Positions 1-64,000 of a stretch of DNA of 64,000 bases are shown piece by piece. Under the pieces are notes generated by a model. It searched no databases. It saw only the letters and a list, made by a program, of their open reading frames with translations, and was not told the origin of the DNA. The DNA comes from Halobacteriales archaeon QS_4_69_225 (GTDB lineage: Archaea; Halobacteriota; Halobacteria; Halobacteriales; Haloarculaceae). The position numbers were made by a program, and so were the translations under genes. The stretch is taken from NCBI GenBank assembly GCA_003020965.1, contig PXRL01000010.1:124001-188000 (forward strand), given 5' to 3'. How positions within the stretch are numbered: the stretch's first letter is position 1; each line of letters begins with the position of its first letter.

Positions 1-570
1 ATTGAGCGACTCTACGACGACCGCGGTCGGAAGCGCGACCACGCCCGCGATGCCGCCGTCAAGCACGCCGCGGAGTGGCTGCTGGCGCGGAACGTCGACA
101 CCGTCTACGTGGGCGATCTCACCGACGTGCTCGACGCTCACTGGTCGACGTCGGTGAACGAAAAGACGCACAGCTTCTGGTCACACCGGCAGCTGCTCAA
201 TCGAATCGACCTCACGTTCGGGGATGTCGGGATCGATGTCGTGGAGGTGAGCGAGGCCGACTCGAGCAGTTCGTGTCCAGCCTGTAGGAGCGAGGCGGTG
301 CGTCGACAGGGTGACGAGTTCCGGTGTCAGGACTGCGAATTGGAGGCTCACAGCGATGTTGTTGGGGCGTGGAACGTACTGCAAGCCGAAGAGGGGCCGA
401 TGGCGCGGCCCGCCGTCCTGCGTGCTGGACGCTGCAGGGACGCATCCCCCGACGGGGGAGCGTACTGGGAGTGGAATGGCCACGAGTGGACACCCGCCGT
501 GTTCGGGGAACGCTCGCGGCCAGTCGACCGAACCAGCGTCGGCGAACCCGCAAGTTCACAGCCGGGGTGA
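1..570 (+). CDS. tnpB: TnpB-type RNA-guided endonuclease, C-terminal part (5' end outside window)
   Basis: The frame is open from the first base to a TGA at 568-570, so the gene starts upstream of the window. What is seen is the end of the nuclease core: two Cys pairs (CPAC and CQDC) forming the zinc finger, then an HSDVVGAWNVL stretch that supplies the last RuvC aspartate, then a roughly 70-residue tail rich in Pro, Arg and Ser. This order is that of IS200/IS605 (IS1341-group) TnpB proteins. In the family, TnpB uses an RNA derived from the element's right end to cut DNA and maintain the element. Whether this copy is complete cannot be judged. A typical right-end hairpin follows. Confidence 0.85.
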   Translation: MERLYDDRGRKRDHARDAAVKHAAEWLLARNVDTVYVGDLTDVLDAHWSTSVNEKTHSFWSHRQLLNRIDLTFGDVGIDVVEVSEADSSSSCPACRSEAVRRQGDEFRCQDCELEAHSDVVGAWNVLQAEEGPMARPAVLRAGRCRDASPDGGAYWEWNGHEWTPAVFGERSRPVDRTSVGEPASSQPG

Positions 571-594
571 TCAGACTGGCTGGATTGCCCACGG

Positions 595-630
595 AGGAAT
601 CCCACGACTGAGGTCGTGGGAGGACGTCAA
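595..630 (+). repeat. IS200/IS605-type right end with hairpin
   Basis: A 9-bp stem (TCCCACGAC / GTCGTGGGA) with a TGAG loop spans 600-621 and is followed by aggacgtcaa. The second element in this window ends in the same layout: a hairpin, then gaggaagtca. The shared ending GAGGA(A/C)GTCA marks the probable element boundary near 629. In TnpB systems this region also forms the scaffold end of the guide RNA, so the guide would be read from the sequence after about 630, which is the 3' end of the ammonium transporter gene. Confidence 0.75.
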
Positions 631-2369
631 ACCGCCGACTGGCCGCTCTCGCCGGTCCGGATCTGGTAGGCGCCCTCGACCGGGAGGATGAACACCTTGC
701 CATCGCCGGGCTCGCCGGTCTTGCCGGCCGCCTGGATGGCCTCGGCGACGTCCGCCGCGGGGATGTCCGCGACGATGCACTCGACTTTCACCTTCTGGTG
801 GAGGTCGACGCTGTACTCCTCGCCGCGCCACTGGCCCGTCTTTGCGGGCTGGGAGCCGCGGCCGGAGACGTTCGTCACCGTCAGCGACGGCGCGCCGACC
901 TCCGCGAGACCCTTCTTTACGTCCGAGAGCTTGTCCGGCCGGATGAACCCCATGACCATCTTGATGCCGCCGTCGTTGGCGACGCCGCCGTCGGGACGAA
1001 CGATGCCCTCGTCCTCGACGTAGCCGCCGTCGGTGGCGGTCGGGCCGCTGGAGCCGCGGCCGAACTCGGGGTAGGTGTTGGTGCCGTGCTCGGAGATGTC
1101 GAGTCCGCTCCGCTCGTGCTCCGGCGAGACCCGGGCCTGTCCGGAGAGCTTGAGCACGTACCAGACGACGGCGGTCGCGGTGAGCGTCCAGCCGCCGATG
1201 ATGACGACGCCGACGAGTTGGGCGACGAACTGTTGGAGCACGGACGAGAGGGTGAACACCTCACCCGGAAGCGCGGCCGGCAGCGCGACGAACGGCATCA
1301 GAAGTGCACCGAGCACGCCGGCACTGCCGTGGACGGGAAAGACCGCACAGACGTCGTCGATGCCGAGCCGCTCGGAGACGAAGTCGAAGACGATGGGCAG
1401 CTGGACGCCGGCGAGGATGCCGACGATGAAGGCGCCCAACCAGTGGGTCGTGTTCGTGATGGCGGTGATGGCCGCCAGCCCGGCGAGCATCCCGTTTGCG
1501 GTGTAGAGGGTGTCGACCTTGCCGGACCGAAGCAGCGAGACGGCCGCCGAGCCGACCGCGCCCATCGCCATCGCGATCGTCGTGGTCATGGCCGCCTGGC
1601 CGAGGGTGCCCTCTATGCCGGATCCACCGGTGTCGAAGGCGGCGGCGGTGCCGACGTTGAAGCCGTACCAGCCGAAACAGAGCATGAGCGTCCCGAGCAC
1701 CGCGAAGGTCATCGAGTGACCCGGGATGACGTTCACCGAGCCGTCGCCGTCGTACCGGTCCATCCGCGGGCCGAGGATAGCCGCCGCCGTCAAGCCGGCG
1801 ATACCGCCCATGCCGTGGACGATCATCCCGCCGGCGAAGTCGGCGAAGGCGGCCTGTTCGACCAGGGGAAGGGCCCCGGTGATCCGTGCGACGAGGCCGG
1901 TCGTCGCCCCCCCGGCGCCGTAGGCCCCCGCGGCCCAGGTGAACGCCGTGATGACGGGGTAGATGACCGCCGCCAACAGGAACGTGTACGTCATGTACGC
2001 CCGGAGCTTGGCGCGGCCGGCGACGGCGCCGGAGACGATGGTCGCGGCGGTCATCGCGAAGACGGCCCCGTAAAGCCAACCGACGTAGTTGCCGCTGCCG
2101 GCGGCCATCCCCTCGATGAAGCCGCCGCCCGACGCCAGCGCCTCGATGCCGGTGCCGATCACGAAGAACACCGTCACGCCGACAGCCCACGTCAGCATGT
2201 TCTTCGTCAGCTGGTTAGCGACGTTCTTCGAGCGGACCTGCCCCGACTCCAGCATCGCGAAGCCGGCGTGCATGAAGAAGATGAGGAACGTCACCGTCAG
2301 AATCCACGTCTCGTTGATGGCGGCCGTCATCTCCTCGGCGCTCGCCTGCAGTACTACTCCGTCGATCAT
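627..2369 (-). CDS. amt: Ammonium transporter fused to a C-terminal P-II (GlnK) domain
   Basis: This is a 580-residue protein. Residues 1 to about 436 are an Amt/Mep/Rh-type ammonium channel with the usual membrane helices, the two pore histidines (H185 in [10 protein letters not shown]347 in FPVHGSAG) and the classical cytosolic tail GLDISEHG. After a Gly/Asp-rich linker (about 437-469), residues 471-580 form a full P-II domain: [11 protein letters not shown] start, T-loop with RGEEYSVD (Y519 at the uridylylation position) and the C-terminal RTGE motif. In most haloarchaea amt and glnK are separate neighbours, and free GlnK trimers plug the channel when nitrogen is plentiful. Here each subunit carries its own P-II. 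The ATG has a GGAGG 8 nt upstream and overlaps the stop of a small ORF. The stop codon lies inside the flanking IS right end. Confidence 0.93.
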
Positions 2370-2434
2370 ACCGCTCCCTCCGTACTACTGAACTCGTTTG
2401 AAAGCTCGTCCATGTTTGTGTATCTTTCGACCAT
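2366..2434 (-). CDS. Possible 22-residue leader ORF coupled to amt
   Basis: An ORF of 22 codons beginning [12 protein letters not shown] ends in a TGA that overlaps the amt ATG (ATGA), the classic arrangement for translational coupling. Its first and eighth codons are both ATG, each in an identical acaaacATGG context 21 bp apart. A TATA-like element (CAATATTTATG on this strand, about 2478-2488) would start the transcript near 2455, giving a short leader before the first ATG. No homologue is recognised. It may encode a small protein, tune translation of amt, or be a chance reading of a duplicated operator. Confidence 0.4.
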
Positions 2435-2571
2435 GTTTGTCGTCCGGCTCACGTGAAAGCGTGATGGAACACCACTACATAAATATTGGAGTTGAAGATA
2501 GAAAATACATTACCACGTCGGTGGACGCCCGTTCGGTATTGGGTACGATAATACGTGTATAAGGTCGTGAG
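2435..2571 (-). promoter_or_regulatory. AT-rich promoter region of amt
   Basis: This stretch is far richer in A+T than its surroundings. On the minus strand it contains CAATATTTATGTAG (TATA-like, about 2475-2488), about 110 nt from the amt ATG and about 45 nt from the small leader ORF. A second TATA-like ACCTTATAC lies near 2556. A perfect 10-bp direct repeat (ccatgtttgt on the plus strand at 2410-2419 and 2431-2440) sits between promoter and gene. A 21-bp spacing puts both copies on the same face of the helix. Regulation by nitrogen status is an inference from the gene controlled. Confidence 0.5.
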
Positions 2572-2685
2572 GTGTCAACTATTCCGGTAGCCGTCGGACC
2601 GATTCCTGGACACGCGTCGAACACGATGCGCACCAGGGCCCGTGCGCGGCGCGCTCCGCGTCGCGCGCGGCGAGGCCACGCGGGA

Positions 2686-3666
2686 CTACAGGCCGGCGGC
2701 GACGTCCTCGGCGAAGTACGTCAGGATGAGGTCGGCGCCGGCGCGTTTGATCGACAGCAGCGACTCGCGGGCGACGGCCTCGAGGTCCAGCCACCCCTTC
2801 TCGGCGGCGGCGTGCAGCATCGCGTACTCCCCGGAGACGTTGTAAGCGGCGACGGGGTGGTCGAACTCCCGCCGGACCGCCGCGACGACGTCGAGGTACG
2901 GCAGCGCCGGCTTGATCATCAGCACGTCGGCGCCCTGCTCAACGTCCAGTCGGACCTCCCGCACCGCCTCGCGGGCGTTGGCGGGGTCCATCTGGTAGTG
3001 CCGGCGGTCGCCGAAGGCGGGCGCGCCGTCGGTGGCGTCCCGGAACGGCCCGTAGAAGGCCGACTCGTACTTGGCGGCGTAGGACATCACCGGCACGTGT
3101 TCGTACCCGGCGGCGTCCAGCGCCTCCCGGACCGCGCCGACCACCCCGTCCATCATCCCCGAGGGGGCGACCATGTCGGCGCCGGCCTCGGCGTGGGAGA
3201 CCGCGACCCGCCGCAACGACTCGAGCGTCGCGTCGTTGTCGACGGTCAACTCGGGGTCCTCGCGGGCGCCTTCCTCGAGGACGCCGCAGTGACCGTGGTC
3301 GGTGTACTCGCACATGCAGACGTCGGTGACGACGTAGAGGTCGGTCGCGTCGGTGATGCGCTCGACGGCCCGCTGGACGACGCCGTCGTCGGCCCAGACG
3401 CGGCTGCCTTCGGCGTCCTTCGACGCGGGGACGCCGAACACCATCACGGCCTCGACGCCCGTCTCGGCCACCTCGCGGGCGCGGGCGACGCTCTCGGCGA
3501 CCGGAACGCGCTCGTGGCCCGGCATCGACTCGATTTCGACCCGCTCGTCGGTCGTCGCGTCGACGAACACCGGCGCGATGAGGTCCGACGCCCGCAGTTC
3601 GGTCTCGCTGACCAGCGACCGGACGCCGTCCGTCCGGAGCCGACGGGGGCGGTTCGTCAGTTCCAT
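2686..3666 (-). CDS. hemB: Delta-aminolevulinic acid dehydratase (porphobilinogen synthase)
   Basis: This 326-residue cytosolic enzyme joins two 5-aminolevulinate molecules into porphobilinogen for haem, sirohaem and cobamide synthesis. The cysteine cluster that binds catalytic zinc is visible (C117, C119, C127 in TDVCMCEYTDHGHCG). So are both Schiff-base lysines: K199 in SYAAKYESAFYGPF and K252 in MIKPALPYLDV. The length is normal for the family. The ATG at 3666 starts MELTNRPRRLR, the conserved N-terminus; longer in-frame extensions run into the upstream repeat and are basic and non-conserved. It is read alone, with a palindrome-rich spacer upstream. Confidence 0.96.
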   Translation of the reverse strand: MELTNRPRRLRTDGVRSLVSETELRASDLIAPVFVDATTDERVEIESMPGHERVPVAESVARAREVAETGVEAVMVFGVPASKDAEGSRVWADDGVVQRAVERITDATDLYVVTDVCMCEYTDHGHCGVLEEGAREDPELTVDNDATLESLRRVAVSHAEAGADMVAPSGMMDGVVGAVREALDAAGYEHVPVMSYAAKYESAFYGPFRDATDGAPAFGDRRHYQMDPANAREAVREVRLDVEQGADVLMIKPALPYLDVVAAVRREFDHPVAAYNVSGEYAMLHAAAEKGWLDLEAVARESLLSIKRAGADLILTYFAEDVAAGL

Positions 3667-3749
3667 GTCGGGGCTCGGGCCGCGTCCGGCAAAGGCGCGT
3701 CGCTCCCGGGCCCCCGTGGCGGCGGTGGTGTTCAGATGAGGATTCCGGA

Positions 3750-4350
3750 GTCCAGAAAGCCCTCGGCACTCTCGACTTCTGCTCGCGGGCCATGCGCGGC
3801 GCGACGCGCCGCGAATTCGAGGCGGTGGAACCGCCTCGCACGGCCCGCTCGCACGGCCCGAGGCGACTCCGTCGCCTCGCTGCCCGCGGCTCACGGCTCG
3901 CGGTGCTCACCGGCAGAGCGCCGCTCTGCCGAGCCCTCGCTCGCTTCACTCGCGAAGACGCCGTTCGCCGTCGAGGCGCTCCCTGCGGTCGTGCCTCGCT
4001 ACTGCTCGCTGTCGTTCGAGAGAGCGACGCTCTCTCGTGATGTTGCCAGAATCCGGCGGATTCTGGCCGCTTGCCGGACGTCGTCCGGCAATGTCGTCAG
4101 AACGCGGAGCGTTCTGACTGCAAGCGGGAAATCGAAGATTTCCCGCAATGACGAAAGACGCGTTGCGTCTTTCGAACCACGCTCCTCGGTCGCGTTGCTC
4201 CCTGTGGTGTCCTCGCGCGGCGCTGCCGCGCGAGCGGGCCGAGGGAAGCGCCGCGAACGTCCGGGTTCGCCGAGTGGGCGGCCGGTTCCACCGGCCGCCG
4301 TATAACGTGGCGGCTTCGCCGCCACGCAGCGCCTCGCCCTTTCAGTCCAC
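3750..4350. repeat. Intergenic array of about 13 short near-perfect palindromes
   Basis: Between hemB and the DedA gene (3667-4463) there is no convincing gene. Thirteen palindromes with 8-11 bp stems and 1- or 3-nt centres lie at 3795-3813, 3819-3837, 3859-3879, 3911-3931, 4017-4037, 4045-4067, 4071-4091, 4096-4118, 4124-4146, 4152-4174, 4212-4234, 4277-4299 and 4306-4326. Examples are CGCGGCGCG-A-CGCGCCGCG and GAGGCGGT-GGA-ACCGCCTC. The flanks read agaaagccctcgg (about 3759) and cctcgccctttcagt (about 4331), which resemble each other inverted. Part of the array (about 3817-4030) recurs at 41207-41418. ORFs through it are basic and low-complexity and were rejected. Confidence 0.8.
3817..4030 (+). 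repeat. Dispersed repeat family 1, copy A
   Basis: This stretch is nearly identical to 41207-41418 in the same orientation. The best-matched part starts at ctcgcacgg (3848) and runs to cgagagagcgacg (about 4029). By eye it differs at roughly one position in twelve. Shared landmarks are the cggcagagcg/cgctctgccg palindrome, ccctcgctcgcttcactcg and ctactgctcgctgtcg. Both copies lie 110-150 bp upstream of the start of a minus-strand gene (hemB here, a prenyl synthase there). No transposase or coding function is seen. Confidence 0.8.
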
Positions 4351-4463
4351 CAGGGTTCGGTTGGTCCCCCGGCAGAAACGGACCGGCTCGCCGGTGCTTA
4401 TCTGAACAGTACCGTGGCGGCACACGCAACGCATTTAACGCCCGTGGCCGTCCCGAGGAACGA

Positions 4464-5090
4464 ATGGCCGCCGCGCCCGCCGCCCGCCTCCGGACGCTCC
4501 TCGAACGGTACGTCCTCCATCTCGCCGCCGGGGTGACGCTCGCCTGTCTCGTCGCGGGCGTCTATCTCTTCGCCGTCGCCGACTCGGCGTTCGCCGAGCG
4601 GCTGCTGGACCGCTACGGCCTCGCGGCGCTGTTTTTGATCCTCGTCCTCGAGGGGGCGATGCTGTTGTACTTCGCGCCGAGCGAGGCGCTGGTGCCGGCC
4701 GGCGTGACGCTACTGGCCGACGGCCCCGACGACTACGCCACCGTCGCGGCCGTCATCGGCGTGGCGGTTCTCGGCGCGACGGTCGGGCAGTTCGCGCTGT
4801 TCACCGTCGCCAAGCGGGCCGGCCGGGAGTACCTCCTCTCGCGGTCGTGGTTCCGGGTCTCCGCGGACCGCCTCGAGCGGTTCGACGGCTGGTTCGAGCG
4901 GTGGGGCCCCGTCGCCGTCCCCGTCTCCAACGCGCTGCTGTTCACCCGCGGGATGCTCACCGTCCCGGCCGGCTTCGCCGACATGGACGACCGGACGTTC
5001 CTGCTGCTGTCGGCGCTGGGGACGCTGCTGTTCCAGACGTGGCTGGCGGCGCTGGCGTTGGTCGTCGGGGTTCGGCTGGAGGTCCTGTAG
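4464..5090 (+). CDS. DedA/VTT-family membrane protein
   Basis: The protein has 208 residues and about five hydrophobic segments. It resembles the DedA/SNARE-associated (VTT) family: FAPSEALVPAG near residue 70 recalls the E-x-x-x-P re-entrant motif, and SNALLFTRGMLTVPAG near 155 recalls the conserved R-x3-P/AG segment. DedA proteins are linked to lipid carrier flipping and membrane homeostasis in bacteria; the archaeal role is unknown. The ATG is chosen because a TATA-like catttaac lies about 28 nt upstream (4430-4437), as expected for a leaderless transcript. It is convergent with the next gene. Confidence 0.7.
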   Translation: MAAAPAARLRTLLERYVLHLAAGVTLACLVAGVYLFAVADSAFAERLLDRYGLAALFLILVLEGAMLLYFAPSEALVPAGVTLLADGPDDYATVAAVIGVAVLGATVGQFALFTVAKRAGREYLLSRSWFRVSADRLERFDGWFERWGPVAVPVSNALLFTRGMLTVPAGFADMDDRTFLLLSALGTLLFQTWLAALALVVGVRLEVL

Positions 5091-5122
5091 GCGACGCCCG
5101 CGCCGGCCCCCGCCGCGCCGGC

Positions 5123-5470
5123 TCAGAGGAACTCCCGGACCTCGGAGTACCACATGTCGTGGTGGTCGACGGCGTCGACCCGCCGCGCCACCTTCGCGGC
5201 GATGACGTGCCAGCACAGTTCGGTCGGGTCCTCGGGGTCGAGGTTGTAGTGGCTGTCCTCGCACTCGCAGCCGCCGTTCTCGACGACGTGCTCGTCGGAG
5301 TGGCCGACGACGACCGTGAAGTCGCGGTACCTCTTCACCCGCCGCTCGCCGACGGCCTCGATGGCGCGGACGCCGCGGTCGCCGTGGGTGGCGACGATGG
5401 CGTCGGCCGCGTCGCTGGTCAGCTCGCCGGCCGCCTCCAGTTCCGACTCCCATTCGTCGACCGCGGTCAC
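5123..5470 (-). CDS. Small SWIM-type zinc-finger-like protein
   Basis: A 115-residue acidic protein with [12 protein letters not shown] followed by [10 protein letters not shown], a CxC...CxH arrangement like a SWIM zinc finger. No other domain is seen. GTG at 5470 is preferred to the TTG at 5497 because the minus-strand TATA-like ACTTTTTGC lies at about 5493-5501, some 28 nt upstream of the GTG and on top of the TTG. It is divergent from trm1, with about 80 bp shared for both promoters. SWIM domains bind DNA or protein in other families; the function here is unknown. Confidence 0.7.
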
Positions 5471-5550
5471 ACCCGTCAATTGTGTCGCGTCGGGCAAAAA
5501 GTCGGCGTTCGAGCGAGTCGCTTTTCGGGGCTGCCGGCGAAGCCGACCCC

Positions 5551-6645
5551 ATGGAAGTCAGCGAGGGCGGCGTGACCGTCGCGGTGCCTGAAGAGCGCCA
5601 CGGCGCCAGCGAGGGCAGCGGCGACGGCGTCTTCTACAACCCTGTCCAGGAGCTGAACCGCGACGTCACGGTCGGCGTCCTCCGCGCGGTCGACTGCGAC
5701 AGCTACCTCGACGCGATGACCGCAAGCGGCGTCCGGGCCGTCCGGGCCGCCGACGCCGGCTACGACGTGACCGCCTGCGACGTCGACGAGGACGCGGTCG
5801 CCCTCGCCCGACGGAACCTCGAGCGGAACGGCCTCGACGGCGAGGTCCACCACCGGGACGTCAACGCCCACATGCACGAACACTACCACGACGTCGTCGA
5901 CCTCGATCCCTTCGGGACGCCAGTGCCGTTCGCCGACGCCGCGGTCCGGAGCGGCCGGGAGTACCTCTGCGTGACCGCGACCGACACAGCGCCGCTGTGC
6001 GGTGCCCACTTCGAGAGCGGCGTCCGCAGCTACGGCGCGGTACCGCGGAACACCGAGTTCCACGCCGAGATGGGCCTGCGGGTGCTGCTGTCGGCGCTGG
6101 TCCGGACGGCCGCCCGCTACGACGTCGCCGCCCGGCCCGTGCTGAGCCACGTCTCCAGCCACTACGTCCGGACCTACCTCCGGCTCGAGTCCGGTGCGCG
6201 CGCGGCCGACCGCCGCATCGAGGAGCTCGGCTACCTCGACCACTGCCAGCGGTGTCTGTGGCGCGACCACGAGGCGACGCTCGTCGCCGACCCGGTCGAG
6301 GAGTGCCCCAACTGCGGGGGGTCGACGTGGACCGCTGGCCCGGTGTGGCTCGGCCCGGCCCACGACGCCGGCTTCGTCCGCGAGGTCGCGGCGGCGATTC
6401 CCGACGGCTTCGGGACCGCGGCGGAGAGCCGCGGCCTGCTCGAAACGGTGGCCGACGAACTGCACGAGCCGACCCACTACGACCAGCACAGGCTGTACGA
6501 ACGGTGGAACGAGCCGGCGACGGCGATGGACGGCTTCCTCGCGGCGCTGCGGGCGGCGGGCTTCGACGCCTCCCGGACCCACTACGGCGGCACGACGTTC
6601 AAGACCAACGCCGACGTCGCCGCGATCCGCGAGGCCGTCGACTGA
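5551..6645 (+). CDS. trm1: tRNA (guanine(26)-N(2))-dimethyltransferase
   Basis: The 364-residue protein matches archaeal Trm1, which uses S-adenosylmethionine to make m2,2G at tRNA position 26. Visible landmarks are [12 protein letters not shown] near the start, the SAM-binding region [12 protein letters not shown], the catalytic [12 protein letters not shown] motif, and a C-terminal zinc ribbon (CQRCLWR ... CPNCGG). ATG at 5551 starts [14 protein letters not shown], typical of the family, and has a TATA-like gcttttc about 30 nt upstream. It stands alone, with the SWIM-like gene divergent. Confidence 0.95.
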
Positions 6646-6789
6646 TACCGAGCACCGTACCCGTGTACGGCACGACCGGACCCGTTGTGTGGTCGATATC
6701 GAAGTGACGTGCAGTAGTCACGACGAAGCCCCGCGACGAGGGCTCCGGCGAGTCGCTTATGCCGGCACGGCGAGAACGGACGGACGAAC

Positions 6790-7587
6790 GTGTCAGTCAG
6801 AGAAGTAGTGCGCGAGGTGACCGCGGTCGCCCGCCGCGGGCAGGTGTCGATGCTCGCCGCCAGCCTGGCGTACTTCGGGCTCTCGTCGCTGCTTCCCTTC
6901 GTCTTTCTCGCGGCCGCGCTGCTGGCCTCGGCCGGCAGCGACGCCTGGATCGCCGTGGCGACCGAGGCCGCGGTCGCGGTGCTCGGCGAGGAACTCGGCA
7001 GCACCGCCGCCGAGTTGATCCTCTCCGCGGAGGTACGTCTTCCGAGTGCCGTCGTCGGAGTGGCGCTTCTGCTGTGGGGGACGCTCCGGCTGTATCGCAG
7101 CACGGACCGGGCGTTCGCGGCCGTCTACGGCGAGCGGAAGTCGGCGTCGATACTGGCGCGGTTCCGGGACGCCACGGTCGTCTTCGCGACGAACGCCGTC
7201 GCCATCGTGTTGGTCTGCGGGGTCGGGGTCTGGCTACCCAACAGCGGCGCCGTCCGTACGGGAGCCGCGCCGCTGCTCCTGCTGGTGGTGCTGGTCGCGG
7301 TCTTTCTCCCGATGTTCTACGTCTTTCCGACCCCGTCGGTGACGCTCCGGGAGATACTGCCGGGGACGGTTCTGGCCGCGACGGCGTGGGTGGCGGTGAG
7401 CGTCGGCTTTCGACTCTACGTCGGGGTGGCCCAGGCGGGCACCTACGGCGCGCTCGGCGCGCTCCTGCTGGCGTCGACGTGGCTCTACGTCGGTGCCGCC
7501 GCGACGCTGCTCGGGGCCGCCTACAACGCCGTCCTCGCCGACCGCGTGGACCCGGACGACGAGTGGGTTCCCACCGATTATATGTAG
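6790..7587 (+). CDS. YihY/BrkB family membrane protein
   Basis: The 265-residue protein has about six membrane helices and the family layout: a first helix starting MLAASLAYFGLSSLLPFVFL, a LLLWGTLRLYRSTDRAFAAVY segment, and the C-terminal YGALGALLLASTWLYVGAAATLLGAAYN helix. The family was once called RNase BN by mistake, and its true role is unknown. The GTG start is supported by a TATA-like gcttatgcc about 32 nt upstream (near 6758). A paralogous, internally shortened gene follows directly, and its promoter overlaps the end of this one. Confidence 0.85.
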   Translation: MSVREVVREVTAVARRGQVSMLAASLAYFGLSSLLPFVFLAAALLASAGSDAWIAVATEAAVAVLGEELGSTAAELILSAEVRLPSAVVGVALLLWGTLRLYRSTDRAFAAVYGERKSASILARFRDATVVFATNAVAIVLVCGVGVWLPNSGAVRTGAAPLLLLVVLVAVFLPMFYVFPTPSVTLREILPGTVLAATAWVAVSVGFRLYVGVAQAGTYGALGALLLASTWLYVGAAATLLGAAYNAVLADRVDPDDEWVPTDYM

Positions 7588-7600
7588 GGTTCACGCCTAC
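7576..7600 (+). promoter_or_regulatory. TATA box embedded in the 3' end of the upstream gene
   Basis: The last codons and stop of the YihY gene read gattatatgtag, which includes a good TATA element (ttatatg, centre about 7581). It lies 27-28 nt before the GTG at 7609, the distance for leaderless transcription. A 5-bp stem (gtagg/cctac, 7584-7600) follows directly. The downstream gene could therefore be transcribed independently despite the 21-bp gap. Confidence 0.6.
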
Positions 7601-7608
7601 CCCGCAGC

Positions 7609-8430
7609 GTGAACGGCTATCTCGACCGGGCGGTAACCGTCACGCGGCGCGTCGTCGACGGCGCCCAGTCGGACCGCATCAGCTTCATGCCGGCGAGGCT
7701 CGCCTACTACGCGCTGATCTCGCTACTGCCGCTGCTGCTGTTGGCGCTGGCGGCCGCGGCGGCCCTCGGCGACCCGGGAACGGTCGGGCGGCTCGTCGAC
7801 GCGACCGCCGCCCTCGGCGACCGGGCCGGCCCGCTCGTCCGGGAGGCGCTGGCCGGCGCCGCCGGCTACGAGACGTACGGGGTGCTCGGCGGCACCCTGC
7901 TGCTGGTGACCTCTCTCTACGCCGGGGCGCTGTTGCTGCTCGTCGGCGTCGTCCTGAACGCGGTGCTGGCCGGCCGGGGCCACACCGCCCTCCCCGGCCG
8001 CGGCGCCGACACCCCGGAACCGACCGCCGTATTCGATGGAACCATGACACGGGACCGACCGGACGACCCTTCGGAGGAACAGCTGCGCGAGGAACTCGAG
8101 CGGCTCCACGAGGAGCTGGATCGCATCGAGGAGCACATCGACGACCGGACCGTCCACCGCGAGGAGATCGAAAGCGACCTCCGGCGGTACGTCCGCCGGC
8201 GTGTCCGCCGCGGGAAGGCCCGCGGCTGGGGGCCGTACCTCGTGCTGCTATACGGCACCGCGATGACCCTCGGGGCCTTCTTCTTCCTGCGGGGCGTCTG
8301 GGCGATTCTCGCGATGCTCGTCGTCTGGCTGTCGACGCTCGGGCTGTACGCCCTGATGCTCATCGTCGGGACCACGGTCACCGTCGCCGGGATTCCCGGC
8401 CGGCTGCGGGACCGCTTCGACCGTCGATGA
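7609..8430 (+). CDS. Truncated YihY-like domain fused to a coiled-coil two-helix membrane protein
   Basis: This 273-residue protein has two unlike halves. Residues 1-140 align with the start (ISFMPARLAYYALISLLPLLLL) and end (YGVLGGTLLLVTSLYAGALLLLVGVVLNAVLAG) of the preceding YihY protein, but the central helices are missing. After a hinge, residues from about M146 start a separate module: a charged coiled coil (EEQLREELERLHEELDRIEE), a basic stretch (RRYVRRRVRRGKA) and two C-terminal helices. That second half could once have been its own gene starting at the in-frame ATG 8044, with a later fusion; the coding frame is continuous now. The last codon overlaps the next start (ATGA). Confidence 0.7.
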   Translation: MNGYLDRAVTVTRRVVDGAQSDRISFMPARLAYYALISLLPLLLLALAAAAALGDPGTVGRLVDATAALGDRAGPLVREALAGAAGYETYGVLGGTLLLVTSLYAGALLLLVGVVLNAVLAGRGHTALPGRGADTPEPTAVFDGTMTRDRPDDPSEEQLREELERLHEELDRIEEHIDDRTVHREEIESDLRRYVRRRVRRGKARGWGPYLVLLYGTAMTLGAFFFLRGVWAILAMLVVWLSTLGLYALMLIVGTTVTVAGIPGRLRDRFDRR

Positions 8431-9353
8431 GCCGGGCGGTCGGCGAGTTCGCCGTCGCCGCCCGGCTCCCCGACGCCGCCGTCGTCGTCGCCGCCGTCGC
8501 GACGCAGCTGGGCGACGTCTGGTTTCTCTTCGGCCTGCTCGGGCTGCTGTACTGGTTCGGCGAGGCGCTGCCCGCGCCCGTCGCCCTCGACCGCCGGCGG
8601 GCGGCCTTCCTCGTCGCGCTCGGGCTCGGCGCCAACGCCACGACGACGACTATGAAGGAGTGGCTGCGCTACCCGCGGCCGCCCGGCGCCGACGCCGCCG
8701 CCGGCCGGGAGCTGGTGCCGGCGCTTCTCGAGACGCCCTACGCCGCCGCCGCGACCGCGACCGGCTTCGGCTTCCCCAGCGGCCACGCCCTCGGTACCGC
8801 GGCGGTCTACGGCGGGCTGGCGCTGCTCGTCGGCCGGCGTCGTGGCTACGGCGTCGCCGCCGCCGTCGTCGCCGTCGTCTCGCTCTCCCGGGTCGTCCTC
8901 GGCGTCCACTACCTCGTCGACGCCGTCGCCGGCGCCGTGGCCGGCGTCGCCCTGCTCGCCGTCCTCTACCGGCTCTGCGGCCGCGGGTCGAACCCCAGCC
9001 GGGCGCTGATGGTGGTGACGCTCGTCGCGCTCGCCGGCCCGCTCCTTGGCGAGTACGGCTTCGAGACGATGGCCTCGCTCGGCGGTGCCCTCGGCGCCCG
9101 CATCACCTGGGGTATCGTCGGCGGCGCCGTCGTCCACGAATCGACGACGACACGGGGCGGCGCGGTCGCGGCCGCCGTCGGCGCCGCCGCCGGCGTCCTC
9201 TTCGTCGTCGTCTACGCCGTCGAGCCGGCGCCGTACGTCGCCTTCCTCGCCACCGGGGTCGTCCTCGGCGGCGTCCTGTCGGCGCCGCTGGCCGGCGAGG
9301 CCGTCGCCCGACGGGTCCGCGACCGCCGGACCCGCGCCGCGGAAACGGGTTGA
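8427..9353 (+). CDS. PAP2-superfamily membrane phosphatase
   Basis: The 308-residue integral membrane protein carries the three PAP2 motifs: KEWLRYPRP (K-x6-RP), FPSGHALG (PSGH), and SRVVLGVHYLVDAVAG (SR-x5-H-x3-D). These form the active site that removes phosphate from lipid phosphates such as phosphatidate or polyprenyl diphosphate. The substrate here is unknown. The start overlaps the preceding stop (ATGA), which suggests translational coupling with the YihY-like fusion. A run of Ala/Val-rich helices follows the catalytic core. Confidence 0.88.
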   Translation: MSRAVGEFAVAARLPDAAVVVAAVATQLGDVWFLFGLLGLLYWFGEALPAPVALDRRRAAFLVALGLGANATTTTMKEWLRYPRPPGADAAAGRELVPALLETPYAAAATATGFGFPSGHALGTAAVYGGLALLVGRRRGYGVAAAVVAVVSLSRVVLGVHYLVDAVAGAVAGVALLAVLYRLCGRGSNPSRALMVVTLVALAGPLLGEYGFETMASLGGALGARITWGIVGGAVVHESTTTRGGAVAAAVGAAAGVLFVVVYAVEPAPYVAFLATGVVLGGVLSAPLAGEAVARRVRDRRTRAAETG

Positions 9354-9592
9354 CGGAATGGCGACGCGATCGGGGCTCTGTCACGGATGACGTTTCGGCC
9401 GGGAACAACGATAACCGTGGCCGTCCTCGCGGTTCGAGGCAGCCCCCGGCGACGTGCGAACGAAGTGAGCGCGTCGGCGTAGCAAGCGCCGACTGGCGAA
9501 GGACTGGAGATCCCTCGTACTGTGCGAACGGGCGGCGAGGCCGCCCGTGGGCAGATGACGAAGCCGAAGGCTCGCGGCCGAAAGCGCCCGCG
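9354..9592. other. Non-coding spacer between PAP2 and glnA
   Basis: No gene is seen. The region holds short palindromes of the same class as in the 3.8-4.3 kb array, for instance ACGGGCGGC-GAG-GCCGCCCGT at 9528-9548 and gtcggcg/cgccgac at about 9475-9495. The context gtgcgaacggg...ccgtgggcaga recurs in the spacer near 56780, which suggests another short dispersed repeat. Confidence 0.6.
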
Positions 9593-9656
9593 GGTATTTT
9601 CCCCACGTCTTTGCCGGGGATCGCCGCAGGCGACCCCCCGTGCGAAAGGTGGGGTT
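9593..9656 (-). terminator. Structured 3' element downstream of glnA
   Basis: Directly after the glnA stop the minus strand reads AAACCCCACCTTT, then a hairpin (GGGGTCGCC-TGC-GGCGATCCCC, one mismatch), then GGCAAAGACGTGGGGAAAATA. The outer arms CCCCACCTTT and AAAGACGTGGGG can pair around the inner hairpin. The same layout follows etfA at 41617-41689. It may terminate transcription or protect the mRNA 3' end. The repeated design is seen directly; the role is inferred. Confidence 0.55.
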
Positions 9657-11027
9657 TCAGTACTTCTCGAGGTAGCGGTCCAGCTCCCACTGGGAGACGT
9701 CGACGAGGTAGTCGGTGTGCTCCTCGCGTTTGGCTTCGATGAACTTCTCGGCGACGTGTTCGCCCAGGCCGCCGCGGACGACCTCGTCGTTTTCGAGGGC
9801 GTCGACGGCCTCGCCGAGGTTCTCCGGCAGCGTCTCGATGCCGTACTCCTGGCGCTTGGCCTCGTCGAACTCGTAGATGTTCTCGCGGATGGGGTCCGGC
9901 GCCTCGAGGTCGCGCTCGACGCCGTCGATGCCGGCGTTGATGAGCGCCGCGAAGGCGAGATACGGGTTACACGACGGGTCGGGGAAGCGGGCTTCGATGC
10001 GGCTGGCCGCCGGCACGCGGGCGGCGGGCTTGCGGATGAGCGCCGACCGGTTGCGGTCCGACCAGGCGACGTACACCGGTGCCTCGTACCCCGGAACGAG
10101 GCGCTTGTAGCTGTTGACCGTCGGGTCGGTGACGGCACAGATGGCCGGCGCGTGCTCGAGGATGCCGGCGAGGAACGAGTGGGCCGTGTCGCTCAGGTCG
10201 AACTCGTCGTCGCCGTCGTGGAAGGCGTTCTCGCCGTCCTCGAACAGCGACATGTGGGTGTGCATCCCCGAGCCGTTGATGCGCGGCACCGGCTTCGGCA
10301 TGAACGTCGCGTGGAGGTCGTGCTGGGCGGCGACGGCCCGGACCGTCGTCCGGAAGGTGGCGACGTTGTCGGCCGTCGACAGCGCGTCGTCGTACTCGAA
10401 GTTGATCTCGTATTGGCCCTCGGCGACCTCGTGGTGGCTGGCCTCGATCTCGAAGCCCATGTCTTCGAGGGCGAAGATGATCTCCCGGCGGACGTCGCTC
10501 GCGAGGTCCTTCGGCGCGACGTCGAAGTAGCCGCCCTGGTCGGCGAACTCGGTGGTCGCGTAGCCGTCGTCGTTCTGTTCGAACAGGAAAAACTCCGGTT
10601 CGGGAGCCATGTTCACCTCGAAGCCGTGGGCCTCGGCCCGCTCGAGGGCGTTCTTCAGCACGCGCCGCGGGTCGCCCTCGAACGGCTCGCCGGTGGAGGT
10701 GTCGATGACGTCGCAGATGAGCCGGGCGGCCCCGCTCTCGCCGTTGGTCCGCCACGGCAGCACCGCGAACGTCTCCGGGTCCGGCTTCAGCCGCATGTCC
10801 GACTCCTGGATGCGGACGAAGCCGTTGATCGAGGAGCCGTCGAAGTAGATGCCGTCGGTGAACGCCTTCTCCGCCTGCCGAGCCGGAATGGAGACGTTCT
10901 TCACCGTCCCGAGGATGTCGGTGAACTGCAGCCGGAGGAAGTCGATGTCCTGCTCTTCGATCTCTTCGATAACGTTCCGTGCCTCGAGCGAAAGGCCGCC
11001 GTCGGTGGCCGTGTTTTCGTTCGTCAT
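9657..11027 (-). CDS. glnA: Glutamine synthetase, type I
   Basis: The 456-residue enzyme makes glutamine from glutamate, ammonia and ATP. Landmarks include [10 protein letters not shown] near the N-terminus, the metal-binding PEPEFFLF, the [12 protein letters not shown] segment, [12 protein letters not shown] and the substrate-binding [12 protein letters not shown]. The adenylylation-site tyrosine segment of bacterial GSI-beta is absent, as in the archaeal GSI-alpha type. ATG at 11027 ([11 protein letters not shown]) is chosen because a TATA-like ATTTAGTAG on the minus strand lies about 30-37 nt upstream. The divergent lrp shares the promoter region. Confidence 0.97.
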
Positions 11028-11154
11028 CTTTCTCGACGCCGGACACGAGGAAGCCATCTACTAAATGGTTATCGATTTGCGCAAATCTACTCCCGGCTCG
11101 TGCAGAACTGTATGTTCGTAAACTTCTAATCCCCGGGGGACGTAGCCGGATGCA
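11028..11154. promoter_or_regulatory. Divergent glnA-lrp promoter region with palindrome
   Basis: The 127-bp spacer holds a TATA-like element for glnA (minus strand, about 11057-11065) and one for lrp (cttctaat, about 11123-11131). Between them lies the perfect 14-bp palindrome GATTTGCGCAAATC at 11074-11087. Its symmetry, and its position upstream of both promoters, fit an operator for a dimeric regulator. Lrp itself is the obvious candidate, by autoregulation and control of glnA; this is inference. Confidence 0.65.
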
Positions 11155-11607
11155 ATGACGTACGAAAATCTCGACCGCAAGCTGGTGAACGCCCTGCTGG
11201 ACGACGGCCGCGCGTCGCTCCGGTCGCTCGGCGAGGACCTCGACGTCTCGGTGACGACCGTCTCCAACCACATCTCCGACCTCGAGGAGCAGGGCATCAT
11301 CGAGGGGTACGTCCCCGAGGTGAACTACGGCAAACTGGGCTACGACGTCACCGCCGTCATCCAGCTGAAGGTCGAGGGCAGCGCGCTCCCGGAGATCACC
11401 GAGCGGCTCAGCGACCACACCCACATGGTGTCGGTGTACGAGGTCACCGGCGACCACGACATCTTCGCCGTCGGCACGTTCACCGACACCGACCACATGA
11501 ACGAGCAGATCAAGGAGCTGCTCACCGACCCCGAGATCAAGGAGTCCAACACCTCCGTCGTGCTGAACACCGTCACCGAACACGAGCAGTTCGACCTGGA
11601 GTACTGA
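11155..11607 (+). CDS. lrp: Lrp/AsnC-family transcription regulator
   Basis: The 150-residue protein has an N-terminal winged helix ([19 protein letters not shown] ... [11 protein letters not shown]) and a C-terminal RAM/ACT-like ligand domain ([18 protein letters not shown] ... [16 protein letters not shown]). This is the normal size and layout for Lrp proteins, which form octamers and sense amino acids. It is divergent from glnA, an arrangement known in haloarchaea, so it likely links glutamine or nitrogen status to glnA expression. The ATG has a TATA-like element about 28 nt upstream. Confidence 0.93.
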
Positions 11608-11696
11608 CGGCGCGGCCCCGACGACCGATTTCGTTCCGATCCCGACGTACAGGAAAACACTCGCCACGTAGATTCCACGGTACCTCATACCACACC

Positions 11697-11810
11697 GTGG
11701 CGAATCAGCTCACCGAGGAACTCGTCTCCCGGGACTCGACGGAGGAACCGGACGACGCCGAGCCGACCGAGAACCGGGATGACGAGCCCGTCGGGTCGCG
11801 GGCCGAGTGA
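11697..11810 (+). CDS. Possible small acidic ORF (37 residues)
   Basis: A GTG-started frame reads ANQLTEELVSRDSTEEPD... and ends in TGA at 11808-11810. The product is strongly acidic, as haloarchaeal proteins are, which argues mildly for coding. No clear TATA element lies at the right distance and no homologue is recognised. It sits in the 350-bp gap between lrp and the convergent peptidase gene. Chance is a real alternative. Confidence 0.25.
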   Translation: MANQLTEELVSRDSTEEPDDAEPTENRDDEPVGSRAE

Positions 11811-11864
11811 TAACTGATCCAGATTCGGGCGTGCGCCGACGCCCCGCCGGCGTCCTGTAGCGCC

Positions 11865-11927
11865 CTGCGACCGTTCCGGAACGTTCTGCGACCGTTCCGG
11901 AACGTCCTGCGACCGTTCGGGGTTCCC
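11865..11927. repeat. Three tandem 21-bp repeats
   Basis: The unit ctgcgaccgttccggaacgt plus one base occurs at 11865-11885 and 11886-11906, and in a decayed form at 11907-11927. Each intact unit contains the palindrome GTTCCGGAAC. The block lies about 30 bp beyond the stop of the minus-strand peptidase gene, in its likely 3' untranslated region. It could be a protein-binding array, a source of hairpins, or a simple slippage product. Confidence 0.75.
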
Positions 11928-11956
11928 TGCCGCCGACCGCCCAGCGACGGCGCCGT

Positions 11957-14149
11957 CTACCGGGTCCCGAGCATCGTCGTCTCGGCGCCGACGACGTAGT
12001 TCGTGTCGCCGGTGTCGGCGACCGCCTCCCAGTCGCCGTCGACGCGGGCCTCGATCGGTCCGAACCGATAGTCGCCCGAGGCCGTCGGCCCGGTCGGCGC
12101 CTCGACGGCGTACGTGAACGTCGTCTCCTGGCCGGCGGGTGCCGTGCCGAGGTCGACGTACGTCGTGTCGCCCTCCTCGCGGGTGTCGCCGGCGTCGCCG
12201 CCCTCGACGACGGTCCACGCGGACGGCACCGCGTCCCGGACGCGGACGCCGACGTCGGGCTCGACGGTGACCTCGACGCGGTTCGTCTGGCCGCCGGTGA
12301 AGAGGCTGCCGTCGTCGGACCGCCCGCCGGTCACCCCGGCGTCCGGCCCGGTCTCGACGGGGTACGGAGCGGCCGTCTCGTCGGGCTCGGCCTCGAAGGT
12401 CTCGACGACGAGCCCGGCCGCCCCGTCGCCGAGGTCGACCTCGACGGGGTACGGCGTGAGCCCGACCCGGCCTGACATCGTTCCCTGGTGGAGAACGACC
12501 GCCAGCTTCGACCCGGCCGGAATCCGGGCGTCCAGCGGCTCGATCGGCAGCGAGACCTCCAGCGTCTCGCCGGGGACGACCTCCTGTGCGCTGTCGCCGC
12601 GGTCCGGGTATCGGAGATCGAGCATCCCCCAGCCGACCCGCTCGCTTTCGCCCTCGGGGTCGACCGCCAGGACGTAGGCGGTGAGGTAGCCGCCGGGGCC
12701 CGTCGGCGTCACGGCGAGGTTCAGGTCCGGCTCGCCCGCAAAGCGGTACTCGTCGTCGAAGGCCTCCGTTTCGAAGCGCGCGCAGGTCTCACAGCCCGGC
12801 ACCTCGCCGGGGTAGAACACCGCCCCATGGCGGTCGGGGTCGACGGCGACCGTCGCCGACCCGGTCTCGTCGGTCGGCTCCCGGGACAGCGTCCCGCCGG
12901 GCTGGAGCCGCCAGGTCTCCGAGTCGGTCCGCTCCGGCGGCCAGGTGTCCTCGGCGCGCCACTCGCCCGTCGAGTCCTGGACGTAGGCGTCCGGACCGAC
13001 GTCGACGTTTTCCTTGCCCTTCAGTTCCTGCTCGTACCACCGCAGGGCGATGTCGGCCCAGTCGTTCCGGCGGGTGCCCTCGGCCCAGTCGCCGTCGTCG
13101 GGGTAGGCGTGGCCGAACTGCCCGAGCATGTACCGGGTCTCGATGTCGTCGACCGCCTCCAGCCGCTCCGCCCAGGGGTACATCTGGGAGGGGTCGACGT
13201 TCCAGTCCTGCAGCCCCTGGACGTAGAAGATGCTGCCCTCGTAGTTGTCCTCGACCAGCGGCCGGAGGTTCCGGGCGGCCCAGTAGCCCGAGGGGTCCCG
13301 CTCGCCGGTGACGCCCGCGTAGGTGGCGGCGAAGCCGCCCTGGGCGTACTCGCCGCAGGCCGCCCGGGTCGCGTAGGCGTCGACCCGGGTGCCCGTCAGC
13401 GGGCTGTCGGTCCCCAGCGAGATGGCGTAGTACAGCGCGTTGAGCACGAGCGGCCCCCGGGTCTCCGGGACGCCGTTGCGGTACATCAGGTCGTGGACGT
13501 CCGGGACGCCCGACATCGGGACGATGGTCTCCAGGTGGTCGTTGCCCATCGCCGCCACCTCGAACGGCGTCGTCCCGTCGTAGGAGCCGCCGCTCATCGC
13601 GACGTTGCCGTTGGACCACTCGGCCTCGCCGAGGTAGTCGACCGCCTGGTCGAGGTCGCGCCGCTCGGCCGGCCCGAACAGCGTCATGCAGCCGCCGGCG
13701 CCGCCGGTCCCGCGGACGGGGATCACCGCCACCGCGTAGCCGTGCGGGACGAAGTTGTACGCCAGCCGCTTGACGCCGGTACACTCCGCGATGTTGGCGT
13801 CCCGAAGGTCGTCGACGTACGGCGTCGCCCGGACGATGACGGGCGCGTCGTCGACCGCCTCCGGGTCCGGGCGGACGACCCCGATCTGGACGTTCTCGCC
13901 GTCCTGTTCGGAGTTGAGATCGACCACGTACTCCGTCGCGCTCTCGATGTCGTAGGAGCCGTCCTCGCTCACCTCCGCGTAGTTCCGTTCCGAGTCCGAG
14001 CAGGTGAACGGTACCCGGTCCCGGTAGAACCCGCCCGTCCCGTCCGCCGGCCCGGCGGCCGCCGCCGTTGACAGCGAGGGGACGAGCGCACCGGCGCCGA
14101 GTGCTCGAAGTACGCTCCGTCTCGTCGGGGAGTTTTCGTCGTCCGGCAT
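11957..14149 (-). CDS. Exported CocE/NonD-family (X-Pro dipeptidyl-peptidase-like) hydrolase
   Basis: The 730-residue protein starts with a twin-arginine signal (SPTRRSVLRALGAGALVP), so it is exported folded. The alpha/beta-hydrolase core has the nucleophile motif AMSGGSYDG (S189) and a likely acid in LQDWNVDP and base in GQFGHAYPDD. The following PepX C-terminal jelly-roll domain contains GTMSGRVGLTPYP. About 150 further residues resemble a beta-sandwich with VEVTVEPDVGVRVRDAVP and may help surface attachment. The family cleaves X-Pro peptides or esters; the substrate is unknown. A TATA-like TTTTATATT on the minus strand (about 14175-14184) supports the ATG. Confidence 0.87.
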   Translation of the reverse strand: MPDDENSPTRRSVLRALGAGALVPSLSTAAAAGPADGTGGFYRDRVPFTCSDSERNYAEVSEDGSYDIESATEYVVDLNSEQDGENVQIGVVRPDPEAVDDAPVIVRATPYVDDLRDANIAECTGVKRLAYNFVPHGYAVAVIPVRGTGGAGGCMTLFGPAERRDLDQAVDYLGEAEWSNGNVAMSGGSYDGTTPFEVAAMGNDHLETIVPMSGVPDVHDLMYRNGVPETRGPLVLNALYYAISLGTDSPLTGTRVDAYATRAACGEYAQGGFAATYAGVTGERDPSGYWAARNLRPLVEDNYEGSIFYVQGLQDWNVDPSQMYPWAERLEAVDDIETRYMLGQFGHAYPDDGDWAEGTRRNDWADIALRWYEQELKGKENVDVGPDAYVQDSTGEWRAEDTWPPERTDSETWRLQPGGTLSREPTDETGSATVAVDPDRHGAVFYPGEVPGCETCARFETEAFDDEYRFAGEPDLNLAVTPTGPGGYLTAYVLAVDPEGESERVGWGMLDLRYPDRGDSAQEVVPGETLEVSLPIEPLDARIPAGSKLAVVLHQGTMSGRVGLTPYPVEVDLGDGAAGLVVETFEAEPDETAAPYPVETGPDAGVTGGRSDDGSLFTGGQTNRVEVTVEPDVGVRVRDAVPSAWTVVEGGDAGDTREEGDTTYVDLGTAPAGQETTFTYAVEAPTGPTASGDYRFGPIEARVDGDWEAVADTGDTNYVVGAETTMLGTR

Positions 14150-14215
14150 ACGGGAATTATCCCCACGGCTGTCGAATATAAAACCACGTGAAGCGGTCCG
14201 ACCCCGATTGTGCGG

Positions 14216-14905
14216 CTACGACGGACAGAGGTCGACGAAGTTCCGCAGGATGCGGAGTCCCGTCTCGCCGGACTTCTCGGGGTGGAACTGCGTGCCGAAG
14301 ACGGTGCCCGTCTCGTCGGCGACGACCGACGGGAACCCGACGCCGTAGTCGGTCGTCGCGACGACGGCGCCGTCGTCGTCCGGCCGGGCGTAGTAGGAGT
14401 GGACGAAGTAGGCGTACTCGCCGTCCACGGAGCCGCCGCCTTCCGCCCGGGACGTCGACGTCCCGCCGTCGACGCCCTCGACGAGAGGGTGGTCGCGTTC
14501 GACGTCGAGTTCGTTCCAGCCCATGTGCGGAACGGTCCGGTCGGCGTCGAACCTGACGTTGCGGCCGGAAATCAGGTCCAGGCCCCGGGCGTCGCCCTGG
14601 CCGATGCGGTCGGTCTCCTCGCTGGAGGTGAGCAGCATCTGCATGCCGAGACAGATGCCGAACAGCGGCGTCCCCTCGGCGGCGGCGTCGACCAGCGCGT
14701 CCCGGAAGGGACCGGCGTTGTCCATGCCCTCGCTGAAGGCGCCGACGCCCGGCAGGACGATTCCGTCGGCGGCGTCGACGTCGGCGGGGTCGTCGGTGAG
14801 GGTGACGTCGGCACCGGCCCGCTCCAGCCCCCGGGTCGCGCTCCGGAGGTTCCCCAGGCCGTAGTCGACGAGGACGATCTCCGGGGTCGTCCGTCTCGCG
14901 GTCAT
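14216..14905 (-). CDS. hisH: Imidazole glycerol phosphate synthase, glutaminase subunit
   Basis: The 229-residue protein is a class-I glutamine amidotransferase that feeds ammonia to HisF in histidine synthesis. IVLVDYGLGNLRS opens the domain, GICLGMQML holds the catalytic Cys, and FGTQFHPEKSGETG holds the His and Glu. A roughly 20-residue Gly/Ser insertion (VDGGTSTSRAEGGG) interrupts the region before YAYFVHSYY. ATG at 14905 is chosen because a TATA-like GATTTGAC lies about 28 nt upstream; an upstream ATG at 14947 would lie outside the transcript. Neighbouring genes are not histidine genes. Confidence 0.95.
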   Translation of the reverse strand: MTARRTTPEIVLVDYGLGNLRSATRGLERAGADVTLTDDPADVDAADGIVLPGVGAFSEGMDNAGPFRDALVDAAAEGTPLFGICLGMQMLLTSSEETDRIGQGDARGLDLISGRNVRFDADRTVPHMGWNELDVERDHPLVEGVDGGTSTSRAEGGGSVDGEYAYFVHSYYARPDDDGAVVATTDYGVGFPSVVADETGTVFGTQFHPEKSGETGLRILRNFVDLCPS

Positions 14906-14955
14906 GTTCGAGGCTGCGTGTCGGCGCGTCAAATCGGTTTCCATCGGGGGCTCGC

Positions 14956-15999
14956 CTACCTCATCAGCGACTCCGTGAACCGACAGGGGAACCCGAAGAC
15001 GAGCTCCCTGAAACTCATCTTCTCGGTCTCCGAGCGCAGCCGCGAGCGGATCCGCTGGCTGAACAGCTCGACCGAGATGATAAGTAGGAAGATACACAGA
15101 AGCGTCGCCATCGCGTTGTCGAAGTAGGTCAGACCGAGCTGTGTCTTGACGACGGAGCCGAGCCCACCGGCGCCGAGCACGCCCAGCGACACCGCGATCC
15201 GGACGTTGATCTCGAAGATGTACAGCGTCCAGGCGATGTAGGGGGTCGTCACCTGGCTCAGCATGCCGAACGTCACCGTCTGCGGGCGGCTGGCGCCGGT
15301 CGTCTCCATGGCCTCGATGGGGCCCTCCTCGATCTCTTCGAGTTCGTCGGTGAACAGACGACCGAGGTTTCCGATGGTGTCGGTCGCGACGGCGAAGACG
15401 GCCGAGACGGGCGTGACGCCCGCCAGCGGGATGTAGATGAGGATCCACACCAGTGCCGGAATCGCCCGGATGGCGGACATGGTGCCGCGGAAGACGAAGT
15501 TCAGCGGGAACGGCAGGACCCGCTCGGAGCCGAGCACGCCGAACAGCAGCGCGAGCGGGAATCCCAGGACGGTCCCCGCGACCCCGACCGCGAGCGTGAC
15601 GCCGGCGACGCCGAACAGCGCGAAGAACCCGTCCCGAACGAGGATGGCTCCCACCTCCGAGATCAGCGCAGGCGGGTCGGCCCACAACAGGCTGATGTCG
15701 CTCGCGAACAGCAGATCCCGTTCGCCGATGAACGAGAGGTACGCCCCGAAGTCGACGAACGGGACGCCACGGTACGTCGTGAGCGGGATGAACTCCGTGA
15801 GCTTCCGGAGGAAGTACGGCGTGTTGTACTCGGTGCCGGACTGGATGAGGCCGGCGGCTTTCAGCGCCTCCCGGAACAGCAGGGCGAGGATCAGAACGAA
15901 GGATACTCCCTTCAGAACCCCGTACAGCCGGGTCCGACGGATCCGCTCGAGACGCTCTTCCGTCTCGCGTTTCTCGCCGGACGGCGTCTCGGCGCTCAT
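14956..15999 (-). CDS. phnE: Phosphonate/phosphate ABC transporter permease
   Basis: The 347-residue membrane protein has the PhnE-type permease domain: helices from about residue 140, and the coupling segment EAMETTGASRPQTVTFGMLSQVT that contacts the ATPase. An N-terminal region holds one extra helix and a long loop. The start overlaps the stop of the ATPase gene (ATGA), so the two are probably coupled. With the upstream ATPase and binding protein it forms a complete importer. No C-P lyase genes are in view, so phosphonate, phosphate or another anion could be the cargo. Confidence 0.92.
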   Translation of the reverse strand: MSAETPSGEKRETEERLERIRRTRLYGVLKGVSFVLILALLFREALKAAGLIQSGTEYNTPYFLRKLTEFIPLTTYRGVPFVDFGAYLSFIGERDLLFASDISLLWADPPALISEVGAILVRDGFFALFGVAGVTLAVGVAGTVLGFPLALLFGVLGSERVLPFPLNFVFRGTMSAIRAIPALVWILIYIPLAGVTPVSAVFAVATDTIGNLGRLFTDELEEIEEGPIEAMETTGASRPQTVTFGMLSQVTTPYIAWTLYIFEINVRIAVSLGVLGAGGLGSVVKTQLGLTYFDNAMATLLCIFLLIISVELFSQRIRSRLRSETEKMSFRELVFGFPCRFTESLMR

Positions 16000-16802
16000 G
16001 CGACCGGCCCCCCTCCGGCGGCCGGCTGATCGATCGTCTCCTCGTCGTCGCCGTCGATGTCCGTCTCCGCGAGCATCCCCTCGGTGTCGATGTCCCCGTA
16101 TATCTCGTCGATCGTGTCCATCGTCAGTTCGTCGCGGTAGCCGTCGAAGACCTTCCGACCGTCCCGGAGGCCGACGAACCGCTGGCCGAACTTCCGGGCG
16201 AGGTTGACCTGATGGAGGCTCGTGACGGCCGTCAGACCGCGCTCCTCGGCGGCCGTCCGGAGGTAGCCCATCACCTGCTGTGCGCTCCCCGGGTCGAGGC
16301 TGGCGACGGGTTCGTCGGCCAGGAGCACGTCCGGCTGCTGGACCAGCGCGCGGGCGATACCGACCCGTTGCTGCTGACCCCCGCTCATGCGGCGAGCCTT
16401 CTGCCGGGCTTCGTCCAGCAGCCCGACCGTCTCCAGGGCCTCCAGCGCCATGAGCTTCTCCTCGCGGTCCTGCAACTGCAGGAGACTCCCCAGAAAGCGG
16501 GTCCGGCCGAGCGTCCCCGTCAGTGCGTTCGAGTAGGCGCTCATCTGGCCGATGATGTTGTGCTGCTGGAAGATCATCGCCATGTCCCGCCGGGGGCCGG
16601 TGGCCGTCTCGTCGCCGACCAGAATCTCTCCGTCGGTCGGGGGAGTGAGTCCGTTGAGACACCGCAACAACGTCGACTTGCCGGACCCGGAGACGCCGAG
16701 TACGACGACGAACTCCCCTTCCGGTATCTCGAAGGAGACGTCGTCGAGCGCGGTGACGTCACCGTAGGTCTTTACCAGGCCGTCGACGGTAATGTCGGTC
16801 AT
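15996..16802 (-). CDS. phnC: Phosphonate/phosphate ABC transporter ATPase
   Basis: The 268-residue ABC ATPase has Walker A (GVSGSGKST), the Q-loop (MIFQQHNII), the signature RMSGGQQQRVGIARAL, Walker B (VLLADEPVASLDP) and the H-loop (TSLHQVNLA). The overall sequence is PhnC-like. An acidic C-terminal tail of about 25 residues (TDIDGDDEET) is unusual. The gene is 7 bp downstream of phnD and overlaps phnE, so a single phnDCE transcript is likely. Confidence 0.94.
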   Translation of the reverse strand: MTDITVDGLVKTYGDVTALDDVSFEIPEGEFVVVLGVSGSGKSTLLRCLNGLTPPTDGEILVGDETATGPRRDMAMIFQQHNIIGQMSAYSNALTGTLGRTRFLGSLLQLQDREEKLMALEALETVGLLDEARQKARRMSGGQQQRVGIARALVQQPDVLLADEPVASLDPGSAQQVMGYLRTAAEERGLTAVTSLHQVNLARKFGQRFVGLRDGRKVFDGYRDELTMDTIDEIYGDIDTEGMLAETDIDGDDEETIDQPAAGGGPVA

Positions 16803-16809
16803 CTGGGGG

Positions 16810-17868
16810 TTAGCTGGCGATCTCCTCGGGGTCGAGGCCGAGCTGCTCGAGGATGTCCCTGATCGGCTGGTAGTCGTCTACGGTGCCCTCTTCGACCCCG
16901 GTGAACCACAGCTCTTCGCCCTCGTAGTCCTCCCCGTGGGAGAGGTCCTCCTCGGTGGCGCCGAGAATGGCCGACTCGACGTCCGCGCGAACATCGGCGT
17001 CCCAGTCCGCCCTGGCCATGAGCGGCGCCCGGGGGAGGGGATCCGAGACGGCGAGTAACTCGAGTTCGGCTTCGTCGGTCGCCGACCCCGCGCTGTCGTA
17101 CTCCGAGGAAAGTTCGACGAACTCCTCCGACATCTCGTCGAACTGTTCCTGCGGGACGTAGGAGGCCGTCGCGAACGCGCCCGTCCCGGCCGCGGCGACC
17201 TCGGCCCGGTTGATCAGCTGGTTTGCGGCGGTCGTGTGGTCGGAGTTCCGCATCTCGAAGTCGTTGGGATCGCCGTCGGGGGCGTCTCCGATGTCGAGCC
17301 CGGCTTCTTTCAGCATCAGCAGCGGCGTGAGCGACCCCGAAACCGAGAGCCGGTCGCTGAACCCGACCGTCTCGCCTTCGATTCCCTCCAGGGAGTCGAC
17401 GCCGTTTTCGTCCGGCGTCGTCGTGACCAGCGAAAAGTACTTCGAGGCGCCGAACGCCACCCGGACGCCGACGACGTCGGCGATGTCGCCGGCGGTCGCC
17501 GGAACGAACGGCGAGGTGTCCGCGATGTCACCCCGCCCCCCTTCGAGCGACTGGAGGGTCGCGTTGTAGCTCGCCGTCGTGACCGGATCGATCGTGACGC
17601 CGGTTTCCGCCTCGATGTGGTCGAACATCGGCCGGTACTGGGTCTCGATGTCGACGTCCGCTTCCGCCGGATTGAGAACGAACCGAATCTCGGCCGACGA
17701 GTCGCTCCCCCCGCGGGTCGGCGTCGCCGTTCCGCTTCCGTCTCCGTCGCCGCCGCCGTCCCCGTCCCCGTCCCCGTTCCCCCCGACGCAGCCTGCGAGA
17801 CCGAAGATGCCCGCAGCGCCCGTCGATTTGATCACCGTTCGTCGGTTCACGGAGGACCCCTCGAACAT
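16810..17868 (-). CDS. phnD: Phosphonate/phosphate ABC transporter substrate-binding lipoprotein
   Basis: The protein starts with a twin-arginine lipoprotein signal (NRRTVIKSTGAAGIFGLAGC), then a Gly/Asp-rich linker, then a PhnD-type binding domain (IRFVLNPAEADVDIETQY ... FDHIEAETGVTI). ATG at 17868 (MFEGSSVN) is chosen over GTG at 17889: the minus-strand TATA element TTAAAA at 17893-17898 is 25-30 nt from the ATG but only about 4 nt from the GTG. It is the first gene of the phnDCE unit and gives 352 residues. Confidence 0.92.
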   Translation of the reverse strand: MFEGSSVNRRTVIKSTGAAGIFGLAGCVGGNGDGDGDGGGDGDGSGTATPTRGGSDSSAEIRFVLNPAEADVDIETQYRPMFDHIEAETGVTIDPVTTASYNATLQSLEGGRGDIADTSPFVPATAGDIADVVGVRVAFGASKYFSLVTTTPDENGVDSLEGIEGETVGFSDRLSVSGSLTPLLMLKEAGLDIGDAPDGDPNDFEMRNSDHTTAANQLINRAEVAAAGTGAFATASYVPQEQFDEMSEEFVELSSEYDSAGSATDEAELELLAVSDPLPRAPLMARADWDADVRADVESAILGATEEDLSHGEDYEGEELWFTGVEEGTVDDYQPIRDILEQLGLDPEEIAS

Positions 17869-17978
17869 ATCCCCATCTGTGTTGAACACCTTTTAACGCT
17901 TCTGATACGGGACACTACGGCTCTCGTCCGATGGTCGTCCGTGTTTCACGCACCGCTTCCCGGAGTTCCGGCGCCGGG

Positions 17979-18581
17979 TCAGAACTCCCCCAGGCGCGAC
18001 TGGCCGTCGCCGCCATCGTCGTCGCCGACGAGGGCGACGGCCTCGTCCAGCGCCGTTCCGAGCGTCTCGCGCTGTGAGGGGTCGTACAGCGTCGCCGCCG
18101 GGTGGACGCAGACGAGCACGCGCCGGGCGGCACCGGCGACGCGGGCGTCGTGGAGCGTCCCCGCCTCCTTCGTGACGGCGACGGACCGCCCGAGCAGGTG
18201 CTCGGCGGGCACCTTCCCCAGGGCGACGACCACCGTCGGATCGACCGCGTCGAGTTCGGTCGCGAGGTACCCGCGGCAGTTCTCCAGTTCGGCCGTCGTC
18301 GGGTCGCGGTTGTCCGGCGGTCGACAGCGCACGCAGTTGACGATCCGGACGTCCCGCCGGGAGAGCCCGCGGTCCCGGAGGGCGTCGTCGAGCACCTCGC
18401 CCGACCGACCGACGAACGGCTCGCCCTGCTCGTCTTCGCGTTCGCCGGGAGCCTCGCCGACGAAACAGAGGTCGGCGTCGACCGGCCCGACCCCGTTGAC
18501 GATGCGACTCCGGTTGTCGCACAGCACCGGACACCGCGTGCAGTCGTGGACGTCGATGTCGACGTCGGCGTCGTCGCCCAT
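17979..18581 (-). CDS. Family 4-type uracil-DNA glycosylase (iron-sulfur)
   Basis: The 200-residue protein matches family 4/5 uracil-DNA glycosylases, which start base-excision repair by removing uracil. Four cysteines for the [4Fe-4S] cluster are visible: CTRCPVLC near residues 14-21, and Cys 83 and 99 regions (IVNCVRCRPPDN, AELENCRGYL). The active-site loop is FVGEAPGEREDEQGEPFVG and the second motif VCVHPAATLY. The length is normal. It is downstream of, and separate from, the DUF99 gene. Confidence 0.9.
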   Translation of the reverse strand: MGDDADVDIDVHDCTRCPVLCDNRSRIVNGVGPVDADLCFVGEAPGEREDEQGEPFVGRSGEVLDDALRDRGLSRRDVRIVNCVRCRPPDNRDPTTAELENCRGYLATELDAVDPTVVVALGKVPAEHLLGRSVAVTKEAGTLHDARVAGAARRVLVCVHPAATLYDPSQRETLGTALDEAVALVGDDDGGDGQSRLGEF

Positions 18582-18605
18582 ACGCTTCCATGGAGCCGCG
18601 CCGGG

Positions 18606-19178
18606 TTAACTGTATTCAGGCTGATCCCGCCGAAAGGCGTCGACCCGGCGGGCGGCCCGCTTCGCCACCCGCAGCGGCTCCGGCCGGCGGTCGTGGGTGA
18701 ACGCCTCGACCGCGCGGTCGGCCGTCGCGTCGTCGACGCCGGCGCTGCGGACGAACAGCCCCGCTTCGAGCCGCCGCCGAGGGGGAAGCGCCTCGTAGAC
18801 CTCGAGCCGACGGTCCCGCGCCGGCGGCTCGAAGGCGGCGTCGATGGCGTCGGTCAGCCCGTCGCTGTCCTCGTAGCTGACGGCGACCACCGGCCGGTCG
18901 ACCGCCGCCGCGACCCGCTCGACGTCGACGACGTTGTACCACGCCGGCGCGACGCCGGACAGAAACAGGAAAGCGACGTCCTCGCGGTCGAGCCGGCGCC
19001 AGCAGTCGACGACAGCGCCGGTCGCGTCGGTTCCGCCGACGGTGCACGTCCCGAAGACGAGGTCGTCGACCGTCCGGTCGACGCGAACGACCGCTCCCCC
19101 GAGCGTGCTCGTGGTCGCCTCGTCGTCGGTTCCCCGGTACGATTCGGCGATACCGAGGGCGCGCCGTCCGGAGTTCAC
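18606..19178 (-). CDS. DUF99 family protein
   Basis: The 190-residue protein resembles the archaeal DUF99 (UPF0215) family. Its start NSGRRALGIAESYRG matches the family's N-terminal R-x-LGI-x-(E/D) motif, followed by LGGAVVRVDRTVDDLVFGTC. The function is unknown, although endonuclease-V-like folds have been proposed for related proteins. The GTG at 19178 begins one base after the stop of the upstream DUF5786 gene, so the two are probably co-transcribed. Confidence 0.82.
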   Translation of the reverse strand: MNSGRRALGIAESYRGTDDEATTSTLGGAVVRVDRTVDDLVFGTCTVGGTDATGAVVDCWRRLDREDVAFLFLSGVAPAWYNVVDVERVAAAVDRPVVAVSYEDSDGLTDAIDAAFEPPARDRRLEVYEALPPRRRLEAGLFVRSAGVDDATADRAVEAFTHDRRPEPLRVAKRAARRVDAFRRDQPEYS

Positions 19179-19179
19179 C

Positions 19180-19353
19180 TCACTTTCCTTTGATCTCCTC
19201 GAAGGCCTCCAGCAGGTCCTCGCTGGAGGCGTCGTCGTACTCGAACTCCACCTCGCCGTCGTGGGCCGCGAGCGTCGAACGGGCGTCGTCGTCGATGTCG
19301 GTGTCGAACTCCTGGTTTTCCTGCTCGGATTCGTCGTAGCTACCGAATCCCAT
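19180..19353 (-). CDS. Small acidic DUF5786-type protein
   Basis: This 57-residue protein starts MGFGSYDESEQENQEFDTD and ends ELLEAFEEIKGK-like. It matches a haloarchaeal family named DUF5786. It is strongly acidic and has no membrane segment. A TATA-like TTTAAAA on the minus strand at 19381-19387 lies about 28 nt upstream, fitting a leaderless transcript that continues into the DUF99 gene. Function is unknown. Confidence 0.85.
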   Translation of the reverse strand: MGFGSYDESEQENQEFDTDIDDDARSTLAAHDGEVEFEYDDASSEDLLEAFEEIKGK

Positions 19354-19370
19354 GTTCGTGATTCATTATC

Positions 19371-19387
19371 AACCACGTGGTTTTAAA
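19371..19387. promoter_or_regulatory. Palindrome overlapping the DUF5786 TATA box
   Basis: The perfect 12-bp palindrome AACCACGTGGTT (19371-19382) directly abuts and overlaps the TATA element TTTAAAA (19381-19387) of the DUF5786 gene. It lies between TATA and transcription start, where a bound repressor would block transcription. Regulation is inferred from position only. Confidence 0.5.
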
Positions 19388-19407
19388 CGCTACGCCGCCA
19401 GTGGTCG

Positions 19408-19535
19408 TGTTCAGCCACGGGGGAGTAGCGCAGTTCGGCGGTGATGATGGCGCCGCCGAACGCCCCTTCCCGCTCGCTTCACGAGCGGTCTGCCCCGTTC
19501 GAGGTCCCGTTCGGCGCCGGCCGATCGGCCGAATC
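19408..19535 (+). repeat. Dispersed repeat family 2, copy 1
   Basis: This stretch is homologous to 47147-47318 (same strand) and 62799-62972 (opposite strand). Shared landmarks in order are gggagtagcg, ttcggcggtgatgatggc, cgaacgcc, cccgctcgc, gcccgttcgaggtcccg-like and gcgccggccgatcggcc. All three copies sit between divergently transcribed genes, here DUF5786 and the histidine kinase. A 45-codon frame with FGGDDGAAERPFPLA runs through it, with similar readings in the other copies. No clear start or promoter supports coding. Confidence 0.8.
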
Positions 19536-19605
19536 CCGCCCGAGTAGGGGTACCGCCGCGGGTAGCCGCCAAACATTTCAGTTCGACCCCCACGGTGTGA
19601 AACGT

Positions 19606-21009
19606 ATGTCACCGGATGGTGCCGGAGCGGACGGGCCGCCGGTCCGGGTCGGTCACTACGGCGGCGCGGGCGCCGACGGGCTCGCGGCGGATGCCCGCTG
19701 TGCGCCCCGGCGCGTCGACGGCGCGGTCGTCGGAAGCGACGCCGATCTGGATTGTCTGCTCGTCGACTGGGACGGTCACGACGCCCCAGCCGACGCCGTC
19801 GCCGAGGGCGCCGCAGCGGGGGTTCCGGTGGTCGCCTTCGACCCTGCGGGGCGGGCCGCCCGTGCCGCGCGGGCGACCAGGGCGGGCGTCACCGAGTACG
19901 TCACGCCGGCGGCGCTCGACGACGAGACGGTCGCCGACCGGGTCGTCGCGGCCGCGGCCGACGACGGGCGGGCGGCACGCGACGCCGACGACCGCCGGTT
20001 CGTCCGGATGTTCGACGGGCTGCCGGACGCCGTCGTCGACGCCGAATTCGTCGACGACGAGCCGGTCGTCCGGTCGGTCAACGATGCCTTCGGGGAGGTG
20101 TTCGGCTACGACGCCGAGGAGGTCCGCGGCGAGTCGATCAACGACCTGCTGGTCCCGCCGGAGCGGGCCGAGGAGGCCCGTCGCATCGACCGTCAGGCCG
20201 TCGCCGCCGGCCACAACATCGAGGAGGTCGAACGACGGACGACCCGCGGGCGCCGGACGTTTCTGTTCAGGTGGCTCCGCTATCCGACGCCCGACGACGG
20301 CGCCCGCGGCTTCGCCGTGTACATCGACATCACGGCCCGCAAGCGGCGGAAGCGCCGGCTCCAGGTGCTGCAGCGGGTGCTCCGGCACAACATCCGCAAC
20401 GAGATCACCGCGATGCGGGGCCACGTCGACCGGCTGGCCGAGACGACCGACGGGGAGACGGCCCGACACGCCGAACTGCTCCGCGACCACGTCGAGAGCA
20501 TCGCGGCGCTGGGCGAGCAGGCCCGGGACATCGAGGAGGCCATCGACGAGGACGGCCGCACCAGGTCGCCGGTCGATCCCGCGACGGTCGCCGAGCGAGT
20601 CTGCCGGCGCCACGACCGCGAGACGTCCGAGGCGACGATCCGGTTCACCGCGCCCGAAAACCCCCCGTCCGCGCTGGCCGACGGCTTCCTCGAGCGGGCG
20701 GTCGACGCCGTCGTCGAGAACGCCCTCGAACACCACGACGGGACGCCGACGGTCGAAATCGCCGTCGAGCCGGTCGACGACCGGTGGGTCGACATCGTCG
20801 TCGCGGACGACGGCCCCGGCATCCCCGAGCGGGAGCGGCGCGTCGTCGGCGGCGAGACGGCGGTGACCCAACTGGACCACGGCACCGGCCTCGGGCTGTG
20901 GGTCGCCCGCTGGGTGCTCGAAAGTGTCGACGGCCGGCTACTGTTCGGCGACGTCGACGACGGGGCCGTCGTCAGGCTCCGGCTCCGGCGGACGGAGGCG
21001 TCAGCGTGA
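19606..21009 (+). CDS. PAS-domain sensor histidine kinase
   Basis: The 467-residue soluble kinase has a receiver-like N-terminal part (about 1-120), a PAS domain (about 131-245, RFVRMFDGLPDAVVDAEF ... YIDITARK), a dimerisation helix with the phospho-acceptor H261 in VLRHNIRNEI, and an ATPase domain (VVENALEHH, DDGPGIPERE, GTGLGLWVA). This layout is common in haloarchaeal kinases that often lack an adjacent response regulator. ATG at 19606 is chosen because a TATA-like acatttcag lies about 28 nt upstream; longer frames run into the repeat. An MBL gene follows after 25 bp. Confidence 0.9.
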   Translation: MSPDGAGADGPPVRVGHYGGAGADGLAADARCAPRRVDGAVVGSDADLDCLLVDWDGHDAPADAVAEGAAAGVPVVAFDPAGRAARAARATRAGVTEYVTPAALDDETVADRVVAAAADDGRAARDADDRRFVRMFDGLPDAVVDAEFVDDEPVVRSVNDAFGEVFGYDAEEVRGESINDLLVPPERAEEARRIDRQAVAAGHNIEEVERRTTRGRRTFLFRWLRYPTPDDGARGFAVYIDITARKRRKRRLQVLQRVLRHNIRNEITAMRGHVDRLAETTDGETARHAELLRDHVESIAALGEQARDIEEAIDEDGRTRSPVDPATVAERVCRRHDRETSEATIRFTAPENPPSALADGFLERAVDAVVENALEHHDGTPTVEIAVEPVDDRWVDIVVADDGPGIPERERRVVGGETAVTQLDHGTGLGLWVARWVLESVDGRLLFGDVDDGAVVRLRLRRTEASA

Positions 21010-21034
21010 AGCCCGCGGCGACCGACCGGTCCGT

Positions 21035-21646
21035 ATGAACGTCACCAACGTGACGGCCGACGCGGAGTCGTTCACCTGCAACGCGTACCTCGCGGCGGGC
21101 GACCGCACGGCCCTGATCGACGCCGGCGCGATGGACGGCGTCGTCGACGTCGTCGGCAACCGGGTCGACGACCTCGACGCCGTCGTGCTCACCCACCAGC
21201 ACAGCGACCACGTGGCCCGGGTCGACGCCGTCGTCGACGCCTTCGAGGCGCCGCTGTACGCCTACGACGACCACCCCCGCCGGACGCACGAACTCGAGGA
21301 CGGCGACCAGATCTTCCTCGGCGACGAGGCATTCGACGTCGTCCACACGCCCGGTCACGCCGACGACCACGTCTCGCTCGTCTCCGAATCGACGCTGTTC
21401 AGCGGCGACGTCGTCGTCCACGACGACGGCGCCTTCGACGACGGTAGCTTCGGCCGGACCGACATGGCCGGCCAGTCGCGCGAGCGGCTCATCGACAGCA
21501 TCGAGAGATTACTCGCGCGGATGCCCGACGGCGTCGAGCACATGTACGCCGGCCACGGCGACGTCTTCCACGGCGACGTCCGCGACGCCGTCGAGACGGC
21601 CCTCGAACGAGCCGAGCGGCGCGAGCCGAAGTACCCCGACGAGTAG
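21035..21646 (+). CDS. MBL-fold metallo-hydrolase
   Basis: The 203-residue protein has the metallo-beta-lactamase motif THQHSDHVAR (H-x-H-x-D-H), TPGHADDHVSL, the bridging aspartate in LFSGDVVV and the final metal His in MYAGHGDVFHG. It resembles glyoxalase II-like hydrolases. The substrate is unknown. It lies 25 bp after the histidine kinase on the same strand and is convergent with the following lipoprotein gene. Confidence 0.88.
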   Translation: MNVTNVTADAESFTCNAYLAAGDRTALIDAGAMDGVVDVVGNRVDDLDAVVLTHQHSDHVARVDAVVDAFEAPLYAYDDHPRRTHELEDGDQIFLGDEAFDVVHTPGHADDHVSLVSESTLFSGDVVVHDDGAFDDGSFGRTDMAGQSRERLIDSIERLLARMPDGVEHMYAGHGDVFHGDVRDAVETALERAERREPKYPDE

Positions 21647-21649
21647 CCT

Positions 21650-22525
21650 TCAGGACGGCGTTTCGGCGCCGGTGACCCGTACCGTCCGCTCGGCGGCGAC
21701 GTGCCCGCGGAGCCGCAGCGACACCGGCCCGTCCTCGCTCGTCGTGTACCGCGTGTCGATCGACCGCTCGAGGGTGGCCGTCTCGCCCGCGGCGACCGAC
21801 CGCTCCAGGAGGTGCGACTCGTCGTCGTCGGCGATGAGCCCCGTCGGCCAGTACAACGCCGCGAGGAACCGGCCGTCCGTGTCGGAGACGTTCCGCACGG
21901 TCACCGAAGTCGACAGCGATCGACCCTGATCGACAGTCTCCGGCGCCTCGAACGACGCGAGTTCGTAGCGTGGCTCCGGCGCAGCGAGCGTCCGTCGGGC
22001 CGACTCGCCGAGCAGCCACGGCCCGGCTTCGCCGTCGTACCGTATCTCCGCGGCCGGCGCCGACAGCGGCGAGGGAACGACGAACGCCAGTACCGCCGTC
22101 GAGCCGGGATTGAATTCGCCGCCGAGCGGCTGCCCGCTCCGGCCGGCGACGCTCCGGTTGAGGCCGCCGGCGGTATCGGGTAACCCGGGGTCGTAAGTCT
22201 CGCCGCCGGCCGCCAGCGCGAACGCCGCGGCGGTGGTCTCGACCCCGGTGACGACCGACGCGACGACGTACTGCCGCCCCTCGGCGGCGAGGACGCCGCC
22301 GGACCCCAGCGTCGACTCGTAGGTGACCGCCTTCCGGGCGCCGATGTCGGCGAGTTCGACGCCGTCGGGCGACGGGGTCGGCGTCTCCCCGTCATCGGTC
22401 GGTGTTTTTCTGTCGCCGGTCGGTGTCACGTCGCCGTCGGGCGTCTCATCGCGACCCGACGTGCATCCCGCCGCCGCGGCTATCATCGACCCGGCGCCGG
22501 CGAGGTAACTCCGTCTGGAGGGCAT
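21650..22525 (-). CDS. Haloarchaeal exported lipoprotein of unknown function
   Basis: The 291-residue protein starts with a twin-arginine lipoprotein signal (PSRRSYLAGAGSMIAAAAGC) and a Thr/Pro/Asp-rich linker, so it is probably lipid-anchored outside the membrane. The rest is a beta-rich region with a C-terminal part (VDQGRSLSTSVTVRNVSD ... GETATLERSID) like the CARDB-type sandwich folds. No catalytic motif is seen. It ends 3 bp from the convergent MBL gene. Confidence 0.75.
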   Translation of the reverse strand: MPSRRSYLAGAGSMIAAAAGCTSGRDETPDGDVTPTGDRKTPTDDGETPTPSPDGVELADIGARKAVTYESTLGSGGVLAAEGRQYVVASVVTGVETTAAAFALAAGGETYDPGLPDTAGGLNRSVAGRSGQPLGGEFNPGSTAVLAFVVPSPLSAPAAEIRYDGEAGPWLLGESARRTLAAPEPRYELASFEAPETVDQGRSLSTSVTVRNVSDTDGRFLAALYWPTGLIADDDESHLLERSVAAGETATLERSIDTRYTTSEDGPVSLRLRGHVAAERTVRVTGAETPS

Positions 22526-22586
22526 CGTCGCGACGGATGTACCGGGAGTAAAAGTCGGTTCCGGAGGGTCAAACGGCCGTCGTACC

Positions 22587-22736
22587 CTACGCGGCGCGGC
22601 GTTCCTTGGCTTTCGGTCGGAGGTTCTTGTAGCCGCACTTCCGGCAGCTGTCGGCCCGCTCGGGGTTCCGGGCGTTGCAGCGCATGCAGATCATCTTCTC
22701 GAGGATGCGCTCTTCGGCCTCGTCGAACTTAGCCAT
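22587..22736 (-). CDS. rpl40e: Ribosomal protein L40e
   Basis: The 49-residue basic protein [18 protein letters not shown]... contains the zinc-binding [19 protein letters not shown] (C-x2-C and C-x2-C). It matches archaeal L40e, a large-subunit ribosomal protein. It is among the few basic proteins here, as expected for an RNA-binding subunit. It is downstream of the tsr3-like gene on the same strand, a pairing that fits a shared role in ribosome assembly. Confidence 0.95.
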
Positions 22737-22888
22737 GCGAGACGACAGGCGACGCCGCCGGATAAAGCTGACCGTTCCGTCCGGCTCGTGGCCGAGACGC
22801 CGGTACGAACGGCCGACCGACCGGCCGACCGGCCGCTGGTCGCCGACGGCGACGACCTCGATGGCGTCCCCGGAGTCCTCCAGTGACC

Positions 22889-23386
22889 TTACTCCGCGGC
22901 GAGGTACTCCTCCTGGACGGCGACGACCTCGGCGGAGTCCGCACAGTCGGCGTACCGCCGCAGCGGCTCGTCGTTCAGCTCCAGGAACGTGTGGCCCCAG
23001 GTGAACGTGCCCAGCAGTTCGGCGGCCCGCTCGCGGCGGCCGAGGATGCAGAGCGCGCCGGCGAGGGCCTCGACCGTGTTGAGCCGAAACGGCGTCCCGT
23101 AGCTGACGGGGTTGGCGGCGACGAGAAACGGCAGCGCGCGGTGGGGGCCGTCGAGCCGGAAGGCCTCGGCGTCGGCGGTCTCCCAGGAGCAGTCCAGCGC
23201 CACGAGTCGGTCGCCGGGCGGGTCGTCGGCCGGCGACAGCGCCACGTCGGCGTGGGGGTCCAGCACGACCCCCGGCGGCGTCGCCCGGGCCGACCGGTGT
23301 AGCGTCGCCAGGTCGAACCGGGCGAGCTTCCGCGCCGAGCACTTCTCGGGGTCGTCGTCGCCCTCGTAGCGGACGTGCAGCTCCAC
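22889..23386 (-). CDS. tsr3: Tsr3-like rRNA aminocarboxypropyltransferase (DUF367)
   Basis: The 165-residue protein matches the DUF367/Tsr3 family: [20 protein letters not shown] at the start, [30 protein letters not shown] and the C-terminal [11 protein letters not shown]. In eukaryotes Tsr3 transfers the aminocarboxypropyl group from SAM to a small-subunit rRNA nucleotide (1191 in yeast 18S). The archaeal protein is expected to act on the equivalent 16S site. GTG at 23386 has a TATA-like CTTTTGAG 22-29 nt upstream. The ribosomal L40e gene follows. Confidence 0.9.
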
Positions 23387-23466
23387 GGTGCCCGTTGGCC
23401 GCCGGCACTCAAAAGTCGCTCGCAACCCGCCGCCGAATACTTCGGCGCCGCCGCCCTACCCCGCGC

Positions 23467-23802
23467 ATGGACCGCGAGGCGGCCCGCGAGTACTACCGCG
23501 CCATCGACGAGAACGACTACGCGGCGCTGTCGGCGCTGCTGGCCGACGGGTTCGTCCACGAGCGGCCGGACCGAACCATCGAGGGCCGGGCGGCGTTCGT
23601 CTCCTTCATGCGCGACGACCGGCCGGCGACCGACACCGAACACGTTCTCGAGACGGTTTACGAGGCGACGGCCGACGACCGCGTGGCCGCCGAGGGGCGG
23701 CTGCTGGCGCCCGACGGCACCGACTGGTTCGGCTTCGTCGACGTCTTCCTCGCCGGCGACGACGGCATCGCCCGGCTGCGGACCTACACCGACGGCGGCT
23801 GA
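23467..23802 (+). CDS. NTF2-like/SnoaL-type small protein
   Basis: The 111-residue protein has the SnoaL/NTF2-like pattern: MDREAAREYYRAIDENDYAAL, FVHERPDRTIEGRAAFVSFM and GFVDVFLAGDDGIARLRTY. The fold forms a small cone with a ligand pocket and is used by many unrelated enzymes and accessory proteins, so no function can be assigned. It is divergent from tsr3, with the start ATG 35-40 nt downstream of a TATA-like gaatactt. Confidence 0.75.
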   Translation: MDREAAREYYRAIDENDYAALSALLADGFVHERPDRTIEGRAAFVSFMRDDRPATDTEHVLETVYEATADDRVAAEGRLLAPDGTDWFGFVDVFLAGDDGIARLRTYTDGG

Positions 23803-23841
23803 TAGCCGGGCGCGCGCCAGGGGCGCAGGCGCTGGGGTAAT

Positions 23842-23898
23842 AGGGCGCGGGCGCCGCGGGCACCATCGAGGTACCCGAAGTACAGGGCGCGGGCGCCG
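23842..23898. repeat. Short GC-rich direct repeat
   Basis: The 15-mer agggcgcgggcgccg occurs at 23842-23856 and 23884-23898, 42 bp apart. It lies in the spacer before the small zinc-ribbon membrane protein. Related GC-rich fragments (ggcgcgcgcc, ggggcgcaggcgctgg) lie just upstream. No function is evident. Confidence 0.55.
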
Positions 23899-23937
23899 TG
23901 GAGTCAGTCTTATTTCCGCCGCCGCCCTACCACCCGC

Positions 23938-24171
23938 ATGGCTCCCTGGGAGGCGCTGGCGGCGTACGCGCTCATTCTCGTGGCGGCGGCGCTGCTCGGA
24001 TGGCTCCCGTTCCGCTTTCTCGAGTACATCTCCATCGTCGATCAACTCGACCCGCCGACGGGTCGGCAGCCGTCCGACTCCCGGGTGACGTGTCCCCGCT
24101 GTGGGGCGGTCAACGAGACGGGCTACGACCGCTGTGGCTCCTGCGGTGGCCGGCTACTCGTCGACGATTGA
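23938..24171 (+). CDS. Small membrane protein with C-terminal zinc ribbon
   Basis: The 77-residue protein has one N-terminal membrane helix (LAAYALILVAAALLGWLPF) and a C-terminal zinc ribbon (CPRCGAVNETGYDRCGSCGG). It resembles a haloarchaeal family of short helix-plus-zinc-ribbon proteins (DUF7577-like). The zinc ribbon would face the cytoplasm. The function is unknown. It ends 2 bp from the convergent serS stop. Confidence 0.78.
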   Translation: MAPWEALAAYALILVAAALLGWLPFRFLEYISIVDQLDPPTGRQPSDSRVTCPRCGAVNETGYDRCGSCGGRLLVDD

Positions 24172-24173
24172 CC

Positions 24174-25547
24174 TCACCCGTCGCCGACGGCCGACTCGCC
24201 GACCTTCTCGCCGCCCTCGATGCGCTCGGTCCCGCCCATGTACGGCCGTAGCGGTTCGGGCACCTCGACGGTGCCGTCGTCGTTCTGGTAGTACTCCATG
24301 ACCGCGACGACGACGCGCGGCACCGCGACGCCCGAGCCGTTCAGCGTGTGGAGGTACTCCGCGGATTCGTGCTGCTCGGGCCGGTACTGGATGCCCGCCC
24401 GCCGCGCCTGGAAGTCCTCGAAGTTCGACACCGACGACACCTCCAGCCACCGGCCGCCCGCCTCGGGGCCCTCGGGCATGTCGTCGGCCGGCGCCCACAC
24501 CTCGACGTCGTACTTTTTCGCCTGCGCGAACCCCATGTCGCCGGTGCACATCTCGAGAACGCGGTACGGCAGCCCGAGCCGTTCGAGCACCGCCGTCGCC
24601 TCGCCGAGCAGGCCCTCCAGGCGGTCGTAGCTGTCCTCCGGGCGGACGAAGTTGACCAGTTCGACCTTGTTGAACTGGTGGACCCGGACGATGCCGCGGG
24701 TCTCGGTGCCGTGCTCGCCGGCCTCCCGCCGGAAGTTGGGGGTGTACGCCTGGTGCTTGATCGGGAGGTCGTCGTTGAGCAGTATCTCGTCGCGGTACAT
24801 GTTGGTGACCGGCACCTCCGCGGTCGGCAGCAGCCAGAGGTCGTCGTCGTCGTACGGCTCGTCGTTGTCGCCGCCGACCCGGTAGGCGTCCTCGACGAAC
24901 TTCGGGAACTGGCCGGCGCCGCGCATCGACGCCGAGTTGACCGGAATCGGCGGGAAGACGTCGGTGTAGTCGTGCTCGGTGCGGTGGAGGTCGAGCATGA
25001 ACTGCACGAGGGCGTGCTCCAGGCGGGCGCCCTCGCCCTTGGCGACGTAGAAGCCGCCGCCGGACACCTTCGCGCCGCGCTCGAAGTCCAGCACGTCCAG
25101 CTCCTCGCCGAGGTCGTAGTGCGGGGTCACCTCCGCGGGCAGCTCGCGGCGGTCCTCGAAGCCCCACCGCTCGGTCTCGACGTTGTCGGACTCGTCGTCG
25201 CCGACCGGCGCCTCGGGATGGGGGACGTTCGGCAGCCGCAGCAGCGCCCGCTCCAGGTCGGCCTCCAGCTCCTCGGCCCGCTTCTCGACGGCCGCCAGCT
25301 CCTCTTTCAGCTCCCCGGAGCGCTCGATGGCCGCCGCCGCCGCCTCGTCGTCGCCCTCGCGCTTCAGCTCGCCGATCTCGTTCGAGACCTCGTTGCGGCG
25401 CCGCCGGAGGTCGTCGCCCTCGGCCTTCAGCTCCCGCCACTCCGCGTCCGTCTCGAGGAGCCCCTCGAGGTCGACGTCGACGCCCTTCGTCTCGAGGGCG
25501 CGGCGGACCGCCTCGGGGTCGTCCCTGACGAACTGCCTGGATAGCAT
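24174..25547 (-). CDS. serS: Seryl-tRNA synthetase
   Basis: The 457-residue class-II enzyme charges tRNA-Ser, and tRNA-Sec where present. It has the N-terminal coiled-coil arm (EGDDLRRRRNEVSNEIGELK ... AAVEKRAEELEADLERA) and the class-II motifs: motif 2 in YTPNFRREAGEHGTETRGIVRVHQF and motif 3 in LNGSGVAVPRVVVAVMEYYQ. It is of the common bacterial-type SerS rather than the rare methanogen form. The length is normal. ATG at 25547 starts MLSRQFVRDDPEAVR, the usual N-terminus. Confidence 0.96.
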   Translation of the reverse strand: MLSRQFVRDDPEAVRRALETKGVDVDLEGLLETDAEWRELKAEGDDLRRRRNEVSNEIGELKREGDDEAAAAAIERSGELKEELAAVEKRAEELEADLERALLRLPNVPHPEAPVGDDESDNVETERWGFEDRRELPAEVTPHYDLGEELDVLDFERGAKVSGGGFYVAKGEGARLEHALVQFMLDLHRTEHDYTDVFPPIPVNSASMRGAGQFPKFVEDAYRVGGDNDEPYDDDDLWLLPTAEVPVTNMYRDEILLNDDLPIKHQAYTPNFRREAGEHGTETRGIVRVHQFNKVELVNFVRPEDSYDRLEGLLGEATAVLERLGLPYRVLEMCTGDMGFAQAKKYDVEVWAPADDMPEGPEAGGRWLEVSSVSNFEDFQARRAGIQYRPEQHESAEYLHTLNGSGVAVPRVVVAVMEYYQNDDGTVEVPEPLRPYMGGTERIEGGEKVGESAVGDG

Positions 25548-25679
25548 CCCGCGGCGGTTCGCCGCGGCCGGGCAAAATCGTGTCGATGCCGTGGGAGCGG
25601 CTCCCGGGGCGGACGAACCCGGGGCGTCGATTCCGTGGCCGACGACAGACCGAAGTAGAGGGCCGGCGTTGCCCCCCGC

Positions 25680-26537
25680 ATGATCGAGCAGTACCTCGAG
25701 CGGCTCTTCACGTGGGAGAGCCTCGAGAACACCGAACGCGGGGTCGAGTTCGAGCTGAAGAACCGGCTCATCGAGGCGGAGTTCGAGGGCGTCACGACGG
25801 CGAAGATCGACGGCGAGGCCGTCGCTCCCGGGGACGTCACGCTCGAACTCGCCGACGAGCGGTACACCGCCGCGGAGGTGACGCCGGCGGAGCCGCTGGC
25901 GCTGGACCTCGCGGAGACGGTCCAGGTCGTGCTGGACCGCCCCCGGCTCCGGCTCGGTGTCCACGAGATCGAACTCGGGCTCCGGGTCGAGGGGTACGGC
26001 GAGGTCGGCTTCACCACCGACGACGAGATCCGGCCGGACGACCTCGTCGACGTCGACCCGGCCGACCACACCGTCGACGAACTACGGGGGCTGGTCGCCG
26101 ACGTCACGGAGCCGGAGTCCCTCGAGCGGCTGCTCGAGCGGGAGCGCGAGGGGAAAAACCGGACGACGGCGGTCGCGGCGCTGGAGGAGGCCCTCGAGGC
26201 GGCCGAGCCGCTGACCGACGCGGAGATGGTCCGCTCGGAGCCGACCACGACGGATTCCGGCAGCAACCTGGTCAACGACCTGCTCGTGGAGGTGCTGGAG
26301 TCCCCCCAGCGGGTGTCGGTCTACCTGGCGGTGCAGGCGCTGGGCTCGGGGACGCCCGAGGAGGTCGCCGGCCGGACGGTCCTCCCGGAGAGCACCGTCC
26401 GATCGACGCTCGAGGACCTCGAGCGGGAGGACCTCGCCGAGCGGACCGACGACGGCGGCTACGGCGTCGTCTCGCCGGTGAAGGTGCTCCGGAAGCGCCG
26501 GCAGGACCTCTGGACGGTCCTCCGGAGCACCCTGTAG
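25680..26537 (+). CDS. Uncharacterised protein with C-terminal winged-helix-like region
   Basis: The 285-residue acidic protein has a beta-rich N-terminal half (VEFELKNRLIEAEFEGVTTA, then RLGVHEIELGLRVEGYGEVGF) and a C-terminal helix-turn-helix-like part (SPQRVSVYLAVQALGSGTPE ... STVRSTLEDLEREDLAER). There is no membrane segment or catalytic motif. The layout suggests a DNA-binding regulator or assembly factor, but I do not recognise the family. It is followed after 29 bp by an MBL gene with its own promoter. Confidence 0.7.
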   Translation: MIEQYLERLFTWESLENTERGVEFELKNRLIEAEFEGVTTAKIDGEAVAPGDVTLELADERYTAAEVTPAEPLALDLAETVQVVLDRPRLRLGVHEIELGLRVEGYGEVGFTTDDEIRPDDLVDVDPADHTVDELRGLVADVTEPESLERLLEREREGKNRTTAVAALEEALEAAEPLTDAEMVRSEPTTTDSGSNLVNDLLVEVLESPQRVSVYLAVQALGSGTPEEVAGRTVLPESTVRSTLEDLEREDLAERTDDGGYGVVSPVKVLRKRRQDLWTVLRSTL

Positions 26538-26566
26538 GTTTTACCCGGGGGCCTGGTAGCGTCGGT

Positions 26567-27466
26567 ATGGCGATCGGCGACGTCGTCGAGGTCGAGGCGG
26601 TGCCGGACTGCTATCACGTCGACACCGGCATGTACGGGACGCCGGCGTACGGGTCGGTCTACCTGCTGGACGCCGACCGGCCGGCGATCGTCGACTCGGG
26701 CATCGGAACGGAGTACGAACGGATTCTCGACGGGCTGGAGGCGGTCGGCATCGCGCCGGCGGAGCTGGAGGCCGTCCTGCTGACGCACGTCCACCTCGAC
26801 CACGCCGGCGGCGCGGGGTTCATCGCCGCCGAGACCGGCGCCGACGTCTACGTCCACGCCGACGGCGCCGACTTCCTCTCCGACCCGGGGCCGCTGTGGG
26901 AGGGGACGAAGGCGGCCGTCGGCGACCAGATACGCTACTACACGGAACCGGAGCCGGTGCCGGCCGACGCCGTCGAGTCGGTCCGCGACGGCGACGCCGT
27001 CGACCTCGGGTCGACGACGCTGGACGTCCACCACGCTCCCGGCCACGCCTTCCACCAGGTCGTCTTCGAGGACCGGGCGGCCGACGCCGTCTACACCGCC
27101 GACGCGGCCGGCATCTACGTTCCGACGTTCGACGCGGTCCGGGAGACGACGCCGCCGCCGGGGTTCGACCTCGAAGAGGTCGTCGCCGACGCCCGGATGA
27201 TCGCCGGCCTGGACCCGGAGACGCTCTGTTACGCGCACTTCGGCGCCGTGTCGGCCGACGACCGCCTCTCGGAGTACGTCGATGTCGTCACCCGGTGGGT
27301 GGAGGCGATCGACCGGAAGCGCGCGGAGCTGGACGACGAGGCCGTCGTCGAGCACTTCGTCGAGGCCGCCGATGTCGGCGAGGCGTGGGGCGAGAAGAAG
27401 GCCGCCGGCGAGGTGGCGATGAACGTCCGCGGTGTCCTGCGGTACCTCGACGAGCGGGAGTCGTAA
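26567..27466 (+). CDS. MBL-fold metallo-hydrolase
   Basis: The 299-residue protein has the metallo-beta-lactamase signature THVHLDHAGG, then HHAPGHAFHQVVF, YTADAAG and a last metal ligand in CYAHFGA. The extended C-terminus (RKRAELDDEAVVEHFVEAAD) makes it longer than the 203-residue MBL protein at 21 kb; the two are not close relatives. The substrate is unknown. ATG at 26567 lies about 27 nt after a TATA-like gttttac (26538-26544) that overlaps the end of the previous gene. Confidence 0.88.
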   Translation: MAIGDVVEVEAVPDCYHVDTGMYGTPAYGSVYLLDADRPAIVDSGIGTEYERILDGLEAVGIAPAELEAVLLTHVHLDHAGGAGFIAAETGADVYVHADGADFLSDPGPLWEGTKAAVGDQIRYYTEPEPVPADAVESVRDGDAVDLGSTTLDVHHAPGHAFHQVVFEDRAADAVYTADAAGIYVPTFDAVRETTPPPGFDLEEVVADARMIAGLDPETLCYAHFGAVSADDRLSEYVDVVTRWVEAIDRKRAELDDEAVVEHFVEAADVGEAWGEKKAAGEVAMNVRGVLRYLDERES

Positions 27467-27512
27467 CCCCGGGAGGTTTATTCGGGAGGCGGCGGTAGCG
27501 GTCTCCGATGAG

Positions 27513-29414
27513 GTGAAAGCAGTGGCGAGTCAACTGATCCCGCTCGTGGCGGCGATAATCGCGATCGGCGTCGCCGCACAGATACTCGCCGATCGCTTCG
27601 AGGTCCCGAGTATCGTCTTCCTCATCGCGGCCGGCATCGCGCTCGGTCCGGAGGGGCTGAGTATCATCACGAGGGGCTCTTTCGACTCGCTACCGGCCAT
27701 CGTCGGGCTGTCGGTCGCCATCATCGTCTTCGAGGGGGCGTTCCACCTCCGCATCGAGAAGCTCCGACAGGCGACGAGCGAGAGCCTCCGGCTCGTCACG
27801 GTCGGCGCCGCCATCGCCCTCGTCGGGACGGCGCTCGTGGTTCGTCTCGCGCTGGGCGCCGACTGGGGTATCGCGTTCCTCATCGGCGCGCTGCTCGTCG
27901 CCACGGGCCCGACGGTCATCACGCCCATCCTCCAGGTGGTCCCGGTCAGGGACCGGGTCGCGGCGGCCCTCGAGACGGAAGGCATAATCAACGACGTGAC
28001 GGCGGCCATCCTCGCGGTGGTCGTATTCAAGATTATCCAACTGGAGGAGCCGACCGTCTCGGCGTTTCTCGGCCTCTTCATCGAGCGGGTCGGCGGCGGC
28101 GTACTCATCGGGATGATCGTCGCCGTGGCCGTCTGGTTCGTCCTCCGGTACATCGATCTGTCGCCGGGCGACGCCCCCCGGAACGCCCGGCTGGTCGTGC
28201 TGGCGGGGGCGCTGGTCGCCTTCGGCGCCGCCGAAGCGATAGCCAGCGAGGCCGGCGTCGCCGCCGTCGCCACCGCCGGCATCGTCCTCGGCAACCTCGA
28301 CGTCCCTTACGAGGAGCAGATCTCGGCGTTCAAAGGCGACATCACCCTCGTCGTGCTGTCGTTCGTCTTCATCGCGCTGGCGGCGCTGCTCGAGTTCGAG
28401 GACCTGCTCGCGCTCGACGTGGGCGGAATCGTCGTCGTCGTCGTGGTCGTCGCCGTCATCCGGCCGCTGTTGGTGTACCTCTCGACGGTCGGCGGCGACT
28501 TCACGCTCAACGAGCGGCTGTTCGTCGGCTTCGTCGGGCCGCGCGGCATCATCCCGGCGTCGGTGGCGACGCTGTTCGCCGTCGAGTTACAGAACCGGGG
28601 CGAGGAACTCCGGGCGGCCGGCGAGGTGGCACGGGCCGCCCAGGCGGAGGCCAACGCCACGCTTCTGGTCGGGACGGTCTTTCTGGTCATCCTCTCGACG
28701 GTCGTCCTGCAGGGCGGACTCGCCAGATACATCGCGGAGTACCTCGAGGTGATCCCAATGCGCGTGATCGTGATCGGCGGCGGACGGGTCGGCCGCGAAG
28801 TCGCCAACCGGCTGGAGGACAGAGGAGAGAACGTCGTCGTCATCGAGATCGACGACGAGACGGTCGAGACGGCCCGGGAGGTGGGGTACACGGTCCGAAT
28901 CGGCGACGGGACGAACCTGGAGACGCTCCGGGCGGCCGGCGGCGGCAACGCGAGCACCATCATCGCCGCCACCGGCGACGACGACACGAACCTGCTCATC
29001 GGCCGGCTGGCCACCACGAAGTTCGACGCCGAGCGGGTCATCTGTCGGGCCAACGAACCCGACAACGTCGAGGCGTTCGACGACATCGACGTCGAGGTCA
29101 TCTCCTCGTCGCACGCGGTGGCGCAGGCCATCGACAACGTCATCGAGCGGCCGGCATTACAGCGCTGGTCGGAGAACATCGAGGAAGGCGGCGACGTCCA
29201 GGAGGTGGCCGTCGAGAACGACGACTTCGTCGGCCGCACCGTCGACGAGGCCGGCGACGCCCTCCCCGACCGCTGTCTCATCGCCCTGGTGACCCGCAGC
29301 GAGAGCACGCTCGTCCCCGATGCCGAGTTCGTTCTCGAGCGCGGCGACCGCGTCACCTTCGCCGGCGAGCACGACGCCGTCCGCGAGGCGATGACGCTCT
29401 GTCGCGGCGGTTGA
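27513..29414 (+). CDS. Cation:proton antiporter with C-terminal TrkA-N domain
   Basis: The 633-residue protein has about twelve membrane helices of the CPA1 (NhaP-type) antiporter fold, with ALLVATGPTVITPILQVV and EGIINDVTAAILAVVVFK around the ion-binding region. From about residue 420 a RCK/TrkA-N domain binds a nucleotide (MRVIVIGGGRVGREVANRL), followed by a TrkA-C-like part (VEVISSSHAVAQAIDNVIE ... LVPDAEFVLERGDRVTFAG). Such fusions gate Na+ or K+ export by nucleotides. GTG at 27513 (MKAVASQLIPLVAA) is preferred: a TATA-like gtttattc lies about 34 nt upstream and no ATG is in frame nearby. Confidence 0.88.
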   Translation: MKAVASQLIPLVAAIIAIGVAAQILADRFEVPSIVFLIAAGIALGPEGLSIITRGSFDSLPAIVGLSVAIIVFEGAFHLRIEKLRQATSESLRLVTVGAAIALVGTALVVRLALGADWGIAFLIGALLVATGPTVITPILQVVPVRDRVAAALETEGIINDVTAAILAVVVFKIIQLEEPTVSAFLGLFIERVGGGVLIGMIVAVAVWFVLRYIDLSPGDAPRNARLVVLAGALVAFGAAEAIASEAGVAAVATAGIVLGNLDVPYEEQISAFKGDITLVVLSFVFIALAALLEFEDLLALDVGGIVVVVVVVAVIRPLLVYLSTVGGDFTLNERLFVGFVGPRGIIPASVATLFAVELQNRGEELRAAGEVARAAQAEANATLLVGTVFLVILSTVVLQGGLARYIAEYLEVIPMRVIVIGGGRVGREVANRLEDRGENVVVIEIDDETVETAREVGYTVRIGDGTNLETLRAAGGGNASTIIAATGDDDTNLLIGRLATTKFDAERVICRANEPDNVEAFDDIDVEVISSSHAVAQAIDNVIERPALQRWSENIEEGGDVQEVAVENDDFVGRTVDEAGDALPDRCLIALVTRSESTLVPDAEFVLERGDRVTFAGEHDAVREAMTLCRGG

Positions 29415-29432
29415 CCGCCGCTCCGTTTGTAA

Positions 29433-29457
29433 CGATTTATGTGTGCGGGGCGCCCCG
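29433..29457 (+). promoter_or_regulatory. Promoter of the AOR gene with palindrome
   Basis: A TATA-like gatttatg (29433-29440) lies about 30 nt before the ATG at 29470. The perfect 12-bp palindrome CGGGGCGCCCCG (29446-29457) lies between TATA and start. A repressor bound there would cover the transcription start site. Confidence 0.5.
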
Positions 29458-29469
29458 TCTCGATCAGCG

Positions 29470-31158
29470 ATGATACACGCAGAGGGTACGTTGCTGTCGG
29501 TCGACGTCGGTTCGCGGGAGGCGACGACGGAGGCGATCGACGACGTGCTCGCGTCGTTCGTCGGGGGTCGCGGCGTCGGCACGAAGCTCGCCCACGACCG
29601 GATTCCGTTCGACGCCGACCCGCTCGGCCCGGCCAACAGCCTCGTGTTCGCGGCCGGCCCGCTGCAGACGTCGACGATGAGCTACACCGGCCGGCTGTCC
29701 TGCACCGGGCTGTCGCCGCTGACGGACGGCCTGCTGTCGTCGAACGCCGGCGGCTTCGTCTCCCGACCGTTCTACGACACCGGCCACGCGGCCGTCGAGA
29801 TAACCGGCGAGAGCGACGAACTGGTCGGCCTCGTCGTCACCGACGAGGGCGTCGAGTTCGAGCCCGTCCCCGACCTCGAGGGAGCGACCACCGGCGAGAC
29901 GACCGACCACGTCGAGGCGTCGACGGGGCTCGACGAGAGCCACACCGCCATCATCGGGCCGGCCGGCGAGAACGAGGTCCGCTTCGCCGCGGTCATCACC
30001 TCCGGGTCGCGGGCGTTCGGCCGCGGCGGCCTCGGGGCCGTCCTCGGCGCGAAGAACGTCAAGTACCTCGCCTTCGACGGCGACTCCCGCCCCGACGTCG
30101 AGGGGCTGGACGACGAGACCGTCCGGGAGATCCACGCCGAGGCCGCCGAGTCCAACAGCCCGATGAAGGACGCCGGCACCGTCTCGGTGTCCGACTACGC
30201 CAACGCCGTCGGCGCACTCCCCACCAGGTACTTCCGGGAGCTCAGCTACGACGAGGTCGACGACATCGGCTCGGCGGCCGTCATCGAACACAAGTACAAG
30301 AAGGGCACCTGCTCGGCGTGTGCCTTCGCCTGCAAGCTACCGACCCGCGACGAGGAGTCGGGATTGGAGACGGAGGGCCCGGAGTACGAGACGATGATGT
30401 CGTTCGGCTCCAACGCCGCCGTCGACGACTTCGTCGCCATCATGCGGTCCAACGAGCTGTGCGACCGCTACGGGCTGGACACCATCTCCTGCGGGGACGT
30501 CGTCGCCGCCTACCTCGCAGCCGAAGACGAGTTCGGCAACGCGGAGCTGATCCACGAACTCGTCGAGAAGGTCGCCTTCCGGGAGGGCGTCGGCGACACG
30601 CTCGCCGAAGGCATCGACCGCTTCCACGAGGAGCTGGGCGTCGACAACTGGACGATGAAGGGCATGGAGTTCGCCGCCCACGACGGCCGGACGCTCAACG
30701 GCCAGGGGCTGTCGTTCGCCACCGCCAACCGCGGTGCCGACCACATGTACGCCGAGATGTACCAACTGGAGTACCCGCTCGTGGCGCCGGACCGGGCGCT
30801 GGACTCCGACGGCGTCGCCGGCAAGTCCGAGCGGCTCGTCGAGATGGAGAACAAAAACGCCGTCCACGACTCGGGGATCCTCTGTAAGTTCGCCTTCTCG
30901 AACATGACCCACGAGCGGTACGCCCGGCTGTTCGACGCCGACTGGGAGACGCTGATGGACGTCGGCGGCCGGGTCGTCGAGCTCGAACGGCACTTCAACA
31001 ACCGACGCGGCTTCGACCGCTCCGACGACGCCGACCTGCCGTACGAGCTGGAGGGGCTCGACGCCGAGCTGTCGAACTACTACGAGCTGCGGGGCTGGAA
31101 CGACGACGGCATCGTCCCGGACGCGAACGTCGGCGGCGCGGCGTCGGCCGACGACTAG
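29470..31158 (+). CDS. Aldehyde ferredoxin oxidoreductase family protein
   Basis: The 562-residue enzyme belongs to the tungsten/molybdopterin aldehyde ferredoxin oxidoreductase (AOR) family. The [4Fe-4S] cluster ligands are visible as CSACAFAC (C281, C284, C288) and a later Cys in YGLDTISCGDVVA. The N-terminal cofactor-binding domain includes FVGGRGVGTKL and GRLSCTGLSPLTDGL. It would oxidise aldehydes to acids with ferredoxin as acceptor; the exact substrate is unknown, as haloarchaea have several AOR paralogues. ATG at 29470 has TATA about 30 nt upstream. Confidence 0.92.
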   Translation: MIHAEGTLLSVDVGSREATTEAIDDVLASFVGGRGVGTKLAHDRIPFDADPLGPANSLVFAAGPLQTSTMSYTGRLSCTGLSPLTDGLLSSNAGGFVSRPFYDTGHAAVEITGESDELVGLVVTDEGVEFEPVPDLEGATTGETTDHVEASTGLDESHTAIIGPAGENEVRFAAVITSGSRAFGRGGLGAVLGAKNVKYLAFDGDSRPDVEGLDDETVREIHAEAAESNSPMKDAGTVSVSDYANAVGALPTRYFRELSYDEVDDIGSAAVIEHKYKKGTCSACAFACKLPTRDEESGLETEGPEYETMMSFGSNAAVDDFVAIMRSNELCDRYGLDTISCGDVVAAYLAAEDEFGNAELIHELVEKVAFREGVGDTLAEGIDRFHEELGVDNWTMKGMEFAAHDGRTLNGQGLSFATANRGADHMYAEMYQLEYPLVAPDRALDSDGVAGKSERLVEMENKNAVHDSGILCKFAFSNMTHERYARLFDADWETLMDVGGRVVELERHFNNRRGFDRSDDADLPYELEGLDAELSNYYELRGWNDDGIVPDANVGGAASADD

Positions 31159-31168
31159 CCGGGCGATA

Positions 31169-31500
31169 CTTTATATACCGGAGCGGGACCAGGAGCCGTG
31201 TGCGCTGACCACGGCCGACCGGCGTCTCGCGGGAGCGCGGTGCACCGCCGGTCGCCCCTGCCGGCACCGCCTGTTCGCTACTCCGTCGCCGCGACGCCAT
31301 CGCAACGGACGCCGTACTCTCACGACGGCCGCTCCCGTCCCTGTCGTAATCGTCATCAGCACCGTCGGTGGCCCCCGGCGCCCGCCAGGCCTCCGGAGTA
31401 CGGTGCCCCCGCTACGAGCTCCCGCTTCTGTCGAGAGGTGGCCGAGGCGCACGTCCACCGCCGTCGTAACTGACAATACCCCTCCGCGCGAGGGGGTGTG
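31169..31500 (+). ncRNA. Candidate non-coding transcript with strong promoter
   Basis: Directly after the AOR stop lies one of the best TATA elements in the window (actttatatacc, about 31169-31180). The following 300 bp up to the ACT gene hold no convincing gene. A 91-codon GTG frame from 31198 is basic (Arg, Pro, Ser, His rich), unlike haloarchaeal proteins. GC-rich complementary stretches (gcggtgcaccgccggtcgcc, ggtggccgaggcgcacgtccaccgcc) suggest RNA structure. It resembles neither 7S RNA nor RNase P RNA by eye. It could be an independent small RNA or a long leader of the ACT gene. Confidence 0.4.
31479..31496 (+). promoter_or_regulatory. Hairpin/palindrome before the ACT gene
   Basis: CCCCTC-CGCGC-GAGGGG-like symmetry lies 5 nt before the ATG at 31502 and just after a weak TATA-like acaata (about 31472-31477). 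It could be an operator at the transcription start or the terminator stem of the candidate RNA upstream. Confidence 0.4.
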
Positions 31501-31501
31501 T

Positions 31502-32005
31502 ATGTTCGACGAGATTATGCGGAAGTTCGACGACAGCCCGAGCCAGCAGGCTGTCATCCGGCTTCTGCTGGAGCGGGGGTTCTCGGTCAACGACGGCGGC
31601 CGGGTCGTCTCGGGGGGCATCGAGATCCCGAACACCGGTATCGCCCGGGAGATCGACGTCGACCGTCGCGTCGTCGACGCGACGACCGACGCCATCCTCG
31701 CCGACGAGGAACTGCGGCGTATCTTCCAGAACATCTCGGCGATCCCCTCGCTGATGGATCTCGCGCCGGTGCTGGATTTGACGGTGCTGACGGTGCTGCC
31801 GGACGACGCCGACCGCCACGGCATCGTCGCGGCGGTGACCGGCGTCCTCGCCGACCACGGCATCTCGATCCGGCAGACGATAAGCGAGGATCCGGAGTTC
31901 ACCGACGAGCCGCGGCTCTACCTCGTCACCGACCGACCGCTCGACGGCGAGGTCATAAACGAGATTCGTGGGTTCGAGTTCGTTCGGAAGATCCAACTGG
32001 AGTGA
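31502..32005 (+). CDS. ACT-domain regulator of amino acid metabolism (COG2150-like)
   Basis: The 167-residue protein has an N-terminal helix-turn-helix-like part (SPSQQAVIRLLLERGFSVND ... NTGIAREIDVDRRVVDATTD) and a C-terminal ACT domain (LTVLTVLPDDADRHGIVAAVTGV ... RQTISEDPEF). It matches archaeal proteins annotated as predicted regulators of amino acid metabolism. The ACT part would bind an amino acid. Normal length. It is the last gene before the TnpB element on the same strand. Confidence 0.85.
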   Translation: MFDEIMRKFDDSPSQQAVIRLLLERGFSVNDGGRVVSGGIEIPNTGIAREIDVDRRVVDATTDAILADEELRRIFQNISAIPSLMDLAPVLDLTVLTVLPDDADRHGIVAAVTGVLADHGISIRQTISEDPEFTDEPRLYLVTDRPLDGEVINEIRGFEFVRKIQLE

Positions 32006-32137
32006 GTCGGAACGGTCGGCAGGCTACCGATTCTCATCTTTGCTGTAGCGAGGAAATCCCGCCGTTCACGGCGGGAAGGAATCGCGTTCAAGTAGCTGTG
32101 CGCTCACACGCTTGTCGGCTATCCGTCTGTCCCGCGT

Positions 32138-32278
32138 TCATAGCTCGTCCTCGGTGTCGAGTGCCTTCGCGCCTTCCAACATCAGCCCCTTCCAAGTGTA
32201 CCCACGCCGTTCTTTCAAGTCCCTCAACGCCTCGAATTGCTCGCGGTCGTCTATCTCGAATCGGATTTCTGTCCCCAT
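32138..32278 (-). CDS. Small protein divergent from tnpB
   Basis: This 46-residue protein starts MGTEIRFEIDDREQFEALRD and ends EGAKALDTEDEL. It has a short beta strand followed by two helices with WKGLML, which could be a ribbon-helix-helix-like fold; this is a guess. It lies between the left hairpin and tnpB on the opposite strand. From memory, similar small ORFs accompany tnpB in other haloarchaeal elements. It may regulate the element. It is not a TnpA (too short, no catalytic Tyr/HUH). Confidence 0.6.
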   Translation of the reverse strand: MGTEIRFEIDDREQFEALRDLKERRGYTWKGLMLEGAKALDTEDEL

Positions 32279-32337
32279 ACATCTGTGTATTGTCCCGTGG
32301 ATTTTTTGTGTGTTACGGCATAAGTACCTGTCGTCCA

Positions 32338-33525
32338 ATGACAGGGACCGCCATCAAGACGCTTGAAGCCACGCTCGCGCCACCCACGGCAAATAAAGAG
32401 CGACGGCTTCAACGAACGGTGGCGACGTATCGCCGCGCCCTCGAAGACGCCTTCGAGAGCGGTTGTGATACGCAAACAGCAGTCAACGATGTGGTCACGC
32501 CATACAACCTCACATCCTACGCGAAAGACGCGCTCAAGAGCTACGTGCCGAAACTGCGGGACACGTACAACGCGTCGGAGTTGACCGACGACCACCCGAT
32601 ACGGTTCACCAACCGAGGGTGGGCGCTCGACCACTCGCCGGAGCGAACACACGAGTTTTGCTGGAATGTCCCGCAGGCTGGGGGTGGTACGTCCTTTTGG
32701 ATACCATTGCGTATCAATCCCGAACAGCGGGACCTGTGGACGGACCTTCTCAACGGCGACGTATCGGTGGGTGAATTTCGGTTACACCGCCACCGTACAT
32801 CATGGCGGCTACACGTCACCGTCGAGTACGAGATACCAGAGCCGGAGACACCGGACGACCCGACGCCGGTCGGCTTCGATATCGGAGAGGGGAATCTGCT
32901 TGTCGGCTGTGCCGTCAAGCAGGGCAAGCCCGTAGACCCAATACTCGTTGATGGTGGCCGCGCTCGCCACCTGCGGAAAGAGATGCACACGACACTCACA
33001 CGGCTACAGGAGCGGAACGCCGAACAGTGGCGGATTGACGAGCGATTCGACTACTATCAGAACGCACTCACTGATATTGTCGAGAAGGCGTCTCGGAAGG
33101 CTGTTGAGTATGCCCGTGGGTTCGAGGACCCGGTAATCGTGATGGAAGACTTGTCGTACATCCGCGAGTCACTAGACTATGGGAAGTGGATGAACCGGCG
33201 ACTCCATGCGTGGGCATTTGCCCGGTTGCAGAAGCGTATCGAAGACAAAGCGCGAGACGCCGGTATCCCTGTCGAATATATCAACGCGGCCTACACGTCT
33301 CAAGCGTGCCACGCTTGCGGCCACATCGGGAACCGGGACGGCGACGACTTCCGGTGCCAAAATAACGGCTGTTGGGTCACGGAGTATCACGCCGACCTGA
33401 ACGCGGTCGCCAGACTACGTCTGGCGGGCAGCCAGAAATCTGCGATTTCTGGCGACGGCGGCGAATATCGCAGACCGCGTAGACCCGTGGGGAGAGAGCC
33501 TGCTTTGGAAATCAGCAGGCAATGA
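32338..33525 (+). CDS. tnpB: TnpB RNA-guided endonuclease, complete
   Basis: The 395-residue protein looks intact. The RuvC acids are all present: D181 in FDIGEGNLL, E270 in VIVMEDLS and D353 in EYHADLNAVA. The zinc finger has C324, C327 (CHACG), C340 and C345 (CQNNGC). An N-terminal helix and wedge region (TGTAIKTLEATLAPPTANKE) precede it. An active enzyme would cleave DNA matching its right-end-derived guide next to a short target motif. ATG at 32338 gives the usual N-terminus; longer frames run into the ACT gene. Confidence 0.93.
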   Translation: MTGTAIKTLEATLAPPTANKERRLQRTVATYRRALEDAFESGCDTQTAVNDVVTPYNLTSYAKDALKSYVPKLRDTYNASELTDDHPIRFTNRGWALDHSPERTHEFCWNVPQAGGGTSFWIPLRINPEQRDLWTDLLNGDVSVGEFRLHRHRTSWRLHVTVEYEIPEPETPDDPTPVGFDIGEGNLLVGCAVKQGKPVDPILVDGGRARHLRKEMHTTLTRLQERNAEQWRIDERFDYYQNALTDIVEKASRKAVEYARGFEDPVIVMEDLSYIRESLDYGKWMNRRLHAWAFARLQKRIEDKARDAGIPVEYINAAYTSQACHACGHIGNRDGDDFRCQNNGCWVTEYHADLNAVARLRLAGSQKSAISGDGGEYRRPRRPVGREPALEISRQ

Positions 33526-33712
33526 CTCGCCACGGGACGGGAGTGCTTGTGACTGCACCACGGAACACCGAGAGGCGAGTCAGAAATCCCGACAGACGAC
33601 CCTCTCAGCGTATGGTTCCGAAACCTCAGAATCAGCGACCGACCTTGTAGGAAGCCCCGCCGTTCACGGCGGGTGAGGAAGTCACTTAACAGCGCGGCCG
33701 GATACGTATGGT

Positions 33713-36700
33713 ATGAGCAGGTTCGAGACGGTCGACGACCGGTACGACGCCGGCGGGGTCGAAACCCGCGTCGCCGAGTGGTGGGAGGCGGTCGACGCCT
33801 ACGAGCAGACCAAGCGACACCGCGAGGACGGCGAGGAGTTCTTCTTCGTCGACGGCCCGCCGTACACCTCCGGGTCGGCCCACATGGGGACGACCTGGAA
33901 CAAGACGCTGAAGGACGCCTACATCCGCTACCACCGCATGCAGGGGTACGACGTCACCGACCGGCCGGGCTACGACATGCACGGACTGCCCATCGAGACC
34001 CGCGTCGAGGGACGGCTCGGCTTCGACAACAAGAAGGACATCGAGGAGTTCGGCGAGCAGAACTTCATCGAGGAGTGCAAGTCCTACGCCACCGAGCAGC
34101 TGGCGGGGCTACAGGAGGACTTCCGGTCGTTCGGCGTCTGGATGGACTGGGACGACCCCTACCGGACGGTCGACCCCTCCTACATGGAGGCGGCGTGGTG
34201 GGGGTTCTCGAAGGCCCACGAGCGCGGGCTCGTCGAGCAGGGCAAACGCTCCATCTCGCAGTGCCCGCGGTGTGAGACCGCCATCGCCAACAACGAGGTC
34301 GAGTACGACCACGTCGAGGATCCCTCGATTTACGTGAAGTTCCCGCTGCACGAGGGCGAGCGGAGCGAGCCCTCGGAACGAGCGAGCGGGGACGACGGAC
34401 CCGCGAGCACCGACGCGTACCTGGTCATCTGGACGACGACGCCGTGGACCATCCCGGCCAACACCTTCGTCGCCGTCGACGGCGACGCCACCTACCGGGC
34501 CGTCGAGGCGACCATCGACGGCGAGACCGAGCGGCTCTACCTCGAGGAGTCCTGCGTCGAGGAGACCCTGGAGCGGGGCGGCTACGAGGAGTGGACGCTC
34601 GGGGAGGCGCTGTCCGGCGAGGAGCTGGTCGGCTGGCGCTACGAGCACCCGCTCCGGGAGGCGGTGCCCGAGGCCCCGGACGACGACGGCGCCCTGCAGG
34701 TGTACACCGCCGACTACGTCGAGGCCGACCGTACGGGGCTGGTCCACTCCGCGCCCGGCCACGGCGAGGTGGACTTCGAGCGCGGTCAGGAACTCGGCCT
34801 GGAGGTGTTCTGCCCGGTGGGGCCCGACGGCGTCTACGAGCCGGCGGCCGGCGACTACGCCGGCCAGTTCGTCAAGGACGCCGACCCCGAGATCACCGAC
34901 GACCTCAAGGCGAGAGGGCTGTTGCTGCACGGCGGTCGGCACCACCACGACTACGGCCACTGCTGGCGGTGCGACACGCCCGTCGTCCAGATGGTGACCG
35001 ACCAGTGGTACATCACGGTCACCGACATCAAGAAGGACCTGCTGTCGCTCATCGAGGACAGCGAGTGGTACCCCCAGGAGGCCCGGGACGACCGGTTCCG
35101 GGACTTCGTCGAGGAGTCGCCGGACTGGAACGTCTCCCGGCAGCGCTACTGGGGAATCCCGATCCCCATCTGGACGCCGGATAGCGAGGCGACCGCCTCG
35201 AACGAAGGCGGCGAAGCCGCCGAAGACTGGTCGGGCGACGTCGACGACGCCATCGTCGTCTCCTCGCGGGAGGAGCTGGCCGAGCGGGCCGACCAGGCGG
35301 TCGACCCCGAGACGGTCGACCTCCACAAGGACACCGTCGACGAGCTGACGATCACCGAAGGCGGCACCACCTACACCCGGGTACCGGACGTCTTCGACGT
35401 CTGGCTGGACTCGTCGATGGCGTCGTGGGGGACGCTGAACTACCCCGAGGAGACCGACGACTTCGAGCGGCTGTGGCCCGCCGACCTCATCATCGAGGCC
35501 CACGACCAGACCCGCGGGTGGTTCTGGTCGCAGTTAGGGATGGGCGGGGCCGCCCTCGACGAGATTCCCTACCGGCAGGTGGTGATGCACGGCTTCGCCA
35601 ACATGCCCGACGGCCGCAGCATGTCGAAGTCGAAGGACATCCTCGTCGACCCCCACGAGGTGATCGACGACCACGGCGTCGACCCGATGCGGCTGTTCCT
35701 GCTGTCGGTGACGCCGCAGGGCGACGACATGCGGTTCTCCTGGGACGAGACCGCCGAAATGGAACGCCGGCTGAACATCCTCTGGAACGTCTTCCGGTTC
35801 CCGCTGCCGTACATGCGGCTGGACGGGTTCGATCCCGACGCGGACGGAACGGCGGCGCTGGCCGACGCCGACCTCGAGACCGTCGACGAGTGGGTGCTGT
35901 CGCGGCTCCAGACGACCGTCGCCGAGATGACCGACTTCTGGGAGTCGTTCCGGCAGGACAAGGCCCTCGACGCGCTGCTGTCGTTCGTCGTCGAGGACGT
36001 CTCCCGGTTCTACATCCAGGTCGTCCGCGAGCGGATGTGGGCCGAAGAGGAGTCGCCGAGCAAGCAGGCCGCCTACGCGACGCTGTACCGCGTGCTCGTG
36101 GAGACGACGAAGCTGCTGGCGCCCTACGCGCCGTACGTCGCCGACGACATCTACGGGACGCTGACCGGCGACGACGGCTTCGACACCGTCCACATGTGCG
36201 ACTGGCCGGAGCCGACGGAGTCGCTCCGGGACCCGCAACTGGAGGCCGACGTCGACGTCGTCGCGGCCGTCGAGGAGGCCGGCTCCAACGCTCGCCAGCG
36301 GGCCGAGCGGAAGCTCCGCTGGCCCGTCCGGCGGGCCGTCGTCGCCGCCGACGACGAGGCGACCGCCGCGGCCGTCGACCGTCACCGACCGCTGTTGTGC
36401 GACCGGCTCAACGCCCGCGAGATCGAGTTGGTCGACCCCGGCGCCGACTGGGCGGAACTGCGGTACGGCGTTCGGGCCGACATGTCGGTGCTCGGCCCCG
36501 CGTTCGGCGACGCGGCCGGCGAGGTGATGGAGGCGATCAACGCCGTCACGCTCGAAACGCCGAGCCTCGAGGCGCTGTCGACGGCCGTCGCCGACGAGCT
36601 CGGCCGCGCGGTCGAGCTGACCGACGAGATGGTGTCGTTCACCGCCGAGACGCCCGAAGGCGTCGAGGGCACCGCCTTCGACGTCGACGGCGAGGAGCGC

Positions 36701-37003
36701 GGCGTCGTCTACGTCGACGCGACGCTGACCGAGACCATCGAGTCGGAGGGGTACGCCCGCGAGGTCGTCCGCCGGGTCCAGGAGATGCGGAAGGAACTGG
36801 ACCTCGACATCGAGGCCGAGATCCGCGTCGACCTCGACGTCGCGGACGACCGCCTCGCGGGGCTGGTCCGCGACCACGAGGGACTCATCGCCGAGGAGGT
36901 ACGGGCGGCCGGATTCGGCGGCGTCGCCGACGGCCACGACCGCACCTGGGACGTGGAGGGCACCGACGTGCGGATCGCCATCGAGCCCGTGGCCGGCGAC
37001 TGA
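33713..37003 (+). CDS. ileS: Isoleucyl-tRNA synthetase
   Basis: The 1096-residue class-I enzyme has the HIGH-type motif (PPYTSGSAHMGT), an editing domain with WTTTPWTIPANTF, the catalytic region DVWLDSSMASWGTL, KMSKS (SMSKSKDI, about residue 636) and a C-terminal anticodon-binding part. It is longer than usual owing to low-complexity insertions: GERSEPSERASGDD near residue 220, and SEATASNEGGEAAEDW near residue 492, whose DNA is palindromic. The start is 28 bp after the IS right end, and the TATA-like cttaac (33685-33690) lies at that junction. The stop overlaps the next start (TGATG). Confidence 0.97.
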   Translation: MSRFETVDDRYDAGGVETRVAEWWEAVDAYEQTKRHREDGEEFFFVDGPPYTSGSAHMGTTWNKTLKDAYIRYHRMQGYDVTDRPGYDMHGLPIETRVEGRLGFDNKKDIEEFGEQNFIEECKSYATEQLAGLQEDFRSFGVWMDWDDPYRTVDPSYMEAAWWGFSKAHERGLVEQGKRSISQCPRCETAIANNEVEYDHVEDPSIYVKFPLHEGERSEPSERASGDDGPASTDAYLVIWTTTPWTIPANTFVAVDGDATYRAVEATIDGETERLYLEESCVEETLERGGYEEWTLGEALSGEELVGWRYEHPLREAVPEAPDDDGALQVYTADYVEADRTGLVHSAPGHGEVDFERGQELGLEVFCPVGPDGVYEPAAGDYAGQFVKDADPEITDDLKARGLLLHGGRHHHDYGHCWRCDTPVVQMVTDQWYITVTDIKKDLLSLIEDSEWYPQEARDDRFRDFVEESPDWNVSRQRYWGIPIPIWTPDSEATASNEGGEAAEDWSGDVDDAIVVSSREELAERADQAVDPETVDLHKDTVDELTITEGGTTYTRVPDVFDVWLDSSMASWGTLNYPEETDDFERLWPADLIIEAHDQTRGWFWSQLGMGGAALDEIPYRQVVMHGFANMPDGRSMSKSKDILVDPHEVIDDHGVDPMRLFLLSVTPQGDDMRFSWDETAEMERRLNILWNVFRFPLPYMRLDGFDPDADGTAALADADLETVDEWVLSRLQTTVAEMTDFWESFRQDKALDALLSFVVEDVSRFYIQVVRERMWAEEESPSKQAAYATLYRVLVETTKLLAPYAPYVADDIYGTLTGDDGFDTVHMCDWPEPTESLRDPQLEADVDVVAAVEEAGSNARQRAERKLRWPVRRAVVAADDEATAAAVDRHRPLLCDRLNAREIELVDPGADWAELRYGVRADMSVLGPAFGDAAGEVMEAINAVTLETPSLEALSTAVADELGRAVELTDEMVSFTAETPEGVEGTAFDVDGEERGVVYVDATLTETIESEGYAREVVRRVQEMRKELDLDIEAEIRVDLDVADDRLAGLVRDHEGLIAEEVRAAGFGGVADGHDRTWDVEGTDVRIAIEPVAGD
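35185..35221 (+). repeat. Palindromic insertion inside ileS
   Basis: Within the ileS coding frame two palindromes lie side by side: CGAGGCG-AC-CGCCTCG (35185-35200) and GGCGGC-GAA-GCCGCC (35207-35221). They encode part of the low-complexity SEATASNEGGEAAED loop. The form (short GC stems, 2-3 nt centre, often GAA) is that of the intergenic palindromes at 3.8-4.3 kb and 41.5 kb. Confidence 0.6.
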
Positions 37004-38946
37004 TGTCCCCGTCCCGGCGGCCGGTCGCGGCGGTCGCGCTTTTCATCCTGCTGGCGACCGGCGCGGCCCTCCTGGCGGCGCCGGCGGCCGCCCAGGAAGT
37101 CGACGTCGAGCACACGGTCAGCGCCGACGAACCCGGCCGGGTCGACGTGACGACGGCGGTCGACGCGCCGAGCGACGCCGCCGGCCTCACGGTGGTCCTC
37201 CCGCGACGGACGGACGTCTACGAGACGGAGGGGTTCACCCGGGTCGACGAGCGGACCTACGAGTGGACCCGCTCGACCGACCGGCCGACGCTGTCGTACA
37301 CGATGACCGGTAACGTCACCGTCGACCGGGGTGTCGGCGAGCGGTACACCTTCGTCGTCACCGACGGATGGGCGCTCGTCCGGTCGCCGCGGGTCGCCGT
37401 CTACGACCGGACGGGGCGGCTCGCGGCCGACCAGCGCCACGCGGTCGCCGGCGAGGGCGTCGCCGGGCCGAACGTCACCTACCTCGGCCCGGCCGAGGTC
37501 CGGACCCGCGACGTCGAAGGGGTCGACCAGCGGCTCCGGCTGGTCGTCCCCGCGGCGGCCGACCTGCGGGCCGACCCGGAGACGGTCTTGGACTCGATGG
37601 CCGACGCCGCCGGCCGGCTCCCGCTCGGCGACCCCGACGAGGAGGTGTTCGTCGTCGCCGCACCGACGACCGTCGGGTGGGCCGCCACCGGCCTCCAGCG
37701 CGGCGACGCCGACATGTGGGTCCGCGACACCCAGCGCGTCGCCGGTCCGCGCAACGCTTGGGTCCACGAGTACGTCCACACGCGACAGGAGTACGAACCG
37801 ACCGAGGCGACGCGGTGGACGATCGAGGGAATGGCCGATTACTACGCGGCGCTGTACAGCTACGAGGCCGGCCGTATCGACCACGAGACGTTCCGGGAGA
37901 AGCTGGAGCGGGGCGACCGCGAGACCCACGCGGACGTCCGGCTGGCGGAGCCGGACACCTGGGACGACGAGGCCGACTACGAGAAGGGCGCGCTCGTCTA
38001 CGGGGCGCTGGACCGGCGGCTCAGGGCGACCGCCGACGCCTCCGCCGGCGGCGTCGTCGCGGAGTGCGGCGGAGAGGTGACGCAGGCCGACCTGCTGGAC
38101 GCGATCGAGGCCGCCGGCGGGGCGGATATCCGCGCGGACGCCGAGCGGTACACCGAAACGACGGCGACGCCGCCGACCTGGGACCGGGCGGCCCACGCCG
38201 AGGCCTTCGGCGGGGCGGTGTTCACCCGGTCCGTCGAGGGGTACACCGTCGACGGCCCCTATCGGTCGGGGCCGCTCGAAACGCCGCGGCTCGTGGCCGG
38301 CGAGCGGCTCGAGACGACCGTCGTCGTCCGCAACGAGGGCCCCGACCCCGGCGAGTACGCCGTCGAGTTCGCCGTCGACGGCGACCTCGTCGAGACCCGC
38401 CGCGGCCGCCTCGCCCCCGGGGAGTCGACGACGCTGTCGTTCGCTCGCGACTTCGAGACGCCGGGCGAGTACGAACTGCGGGCCGGCGGGACGACGGCGA
38501 CGGCGACCGTCGAGCCGCCGGGCGAGCCGCGGGTGACGGAACTGTCGGCCGCGCCGAAGACGGCCGCCCCCGGCGAGCGCGTGGTGCTGCGAGCGACCGT
38601 CGTCCCGGCGGCCGACCGCCCGGCCGCCGGCACCGTCGAGTTCGCCGTCGACGGTCAGCCGGTCGCCGGCACGCGCGTGACCGTCACCGGGGAGACGACC
38701 GTCGAGGCGACGACGGCGTTCGAGACGCCCGGCGACTACACCGTCCGGGCCGGCGACCGGGCGTCGGCGCGGGTGCAGGTGCGGGAGGGGGCCTCGGCGT
38801 CGCGGACCCCGGCCGAACGGGCCGGTGCCGGCAGGGAAGGAGACGGCGCGGTGACGACGGAGACGGACGCCACCGGCGCCGCCCCCGGTCCCGTCGCCGT
38901 CCTCGCGGCGCTGGCCGCGACGCTGCTGCTGTGGAGGCGGCGATGA
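37003..38946 (+). CDS. Membrane-anchored gluzincin-type metalloprotease with CARDB-like domains
   Basis: The 647-residue protein has a signal peptide (VAAVALFILLATGAALLAAPAAAQ), then a beta-rich domain, then a zinc protease core with HEYVHTRQEYEP (HExxH) and a downstream EGMADYYAALYSYEAG (third ligand Glu). This resembles M61-type glycyl aminopeptidases. Two CARDB/Ig-like sandwiches follow (LETTVVVRNEGPDPGEYAV; RVVLRATVVPAADRPAAG), then a short Thr/Gly linker and a C-terminal helix ending in Arg (AALAATLLLWRRR). It would act outside the cell. The start overlaps the ileS stop. Confidence 0.85.
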   Translation: MSPSRRPVAAVALFILLATGAALLAAPAAAQEVDVEHTVSADEPGRVDVTTAVDAPSDAAGLTVVLPRRTDVYETEGFTRVDERTYEWTRSTDRPTLSYTMTGNVTVDRGVGERYTFVVTDGWALVRSPRVAVYDRTGRLAADQRHAVAGEGVAGPNVTYLGPAEVRTRDVEGVDQRLRLVVPAAADLRADPETVLDSMADAAGRLPLGDPDEEVFVVAAPTTVGWAATGLQRGDADMWVRDTQRVAGPRNAWVHEYVHTRQEYEPTEATRWTIEGMADYYAALYSYEAGRIDHETFREKLERGDRETHADVRLAEPDTWDDEADYEKGALVYGALDRRLRATADASAGGVVAECGGEVTQADLLDAIEAAGGADIRADAERYTETTATPPTWDRAAHAEAFGGAVFTRSVEGYTVDGPYRSGPLETPRLVAGERLETTVVVRNEGPDPGEYAVEFAVDGDLVETRRGRLAPGESTTLSFARDFETPGEYELRAGGTTATATVEPPGEPRVTELSAAPKTAAPGERVVLRATVVPAADRPAAGTVEFAVDGQPVAGTRVTVTGETTVEATTAFETPGDYTVRAGDRASARVQVREGASASRTPAERAGAGREGDGAVTTETDATGAAPGPVAVLAALAATLLLWRRR

Positions 38947-39254
38947 CCCGCTTTCTGGTGTGTCCGGCCTGCGGTCACCACGAACCGTCGGCGGGTACCG
39001 CCGGAGAGGACAATGCCGGCGACGCCAGCGACGCCAGTGACGACGGCGACGACGGCGGAGAAGACGATGCCGGTGACGCACACAGCCACCGTCGCGACGG
39101 TGACGGTGACGCCGTGCCGACGGAAGACGGGGAGACGCCCGATTGCCCGCGGTGCGGGTCGCGGCGGACGTACCGCCATGACGACCCCGCGCTTCCGGAC
39201 GCCGAGACGGAGACGTACGTGAAGTTCGACGCCGACAGCGCCGGCGAGCGGTGA
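38943..39254 (+). CDS. Zinc-ribbon protein with acidic low-complexity linker
   Basis: The 103-residue protein starts MTRFLVCPACGHHEPSAG and ends with CPRCGSRRTYRHDDPALPD; the two Cys pairs probably form one zinc ribbon. Between them lies an Asp/Gly/Ala repeat region of about 45 residues (ASDASDDGDDGGEDDAGDA) that looks like a recent in-frame expansion. The start overlaps the protease stop (ATGA), so it is likely coupled. Function is unknown. Confidence 0.75.
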   Translation: MTRFLVCPACGHHEPSAGTAGEDNAGDASDASDDGDDGGEDDAGDAHSHRRDGDGDAVPTEDGETPDCPRCGSRRTYRHDDPALPDAETETYVKFDADSAGER

Positions 39255-39341
39255 CCCGCGCTGCTCGCCCGGTCCGGCCGCCGGCGGCTCTCCACGGCCA
39301 TCCGCTCGATTCTCGGCGGCAGCGACTCGCAATAATCGCTA

Positions 39342-40175
39342 TCAGAGAACGTCGGCGACGGCGGGGGCGGCGCTGACCGCGGAGACGGGCCGTTCGACGG
39401 TGTCGGTGCCGTAGACGCCGTCGGCGCCGGCGGCGGCGAGTCTCGTCCGGGCGCCGTCGGCCAGCATCGGGTGGACGCAGGCGACGAACACCCGCGCCGG
39501 CCGCGACAGCTGGTCGATGGCGGTGCTCATCGTCGCCCCCGTGGCGACGATGTCGTCGACGAGCACCACGTCCCGACCGGCGGTCCGGGCGTCGCTGGGT
39601 CGGACCTCGACGTCGGTGTCGGAGACGCGGTGCTTCTGGAAGTGGTCGGTCTCGCCGCCGCCGTGGGCGTCCCGGACGGCCGCCGCCAGCGCGACGGCCC
39701 CGGCGTCGGGCGCGAGAAACAGCGGCTCGTCCAGCTCCGGCAGCGGCGCCGCCAGCCGGGCGGCGGCGTCGACGGCCTCGCAGGGGGCGTCGAAGAAGTC
39801 ACACACCGCCCGCTCGTGGGGGTTGACGACGACGACGCGGTCGGTGCCGGTCGAGACGGCCCGGGCGACGGCCCGCGCCGAGACCGGCTGTCCGGGCTCG
39901 AAGGCCTCGTCCTGGCGGGCGTATCCCATGTACGGCAGGACGGTGACGACCTCCTCGGCCCGCCGGCGGGCGGCGTCCTGCAGCTGGAGCAGTTCGACGT
40001 GTGCGCGGTCGGAGACGGTCGCACAGACGACGACGGCGCGGTCGTCGGTCTCGGGTACGCGGACGAGCCGTTCGCCGTCGGCGAAGCGGTCGTACTCGAC
40101 GGCGGCCAGCGGCTCGTCCAGCTCCGCGGCGAGCGCCGCCGCGAGCTCCTGGGAGGTGGAGCTGGGCACGATCAT
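39342..40175 (-). CDS. prs: Ribose-phosphate pyrophosphokinase
   Basis: The 277-residue enzyme makes PRPP from ribose 5-phosphate and ATP, for nucleotides, histidine and tryptophan. It has the ATP-binding YMGYARQDEAFEPGQPVSA motif and the PRPP-loop DVVLVDDIVATGATM. Length and sequence fit the archaeal class. It lies downstream of the prenyl synthase gene on the same strand, with a 45-bp spacer. Confidence 0.95.
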   Translation of the reverse strand: MIVPSSTSQELAAALAAELDEPLAAVEYDRFADGERLVRVPETDDRAVVVCATVSDRAHVELLQLQDAARRRAEEVVTVLPYMGYARQDEAFEPGQPVSARAVARAVSTGTDRVVVVNPHERAVCDFFDAPCEAVDAAARLAAPLPELDEPLFLAPDAGAVALAAAVRDAHGGGETDHFQKHRVSDTDVEVRPSDARTAGRDVVLVDDIVATGATMSTAIDQLSRPARVFVACVHPMLADGARTRLAAAGADGVYGTDTVERPVSAVSAAPAVADVL

Positions 40176-40220
40176 GCGTGGAATTGCGGCGCCCGTCGGT
40201 AAACACGTTGCCGTTCGCGG

Positions 40221-41096
40221 TCAGCGCTCGCGGACGACGACGAACTCCGCGAGGTCCTGGAGGTAGCCGACGGCCTTCGAGTCGACGACGTCGGCGGTCT
40301 CCAGGGCCGACAGCGCCGCCTCCGACTTCCGGCGGGCCCGCTCGTTGGTCTCCTCGGGCGTCATCTCCGTGATCCGGACGAGCGACGGCCGCTCCATCTC
40401 GGCGTCCTGGCCGGTGGGCTTGCCGAGTTCGTCGGCGTCGGCGGTCGCGTCGAGGACGTCGTCGCGGATCTGGAAGGCGATGCCGACCCGTTCGGCGTAG
40501 CGGCCGAACGATTCGACGGTGTAGGCGTCGGCGTCGGCGGCGATGGCGCCCAGCTCCGCGGCGGCGCGGAACAGCGCCCCCGTCTTCCGGCGGGCCAGCT
40601 CCATGTACTCCTCCTCGGTGGCCGGGCGGGCGACGAGCTCGGTCGCCTCGCCCTCGCCGAGTTCGACCATCGCCTCGCTGACGACCCGCATGGCGCGGTC
40701 GTCGACGGAAAACAGCGCGAAGGCTTCCCCGAGCAGCCCGTCGCTGGTGACGATGGCCGACCCGTGGCCGAACGCCGCCCAGGCGCTGTCGACGCCGCGC
40801 CGTAGCCCCGACTCGTCGATGATGTCGTCGACGACCAGCGAGGCGTTGTGGACCAGCTCGACCCCGACCGCGAAGTCGACGGCGTCGCCGGCCGCCCGCG
40901 TCGGGCGGCCGCTCCCGCCGGTCAGCTCGCCGCCGGCGGCCTCGAAGGCGAGCAGCGTCACCATCGGCCGGACCCGCTTGCCGCCCGACAGGGAGACGTG
41001 CTCCAGCCGCTCGGTCATGGCGTCCGGCTCCGCGGCCTCGAGAACGGGCTCGAGTCGCTCCTCGACGAGCGCCCGACGCCGCTCGAGGTACTCCAT
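40221..41096 (-). CDS. idsA: Polyprenyl (geranylgeranyl/farnesylgeranyl) diphosphate synthase
   Basis: The 291-residue enzyme condenses isopentenyl diphosphate with allylic diphosphates to make the C20 or C25 chains of archaeal ether lipids. Both aspartate-rich motifs are present: VVDDIIDESGLRRG (first) and FQIRDDVLDATAD (second). GGKRVRPMVTLLAFEAAGG is the family's N-terminal motif. ATG at 41096 is chosen because it starts the conserved MEYLERRRALVEERL; upstream in-frame sequence belongs to the dispersed repeat. Which chain length is made cannot be told. Confidence 0.92.
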   Translation of the reverse strand: MEYLERRRALVEERLEPVLEAAEPDAMTERLEHVSLSGGKRVRPMVTLLAFEAAGGELTGGSGRPTRAAGDAVDFAVGVELVHNASLVVDDIIDESGLRRGVDSAWAAFGHGSAIVTSDGLLGEAFALFSVDDRAMRVVSEAMVELGEGEATELVARPATEEEYMELARRKTGALFRAAAELGAIAADADAYTVESFGRYAERVGIAFQIRDDVLDATADADELGKPTGQDAEMERPSLVRITEMTPEETNERARRKSEAALSALETADVVDSKAVGYLQDLAEFVVVRER

Positions 41097-41206
41097 AAAA
41101 AGGGTAGGGCGGGTCCCCGGAAGTACGTGACGGATACGTTCCGAGCATTCTGCACGGGTCGCCTGCAGCGTCCGCTCGCGAGCTGCGGGACGGCTCTGCC
41201 ATTCCG

Positions 41207-41418
41207 TTCGAGGCGGCTTCGCTGCCCGCCGCCCTCTCGCACGGCTCGAGGCGGCGCCGTCGCCTCGTCGCCGCGGCTCACGGCTTGCGGTGCTCACCGG
41301 CAGAGCGGCGCTCTGCCGAGCCCTCGCTCGCTTCACTCGCGAGGACGCCGTTCGTCGTCGAGGCGCTCCCTGCGATCGTGCCTTGCTACTGCTCGCTGTC
41401 GCTCGAGAGAGCGACGAG
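41207..41418 (+). repeat. Dispersed repeat family 1, copy B
   Basis: This is the second copy of the repeat at 3817-4030, in the same orientation and again about 110 bp upstream of a minus-strand gene start. It keeps the palindromes cgaggcg...cgcctcg and cggcagagcg-g-cgctctgccg, with compensating changes in the centre. The reading frames through it are basic and unlike haloarchaeal proteins. Confidence 0.8.
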
Positions 41419-41616
41419 GGCTCTCTCCCGCTTCCGTTTCTCTTGATCCTTTGTAAACACGGCTACTGACCGATTCGGAGTTAGCATCCGCCGAGAGGGG
41501 CGTCCGTCAGGTCGCCCCCGAGGCGGTTCCCGGCGACGAGACGGCGAAGCCGTCGAGTCGCCGTAGCGCGCACGGACCGGAGGCGGCGCGAAGCGCCGCC
41601 GAAGGGAGTACGCGCG
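41419..41616. other. Non-coding spacer with palindromes
   Basis: No gene is seen between the dispersed repeat and etfA. Palindromes with a GAA centre occur (GACGGC-GAA-GCCGTC near 41548; GGCGGCGC-GAA-GCGCCGCC at 41582-41600). These match the class of units in the 3.8-4.3 kb array. Confidence 0.6.
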
Positions 41617-41689
41617 CATATTTTCCCCAAGTTTTTGCCTGACCGAGCGCGCCGACGGCGCGCGAGGGAAGTGTAAAAAGTGGGGGTTT
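41617..41689 (-). terminator. Structured 3' element downstream of etfA
   Basis: After the etfA stop the minus strand reads AAACCCCCACTTTTTACAC, then a hairpin (GCGCGCC-GTC-GGCGCGC), then GGCAAAAACTTGGGGAAAATA. The outer arms CCCCCACTTTTT and AAAAACTTGGGG can pair. The design and several blocks match the element after glnA (9593-9656). The TTTTT tract just past the stop fits an archaeal terminator. Confidence 0.55.
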
Positions 41690-42655
41690 TTAGACGTCCG
41701 GGGCCTCGCCGCCGAAGGCCTCGATGAGTTCCGGCACGACCTCGAAGAGGTCGTCGACGATGCCGTAGTCGGCGATGTCGTAGATGGGGGCGCTGGGGTC
41801 GCTGTTGATGGCGACGATGGTGTCGGCGCCCTTCATGCCGGCGACGTGCTGGACGGCCCCGGAGATGCCGACGGCGATGTAGACGTCCGGCGTGACGACC
41901 TTGCCGGACTGGCCGACCTGGCGGTTCTTCGGCAGCCAGCCGTTGTCGACGATGGGACGGGACGACGACAGCGTCGCGCCGAGGGTGTCGGCCAGCTCCT
42001 CGATCAGCGGGATGTTGTCCTCCTCCTCGATACCCCGGCCGACGGAGACGAGCACGTCGGCCTCGGTGATGTCGACGTCGCCGCCGCCGACCTCCTCGAA
42101 GCCGTTGACGGTCGTCCCGAGGTCGTCGGCGACGTCGGCGTCGAAGGCCTCGACGGTCGCGTCGCCGCTCGCCTCGGCCTTCGGGTACTCCGCCGGCCGG
42201 ATCGTGACGGCGTACTGGTCGGCGTCGACGTCGTAGGCCGTCTCGACCTTGCCGCCGTACTGCTCGCGGGTGACCTCGATTCCGTCGCCGGCCTCGAAGT
42301 CGATGACGTCGGTGATCAGCGGGACGTCGAGCCGCTCGGCCACCGCGGGGACGTAGTCGAGGCCGTTGACCGAGTTCGGCGCCACGAGCGCGGTCGGCTC
42401 CAGCTCGGCGTGGAGCTGTTCGACGGCGTCGGCGTACACCTCGTGGTTGAACTCCTCGCCCTCGTCGACGGTGTAGACGGTGTCGACGCCCTCGCGGTCG
42501 AGCCGGTCGGCGAAGGCGTCGACGTCGCCGCCGACGACGACGACATCGAGGTCGCCGCCGGTCGCGTCGGCGAGCCGGCGGCCGGCGGTGATCAGCTCAA
42601 GGGAGACGTCCCGGAGGTCGCCGCGGCGGTGTTCGGCGACGGCGAGGACGCTCAC
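41690..42655 (-). CDS. etfA: Electron transfer flavoprotein, alpha subunit
   Basis: The 321-residue protein is the FAD-binding subunit of the ETF dimer, which carries electrons from acyl-CoA and similar dehydrogenases to the quinone pool. The C-terminal FAD domain shows [39 protein letters not shown] and [17 protein letters not shown]. Its GTG start overlaps the etfB stop (GTGA). A repeated 3' element follows. No FixC or FixX gene is adjacent. Confidence 0.96.
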
Positions 42656-43452
42656 GCGTCGACCACCCCCTCGTCGCGGAGGAACTCCGCGAGCGACTCG
42701 GCGGTGTCCTCGGGGCTACCCTCCCAGACGGTGGCGTTGCCCTCCGATTCGGGTTCGTACATGTCGGTCCGCTCGACCGGCGAGTCGACGACCGACTCGT
42801 CGAGGCCGACGTCGTCGAGGTCGTACACCTCCAGCGGCTTGCGCTGGGCCTGCCGGATGCCCCGCAGGCTGGCGTACCGCGGCTCGTTGATGCCGGTCTG
42901 GATGGTGAGCACGGCGGGCAGTTCGACGTCGGTCAGCTCCTCGACGCCGCCCTCCAACTCCCGGCGGACGCTCGCGACGCCGGCGTCGGCGTCCAGCTCC
43001 ATGGCGTTGACGACGGCGGCCCACTCGACGCCCAGCCGCTCGGCGAGGGCGACGCCGGTGGCGCCGTTGGTATCGTCGGCGGCCTGGACGCCCGACAGCA
43101 CCAGGTCGGGCTCTTCCTCCTCGGCGATGGCCGCCAGCAGCTCGGCCTTCGCGTCGAGGTCGAGGAACTGCGTTTCGGCGAGGGCATCGTCCCAGACGCG
43201 GACGGCCCGGTCTGCGCCCTTCGCCAGCGCCATCCGGACCGTCTCCTCGGCCCGCTCCGGGCCGACCGTGACCGTGACGACCTCGACGTCGTCGGTCTCG
43301 TCGGCCTCCGACAGCTGGACGGCCTCCTCGACGGCGTAGTCGTCCCACTCGTTGAGGTCGTACTCCAGCGACCCCTCGTCGATGTCGAGTCCCGAAATGC
43401 GGAACTCGTCGTCGACCTCGGCCACCTCCTTGACGGTGACGAGTACCTTCAT
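42652..43452 (-). CDS. etfB: Electron transfer flavoprotein, beta subunit
   Basis: The 266-residue protein has the ETF-beta/FixA fold: MKVLVTVKEVAEVDDEFRIS at the start, LNEWDDYAVEEAVQL, VTVGPERAEETVRMALAKGADRAV and the NMELDADAG-like region, ending with the LRGIRQAQRKPLEVYDLDDVG segment. It forms the dimer with the EtfA encoded directly downstream. A TATA-like CGTTTAAC (43488-43495, minus strand) lies about 36-43 nt upstream of the ATG, giving a short leader. Confidence 0.95.
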   Translation of the reverse strand: MKVLVTVKEVAEVDDEFRISGLDIDEGSLEYDLNEWDDYAVEEAVQLSEADETDDVEVVTVTVGPERAEETVRMALAKGADRAVRVWDDALAETQFLDLDAKAELLAAIAEEEEPDLVLSGVQAADDTNGATGVALAERLGVEWAAVVNAMELDADAGVASVRRELEGGVEELTDVELPAVLTIQTGINEPRYASLRGIRQAQRKPLEVYDLDDVGLDESVVDSPVERTDMYEPESEGNATVWEGSPEDTAESLAEFLRDEGVVDA

Positions 43453-43530
43453 GATGATCGTTCGCCGAACTGTCGGGGTCGTTCGTGGTTAAACGTTTCC
43501 GAACGCGACGGGGCTCGCCAGGAGGGGCGG

Positions 43531-44544
43531 TCAGGAGTCCTCGCCGGGGTCGATGTCGGTGACGCCCTCCGTCGGGAGGCTGATGAGGTTCTCCCGGCCG
43601 ATACGGAGCTTGTCGACCCTGTCGTCGTCTTCCATCGACGACAGTAGCTGCGAGACCTTGGCGTTCGACCAGCCGGTCTCCTTGACGATCTTGGCCTGCT
43701 TCATCCGGCCGCCGTGCTGTTCGAGGAGGTGTTCGACGCGCTCCTCGTCGGAGAGCAACTCGAGGGCCGGGGCGTCGTCGCCATCGTCCCCGCCGTCGTC
43801 GTCTCCGGCGTCGCCGTCGTCCTCGCCGTCGCCGTCGACGCCCGTCTCCTCGCGCCGGCGCCACAGGAGGTAGACGCCGAGCGGGAGCGCGGTACCGCTC
43901 AGCGCCAGCGCGCCGACGAGCAGCGCCGTCGACGGCGACTCGAACGGTCCGTCCGGCGCCGGCTGGTAGACGATTTCGAAGTAGCCCGGCTCGAAGCTCG
44001 CCGGCCCCTCCCACCGGAGGTCGCCGTCGTCGGCGCCGATCGGCGACGTCGTCGGAGCGGTGTAGCCCGGCGCCGACCGGATGACGAGCGTCTGGTTGGG
44101 GCCGAGCCCGGAGAGCCACGTCCCGTCGGTCGTGTTGAACGCGTCGCCGACGTACATCGTCCCGTTCTCGTCGACCCGGGCGAACGACTTCCAGACGAAC
44201 GACACGCGCAGCTCGCCGTACCGGTCGACCCCGTCGTCGGTCGACCGCTCGATCAGCTCCGCCGACCGGCTGGGCTCGCCGACCGACATCTCCCGGCCGG
44301 TCGCCTCCGTGGCCGCCTCGGCGGCCCGCTCGAAGACGTCGACCCCGAGCCGGAAGTCCTGTTCGCCCCCTTCGAACGCCTCGGCGAACGACCTGAAGCT
44401 GTCGACGTCCCCCTCGTTCTCGAGCGGTACGGTGGCGACGATCGTCCACCGGGCGTCGCCGTCGTTCTGTAGCTGCACCTCCAGCCGCGTCTCCTCGGCG
44501 GGCGGCTGGGCGCCCGGGGACCCGGAACCGCATACCTGTGGCAT
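43531..44544 (-). CDS. Membrane protein with C-terminal winged-helix domain (DUF7345/DUF7343-like)
   Basis: The 337-residue protein has a beta-rich N-terminal domain (about 20-195, LEVQLQNDGDARWTIVATVP), one membrane helix (about 205-230, ALLVGALALSGTALPLGVYLLW), an Asp/Gly-rich linker and a cytosolic winged helix (RVEHLLEQHGGRMKQAKIV ... NAKVSQLLSSMEDDDRV). It resembles haloarchaeal membrane-bound transcription regulators. Odd point: no signal peptide is seen before the presumed external domain, though relatives usually have one. A strong TATA (TTTTATC, 44580-44586) fits the ATG at 44544. It is divergent from the next gene. Confidence 0.75.
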   Translation of the reverse strand: MPQVCGSGSPGAQPPAEETRLEVQLQNDGDARWTIVATVPLENEGDVDSFRSFAEAFEGGEQDFRLGVDVFERAAEAATEATGREMSVGEPSRSAELIERSTDDGVDRYGELRVSFVWKSFARVDENGTMYVGDAFNTTDGTWLSGLGPNQTLVIRSAPGYTAPTTSPIGADDGDLRWEGPASFEPGYFEIVYQPAPDGPFESPSTALLVGALALSGTALPLGVYLLWRRREETGVDGDGEDDGDAGDDDGGDDGDDAPALELLSDEERVEHLLEQHGGRMKQAKIVKETGWSNAKVSQLLSSMEDDDRVDKLRIGRENLISLPTEGVTDIDPGEDS

Positions 44545-44686
44545 GCACGCGGGTGCGGCAAAACGCTTTCCATCGGGCGATAAAACGTCTGCGGTGGTTA
44601 TACGATCTTTAGGCGTCTCTGCAGTCGTTTCTGCCCGAGGCGACGAGACGGCCGGATTTTTATCCACCCGGGTCAAGACGGTCGGT
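44545..44686. promoter_or_regulatory. Divergent promoter region
   Basis: Two TATA elements point outward: TTTTATC at 44580-44586 on the minus strand for the winged-helix membrane protein, and gatttttatcc at 44654-44663 on the plus strand, about 28 nt before the ATG at 44687. The 142-bp space between genes suggests shared regulation. No clear operator symmetry was found. Confidence 0.55.
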
Positions 44687-45904
44687 ATGAGCGGGTCCCG
44701 GACGGTCGTTCTCGCCCTTCTCGTCTGTTTCGGTGCCTTCGGCGGCGTCGCGCTGGCGACGACACAGCAGTCGTCGTCGATGACGGTCCAGCCGGTCGAC
44801 AACGCGAGCAACTACCTCGCTCCCGACGCCGGCGACGTCGAGCGCGGCGGCCAGGAGACGACGTCGCTCGACGTCGCCGCCAGCGTCAGCGCCAACGCTG
44901 CCGGGGTCCGGTCGACGTTCTCGACGGTGTCGTTCCGGCGCACGTACGACGACGCCGACACCGACGCCGACCGCCGGGCGGTCGTCCGCAACGGGACCGA
45001 GCGGCTCGCCGGGCGGGTCGACGCACTCGAGCGGCGCGAGCAACGGGCCATCGAAGCGTACGCCCGCGGCGAGACGAGCCGGGAGGACCTCTTCCGCACG
45101 CTCGCCGCCATCGACGCCGAGGCCGAGGCCCGGAGTTCGACCGCGGCGGAACTCCGCGACCGGGCGGCCGACCTCGGGATGGGCGCCGAGGCCGAGCGAC
45201 TGTCGGCGCTCCGGATCCGCCTCGTCCCGCTACAGGGCCCCGTCCGGGCGGAGATCACGGAGGGGCTCAACGGCGAGCGCACCCGCGTGCACGCCGAGGC
45301 CGCCGGCGGCGGGCTCGTCCTCGCGACGGTGCAGGAAGACGAAGACGGCAACCCCGTCTACCTCCGCGAGGCGTACGACCCGGGGATCAGGAGCGTCGGT
45401 CCCGACGACCGGTACGAGGGCGACGTCGGCGCGGTGTTCGACCGCCTCGGAGAGATCTACCCCTGGGTGAACGGCGGCGACATCGGCGTCGCCGACGCGA
45501 ACTTCATCAGCGCCGACGCGGCCCGGCTGTACAGCATCACCTACGAACACGACCACGGTCGGCTGACGCCGTACCTCGACGGGGGGTCCAACCGGGTCGT
45601 CAGGGAGACCCAGCGCCTGCGAGTTGCGACGCTTCCGACCGAGAGCCGCAACCTCACCGCGGACCCCAACTCCGGCTCCGAGACCCTCCGCGTGCGCGTC
45701 GAGACGACCTACCCCGGCGGGCCGCTGGGCGTGACCGCCTTCGACGCCGCCACCGGCGAGCGGGTCGACGCCCGCGTCGCCGTCGACGGGACCGTCGTCG
45801 GGTCGACGGACGGCGAACGACTGTGGACGGTCGCCCCCCGCGGGCGGGCGAACGTGACGGTCGTCGACGACGACGAGCGGGTCAGCGTCGAGATCGCCGG
45901 CTGA
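44687..45904 (+). CDS. Secreted haloarchaeal protein (DUF7096/7094-like)
   Basis: The 405-residue protein has a cleavable signal (SRTVVLALLVCFGAFGGVALA), a helical region (NGTERLAGRVDALERREQRA ... ELRDRAADLGMGAEAERLSA) and beta-rich parts, ending in an Ig-like sandwich (GPLGVTAFDAATGERVDARVA). The layout matches a haloarchaeal family often found beside the membrane winged-helix regulator, as here. No C-terminal anchor is seen. The function is unknown; it may be a partner sensed by the divergent regulator. Confidence 0.72.
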   Translation: MSGSRTVVLALLVCFGAFGGVALATTQQSSSMTVQPVDNASNYLAPDAGDVERGGQETTSLDVAASVSANAAGVRSTFSTVSFRRTYDDADTDADRRAVVRNGTERLAGRVDALERREQRAIEAYARGETSREDLFRTLAAIDAEAEARSSTAAELRDRAADLGMGAEAERLSALRIRLVPLQGPVRAEITEGLNGERTRVHAEAAGGGLVLATVQEDEDGNPVYLREAYDPGIRSVGPDDRYEGDVGAVFDRLGEIYPWVNGGDIGVADANFISADAARLYSITYEHDHGRLTPYLDGGSNRVVRETQRLRVATLPTESRNLTADPNSGSETLRVRVETTYPGGPLGVTAFDAATGERVDARVAVDGTVVGSTDGERLWTVAPRGRANVTVVDDDERVSVEIAG

Positions 45905-45946
45905 GGCCACCGAACGTTCTTGTCGGAGGCCGCGACCACCGGCCGT

Positions 45947-46471
45947 ATGCCCGACCGTGCCGCCGTGCCGGTCGTCGGGGTCGCCCTGCTCGTCGCCGTG
46001 ACGGTCGCCGCCGCCGCCGGGTTCGGCGCGCTGCTGGCGGTCGACCCGCCGGCGGCCGCCCCGACGGCGAGTTTCGACTGTGCGGCGACGGCGGACGGCG
46101 AGATTCGGGTCACCCACCGCGGAGGCGAGGCGATCGATCCGTCGACGCTCCGCGTCCGGGTCCGCGTCGACGGGCGACCGCTGGCCGAGCAGCCCCCGGT
46201 GCCGTTCTTCGCCGCCGACGGCTTCGAGAGCGGGCCGACCGGGCCGTTCAACAGCGCCTACACGGGCCCGTGGACGGCCGGCGAGACGGCGTCGCTGCGG
46301 GTCGCCTCGACGAACCGGCCGACGCCCGAGGCCGGGGCGACCGTTGAGCTACGGCTGTACGCCGGCGACCACCCGATCGCGGCGCTGGAGACGACGGTTC
46401 AGGCGACCTCGACGGTCTCGGCCTCGGCCGTCTCCTCGCCGCCGGCGTCGTCCTCGTTCTCGGGGACGTAG
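45947..46471 (+). CDS. Type IV pilin-like protein
   Basis: The 174-residue protein starts MPDRAAVPVVGVALLVAVTVAAAA, like the N-terminus of haloarchaeal type IV pilins (DUF1628/Pilin_N): a short charged start and one hydrophobic helix that builds the filament core. A beta-rich head follows (DGEIRVTHRGGEAIDPSTLRVR). A prepilin peptidase gene lies 1 kb downstream. The last 24 residues (TSTVSASAVSSPPASSSF) are antisense to the end of the convergent methyltransferase gene and look like run-through. Confidence 0.78.
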   Translation: MPDRAAVPVVGVALLVAVTVAAAAGFGALLAVDPPAAAPTASFDCAATADGEIRVTHRGGEAIDPSTLRVRVRVDGRPLAEQPPVPFFAADGFESGPTGPFNSAYTGPWTAGETASLRVASTNRPTPEAGATVELRLYAGDHPIAALETTVQATSTVSASAVSSPPASSSFSGT

Positions 46472-47076
46472 GCGACGGTGGTGATGGCCCGCGGCGTCCC
46501 CGGCGCGCGCTGCTGGATGTGGTGTTCGAACTCCTCGAAGCCGGCCTCGGCGAACATTCGGTCGGCCTCCGTTTCGTCGTAGAACAGCATGATCGCGTCG
46601 GCGAGCCGCTGCATGAGCGTGGAGTCGGGGTAGTCCGGCCCGACGACGAGAACGGGACGGCCGGGCTCGGTCACCCGACGGGCCTCCTTCAGGGCGTCGA
46701 CGGGGTTCGGCCAGTACTCGATCGAGCCGGACGACCAGTACGCGTCGAAGCTGTCGTCGGCGAACGGCAGCCGTTCGGCGTCGCCGCGGTGGAACCGGAC
46801 GTCGCCGCGCTTGCCGAACTTGCCGTAGGCCCGCCGCAGCTGGTGGGCCGACTGGTCCAGCCCCCAGACGTCGTCGGTGTGCTGGAGCAGCCCCTCGGTG
46901 GCGAAGCCGGTGCCGCAGCCGACGTCGAGCACGCGGTCGTCCGGGTCGAGGTCGAGCCACTCCAGCGCCCGGTCGCGCATCTCCTCGTTCCAGATGAACG
47001 GGTTGACGGTGTCGTACACCTTCGACAGGTACCTGTAGAACACCCGTGCACGTGCTTTGTTTTCGAGGACTCCCAT
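46399..47076 (-). CDS. MPBQ/MSBQ-type quinone methyltransferase-like protein
   Basis: The 225-residue class-I SAM methyltransferase has VLDVGCGTGFATEGLL (motif I) and the segment VFYRYLSKVYDTVNPFIWNEEMRD plus LDQSAHQLRRAYGK, both close to plant and cyanobacterial 2-methyl-6-phytylbenzoquinol methyltransferases (VTE3-type). In haloarchaea a role in methylating menaquinone is plausible. ATG at 47076 (MGVLENKARARV) is chosen as the family start. It has a Glu-rich C-terminal tail and overlaps the convergent pilin ORF by 73 bp. Confidence 0.85.
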   Translation of the reverse strand: MGVLENKARARVFYRYLSKVYDTVNPFIWNEEMRDRALEWLDLDPDDRVLDVGCGTGFATEGLLQHTDDVWGLDQSAHQLRRAYGKFGKRGDVRFHRGDAERLPFADDSFDAYWSSGSIEYWPNPVDALKEARRVTEPGRPVLVVGPDYPDSTLMQRLADAIMLFYDETEADRMFAEAGFEEFEHHIQQRAPGTPRAITTVAYVPENEDDAGGEETAEAETVEVA

Positions 47077-47146
47077 TGCCGGTCGTTGGGACGGTCCGGT
47101 CATAACTCCCCGGATTCGGCGCCTCCGGCACCGGCGGTCGCTATAC

Positions 47147-47318
47147 TGTTTAGTCGGAAGGGGGTAGCGTCTTTCGGCGGTGGTGGCGGTGTTCTCGAAC
47201 GCCTTTTCCGTCCGCTTCGTTCTGAGGCCTCCCTCGCTGCGCTCGCTTGGCCTCGCCCCGCGGGCGGTCAGCCCCGTTCGAGGTCCCGTCCGGCGCCGGC
47301 TGATCGGTCGGCTCTCTC
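47147..47318 (+). repeat. Dispersed repeat family 2, copy 2
   Basis: This stretch is homologous to 19408-19535 (same strand) and 62799-62972 (opposite strand). Shared blocks are tgtttagt (with copy 3), ggggtagcg, ttcggcggtggtggcggt, cgaacgcc, ctcgctgcgctcgct (with copy 3), gccccgttcgaggtcccg and gcgccggctgatcgg. Like the others it lies between divergently transcribed genes, here the methyltransferase and the prepilin peptidase. Confidence 0.8.
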
Positions 47319-47381
47319 AATTGAACCGCGGCGCAGAGCGGAGGCCACGAGTTTATAAGTGAGGTGGCCGCAACCCGAGCC

Positions 47382-48374
47382 GTGTCGCTGGTCTTCGGAG
47401 TCGCGAGCGGGCCCGACCTGCTGCGGTTGGTCGCGGTGCCGGTGCTGGGGTGGGCGGCGCTGCGGGACGTCCGGACGCGCCGCGTCCCGAACCGGGTGTG
47501 GCTCCCGCTGGTCGTCGCCGGCGTCGTCGCCCTCGCCTGGGATGCGGTGCTGGTCGCCGGCAGCCGGGGGTGGCCGCTGTTCGCCGTGCGGGTCGGGCTG
47601 TCGCTGGGGCTGGTCGCGCCGCTGGGGTATCTCTTCTGGCGGCTGGGCGGCTTCGGCGGCGCCGACGCCAAGGCGGTGATGTCGCTGGCGCTGCTGCTGC
47701 CGGCCAACCCGCGGTACTACCCGCCGGGAGCGACGGACGCCGCCGCGACGGTGCTGCCGCTGCAGCCGGCCCCGCTCGGCGTCTTCTCGCTGACCGTTCT
47801 CTCGAACACGGTGCTGGTGGGGCTGGCGTACCCGCTGGTGCTGGCGCTGCGGAACCTGCCGCGGGGGGAACTCACGCCGGCGATGTTCGTCGGCCGGCCG
47901 GTCGCAGTCGAGGAGATCGTCGAGGAGTACGGCCGGCTGCTGGAGTCGCCGTCGGGGTTCACCCGCCGGGGGCTCGACGTCGACGCGCTGCGGATGTACC
48001 TCCGCTGGCGGGGGGTGACCCTCGAGGACGTGCGGGCGGCGCCGGACCGGTACCGCCATCCGCTGCCGACGGCGCGGGACGACCCCGGCGACGGGTCGGT
48101 CGGCGACCGGGTGGCGACCGACGGCGGCGCTCCCGAGCCGGCCGTCCGGCCGCTCGATGCGTGGGGCGCCGAGCGGTTCCTCGAGGCCCACCGCGCCTAC
48201 GGCACGACCCCGGCGGAGCTGCGGGCGGGGCTGGAGGTGCTGACCGAGCCCGACCGGGAGGTCGTCTGGCTGACGCCCGGCGTGCCGTTCCTGCTGCCGA
48301 CCTTCGTCGGGCTGGTCGTGGCGCTGTCGTACGGCGACCTGCTGTTCGTGCTGCTGTCGGCGCTGGGATTCTAA
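47382..48374 (+). CDS. pibD: Prepilin/preflagellin peptidase (A24 family)
   Basis: The 330-residue membrane aspartyl protease cleaves class-III signals of pilins and archaellins. Both catalytic aspartates are present: D29 in [15 protein letters not shown] and D95 in [12 protein letters not shown]. The N-terminal 190 residues form the membrane core; then a hydrophilic insertion of about 110 residues ([20 protein letters not shown] ... [17 protein letters not shown]) precedes the last helix. GTG at 47382 is chosen because a good TATA (tttataa, 47352-47358) lies 27 nt upstream; the GTG at 47364 is too close to it. The local pilin gene gives it a likely substrate. Confidence 0.92.
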
Positions 48375-48406
48375 CGGAAAGGCCTATCCTCCCGACCGGC
48401 TCAGAT

Positions 48407-48775
48407 GTGGCCGTGATCCACCTCGCCTTCGACGAGCAGGAGCTGCTGCCCGCCGTCGCACAGGACGCCGACTCCGGGGACGTGCTGATGCTCGCCTACG
48501 CCTCCCAGGAGGCCTTCGAGCGGACCCGCGAGACCGGCGAGGCACACTACTACTCCCGGAGTCGCGAGGAGCTGTGGCGGAAGGGCGCCTCCAGCGGCCA
48601 CACCCAGCGCGTCGAGGAGATCCGCGTCGACTGCGACGGCGACGCGCTGCTGTATCTCGTCGAGCAGACCGGCGGCGCCTGCCACACCGGCTTCGAGAGC
48701 TGCTTCCACCGGACCGTCGACGGCGAGACCGTCGGCGACCGCGCCTTCGATCCCGACGATGTCTACGGGGAGTGA
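48407..48775 (+). CDS. hisI: Phosphoribosyl-AMP cyclohydrolase
   Basis: The 122-residue enzyme performs the third step of histidine synthesis. Metal ligands are seen in [20 protein letters not shown] (D-x-D-x-D-type cluster and Cys) and [26 protein letters not shown] and [10 protein letters not shown] are conserved. The start is GTG at 48407 or at 48413; TATA-like gcctatcct (48382-48390) is nearer the usual distance for 48413, a difference of two residues. The end overlaps the next ORF by 17 bp. Confidence 0.95.
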
Positions 48776-49925
48776 CGCCGACCCCGACTCCGATCCCGAC
48801 CCGGAGACGGCGCCCGTGGCGGCCCTCGAAACCGCCGACGAGCGGCTCGAAGGGCTGCGCGCGGAGCCGCCGGCCGACCCCGAGGCCGTCGACACGGTCG
48901 CCGACGCCTACGAGTCCGTCGCCGAGGTGCTGGACCGCTGGGAGGACCGTGCCACCGACTGGGACGACTTCGAGGGGTACGTCGAGTTCCGGGATGCCCT
49001 CTCGGAGACGCTGGCGTCGGTCCCCGAGGACGTCCCCGAGAGCGAGGCGTTCCTCGCGGCCGACGATCACGTCAAGACGAGCGGCGTCTCGAAGTCGCTG
49101 ACCGAGGCGGACTTCGAGGCCGCCCGCGAGGCGCTGGCACCGGCCCGGAGGTACGCCGACTACCGCGAGGAACTGTCGGCCGTCGAAGACCGCTACCGCC
49201 GGGCGTACCGGATCGCCGAGCGCCGGCGCCGCGAGGTCGACGACCGGATCGACGACCTCGAGCGGCTACGGCGGCTCGGCGACGCCGACCTCGAGGCGCC
49301 CGTCGAGCGGTTGCGAGAGCCGATCGAGCGCTACGACGCGGCGGTGACGGAGGCGTTCGACGCCTTCCGCCGGGAGGCGCCCGCCCGGGAGTTCCTCGGC
49401 GTCGTCCGGACGGCCGCCGGCTACCCGCTCGTCGACGTTCGGGCGCCGCCGTCGGAGCTACAGGCGTACGTGGAATCGACGCCGGCCGGCGACCACCCTG
49501 TCCCGGAGCTGTTGGAGTACGCGGAGTACTCGACGTCGAAGCTCTCGCACTACGTCGAGGAGCCGTCGCTGCTGAAGCGCCGGGTCGCGACGAACCGGAC
49601 GTACCTCGAGGAGCTGTCGGCGGCGCCGCTGTGCGTCGGCTGGCCGCCGCCGCCGGCCGACCGGCTCCGCTTCCGCAGCGAGGAGCTGCTGTCGGTCGTC
49701 GACCGCTTCGCCGGCGAGAAGACGGTCCGGGCGGTGCGGGCGGTGCGGGCGCGAACCCGCGACGACGACTACGACCGGCTCCGGGAGACCGCCGTCGCCC
49801 GCGCCGAGTTGACCGACGCGGAGCGCCGGCGGCTCGAGTCCGGCGCGGTCGCCGAGGAACTCGAGGAGTTGCGCGAGCGACGGCGCCGACTGACGGCGGC
49901 GCTGGAGCGCTACGAGCCGCCCTGA
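48759..49925 (+). CDS. Haloarchaeal coiled-coil protein of unknown function (DUF7118-like)
   Basis: The 388-residue protein is acidic, with no signal or membrane segment. Long charged helices predominate ([40 protein letters not shown]), suggesting coiled coils. It overlaps hisI by 17 bp in another frame, so the two are co-transcribed. It also overlaps the convergent phosphohexomutase gene by 16 bp. I recognise no domain with a known function. Confidence 0.72.
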
Positions 49926-51289
49926 CGCCCGGCCTCCATGGCCTCGCACATCCCGTCCAGCAGCGCCCGGGCCCGGTCGTCGGTCGGGCCCTCGGCGTAC
50001 ACCCGGACGAGCGGTTCGGTGCCGCTCGGGCGGGCCAGCACCCACCCGTCGCCGTAGTCGAGCCGGTAGCCGTCCAGCGTCGTCACCTCGGCGTCGGCGG
50101 CGGCGGCGTAGGCGTCGGCCGCCTCGAGCATCGCCGCCCGCTCGTCGTCGCCGTCGTACCCCAGGTTCGCGCGGACGTTGACGTAGCCGTCGTACGCCGC
50201 GACGACCTCGCTCGCGGGCCGGTCGGCGACCAGCGCGAGGAAGCGGGCGGCGGTGTAGGCGCCGTCGCGGGCGAGCCGGTAGCCGGGGAAGAAAATCCCG
50301 CCGTTGCCCTCGCCGGCGATCGGCACCGTCTCGCCCGCCGCCCGGAGGGCCTTCATCCGGGAGATGATGTGCGTGCTGCCGATGGGCGTCAGCTCCAGGC
50401 CGGCGCCGGCGGCGTCGGCGACGTCGACGAGCCGCTGGGAGACGTTGACCGCCGAGACCGCCACGTCGCTGGCTCCGAGTTCCGCGGCCGCCAGCGCCGC
50501 CAGCGCCGAGTCGCCCTCGACGTGGGTGCCGGTCTCGTCGACGAACACCGCGCGGTCGGCGTCGCCGTCGTGGGCGATTCCGAGGTCGGCGTCCGTCGCG
50601 CGGACGAACCGCCGGAGATCCGCCAGGTTCGCCGCCACCGGCTCGGGGTCCCGGCCGGGGAAGTGGCCGTCCGGGGTGGCGTTGATCGTGTGGACGCGAC
50701 AGCCGAGCCGCCGGAGGAAGGCGGGGCCGGTCAGACTGCCCGCGCCGTGGCCCGGGTCGACGACGACGGTGGGTTCCGCGGCCGCGATCCGCTCGCGGAT
50801 TCCGTCGGCGGCCAGCGCCTCCAGCAGCTCGTCGACGTAGGCCTCGCGGACCCCGTCGACCTCGCGGGTGCGGCCGACGGCGTCGTACCCGACGAGCTCG
50901 AACGACTCCTCGAGCAGCCGCTTTTCGACCCGTTCCAGCGTCTCGCGGCCGAGTTCGACGCCGTCGGCGCCGACGAGCTTCACGCCGTTGTACGCCGGCG
51001 GGTTGTGACTGGCCGTGACGACGACCACGGGCACGCCCGCCCGCTCGGCGTACGCCTGGGCGGCCGGCGTCGGCGCGACGCCGAGCCGGTGGACGTCACA
51101 GCCGACGCCGGCCAGGGCGCTGGCGGCCGCGTCGGCGAACAGCCGCCCCGTCGTGCGGGTGTCTCGTGCGATGCCGACCGTCGTCGCCTCGAGTGCGGTT
51201 CCGGCGGCGGCGGCGATGCGGCCGACGAACGGCGGCGTCAGCTCCGACCCCGCCAGGCCGCGGACGCCGCTCGAACCGAACACGTGCAT
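49910..51289 (-). CDS. glmM: Phosphohexomutase (phosphoglucosamine/phosphomannomutase family)
   Basis: The 459-residue enzyme belongs to the alpha-D-phosphohexomutase family. The active-site phosphoserine S94 is in VTASHNPPAYNG, the metal loop is AHDGDADRAVF, the sugar-binding loop GEGNGGIFFP, and the phosphate-binding loop RPSGTEPLVRVYAEG. It would move phosphate between C6 and C1 of glucosamine, mannose or glucose for sugar nucleotide synthesis; the substrate cannot be told. ATG at 51289 starts MHVFGSSGVRGL, the conserved N-terminus. Confidence 0.92.
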   Translation of the reverse strand: MHVFGSSGVRGLAGSELTPPFVGRIAAAAGTALEATTVGIARDTRTTGRLFADAAASALAGVGCDVHRLGVAPTPAAQAYAERAGVPVVVVTASHNPPAYNGVKLVGADGVELGRETLERVEKRLLEESFELVGYDAVGRTREVDGVREAYVDELLEALAADGIRERIAAAEPTVVVDPGHGAGSLTGPAFLRRLGCRVHTINATPDGHFPGRDPEPVAANLADLRRFVRATDADLGIAHDGDADRAVFVDETGTHVEGDSALAALAAAELGASDVAVSAVNVSQRLVDVADAAGAGLELTPIGSTHIISRMKALRAAGETVPIAGEGNGGIFFPGYRLARDGAYTAARFLALVADRPASEVVAAYDGYVNVRANLGYDGDDERAAMLEAADAYAAAADAEVTTLDGYRLDYGDGWVLARPSGTEPLVRVYAEGPTDDRARALLDGMCEAMEAGRQGGS

Positions 51290-51503
51290 ACACGGGAGGT
51301 CGGGGTCCGGCGGGAAAGTGATACCGGCACGGCCGCGTCGGGCCGGCCGGCGGAGAGACACGGCGTCAGCGGGTGCGGTTCGGCTTTCGTCCGCACTCGC
51401 TTCAGGTTACCTCCCGGGACGCGTTTCGGGACGTCGGACGCGTTTCGAGGGTCGAAACCCGACGGCAGGGGTGATTTAGTTCCGGCGTTCCAACGGCCCG
51501 CCG

Positions 51504-52265
51504 ATGACAGAGCCGCAGGGGGGTCCGCCGTTTCTCGACGCGCTCCGGAAGCGCGCGCCGATGCTGGAGGCGCTCGCGGACGGACCCACGACACAGCGGG
51601 CGCTCCGGGACGACCTCGGGGTCGCCCGTTCGACGGTCTACAAGGGGCTCCGGGAGCTCGAGGCGGCGGGGCTCGTCGTCGACGGGGACGGCGGCTACCG
51701 GCTGACGAGGATGGGCCGGCTGGCGTGGCGCCGCCACGACGCCTACCTGACGCGGCTCCGACGGCTGGCGGCCGCCGAGCGGCTGCTGGAGACCGTCCCG
51801 GCGGACGTCCATCTGCCGCTGTCGCTGTTCGAACACGGCCACGTCCACGTCCCCGGGCGGCACGCCCCCGAGCGGCCGCTGGAGCGGCTGGACGCGCTGG
51901 CGGAGACGGCCGACCGGCTCCGGTGTCTGTCGCCGTCGGGGATGCCGCGGTACCTCTCGGACATCCACGAGCGGGTCCAGGCGGGCCGGCAGACCGCGAC
52001 GCTGGTGCTCGAGCGGCCGGCTCTGGAGCGGCTGGCGGCCGACTGCGACGACTACGACGCCGTTCGGTCGACGACGGGCGTCGAACTCCGCCGAATCGAG
52101 GCCGAACTACCGTTCGCGGTCGTACTCTTCGACGACGACCGGCTGGGGCTGTTCGGCTACGACGACGGGACGCTGGCCGGCGCCGTCTTCGCCGACGACG
52201 AGACCGCCGTCCGGTGGGGCGAGCGGGTCTTCGAGCGCCACCGCGCCCGGTCGGAGCCGGCCTGA
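51504..52265 (+). CDS. Winged-helix transcription regulator with FilR1-like domain
   Basis: The 253-residue protein has an N-terminal winged helix (MLEALADGPTTQRALRDDL ... STVYKGLRELEAAGLV) and a C-terminal domain (RCLSPSGMPRYLSDIHERVQ ... FAVVLFDDDRLGLFGYDDG) like the FilR1/methanogenesis-regulatory middle domain (DUF1724) common in archaeal regulators. No kinase partner is adjacent. TATA-like gatttag (51474-51480) is about 28 nt upstream. A propeller-like protein follows after 45 bp. Confidence 0.87.
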   Translation: MTEPQGGPPFLDALRKRAPMLEALADGPTTQRALRDDLGVARSTVYKGLRELEAAGLVVDGDGGYRLTRMGRLAWRRHDAYLTRLRRLAAAERLLETVPADVHLPLSLFEHGHVHVPGRHAPERPLERLDALAETADRLRCLSPSGMPRYLSDIHERVQAGRQTATLVLERPALERLAADCDDYDAVRSTTGVELRRIEAELPFAVVLFDDDRLGLFGYDDGTLAGAVFADDETAVRWGERVFERHRARSEPA

Positions 52266-52310
52266 CGCCTCCGTCCGAACGCTTTCGGCGCCGGGCCGTC
52301 GAGTGCAGTC

Positions 52311-53093
52311 ATGGAAGACATCGGCATCGACGAGAAGCGCGTCTACGCCGACCGCGAGGGGTCGACGACGGCGTTCGTCGCCGCCGGCGCCGGCATCGCT
52401 CGGGTGGAGATCGCCGGCGACATCGTCGGCGAGTTCGGCCTCGAACGGCGGTGCGACGCGAGGGATGTCGCCGCCGTCGGGGGCCGCGTCGCCGTCGCGA
52501 CCGCCGAGGACGTGCTGGTCGGGACCGGCGACGGCCTCGAGCCGACGGGGTTCGGCCCGGCCGACGCGGTCGGCTACCACGACCACGACGACGGCGGGCT
52601 CGTGGCAGCCGGCGACGGCCGCGTCGCCCGCCGCGACGGCGACGACTGGGCGACGGTCGCCGACCTGTCCGGCGTCCGGGCCGTCGACGGCGACCTGGTC
52701 GCGGCCGCCGACGGGCTCCACCGGCTCGACGGGGCGCCCGTCGGCCTCGAGGACGTCGCCGACGTGGCGGCGACCGGGCGGCCGCTGGCCGCGACCCCGG
52801 CGGGGCTGTACCGGCTGGCCAACGGCTGGGTGATCGACGTCGAGGGGTCGTTCCGCGTCGTCGCCGCCGACGGCGACCGGGCTCACGCCGCGACCGCCGA
52901 CGCGCTGTACGAGCGCGACGACGACGACTGGGAGGTCGTCGACCTGCCGGTGACCGAGCCGGTCGCGGGCGTCGTCCACGGCGAGAAGACGTACGTCGTC
53001 ACGGAGCCGGGGACCGTCCTGGTCCGGACGGACGACGGTTGGCGACACCGCTCGCTCGGGCTGTCGGACGTGACCGCCGTAGCGGTCCGGTAG
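52311..53093 (+). CDS. Small beta-propeller-like protein (HVO_0234-like)
   Basis: The 260-residue acidic protein is built of about six short repeats of the form VxAxxGRVxVATAEDVLVGxGD (for example RVAVATAEDVLVGTGDGLEP and RAHAATADALYERDDDDWEV), as in a beta-propeller. No signal peptide is seen, so it is cytosolic. It resembles a haloarchaeal family named after HVO_0234, with unknown function. It follows the FilR1-type regulator on the same strand. Confidence 0.75.
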   Translation: MEDIGIDEKRVYADREGSTTAFVAAGAGIARVEIAGDIVGEFGLERRCDARDVAAVGGRVAVATAEDVLVGTGDGLEPTGFGPADAVGYHDHDDGGLVAAGDGRVARRDGDDWATVADLSGVRAVDGDLVAAADGLHRLDGAPVGLEDVADVAATGRPLAATPAGLYRLANGWVIDVEGSFRVVAADGDRAHAATADALYERDDDDWEVVDLPVTEPVAGVVHGEKTYVVTEPGTVLVRTDDGWRHRSLGLSDVTAVAVR

Positions 53094-53105
53094 CCGGCCG
53101 ACCGG

Positions 53106-54203
53106 TCAGCCGGCCAGCCCGGAGTCGGAGTCCTGCGGGTAGCGCTGCTCGACGACCGCGAAGGCGAGCGTGCTGGCCAGTCCCAGCAGCGTCCCGGCCG
53201 TCAGCGTCGCCGCCAGGTACGACAGGTCGGCGAACCCTTGTCCGAGGAAAAACGCCGTCAGGCCGTGCAGCACGAGCGCGATGGCGCCGACGTAGAACGG
53301 CGCGTTGAGGTAGCGCCAGCGGAAGCCGCCGCCGAGGTACTCGTCGGTGATGCGGCCGAGCGAGACGACGACGCCGGCGGCGGCGACCCACTGGACGGCG
53401 CCGTAGACGAAGGCGACGGTCGCGCCGAGCGCCTGCGGATCGGGGTCGGCGACCGCGTCGACCGCCTCGACCCCGCCGACCGCGCCGACCGCCACGAGCG
53501 CCGCCCCGACGACGGAGGTGACGAACTGGACGCGGCCGGCGAACAGCGCGACGCGGACCCGCTCGACGAGGTCGTCGATGGCCGTCTCCAGCCCGAGCCC
53601 CCGGAAGAGGACGTACAGCCCCAAAAGCGCCGAGATGACCCCGAGCGTCGACCCCGGCAGGCCGAGCTCGTCGGCGACGATCGCCACCGGGTAGATGAGC
53701 AGCAGGATGCCGAGCGGGACGAGGATGGTGCCGCGGGTCTCGGGGTCGGCCAGCACCCGCTTGAACGTGTAGTACATCGATTCGAGGTCCTGGGCCTGCC
53801 GGACGACCACCCGGCGGACGCCGTCGATGGGCACCCGCGAGCGGATGACCGGCAGCACCGACTCGTCCTGGGCGCCGTCGGTCACGACGAGGGCGTGGAC
53901 GTCCTCGCCGGTCGACAGCGACGCCAGTACGGTGTCGACCTCGTCGCCGACCGTGCGGTTGGCCGAGACGTCGGCCTTGGCGGTGCCGGTGACCACCGCC
54001 ACCTCGACGCTTTCGCGGTCGTCGTCGATCTCGTCGTGGAGATGGACGCCCTGAAAGCAGACGTTGACGTCGGAGTCCTCGGGATCGGTGTTCGCCAGGG
54101 CGACGGCGGCGTCCTCGACGGCGTCGCGGCCGACGACCGGCGTCTCGAAGTCGGTCTTCCGACCGAGATCGTCGTCGAGATCGACACAGAGGACCAGGAG
54201 CAT
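53106..54203 (-). CDS. DUF373 family membrane protein
   Basis: The 365-residue protein has an N-terminal soluble domain (VLCVDLDDDLGRKTDFETPV ... HALVVTDGAQDESVLPVI ... RVVVRQAQDLESMYYTFKRV), typical of archaeal DUF373, and about six C-terminal membrane helices. The family is found across archaea and is uncharacterised. A TATA-like CTTAACC on the minus strand lies about 28-35 nt upstream of the ATG. It is convergent with the propeller-like gene. Confidence 0.87.
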   Translation of the reverse strand: MLLVLCVDLDDDLGRKTDFETPVVGRDAVEDAAVALANTDPEDSDVNVCFQGVHLHDEIDDDRESVEVAVVTGTAKADVSANRTVGDEVDTVLASLSTGEDVHALVVTDGAQDESVLPVIRSRVPIDGVRRVVVRQAQDLESMYYTFKRVLADPETRGTILVPLGILLLIYPVAIVADELGLPGSTLGVISALLGLYVLFRGLGLETAIDDLVERVRVALFAGRVQFVTSVVGAALVAVGAVGGVEAVDAVADPDPQALGATVAFVYGAVQWVAAAGVVVSLGRITDEYLGGGFRWRYLNAPFYVGAIALVLHGLTAFFLGQGFADLSYLAATLTAGTLLGLASTLAFAVVEQRYPQDSDSGLAG

Positions 54204-54258
54204 CGCTCGTCGTGGGCAGTTCTCGGCGACGGGTTAAGTTCCTTCTCCCTGGGCCTGA

Positions 54259-54915
54259 TCAGGCGGCGTCGACGGCGGCCATCAGTCGCTCGACGGTCGC
54301 CGCCCGGCGGCCGAGCGCCTGCGGGTGGACCGCCAGTGTGACGACGTACTCGCCGCCGAGTTCGACCGCCCCGCTCACGTAGAGGTGGACGTCCACCCCG
54401 CGACCCACGGCCAGCAGTTGGGCGTCGGCGTCGAACCGCGTCACCGGCGCCGGCCGACCGCCGACCGTCCCTTCGAAGCGCTCGACCGGCGTGACGTCGT
54501 CGAAGTCGGCGTACCGCCGCTGGGCGGCCTCGGCCAGTTCCGTCGGCGTCATCTCGGCGACGGGGTTGTACTCCCGGCCAAGAATCCGGACCCGCGGCGT
54601 CGTGAGCACCGCGAACACCGCCGCCTGCACCCGCCGTCCGAGCAGTCCCAGCTCGACGGCCCGGTCGTACTCGGCGACGACGCTCGTCACCTCGACGGTC
54701 CGGCCGAGCCCGAACCGCTCGAACCGTCGGGAAGCGGTCGTCTCGCCGGTGCGGTGGTGGGTGTAGCCGGTCTCCCGCTGGACGTCCCGCGGCAGCGTGG
54801 CACCGGCGGCCGCGAAGGCGGCGCCCTCGAGCGTCGGCCGACCGGAACAGCCCGCGAGTCCGGCGACCACGGCGGCGCCGGCGCCCGCGAGGAACCGGCG
54901 TCGGGTCGGCTCCAT
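54259..54915 (-). CDS. Exported lipoprotein (DUF6517-like)
   Basis: The 218-residue protein starts with a twin-arginine lipoprotein signal (PTRRRFLAGAGAAVVAGLAGC), so it is likely anchored outside the membrane. The body includes YTHHRTGETTASRRFERFG and TTPRVRILGREYNPVAEMTP, a layout like the haloarchaeal DUF6517 family. No active site is seen. ATG at 54915 gives the conserved signal; longer frames add basic, unlikely sequence. Confidence 0.8.
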   Translation of the reverse strand: MEPTRRRFLAGAGAAVVAGLAGCSGRPTLEGAAFAAAGATLPRDVQRETGYTHHRTGETTASRRFERFGLGRTVEVTSVVAEYDRAVELGLLGRRVQAAVFAVLTTPRVRILGREYNPVAEMTPTELAEAAQRRYADFDDVTPVERFEGTVGGRPAPVTRFDADAQLLAVGRGVDVHLYVSGAVELGGEYVVTLAVHPQALGRRAATVERLMAAVDAA

Positions 54916-54991
54916 GGACCCGTGTAGGCGTTCGGTGCAGTTGAGTTCGTCGTACGGCGACGGGGGTCGGCCGGCCGGTCCGGCAGCCCGG

Positions 54992-55558
54992 TCATCCGCC
55001 GCCGCAGGACACCTCGGTCTGGTCGGTTTCGCCGGCGGTCTCCCACGTGCTGGAGTACTCCGGCGGGCCGTCCTCCGGCGTCGATACCTCATCATCGCCC
55101 TCCGTTCGGTGATAGTACTCGACGAAGACGTTCCGCACGTTTCGGTCGTAGTCGCCTTTCGGCGACAGGGAACACGCGGCCACGTGTATCACGCTGACGT
55201 CCGCGCTCTCGTCGTCGTGTTCGAACACGACGGCCTCTGACTCACCGGGCGAACCCTTGCCGTAGAACGTGACCGACTCGCTGGTCTCGACGTCTGCATC
55301 GAGGAGAGCCCACTTGCTGTCGTCCCAGTAGATCACGACCCTGTCACCGGGCGAGGACCCGCCCTCGCCGGCGGTCCATTCCCAGCAGACGCGCGCGATA
55401 TAGTCCTCGGAGTCGCCGTCAACACACCGCATGTCGAATTCCATCTCGAGGTCCGAGGAGTCGTACGACGGGCCGCCGGCGAGCCGGTTGCACCCGGCGA
55501 GTGTGGCTGCCCCGGCGGTCACGAGGACGCGTCTGCGATTGATGTCAGGGGGACCCAT
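54992..55558 (-). CDS. Exported lipoprotein of unknown function
   Basis: The 188-residue protein has a twin-arginine lipoprotein signal (INRRRVLVTAGAATLAGC). The mature part is acidic and contains five further Cys residues (for example MRCVDGD, RVCWEWTAG, HVAACSL), which could form disulfides outside the cell. No family is recognised. Its G+C is slightly lower than that of neighbours, with more Asn, Lys and Tyr. A second lipoprotein gene lies just downstream. Confidence 0.72.
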   Translation of the reverse strand: MGPPDINRRRVLVTAGAATLAGCNRLAGGPSYDSSDLEMEFDMRCVDGDSEDYIARVCWEWTAGEGGSSPGDRVVIYWDDSKWALLDADVETSESVTFYGKGSPGESEAVVFEHDDESADVSVIHVAACSLSPKGDYDRNVRNVFVEYYHRTEGDDEVSTPEDGPPEYSSTWETAGETDQTEVSCGGG

Positions 55559-55688
55559 GGTTGCACATTCCTGAACTGGAATAAGTAGGTTCCGCTGCCG
55601 GCGGAGCGTCGTGGAACGGTCCGACAGTGCCCGGAACGGAGTCGTAACGTACTACTTTTGCGGCTGGGACCGATACAGTTGATAACGA

Positions 55689-56681
55689 ATGATCTCGAAG
55701 GGCTGTGAACAGTGCGCCGTCGGCGGGAAGATGGTGCTGTTCGTCTACGGCTACTGCGACCAGCGCGACTGCTTTTACTGCCCGCTCGGCGAGAACCGCA
55801 AGAACGTGAATCAGGTGTACGCCAACGAGCGGCCCGTCGAGTCCGACGCCGACGTTCTCGGGGAGGCAAAGCGGATGGACGCCCTCGGAACCTCCATCAC
55901 CGGCGGCGAACCGCAGGAGGCCCTGGAGCGGACCTGTCACTACCTCGAACTCCTGAAAGACGAGTTCGGCGCCGACCACCACACCCACCTCTACACGGGC
56001 ATCACGGGCGGCCGCGAGAACATGCGCCGCCTCGCCGAGGCCGGCCTCGACGAGATACGGTTCCACCCGCCGTACGAGCAGTGGGGCGAGTTGCACGGCA
56101 CCGAATGGGAGGAGATTCTCCACGTCGCCCGCGAGGAGGGGCTGACGCCGGCCTTCGAGATTCCGGGTATCCGCGCCGAGCCGGAGTTCCTCGAGTTTCT
56201 CGACGAGGGCGCCGCCGAGTTCTGCAACGTCAACGAGTTCGAGATGTCGGACGGCAACTACCGCCGGATGCAGGAGGCCGGCTTCGAGCTAAAGGACGGC
56301 CACATGTCGGCGGTCGAAGGCAGCCACGACGTCCTCGGGGAGATGGGCGACCACGAGAAGGTCTACTTCTGTACCAGCGTCTTCAAGGACGCCGCCCAGC
56401 ACCGCTCGCGGCTGAAGCGGATGGCCCGGAACATCCGCCGGGAGTTCGACGACGTCACCGACGACGGCACGCTCGTCTACGGCAAGACCTGGGTGACCGA
56501 GCGCCGCCTCGACGAACTGGGCGTCCCCGAGGAGTACTACACCGTCAAGTCCGACCACGTCGAGCTGGCGTGGTGGCTGTTGGAGGAGATGATCGAGGAA
56601 GGCGACGTCGACGACGGCGAAATCGTCGAGCAGTACCCCACCTACGACGGGACGGTCGTCGAGCGGACGCCGCTGGCGTAG
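55689..56681 (+). CDS. Radical SAM protein (COG2108-like)
   Basis: The 330-residue protein resembles archaeal radical SAM proteins related to pyruvate-formate-lyase activating enzymes. Near the start are CEQCAVGGKMVLFVYG and the cluster motif CDQRDCFYCPLGENRK, followed by SITGGEPQEALE (the GGE motif that binds SAM). The Cys spacing here is C-x4-C-x2-C, one residue longer than the canonical C-x3-C-x2-C. The substrate is unknown. TATA-like cttttgcgg lies about 30 nt upstream of the ATG. Confidence 0.85.
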   Translation: MISKGCEQCAVGGKMVLFVYGYCDQRDCFYCPLGENRKNVNQVYANERPVESDADVLGEAKRMDALGTSITGGEPQEALERTCHYLELLKDEFGADHHTHLYTGITGGRENMRRLAEAGLDEIRFHPPYEQWGELHGTEWEEILHVAREEGLTPAFEIPGIRAEPEFLEFLDEGAAEFCNVNEFEMSDGNYRRMQEAGFELKDGHMSAVEGSHDVLGEMGDHEKVYFCTSVFKDAAQHRSRLKRMARNIRREFDDVTDDGTLVYGKTWVTERRLDELGVPEEYYTVKSDHVELAWWLLEEMIEEGDVDDGEIVEQYPTYDGTVVERTPLA

Positions 56682-57036
56682 CGCGGATACGGACGCCGAC
56701 GGCGAACGGAGGAGCCATCGATCTCTTTCGTCGACGTGTTTCGAATCGAGCGGGACCGCCGGTCGCGCTGACCGTGCGAACGGCGACGAAGCCGCCGTGA
56801 GCAGAGAGCGGGTCGCCGTCGGCTCGCGCCGCCGGCGTGGCGCGGGCGACCGGGAGACGCCGGAAGAGGTTCCGCAGTATTCGGGCGCTTGCGCCCGGAT
56901 TTCGCGTCGACCCGGCGGCGCGACCGTCGGGAGTTCTTTCCACCTCCGGACGGGATGCAGCGAGCGTCCGGAACTTAATAGGCCGGAGACTGACGCCGAC
57001 ATGTTCATTCATTCCGAATAGAGTTTTGCTCGTGGG
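56682..57036. other. Non-coding spacer before the surface protein
   Basis: No gene is recognised. A short palindrome CGGGCGC-TT-GCGCCCG lies near 56881-56896, and tgcgaacggcgacgaagccgc...gtgagcaga near 56776 recalls the spacer at 9521. A TATA-like cttaatag near 56975 could serve the next gene with a leader of about 30 nt. Frames through the region are basic and were rejected. Confidence 0.5.
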
Positions 57037-59841
57037 ATGAGGGGTGCCCGAAGCAAACTGGACGCAGTGTCGTGTGGTCGTATAGCCGGGAAGCTGGTCC
57101 CATCGTCGGACCATCTTCGCCGTATCGTCGTCGCCGTCGCGCTCGTCGCGGTCGTCGCCGCAGCACTGTCGGCGGCCGGTACGGCCGCGGCCAGCGAGAA
57201 CGGCGCGGTCTACGTCAACGAGAGTGGATACGTCGAGTTCATCGATCAAGAGGGGACGCAGAACGCGACGGACGAGCGGGCGGATGTCGTCGGTACCGCC
57301 GTCGACCTGAACGGCGACGGTAACGTCGAGGCACCGGTGGTGGACGGCGGAACGCTCAGGCTCGTCCGGCCGGACGGAACCAACGAAACACTGGTCGCCG
57401 ACGGCGTTGCCGCGGTGGCCATCGCGGTGGACGACGTCGACGGCGACAGGACGTCCGACGTGCTCTACGTGAACGAGTCGGACGGCAACAGTATCTGGCG
57501 GGTCAGCGGCAACGGGGAGACCCGAAAGCCCCTGGCGGACGTCGAGGCGACCGCCGTCGCCGGATACGACGACTTCGACGGCGACGGCGCGGACGATGTC
57601 GTCTTCGTCGGCGACACGAGCATCAGGTACACCAACGGGACCGGCGTCGTCGACACGGGGTACAGCAGCGTCGGGCAGAACTACGGGGTCGCCGTCGGTC
57701 CGCTGGCGGACTACGACGGTTCCGAAACGCTCCGCGTGGCCGTCGTCAACCAGGACAACGACGTCTCGCTAATCAACGCCAGCGGCGGCGAGATGATCCT
57801 CGGCGGCGGCGGAGACGTCGCAAAGGCGCCGGTCGGGAAGACCGACCTCAACGGCGACGGCACCAGCGAGGTCGTCTACGTCGGCGGCAGCAGCAGACTG
57901 GAGGTCATCGAGGTCGGCGGCGACTCGCGGCAGAAGACCAGCGTCGGCTCGTCGATCACGGTCGACGAGACGGTCGGCGCCGCCGGCGGCCAGGGCATCG
58001 ACCTCACGCCGCCGCCGGTCAGCGTCCACGCTCCGGTGGACCGGACGTACATCAAGTACGCGGAGAAGGTGCCGCTGAACGTGAGCGCCGAGGAGGAGGG
58101 CACAACGACGTGGCAGTACAGCATCGACAGCATCAGAGACGGCGAAAAAGTGCCGTTCGAACCCAATACCTACCTCAGCGATGAGGAGGATCTCGACCCG
58201 GGCAAGCAGTACAACCTGACGGTGTACGCGGAGGACTCCGACGGCAACGTCAGAACGGTCGAGCGCACGTTCGGCGTCGGGGAGTCGGGGTCGACGGCGG
58301 TCTACATCGACGACGAGTCCGGCAACCTCTCGTACATCACCCCCGACCCCGACCAGAAGCGGGTGGTGGAGACGTCGGTGTCCAGAGACGAGGAAAGCGG
58401 CTTCGTCGCGGCGGGGCCGGCAATCCACTACGACGCCGACGGACAACTCGAAATCCCGTACGTCAGGAAAGGCGCCGATAGCGATAACGAGCCGCCGCTG
58501 AAGCTCTACCACGTCGCCAACGGGTCGACCACGGTGCTCGAAGAGGACGCGATGAAGGGCCTCGACGGCGGGAAGATCGCGACCGCCGACTTCGACGACG
58601 ACGGCCGGTTCGACATCGTCTACCGGGGAGAGAACAAGAACCTAAGGCGGGTCGACGGAGACACTGATTCGGAACAGTTCGTCGACGAGGACACGGACCC
58701 GCAGGCGATAATCGGGTCGGCCGACGTGGTCGAGACCGATCCCGGCCGGGAGATCGTCTGGATCGACGCGAGCAGTGAAGTGAAGGCCGTCAGCCAGGGC
58801 TCCAGGGAAGTGTACGGCAGTGAAGAACTATCGTTCGACGAGTCGCTGGGAAGCAACAACAACGTCGGCGCCGGCGAGCCGCTGCCGATCGTCAGGGGCG
58901 GGCCGAAGTACTTCCCCATCGTCGACGGCTCGGACAACCCCGGCGTGCTCAGCGCGAGCGACACGAGCTACTACCAGCGACTCGCCGACGCGAACGCGGA
59001 GAAGGCTCCGGTCGGACTGGCCGACATCAACAGCGACGCCTGGAAGGAGCTGTTGTTCATCGACAAGGAAAACGGCGAGGTGAGGTACACGAGGGCGGAC
59101 CCGGAGCGGGCGCCTGAAAACGAGGTCAAGGAAGTTGGGGTCAACGACGACGGAGAGCTCGTGACGGACGGCACCGGGGAGGCCATCGAGCCCGACGCCA
59201 GCGTGGGCATAGTAGCGACCCACTTCGCACAGCGGGTCAACGACTATTACGTGTATCCGGGCGACGACACGGCGCCGAGCGTCGAGATACTCGAGCCGGT
59301 CGACACCGAGTACGAGGACGGGGTTCCGATCGACGTGCGGACCGACGAGCCGATCGACGAGTGGTACTACAGCGTCGACGGCGGCCCGGAGACCAAGTTC
59401 GACGGCCCCCAGCAGCTCCTCACGGACCTGCCGAGAGGGAGCCACACGATCACGGTCAGGGCCGTCGACTTCGAAGGCGACGACGGGGAGGCGTCGGAGA
59501 CCTTCCAGGTCGCGCGGGACGACCCCGACGAGGCGGAGGCGGCACAGACGACGCCCCAGACGCCGACGCCGACGCCGCAGACGGCGGCGACGGCGACGCC
59601 GGCACCGACTGCGACCCCGACGCCGACGCCGGCCACGGCACCGGCCGCGACGCCGACGCCGGCCACGACATCGAACGCGACGTCGACGCCAACCGCGACG
59701 TCGACCGCAGAATCGACGTCCACCACGGCGACCGCCGGCGCGGAGCAGGCCGGCTCCCTGAACTGGGTGTTCCCGCTGCTCGTGTTGGTCGTCATAGCGA
59801 TCGCGGTGGTCGCGGTCCGGCAGCTCGACCGCGAGGAGTAA
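57037..59841 (+). CDS. Large membrane-anchored FG-GAP-like surface protein
   Basis: The 934-residue protein has an N-terminal signal (RRIVVAVALVAVVAAALSAAG), then repeats with Asp-rich calcium-binding-like loops: VDLNGDGNVEAPVVDG, DDFDGDGADDVVFVG, TDLNGDGTSEVVYVG, ADFDDDGRFDIVYRG, ADINSDAWKELLFID. These resemble FG-GAP/VCBS propeller blades. Two Ig-like segments (SVHAPVDRTYIKYAEKVPLN; SVEILEPVDTEYEDGVPIDV) separate and follow them. A Thr/Pro/Ala stalk (about 845-905) and a C-terminal helix (WVFPLLVLVVIAIAVVAV) anchor it. Many N-x-S/T sites suggest glycosylation. An adhesion role is inferred. The ATG is not certain; a TATA-like element lies about 60 nt upstream. Confidence 0.82.
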   Translation: MRGARSKLDAVSCGRIAGKLVPSSDHLRRIVVAVALVAVVAAALSAAGTAAASENGAVYVNESGYVEFIDQEGTQNATDERADVVGTAVDLNGDGNVEAPVVDGGTLRLVRPDGTNETLVADGVAAVAIAVDDVDGDRTSDVLYVNESDGNSIWRVSGNGETRKPLADVEATAVAGYDDFDGDGADDVVFVGDTSIRYTNGTGVVDTGYSSVGQNYGVAVGPLADYDGSETLRVAVVNQDNDVSLINASGGEMILGGGGDVAKAPVGKTDLNGDGTSEVVYVGGSSRLEVIEVGGDSRQKTSVGSSITVDETVGAAGGQGIDLTPPPVSVHAPVDRTYIKYAEKVPLNVSAEEEGTTTWQYSIDSIRDGEKVPFEPNTYLSDEEDLDPGKQYNLTVYAEDSDGNVRTVERTFGVGESGSTAVYIDDESGNLSYITPDPDQKRVVETSVSRDEESGFVAAGPAIHYDADGQLEIPYVRKGADSDNEPPLKLYHVANGSTTVLEEDAMKGLDGGKIATADFDDDGRFDIVYRGENKNLRRVDGDTDSEQFVDEDTDPQAIIGSADVVETDPGREIVWIDASSEVKAVSQGSREVYGSEELSFDESLGSNNNVGAGEPLPIVRGGPKYFPIVDGSDNPGVLSASDTSYYQRLADANAEKAPVGLADINSDAWKELLFIDKENGEVRYTRADPERAPENEVKEVGVNDDGELVTDGTGEAIEPDASVGIVATHFAQRVNDYYVYPGDDTAPSVEILEPVDTEYEDGVPIDVRTDEPIDEWYYSVDGGPETKFDGPQQLLTDLPRGSHTITVRAVDFEGDDGEASETFQVARDDPDEAEAAQTTPQTPTPTPQTAATATPAPTATPTPTPATAPAATPTPATTSNATSTPTATSTAESTSTTATAGAEQAGSLNWVFPLLVLVVIAIAVVAVRQLDREE

Positions 59842-59968
59842 CGACGGAGGCGGGACGACCGCCACCCTCATTCCGCCGGCGTCGTCGACCCGGGGCCGTC
59901 AGGCGTCCCGGTGGACGACCCGTGAGGCTTTTTCCCGACAGAGGGACACGAGGAGACAGGTTCGCCCG

Positions 59969-60988
59969 ATGCTCCCCGACGACTCCTCCCTCCGGCGGCG
60001 GATGCTGCTGACGATCGCCCTCGTCGTGCTGTTGCCGTTCGTGTTCGTCTACGTGTTCGTAGCGGTGATCAACGGCGTCTTCCTGCCGTTCCTGGAGGCG
60101 CTGGACTACGGTCCCTACCCGGGCCGGGTGTACGTCGAGCCGTGGCTGGCCGCCCTCGTCGTCGCCGGCGGCCTCGTCGTACAGGCGCGGTTCGGCCCCG
60201 GAACCGTCGTGGACGGGGTCGGGGCGCGCCGCGTCGACGCCGACTCACACCCCGATCTCCACGGCTCGGTGGTCCGGCTGTCGGCCGTCGCGGACATCGA
60301 ACCCCCGGACGTCGCCGTGACGAGCAACGGAGCGCCGAACGCGATGGCCGTCAGGGGCCCGGCCTCGACGCCGGTGGTCGTCGTGACGACCGGGCTGCTG
60401 GGGCGGCTCGACGAGCGGGAGCGGGAGGCGGTGCTCGCCCACGAGATCGCCCACCTGAAGAACCGCGACGCGACGGTGATGACCGTCGCGTGGCTGCTGC
60501 CGACGGCGACGTACTACGTCGCGACGGCGTCGTACTACCTGCTGTACGGGGTCGCCCGGATGTTCGGCTACGGCGGCGACACCTCCGACGGCGACGGCGA
60601 GGGTGCGGCGAAGGTGATACTGGTGCTCCTCGTCGCCGCCGTGCTGACGCTGGCACTGTCGGCGATGTTCTGGGCGGCGAGCGTCCTCGTCCATCGGGTG
60701 TTGAGCCGGTACCGGGAGTACGCCGCCGACCGGGGGGCGGCGGCACTGACCGGCGACCCGGTGGCGCTGGCGAGTGCGCTCCGGACGATGGACGAGACGA
60801 TGCCTGAGGTGCCCGACCGGGACCTCCGGGAGCTGGACGGCGGAACGGAGGCGCTGTACGCGGCGCCGCTGGAGACGCGGGCCTTCGGCGGCGAGGAACT
60901 CGTCTCGACGGACGTGTTCCCGGAGACGCACCCGCCGACCGGCGAGCGGATCGAGCGGCTCCGCGAGATGGCGGGTGAGCTGTCGTGA
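59969..60988 (+). CDS. M48-family (HtpX-like) membrane metalloprotease
   Basis: The 339-residue protein has two N-terminal helices, the zinc site HEIAHLKNRD (about residue 158), two more helices and the third zinc ligand in SRYREYAADRGAA. This is the M48B/HtpX layout, a protease that removes damaged membrane proteins from the cytosolic side. Haloarchaea often have several. The end overlaps the next start (GTGA), so the two genes are coupled. Confidence 0.9.
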   Translation: MLPDDSSLRRRMLLTIALVVLLPFVFVYVFVAVINGVFLPFLEALDYGPYPGRVYVEPWLAALVVAGGLVVQARFGPGTVVDGVGARRVDADSHPDLHGSVVRLSAVADIEPPDVAVTSNGAPNAMAVRGPASTPVVVVTTGLLGRLDEREREAVLAHEIAHLKNRDATVMTVAWLLPTATYYVATASYYLLYGVARMFGYGGDTSDGDGEGAAKVILVLLVAAVLTLALSAMFWAASVLVHRVLSRYREYAADRGAAALTGDPVALASALRTMDETMPEVPDRDLRELDGGTEALYAAPLETRAFGGEELVSTDVFPETHPPTGERIERLREMAGELS

Positions 60989-62088
60989 GACGGCGCCGGC
61001 TGCTGGCGGCGATCGGGACGGCGACCCTCGGGGCGCTCGCCGGGTGCGGCTACGCCCCCGCCGGCGGCGAGGTACGTCGAACGGAAACCCTCGACCTGGG
61101 GAGCGTCGACCCGCGGTCGTCCGGGACGCTGTTCGCCGTCGATTATAACCGGGTCGTCGGCGTCGCGAACGGGCGCCACTACGTCTTCGGGGAGGACGGA
61201 CCCGGGTTCGTCGACGGCGCGGACCTGACGGTCGTCGGCCGGGACGCGTCGAGCAGGTGGGGCTACGTCCATCCGTCCGACGCACGTGCGCTGGCTCTCG
61301 GCGATGGCGTCTACCTGCTCGACGAGGCCTCGCGGGTCGTCGCGGTCGGGCCGACGGAGGTCGACGGCGACGACGGGGCGACGGAGACGAAGACGACGGA
61401 GCGGTGGCGCGTTCCCGTCGTCGACCCCGACCCGCCCCTCGTCGCCGCCGGAGCGACCGCGTACGTCGCCGCCGCCGACGGCGTCGCCGCCGTCCGGGAC
61501 GGAGGGGTCGCCTGGCGCCGGTCGTTCGAGGCGGTCGATACGCTCCGGACGCTCGACGGCGGCCTCCTGGTCCGGACGGGCGAGACGCTGGTCGCGCTGG
61601 ACAGCGCCGGCGGGCGGCGGTGGCGGCGGTCGGTCGACCCCGGCGCGACGGTGGTCGTCGGGGCCGGCCGCGCCGTCGTCGCCGGCGAGAGCGTCGTCGG
61701 AGTCGGCCCCGACGGGACCGCCGAGTGGGACCTGGAGCCGGGCGGAGCGATCCGGGGGCTCGTCGGGACGGACGGCCGGGTGGCCGTTCTCGGGTCCGAC
61801 GGGACCCGGGTCGTCGCCGCCGCCGACGGAACGGAGCTGTGGACGGGCGGGGCCGCCGTTCGCCCGGACGCCGTCGTCGTCGGGCCGGAGGCGCTCTACT
61901 ACGTTCTGGGGCGGGCCGTCGGCGCCGTCGACGGAGACGGCCGGCGGTGGCGCCGGGGACTGCCGGACGACCGGGAGGGGTGCTGTCCAGCCGTCGGGTG
62001 GCTCGACGGCGAGACGGTCGCGTTCCTGCTGGAGTCGGGCGAGATCGTCTGGCTCCAGCGGAAGACCCGGAACCGGGGGTTACTTTGA
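60985..62088 (+). CDS. PQQ-type beta-propeller lipoprotein
   Basis: The 367-residue protein starts with a twin-arginine lipoprotein signal (RRRRLLAAIGTATLGALAGC). The mature part has repeated blades of the form GTELWTGGAAVRPDAVVVGP and DGGLLVRTGETLVALDSAGG, with the W/G spacing of PQQ-like (BamB-type) propellers. It would scaffold other proteins outside the membrane. The GTG start overlaps the HtpX-like stop. It ends 9 bp inside the convergent membrane protein gene. Confidence 0.8.
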   Translation: MRRRRLLAAIGTATLGALAGCGYAPAGGEVRRTETLDLGSVDPRSSGTLFAVDYNRVVGVANGRHYVFGEDGPGFVDGADLTVVGRDASSRWGYVHPSDARALALGDGVYLLDEASRVVAVGPTEVDGDDGATETKTTERWRVPVVDPDPPLVAAGATAYVAAADGVAAVRDGGVAWRRSFEAVDTLRTLDGGLLVRTGETLVALDSAGGRRWRRSVDPGATVVVGAGRAVVAGESVVGVGPDGTAEWDLEPGGAIRGLVGTDGRVAVLGSDGTRVVAAADGTELWTGGAAVRPDAVVVGPEALYYVLGRAVGAVDGDGRRWRRGLPDDREGCCPAVGWLDGETVAFLLESGEIVWLQRKTRNRGLL

Positions 62089-62730
62089 GGCGCCGAGCGC
62101 GACGGCGGCGCCGACGGCGACCAGCACCGCGCCGCCGGCCAGGCCGTCGCTCGGCCGGCCGGCCGCGGCGAGGGCGCCGAAGACGGTCAGGCCGCCGCCG
62201 AGACAGCCGACCACGCCGACCGTCCGGGTGCGCCGCCGGAGGCGACCGCCGCGCTGGCGGTGGTAGTCGACCGCCGCCAGGCCGACGATGACGGCCGCGA
62301 GCGCGCCGACGAGCAGGCCCGCGACGGCGCCGGCGGCGACCAGCCCGAGGGCGACCAGGAGGCCGGCGGCGAGCGACGCCGACGGCGAGGCGGGGTTGAC
62401 CGACGCGCCGTGGCGGGCGTGGTAGAGCACCGGCGGGACCGCGACGACGGCGGCGACGAGGGCGCCGAACAGCGGTCGGTCGACGACGATTCCGTACAGC
62501 AGCAGCGGGGCGGCGCCGAGGAAGCCGGCCCCGAGAACGGCGTCGGGGCGGAAGGCCGTCGTCGGATCCTCGGAGCGGACGACGCCGAACGTCACGAACG
62601 GGTACAGCAGCGCGACGCTGACGAGCGCCGTCGCGAGGTGGTCCGACGAGAAGAGGACGCCGAACAGCGCGAAGGCGAACGACAGCAGGAGGCCGACGAG
62701 GGGGGCCGCTTCGGGGACCGGGCGGCTCAT
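62080..62730 (-). CDS. Multi-helix membrane protein of unknown function
   Basis: The 216-residue protein is mostly Ala/Val/Leu-rich helices, about six or seven, with few charged residues and no known motif. ATG at 62730 (MSRPVPEAAP) is chosen because a TATA-like GATTTACC lies about 28 nt upstream on the minus strand; the GTG at 62751 is too close to it. No function can be assigned. Confidence 0.7.
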   Translation of the reverse strand: MSRPVPEAAPLVGLLLSFAFALFGVLFSSDHLATALVSVALLYPFVTFGVVRSEDPTTAFRPDAVLGAGFLGAAPLLLYGIVVDRPLFGALVAAVVAVPPVLYHARHGASVNPASPSASLAAGLLVALGLVAAGAVAGLLVGALAAVIVGLAAVDYHRQRGGRLRRRTRTVGVVGCLGGGLTVFGALAAAGRPSDGLAGGAVLVAVGAAVALGASK

Positions 62731-62798
62731 CACGCCGCGTTCGATCGGCACCGGTAAATCGCTGGCGTTCCGGGGTGTCAGGTCATGTATAGTTACGC

Positions 62799-62972
62799 GA
62801 GAGCCGGCCAGTCAGCCGGCCTCGGGTGGGAACTCGAACGGGGCCGACCGCTCGCGGGGCGAGCCGACGCAAGCACCGCAGCGGAGCGAGGCGCAGCCCG
62901 CGAGCGGGAGGGGGCGTTCGGAAACGCCATTATCACCGCCGAAGCACGCTATTCCCTCCTCACTAAACAATA
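62799..62972 (-). repeat. Dispersed repeat family 2, copy 3
   Basis: This is the opposite-strand copy of 19408-19535 and 47147-47318. On the minus strand it reads tgtttagtgaggagggaata, gcttcggcggtgataatggc, cgaacgcc, ctcgctccgctgcggtgc, gccccgttcgagttccc and ggccggctg in the same order. It again lies between divergent genes. A minus-strand frame with EEGIACFGGDNGVSERPLPL matches the frame seen in the other copies. Confidence 0.8.
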
Positions 62973-63174
62973 TTGGGTGTCGACCCACGGTAGCGTTCAT
63001 ATAAGAGGTCATAGGGAGCCTGAAGACTGAGAAAGCCCTCGGCGCTCTCGACTCCCGCGGCTCGTTGCGCGCTTCGGGCGCGTTGCGCCCTGCAGTGCTT
63101 ACGTCGCCGAGGTTCGCCGAGAGCGCCTCGCCCGACCCACAAGCGTTTAATCGCGGCCGCGGCTACGTGCCCGC
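62973..63174. other. Spacer upstream of the TRAM gene
   Basis: No gene is seen. The block agaaagccctcggcgctctcgact (63027-63050) nearly equals the left flank of the palindrome array (about 3759-3782), so it is another fragment of that repeat. A clear TATA-like gcgtttaatc (63143-63152) lies about 28 nt before the TRAM-protein ATG. Confidence 0.6.
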
Positions 63175-63636
63175 ATGGCGGACTGCCCACTCGCGGACGA
63201 CTGCCCCAGTTTCTCCGAGCGGATCGAGGGGATGGGGTGTCAGCACTACGGCGACCGCGGCGGCGCCGAGTGGTGCTCTCACTACAGCCAGCCGATCCGC
63301 GACCTCAAACAACAGCCGGTGCAGCTCGGCGAGGAGATCGTCGTCGAGGTCGACGACATCCACGAGTCCGGCGCCGGGGTGGGTCGCACGGACGACGGCT
63401 TCATCGTGATGGTCGACGGCGTGTTGCCGGAGGCCCGCGCGAGAGTGCGCATCACCGACGTCCGCTCGAACCACGCCCGCGCCGAGGAGGTCGAGCGACT
63501 CCCGATGGAAAACGACGCCGACGACGAGCCGGCGGGCGACGACGAGGACGCAGACGAAGACGACGACCGCAGCGAGCGCGAACGGGCACTCGACCGCGAG
63601 CGGCTGGGCAGCCGCGAGAACTTCTGGGGCAGTTGA
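63175..63636 (+). CDS. TRAM-domain protein with N-terminal Cys cluster
   Basis: The 153-residue protein has an N-terminal cluster of Cys and His (CPLADDC, GMGCQHYGD, EWCSHYSQ), a central TRAM domain (VQLGEEIVVEVDDIHESGAG ... IVMVDGVLPEARARVRITDV) and a long acidic tail. TRAM domains bind RNA; in some archaea single TRAM proteins act as cold-shock-like RNA chaperones. The Cys cluster suggests metal binding. The stop overlaps the next start (TTGA). Confidence 0.85.
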   Translation: MADCPLADDCPSFSERIEGMGCQHYGDRGGAEWCSHYSQPIRDLKQQPVQLGEEIVVEVDDIHESGAGVGRTDDGFIVMVDGVLPEARARVRITDVRSNHARAEEVERLPMENDADDEPAGDDEDADEDDDRSERERALDRERLGSRENFWGS

Positions 63637-64000
63637 GCCTCCACGCCGACGAACTGCTCGAACGGGCGGGCTTCGAGGCGGAGACGAGCGCGCTCACCCG
63701 GCGGCAGGCCGAGGTGCTGGCGCTCCGCGAGGAGGGCCACGCGCAGGCCGACATCGCCGACGTGTTGGGGACCTCGCGGGCGAACGTCTCCAGCATCGAG
63801 TCCAGCGCCCGGGAGAACGTCGCGAAGGCCCGCGAGACGGTCGCCTTCGCGGAGGCGCTGTCGGCGCCGGTCCAGCTGACCGTCGAGGCCGGCACCGACC
63901 TCTACGACGTGCCGGAGATGGTGTACTCGGCCTGCGACGACGCCGGCGTGAAGGTCGCCCGGACCGCGCCGGAGGTGATACGGCTCGTCGGCGACGACGC
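63633..64000 (+). CDS. Tfx-family DNA-binding protein (3' end outside window)
   Basis: The frame runs open to the end of the window. It reads TSALTRRQAEVLALREEGHA, then ADIADVLGTSRANVSSIESS, then NVAKARETVAFAEAL, the typical helix-turn-helix of archaeal Tfx proteins, followed by the start of the ligand-like domain (VQLTVEAGTDLYDVPEMVYS). In methanogens Tfx binds the promoter of the molybdenum formylmethanofuran dehydrogenase operon; the halophile target is unknown. TTG at 63633 overlaps the TRAM-gene stop, and no better start is in frame. About 120 residues are visible. Confidence 0.88.
   Translation, partial: MSLHADELLERAGFEAETSALTRRQAEVLALREEGHAQADIADVLGTSRANVSSIESSARENVAKARETVAFAEALSAPVQLTVEAGTDLYDVPEMVYSACDDAGVKVARTAPEVIRLVGDD

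Follow-up and report, generated by a model that had tools for sequence, protein, structure and literature searches.

A Haloarchaeal Palindrome Array Is Probably a Nest of Mobile Hairpin Modules within an IS6-Type Miniature Transposon

Thirteen palindromes crowd into 532 bp (positions 3795 to 4326) of the window, a 64,000-nucleotide stretch of contig PXRL01000010.1 from Halobacteriales archaeon QS_4_69_225. In our reading, to which we give a probability of about 70%, this array is a nest of mobile elements: hairpin modules have settled in an IS6-type miniature transposon (MITE), and their tips are rewritten or flipped through folding of the DNA. The transposon host and the separately inserted modules are additions to the original prediction, which had described the array as a repeat of a shape. 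The source assembly (own genome, G000) comprises 2.95 Mb in 28 contigs and is 88.96% complete.

RESULTS

The palindromes share one design

A direct scan found 13 perfect palindromes at the predicted place, starting at positions 3795, 3818, 3859, 3911, 4017, 4045, 4071, 4096, 4124, 4152, 4212, 4277, and 4306. With the center fixed at 3 nt, the stem reaches 8 bp or more in all 13 and 9 bp or more in 12. In 2,000 dinucleotide-preserving shuffles of the same 532 bp, the corresponding means were 0.056 (maximum, 2) and 0.018 (maximum, 1). Shuffled sequence thus stays far below the density of the array, and a chance origin, which the original prediction had also rejected, is ruled out.

Loop lengths of 0 to 12 nt were scanned at stems of at least 8 bp over the 690-bp element that holds the array (see below); the true loop is 1 nt in five palindromes and 3 nt in eight, and no other length occurs. 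The prediction had taken the centers as 1 or 3 bases and the loops as shorter than 3 nt. The latter was mistaken: the 1-base centers are 3-base G-N-C loops with pairable ends, so that a single design with 3-nt loops accommodates all 13, and each of the seven hairpins that we folded (six in 4017-4174 and one at 4306) adopted a 3-nt loop. Under DNA parameters, the six hairpins of 4005-4190 fold as drawn at -64.6 kcal/mol (z score, -9.1).

The 13 loops read, in order, GAC, GGA, TCC, GCC, GAC, GGC, GTC, GGA, GAA, GTT, GCT, TCC, and TTC, each with G first or C last. Of 111 palindromes with stems of at least 9 bp in 38 own-genome sources chosen for their similarity to the array, 96 follow this rule, and in 100 a C-G pair adjoins the loop. 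In 290 kb of own-genome stretches picked irrespective of the array, 3-base loops outnumber those of any other length by only a small margin; the design is therefore a property of the elements and not of the genome at large. One such stretch (L273) contains a hairpin cluster at 10428-11016, in which three hairpins share the stem CGAAAGACGCC with loops GGA, TCT, and TCC. The claim that stems differ from unit to unit stands within the array, yet the same stems recur at many other own-genome sites with other loops.

The array lies inside an IS6-type MITE

The entire array is contained in a 690-bp element (3724..4413, plus strand) with 17-bp terminal inverted repeats and an 8-bp target duplication. 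The left repeat, GGTGGTGTTCAGATGAG (3724..3740, plus strand), has two mismatches to the consensus GGTAGTGTTCAGATAAG, and the right repeat (4397..4413, minus strand; CTTATCTGAACAGTACC on the plus strand) has one. The flanking copies of GTGGCGGC at 3716..3723 and 4414..4421 are identical in 8 of 8 bases. The element's neighbors are hemB on the left (PF00490, 468 bits) and a VTT-domain gene on the right (PF09335). At up to three mismatches, the consensus end has 64 matches in the own genome, 32 per strand, versus 1 for a reversed control. We read out 19 paired elements of 118 to 690 bp; in 15 of them the target duplication agrees in at least 7 of 8 bases.

Four open reading frames overlap the MITE, and none has a Pfam match at an E value of ≤0.1; we found no transposase gene among them, and a coding role for the array is rejected on the same grounds. 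The same ends bound 697-bp IS6-family elements in three related genomes (G003, G010, and G047). The translated transposase copy of G003 scores 195.6 bits against NF033587 (IS6; cut-off, 125) and 29.8 bits against PF13610 (cut-off, 27). In the own assembly, the only IS6 transposase matches found are three diverged ones with stop codons. The host element is thus a nonautonomous IS6-type MITE between hemB and the VTT-domain gene, with all three marks of the class: shared ends, an 8-bp duplication, and no transposase gene.

The sister species G007 lacks the transposon at this place beside hemB. The same site in G013 (L222) carries the miniature transposon with a largely different interior, which suggests exchange between copies. 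Elsewhere in the window, a probable decayed end of the same MITE lies at 62989-63053, with two mismatches in its terminal repeat.

The MITE contains optional hairpin modules

Short MITE copies (about 200 to 225 bp) are free of long hairpins, and longer copies have hairpins at fixed points. Comparison of the copies shows that the MITE holds smaller, transposase-free modules with perfect stems and 3-nt loops. M3 (3778..3882, plus strand; limits set by eye) consists of TCTGCTC, a GCGGGCC hairpin, the hairpin at 3859-3879, and CTG. In the window copy, the loop of the GCGGGCC hairpin is split by an inner pair of hairpins (3795-3813 and 3818-3838); this pair is missing in L070 and L044, and the entire module is missing in L080.

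The next hairpin, CGGCAGAGC-GCC-GCTCTGCCG (3911..3931, plus strand), belongs to another dispersed repeat, whose matches span about 3876-3982. BLAST finds it at seven own-genome loci (L055, L056, L059 to L062, and L064) with a constant stem and a variable loop; no MITE ends were found around these loci at up to four mismatches. The window itself has a second copy of 3843-4036 at 41231-41427, 91% identical, in which the hairpin at 41298-41318 has loop GGC instead of GCC.

M1 (4012..4179, plus strand) runs from TCGTT through six hairpins (4017-4037, 4045-4067, 4071-4091, 4096-4118, 4124-4146, and 4152-4174) to AACCA and is one of 34 module sites with both ends. M2 (4210..4250, plus strand; right limit approximate) comprises TC, the hairpin at 4212-4234, CGGGC, and another hairpin, which is disrupted in the window copy; the pair is intact in other copies. 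M4 (4275..4327, plus strand), with hairpins at 4277-4299 and 4306-4326, is present in L052, whereas L091 and other short MITE copies do not have it. Hairpins of this general kind occur in a further dispersed element as well (L054, about 2530-2880), whose ends are CTCGAAAGCCCTCGG and CGAGGGCTTTCGAGG.

M1-type modules insert exactly and have even numbers of hairpins

Filled and empty sites show that the M1-type module recurs with identical ends at numerous unrelated places and, wherever an empty site is known, without duplication. One site occurs in three states: it holds a six-hairpin module in the own genome, a two-hairpin module in G013, and none in G007. In the own genome, the module follows a stop codon, with TCGTT...AACCA placed between GCGAGA and CGCCGA. 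The empty site of G007 reads GCGAGA directly followed by CGCCGA, so the insertion was exact, with neither duplication nor loss. Empty sites of M1-type modules are also found in short transposon copies, and in L048 a module splits a hairpin between CGTGG and CGGCGAAGCCGCCACG that is whole in L052.

A further target is a palindrome, split between CCTCGGGG and CTTGACCCCGAGG, that we regard as a putative IS605-type end because L289 and L291 have it next to tnpA/tnpB-type genes. It is filled in L289 (Haloferax larsenii), L022/L220 (G034), and L027 (G031), filled but altered in its right arm in L028 (G032) and L288 (Natrinema), and empty in L289, L296, and L297; both states thus occur within one H. 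larsenii plasmid stretch. Several targets of M1-type modules are palindromic, and there are many other target types too. C follows the module in 34 of 35 rows and G precedes it in 31 of 35, with little specificity beyond.

The annotated IS200/IS605 tnpA of H. larsenii (L289, 2259-2711) holds a 54-bp module in frame. The module ends two codons before the stretch HISPDHVHLF, which holds the HUH motif, and is absent from the aligned Halovenus tnpA. Such a module can therefore alter proteins. A 54-bp module also occurs in L302 (G019), a locus with a Y1 transposase match and a 166-amino-acid open frame. A 90-bp query with a two-hairpin module has matches in 33 plasmid records, mostly partial, with three covering 80% of the query. 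Distant genera share these stems, as do plasmids of named haloarchaea.

Across both strands, 46 rows starting with TCGT[TC] merge into 38 sites, 34 of which end with AAC[CGT]A and count as complete modules. These 34, many of which derive from shared insertions in transposon copies and so are not independent, have two (23 modules), four (9 modules), or six (2 modules) perfect hairpins and none has three or five; their lengths are 54 to 66, 117 to 123, and 168 to 174 bp. Of the four incomplete sites (L122, L123, L168, and L172), L123 and L172 each have a run of three perfect hairpins followed by an imperfect one, and L168 and L172 have an AACSA end after an imperfect hairpin. Longer forms keep the outer hairpins and have the extra ones in the linker, and the series 2, 4, 6 would follow from insertion of hairpin pairs into the linkers of other pairs.

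Loop sequences turn over rapidly, with some inversions

In 22 copies of the hairpin CTCGCGCGGC, differences per base amount to 0.51 in the loop, 0.03 in the stem, 0.018 in the linker, 0.13 in the left flank, and 0.07 in the right flank; the loop of the neighboring hairpin differs at 0.47 per base (21 copies). These rates are drawn from 22 of 37 aligned copies, with L154 to L168, which had been fetched by exact stem, excluded and decayed copies falling below the full-length cut; the exact-stem copies are included in our slot lists of stems, loops, and imperfect units. The 22 copy pairs that have no more than one mismatch elsewhere (1.0% divergence) differ at 1.50 of 3 loop bases, and pairs at 17.7% divergence differ at 1.52 of 3. 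Loop tips are saturated with change even between copies that are about 99% identical elsewhere.

Between G000 and G013, four orthologous regions show differences at 19 of 62 loop bases, 26 of 365 stem bases, and 138 of 1,342 other sites, counts that include one misaligned hairpin (L042/L121). Orthologous loops thus change about 3-fold faster than their surroundings and remain far below the difference between dispersed copies; therefore, much of the loop change may occur at or around copying.

Three G000/G013 loops differ at all three bases (AAA/TTT, GCT/AGC, and GAA/TTC), and all three are exact reverse complements; the latter two each have a stem mismatch in one ortholog. These pairs come from draft assemblies. 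An assembly artifact is rejected as the source of inversion on the basis of a TCC/GGA loop pair between complete plasmids of two Halomontanus rarus strains, 98.15% identical over 2,436 bp, in which a second hairpin has the same loop. None of four hairpins changed its loop between Natribaculum longum and Natribaculum luteum or between two Natrarchaeobaculum sulfurireducens plasmids, the latter identical over the stretch, so that, of the six orthologous hairpins in finished plasmids, five have an unchanged loop. Compared with column shuffles, loop pairs that are reverse complements are in excess at P < 0.01 in 5 of 7 slots (S3, P = 0.056; S6, P = 0.19), in a test that is not independent of common ancestry. 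A strand-symmetric loop preference would also give such an excess, and the orthologous inversions are therefore the stronger evidence. Orthologous sites also show paired changes of the tip, such as GCGAGACC.TCC.GGTCCCGC versus GCGGGACTC.ATC.GAGTCCCGC. Loops thus change very fast, and some are exact inversions between orthologous sites.

These changes at orthologous sites, together with the saturation of loops, are what a purely mutational origin would offer: palindromes would arise and be perfected in place by slippage or template switching, and only the host transposon would move. We consider this unlikely, though it is the strongest of the alternatives. It is already strained by the exact empty sites, and it does not explain why module ends agree between unrelated sites or why distant genera and the plasmids of named haloarchaea have stems in common with the array.

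Stems retain pairing as their sequences vary

Among 23 units of the slot bordered by TGATSA and AACSAC, there are ten different perfect stems, or eight without reverse-orientation units. We analyzed covariation in 16 units of 21 nt, left from 21 sequences after five near-duplicates were dropped; two of the 16, L047 and L050, represent the neighboring hairpin in opposite orientation. Of all cells, 93.1% pair, and 16 are changed on both sides versus 5.0 after shuffling (reached in 0 of 500 shuffles). The covariation score is 0.361 versus 0.171 ± 0.028 (0 of 500), and slid pairings score 0.035 to 0.170. Two of the five measures are not above shuffles: 4 of 9 pairs vary on both sides (3.0 shuffled; 141 of 500), and there are 8 further pair types (8.6 shuffled; 417 of 500). 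Related sequences inflate scores of this kind. On balance, the alignments show that pairing is conserved more than sequence, with stems changing on both arms. In old copies such as L042 the stems have decayed, so pairing is not kept everywhere. Loop inversion and the covarying stems of one slot point to hairpins that may form in DNA. Two ideas of the original prediction, a repeat of a shape and a palindrome-generating replication process, hold up largely on this evidence of covarying same-slot stems and of fast-changing, sometimes inverting loops.

Covarying stems and conserved linkers would also be expected if the array were transcribed and selection kept the pairing of hairpins that act in RNA, and the predicted fold is strong, though computed with DNA parameters only. 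We regard a structured RNA as improbable. Among 41 imperfect units, in which slots S1 and S2 were located by loose patterns that may admit a few chance matches, mismatches are G-T in 16, A-C in 17, C-T in 11, A-G in 8, and others in 7 cases; with G-T no commoner than A-C, there is no sign of the wobble-pair preference expected of RNA. No Rfam family reaches its gathering score in 3600-4500. The best subthreshold match, CRISPR-DR20 (25.6 bits versus 42; E = 0.007), covers one hairpin and was treated as chance. Loops of 3 nt only within the 690-bp element, modules that are optional between copies, and loops that invert also argue against a function in RNA.

Candidate mobilizing enzymes

HUH enzymes act on hairpins, and the intergenic hairpin pairs resemble BIMEs, as would be expected if a resident RAYT (REP-associated tyrosine transposase) mobilized them as REP/BIME-like elements. 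Such elements go with a cognate Y1 transposase. The own assembly, at 88.96% completeness, has no match to PF01797; a control search with this profile gave matches for 5 of 14 known genomes, including Haloferax volcanii. Five members of the genus, the own genome included, have exact copies of one hairpin and were taken as array-rich; three of the other four have no PF01797 match, and G013 has fragmentary ones. All five assemblies are incomplete, and the missing matches are therefore not decisive. Among near-complete genomes of the genus, PF01797 was found in 10 of 11, versus one (fragments) of the five array-rich ones, a difference that assembly incompleteness may explain. Judged by eye, no constant tag stands beside the hairpins, and we think it improbable that a resident RAYT moves them.

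The window also contains a tnpB-type element at 32057-33673 (PF07282 in 32338-33522), bounded by CCCGCCGTTCACGGCGGG hairpins. Hairpins with 3-base loops lie in the last part of its frame, at 33408-33426 and 33431-33453. The stem GCCAGAAATC is common to this 3' region (window position 33431) and to modules of G026, with no wider identity seen. No tnpA-like frame was recognized beside the element in the list of open reading frames.

Protein-binding half-sites were another option of the original prediction, and the fixed 3-bp spacing of arms in all 13 palindromes would suit an operator-like array for a nucleoid or regulatory protein. Ten different stems with perfect pairing in a single slot speak against such sites, as do arms that vary between units and the insertion behavior of the modules; they are the least probable of the explanations.

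DISCUSSION

The nest of mobile elements that we favor would work as follows. The hairpins would fold in the DNA itself, and when a folded hairpin is copied, template switching or cruciform processing would flip and rewrite the tip and could pass a change from one arm to the other. The module would move as single-stranded hairpin DNA with an enzyme supplied in trans, a step that is the weakest part of the scheme. For this enzyme, an IS200/IS605-type HUH transposase is the best candidate, since IS605-type palindromes are among the targets and insertion leaves no target duplication.

More tentatively, the modules may represent a distinct class of archaeal element whose heritable feature is a shape. 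Paired DNA hairpins with 3-base loops would enter each other's linkers (giving two, four, or six) and spread through many haloarchaeal genera inside other transposons; copying via folded single-stranded DNA would invert or rewrite their tips and keep their arms matched.

Chloroplast DNA undergoes small inversions, in which a hairpin loop between inverted repeats flips between close relatives. The loop flipping is alike; chloroplast loops are longer and are not known to belong to a mobile module. Double-hairpin elements of mitochondrial DNA were reportedly described by Paquin in 2000. In accounts of mitochondrial repetitive hairpin-forming elements (RHE) (PMC2800124, PMC7218506), these are short single or double hairpins with conserved stems, substitutions mostly in loops, few complementary substitutions, no flanking duplications, and apparent mobility. 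The likeness to our modules is one of kind only: both have hairpins with stems kept, loops changing, and no duplication. The archaeal modules differ in residing in chromosomes and plasmids of archaea and in their 3-nt loops, even hairpin numbers, common insertion ends, and nesting in a transposon.

The host transposon is of a known kind. According to a review of the IS6 family (PMC7986276), its members make 8-bp target duplications and have ends that start with GG and contain a cTGTt motif, and archaeal members form two clades of about 700 to 750 bp; the review also notes a pair of MITEs, one of 227 bp and one of 336 bp. The window element shares the 8-bp duplications and the IS6 ends; unlike those MITEs, its copy here is 690 bp long and packed with hairpin modules.

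PATEs (palindrome-associated elements), as presented in the report on Haloquadratum walsbyi (PMC3119063), have no target duplication, no transposase, and near-terminal palindromes related to IS605 ends. The window modules are likewise palindromic, free of duplication, and without a transposase, but hairpins fill them, whereas PATE palindromes are near-terminal. The same report describes SMR-A (small mobile repeats) of H. walsbyi, a transposase-free repeat of about 110 bp with inverted ends and no target duplication. Its insertion targets are the palindromes that lie near the termini of PATEs and of IS605-type transposons. Within one type, SMR copies are commonly >95% identical, and the authors call their mobilization enigmatic (PMC3119063).

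SMR-A is the nearest known description, and the M1-type module works like it: both are short (54 to 174 bp in M1-type modules), lack a transposase and a target duplication, and enter IS605-type palindromes, here between CCTCGGGG and CTTGACCCCGAGG. The original prediction knew of no named family, and this was right only in part, as close relatives in kind exist in SMR-A and the mitochondrial double-hairpin elements. Unlike SMR-A, as far as the description goes (PMC3119063), M1-type copies differ in their stems and fall into three length classes instead of about 110 bp. Their body consists of two, four, or six hairpins with 3-nt loops, covarying stems, and inverting loops. Compared with the prominent inverted ends of SMRs, their ends amount to TCGTT/AACCA only, about 5 bp with 4 of 5 bases inverted. 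Near-identity of copies fails, so we do not file the module as SMR-A.

The available text of a review of prokaryotic MITEs (PMC10969869) and of the RepRanger paper (PMC12306157) describes nothing alike, and we found no published description of invertible 3-base-loop hairpin modules in the open-access PMC literature. SMRs were described in 2011, and for elements whose mobilization has been called "enigmatic," these modules offer defined ends, exact empty sites, and differences at the strain level. The loops may act as an inherent marker that hairpins fold in vivo; if their inversion is a by-product of copying through hairpins, strain comparison would measure the process directly. IS6-type MITEs and duplication-free small mobile repeats are known kinds of element; the even-numbered, pairing-conserved, tip-inverting module is a novel variation on them.
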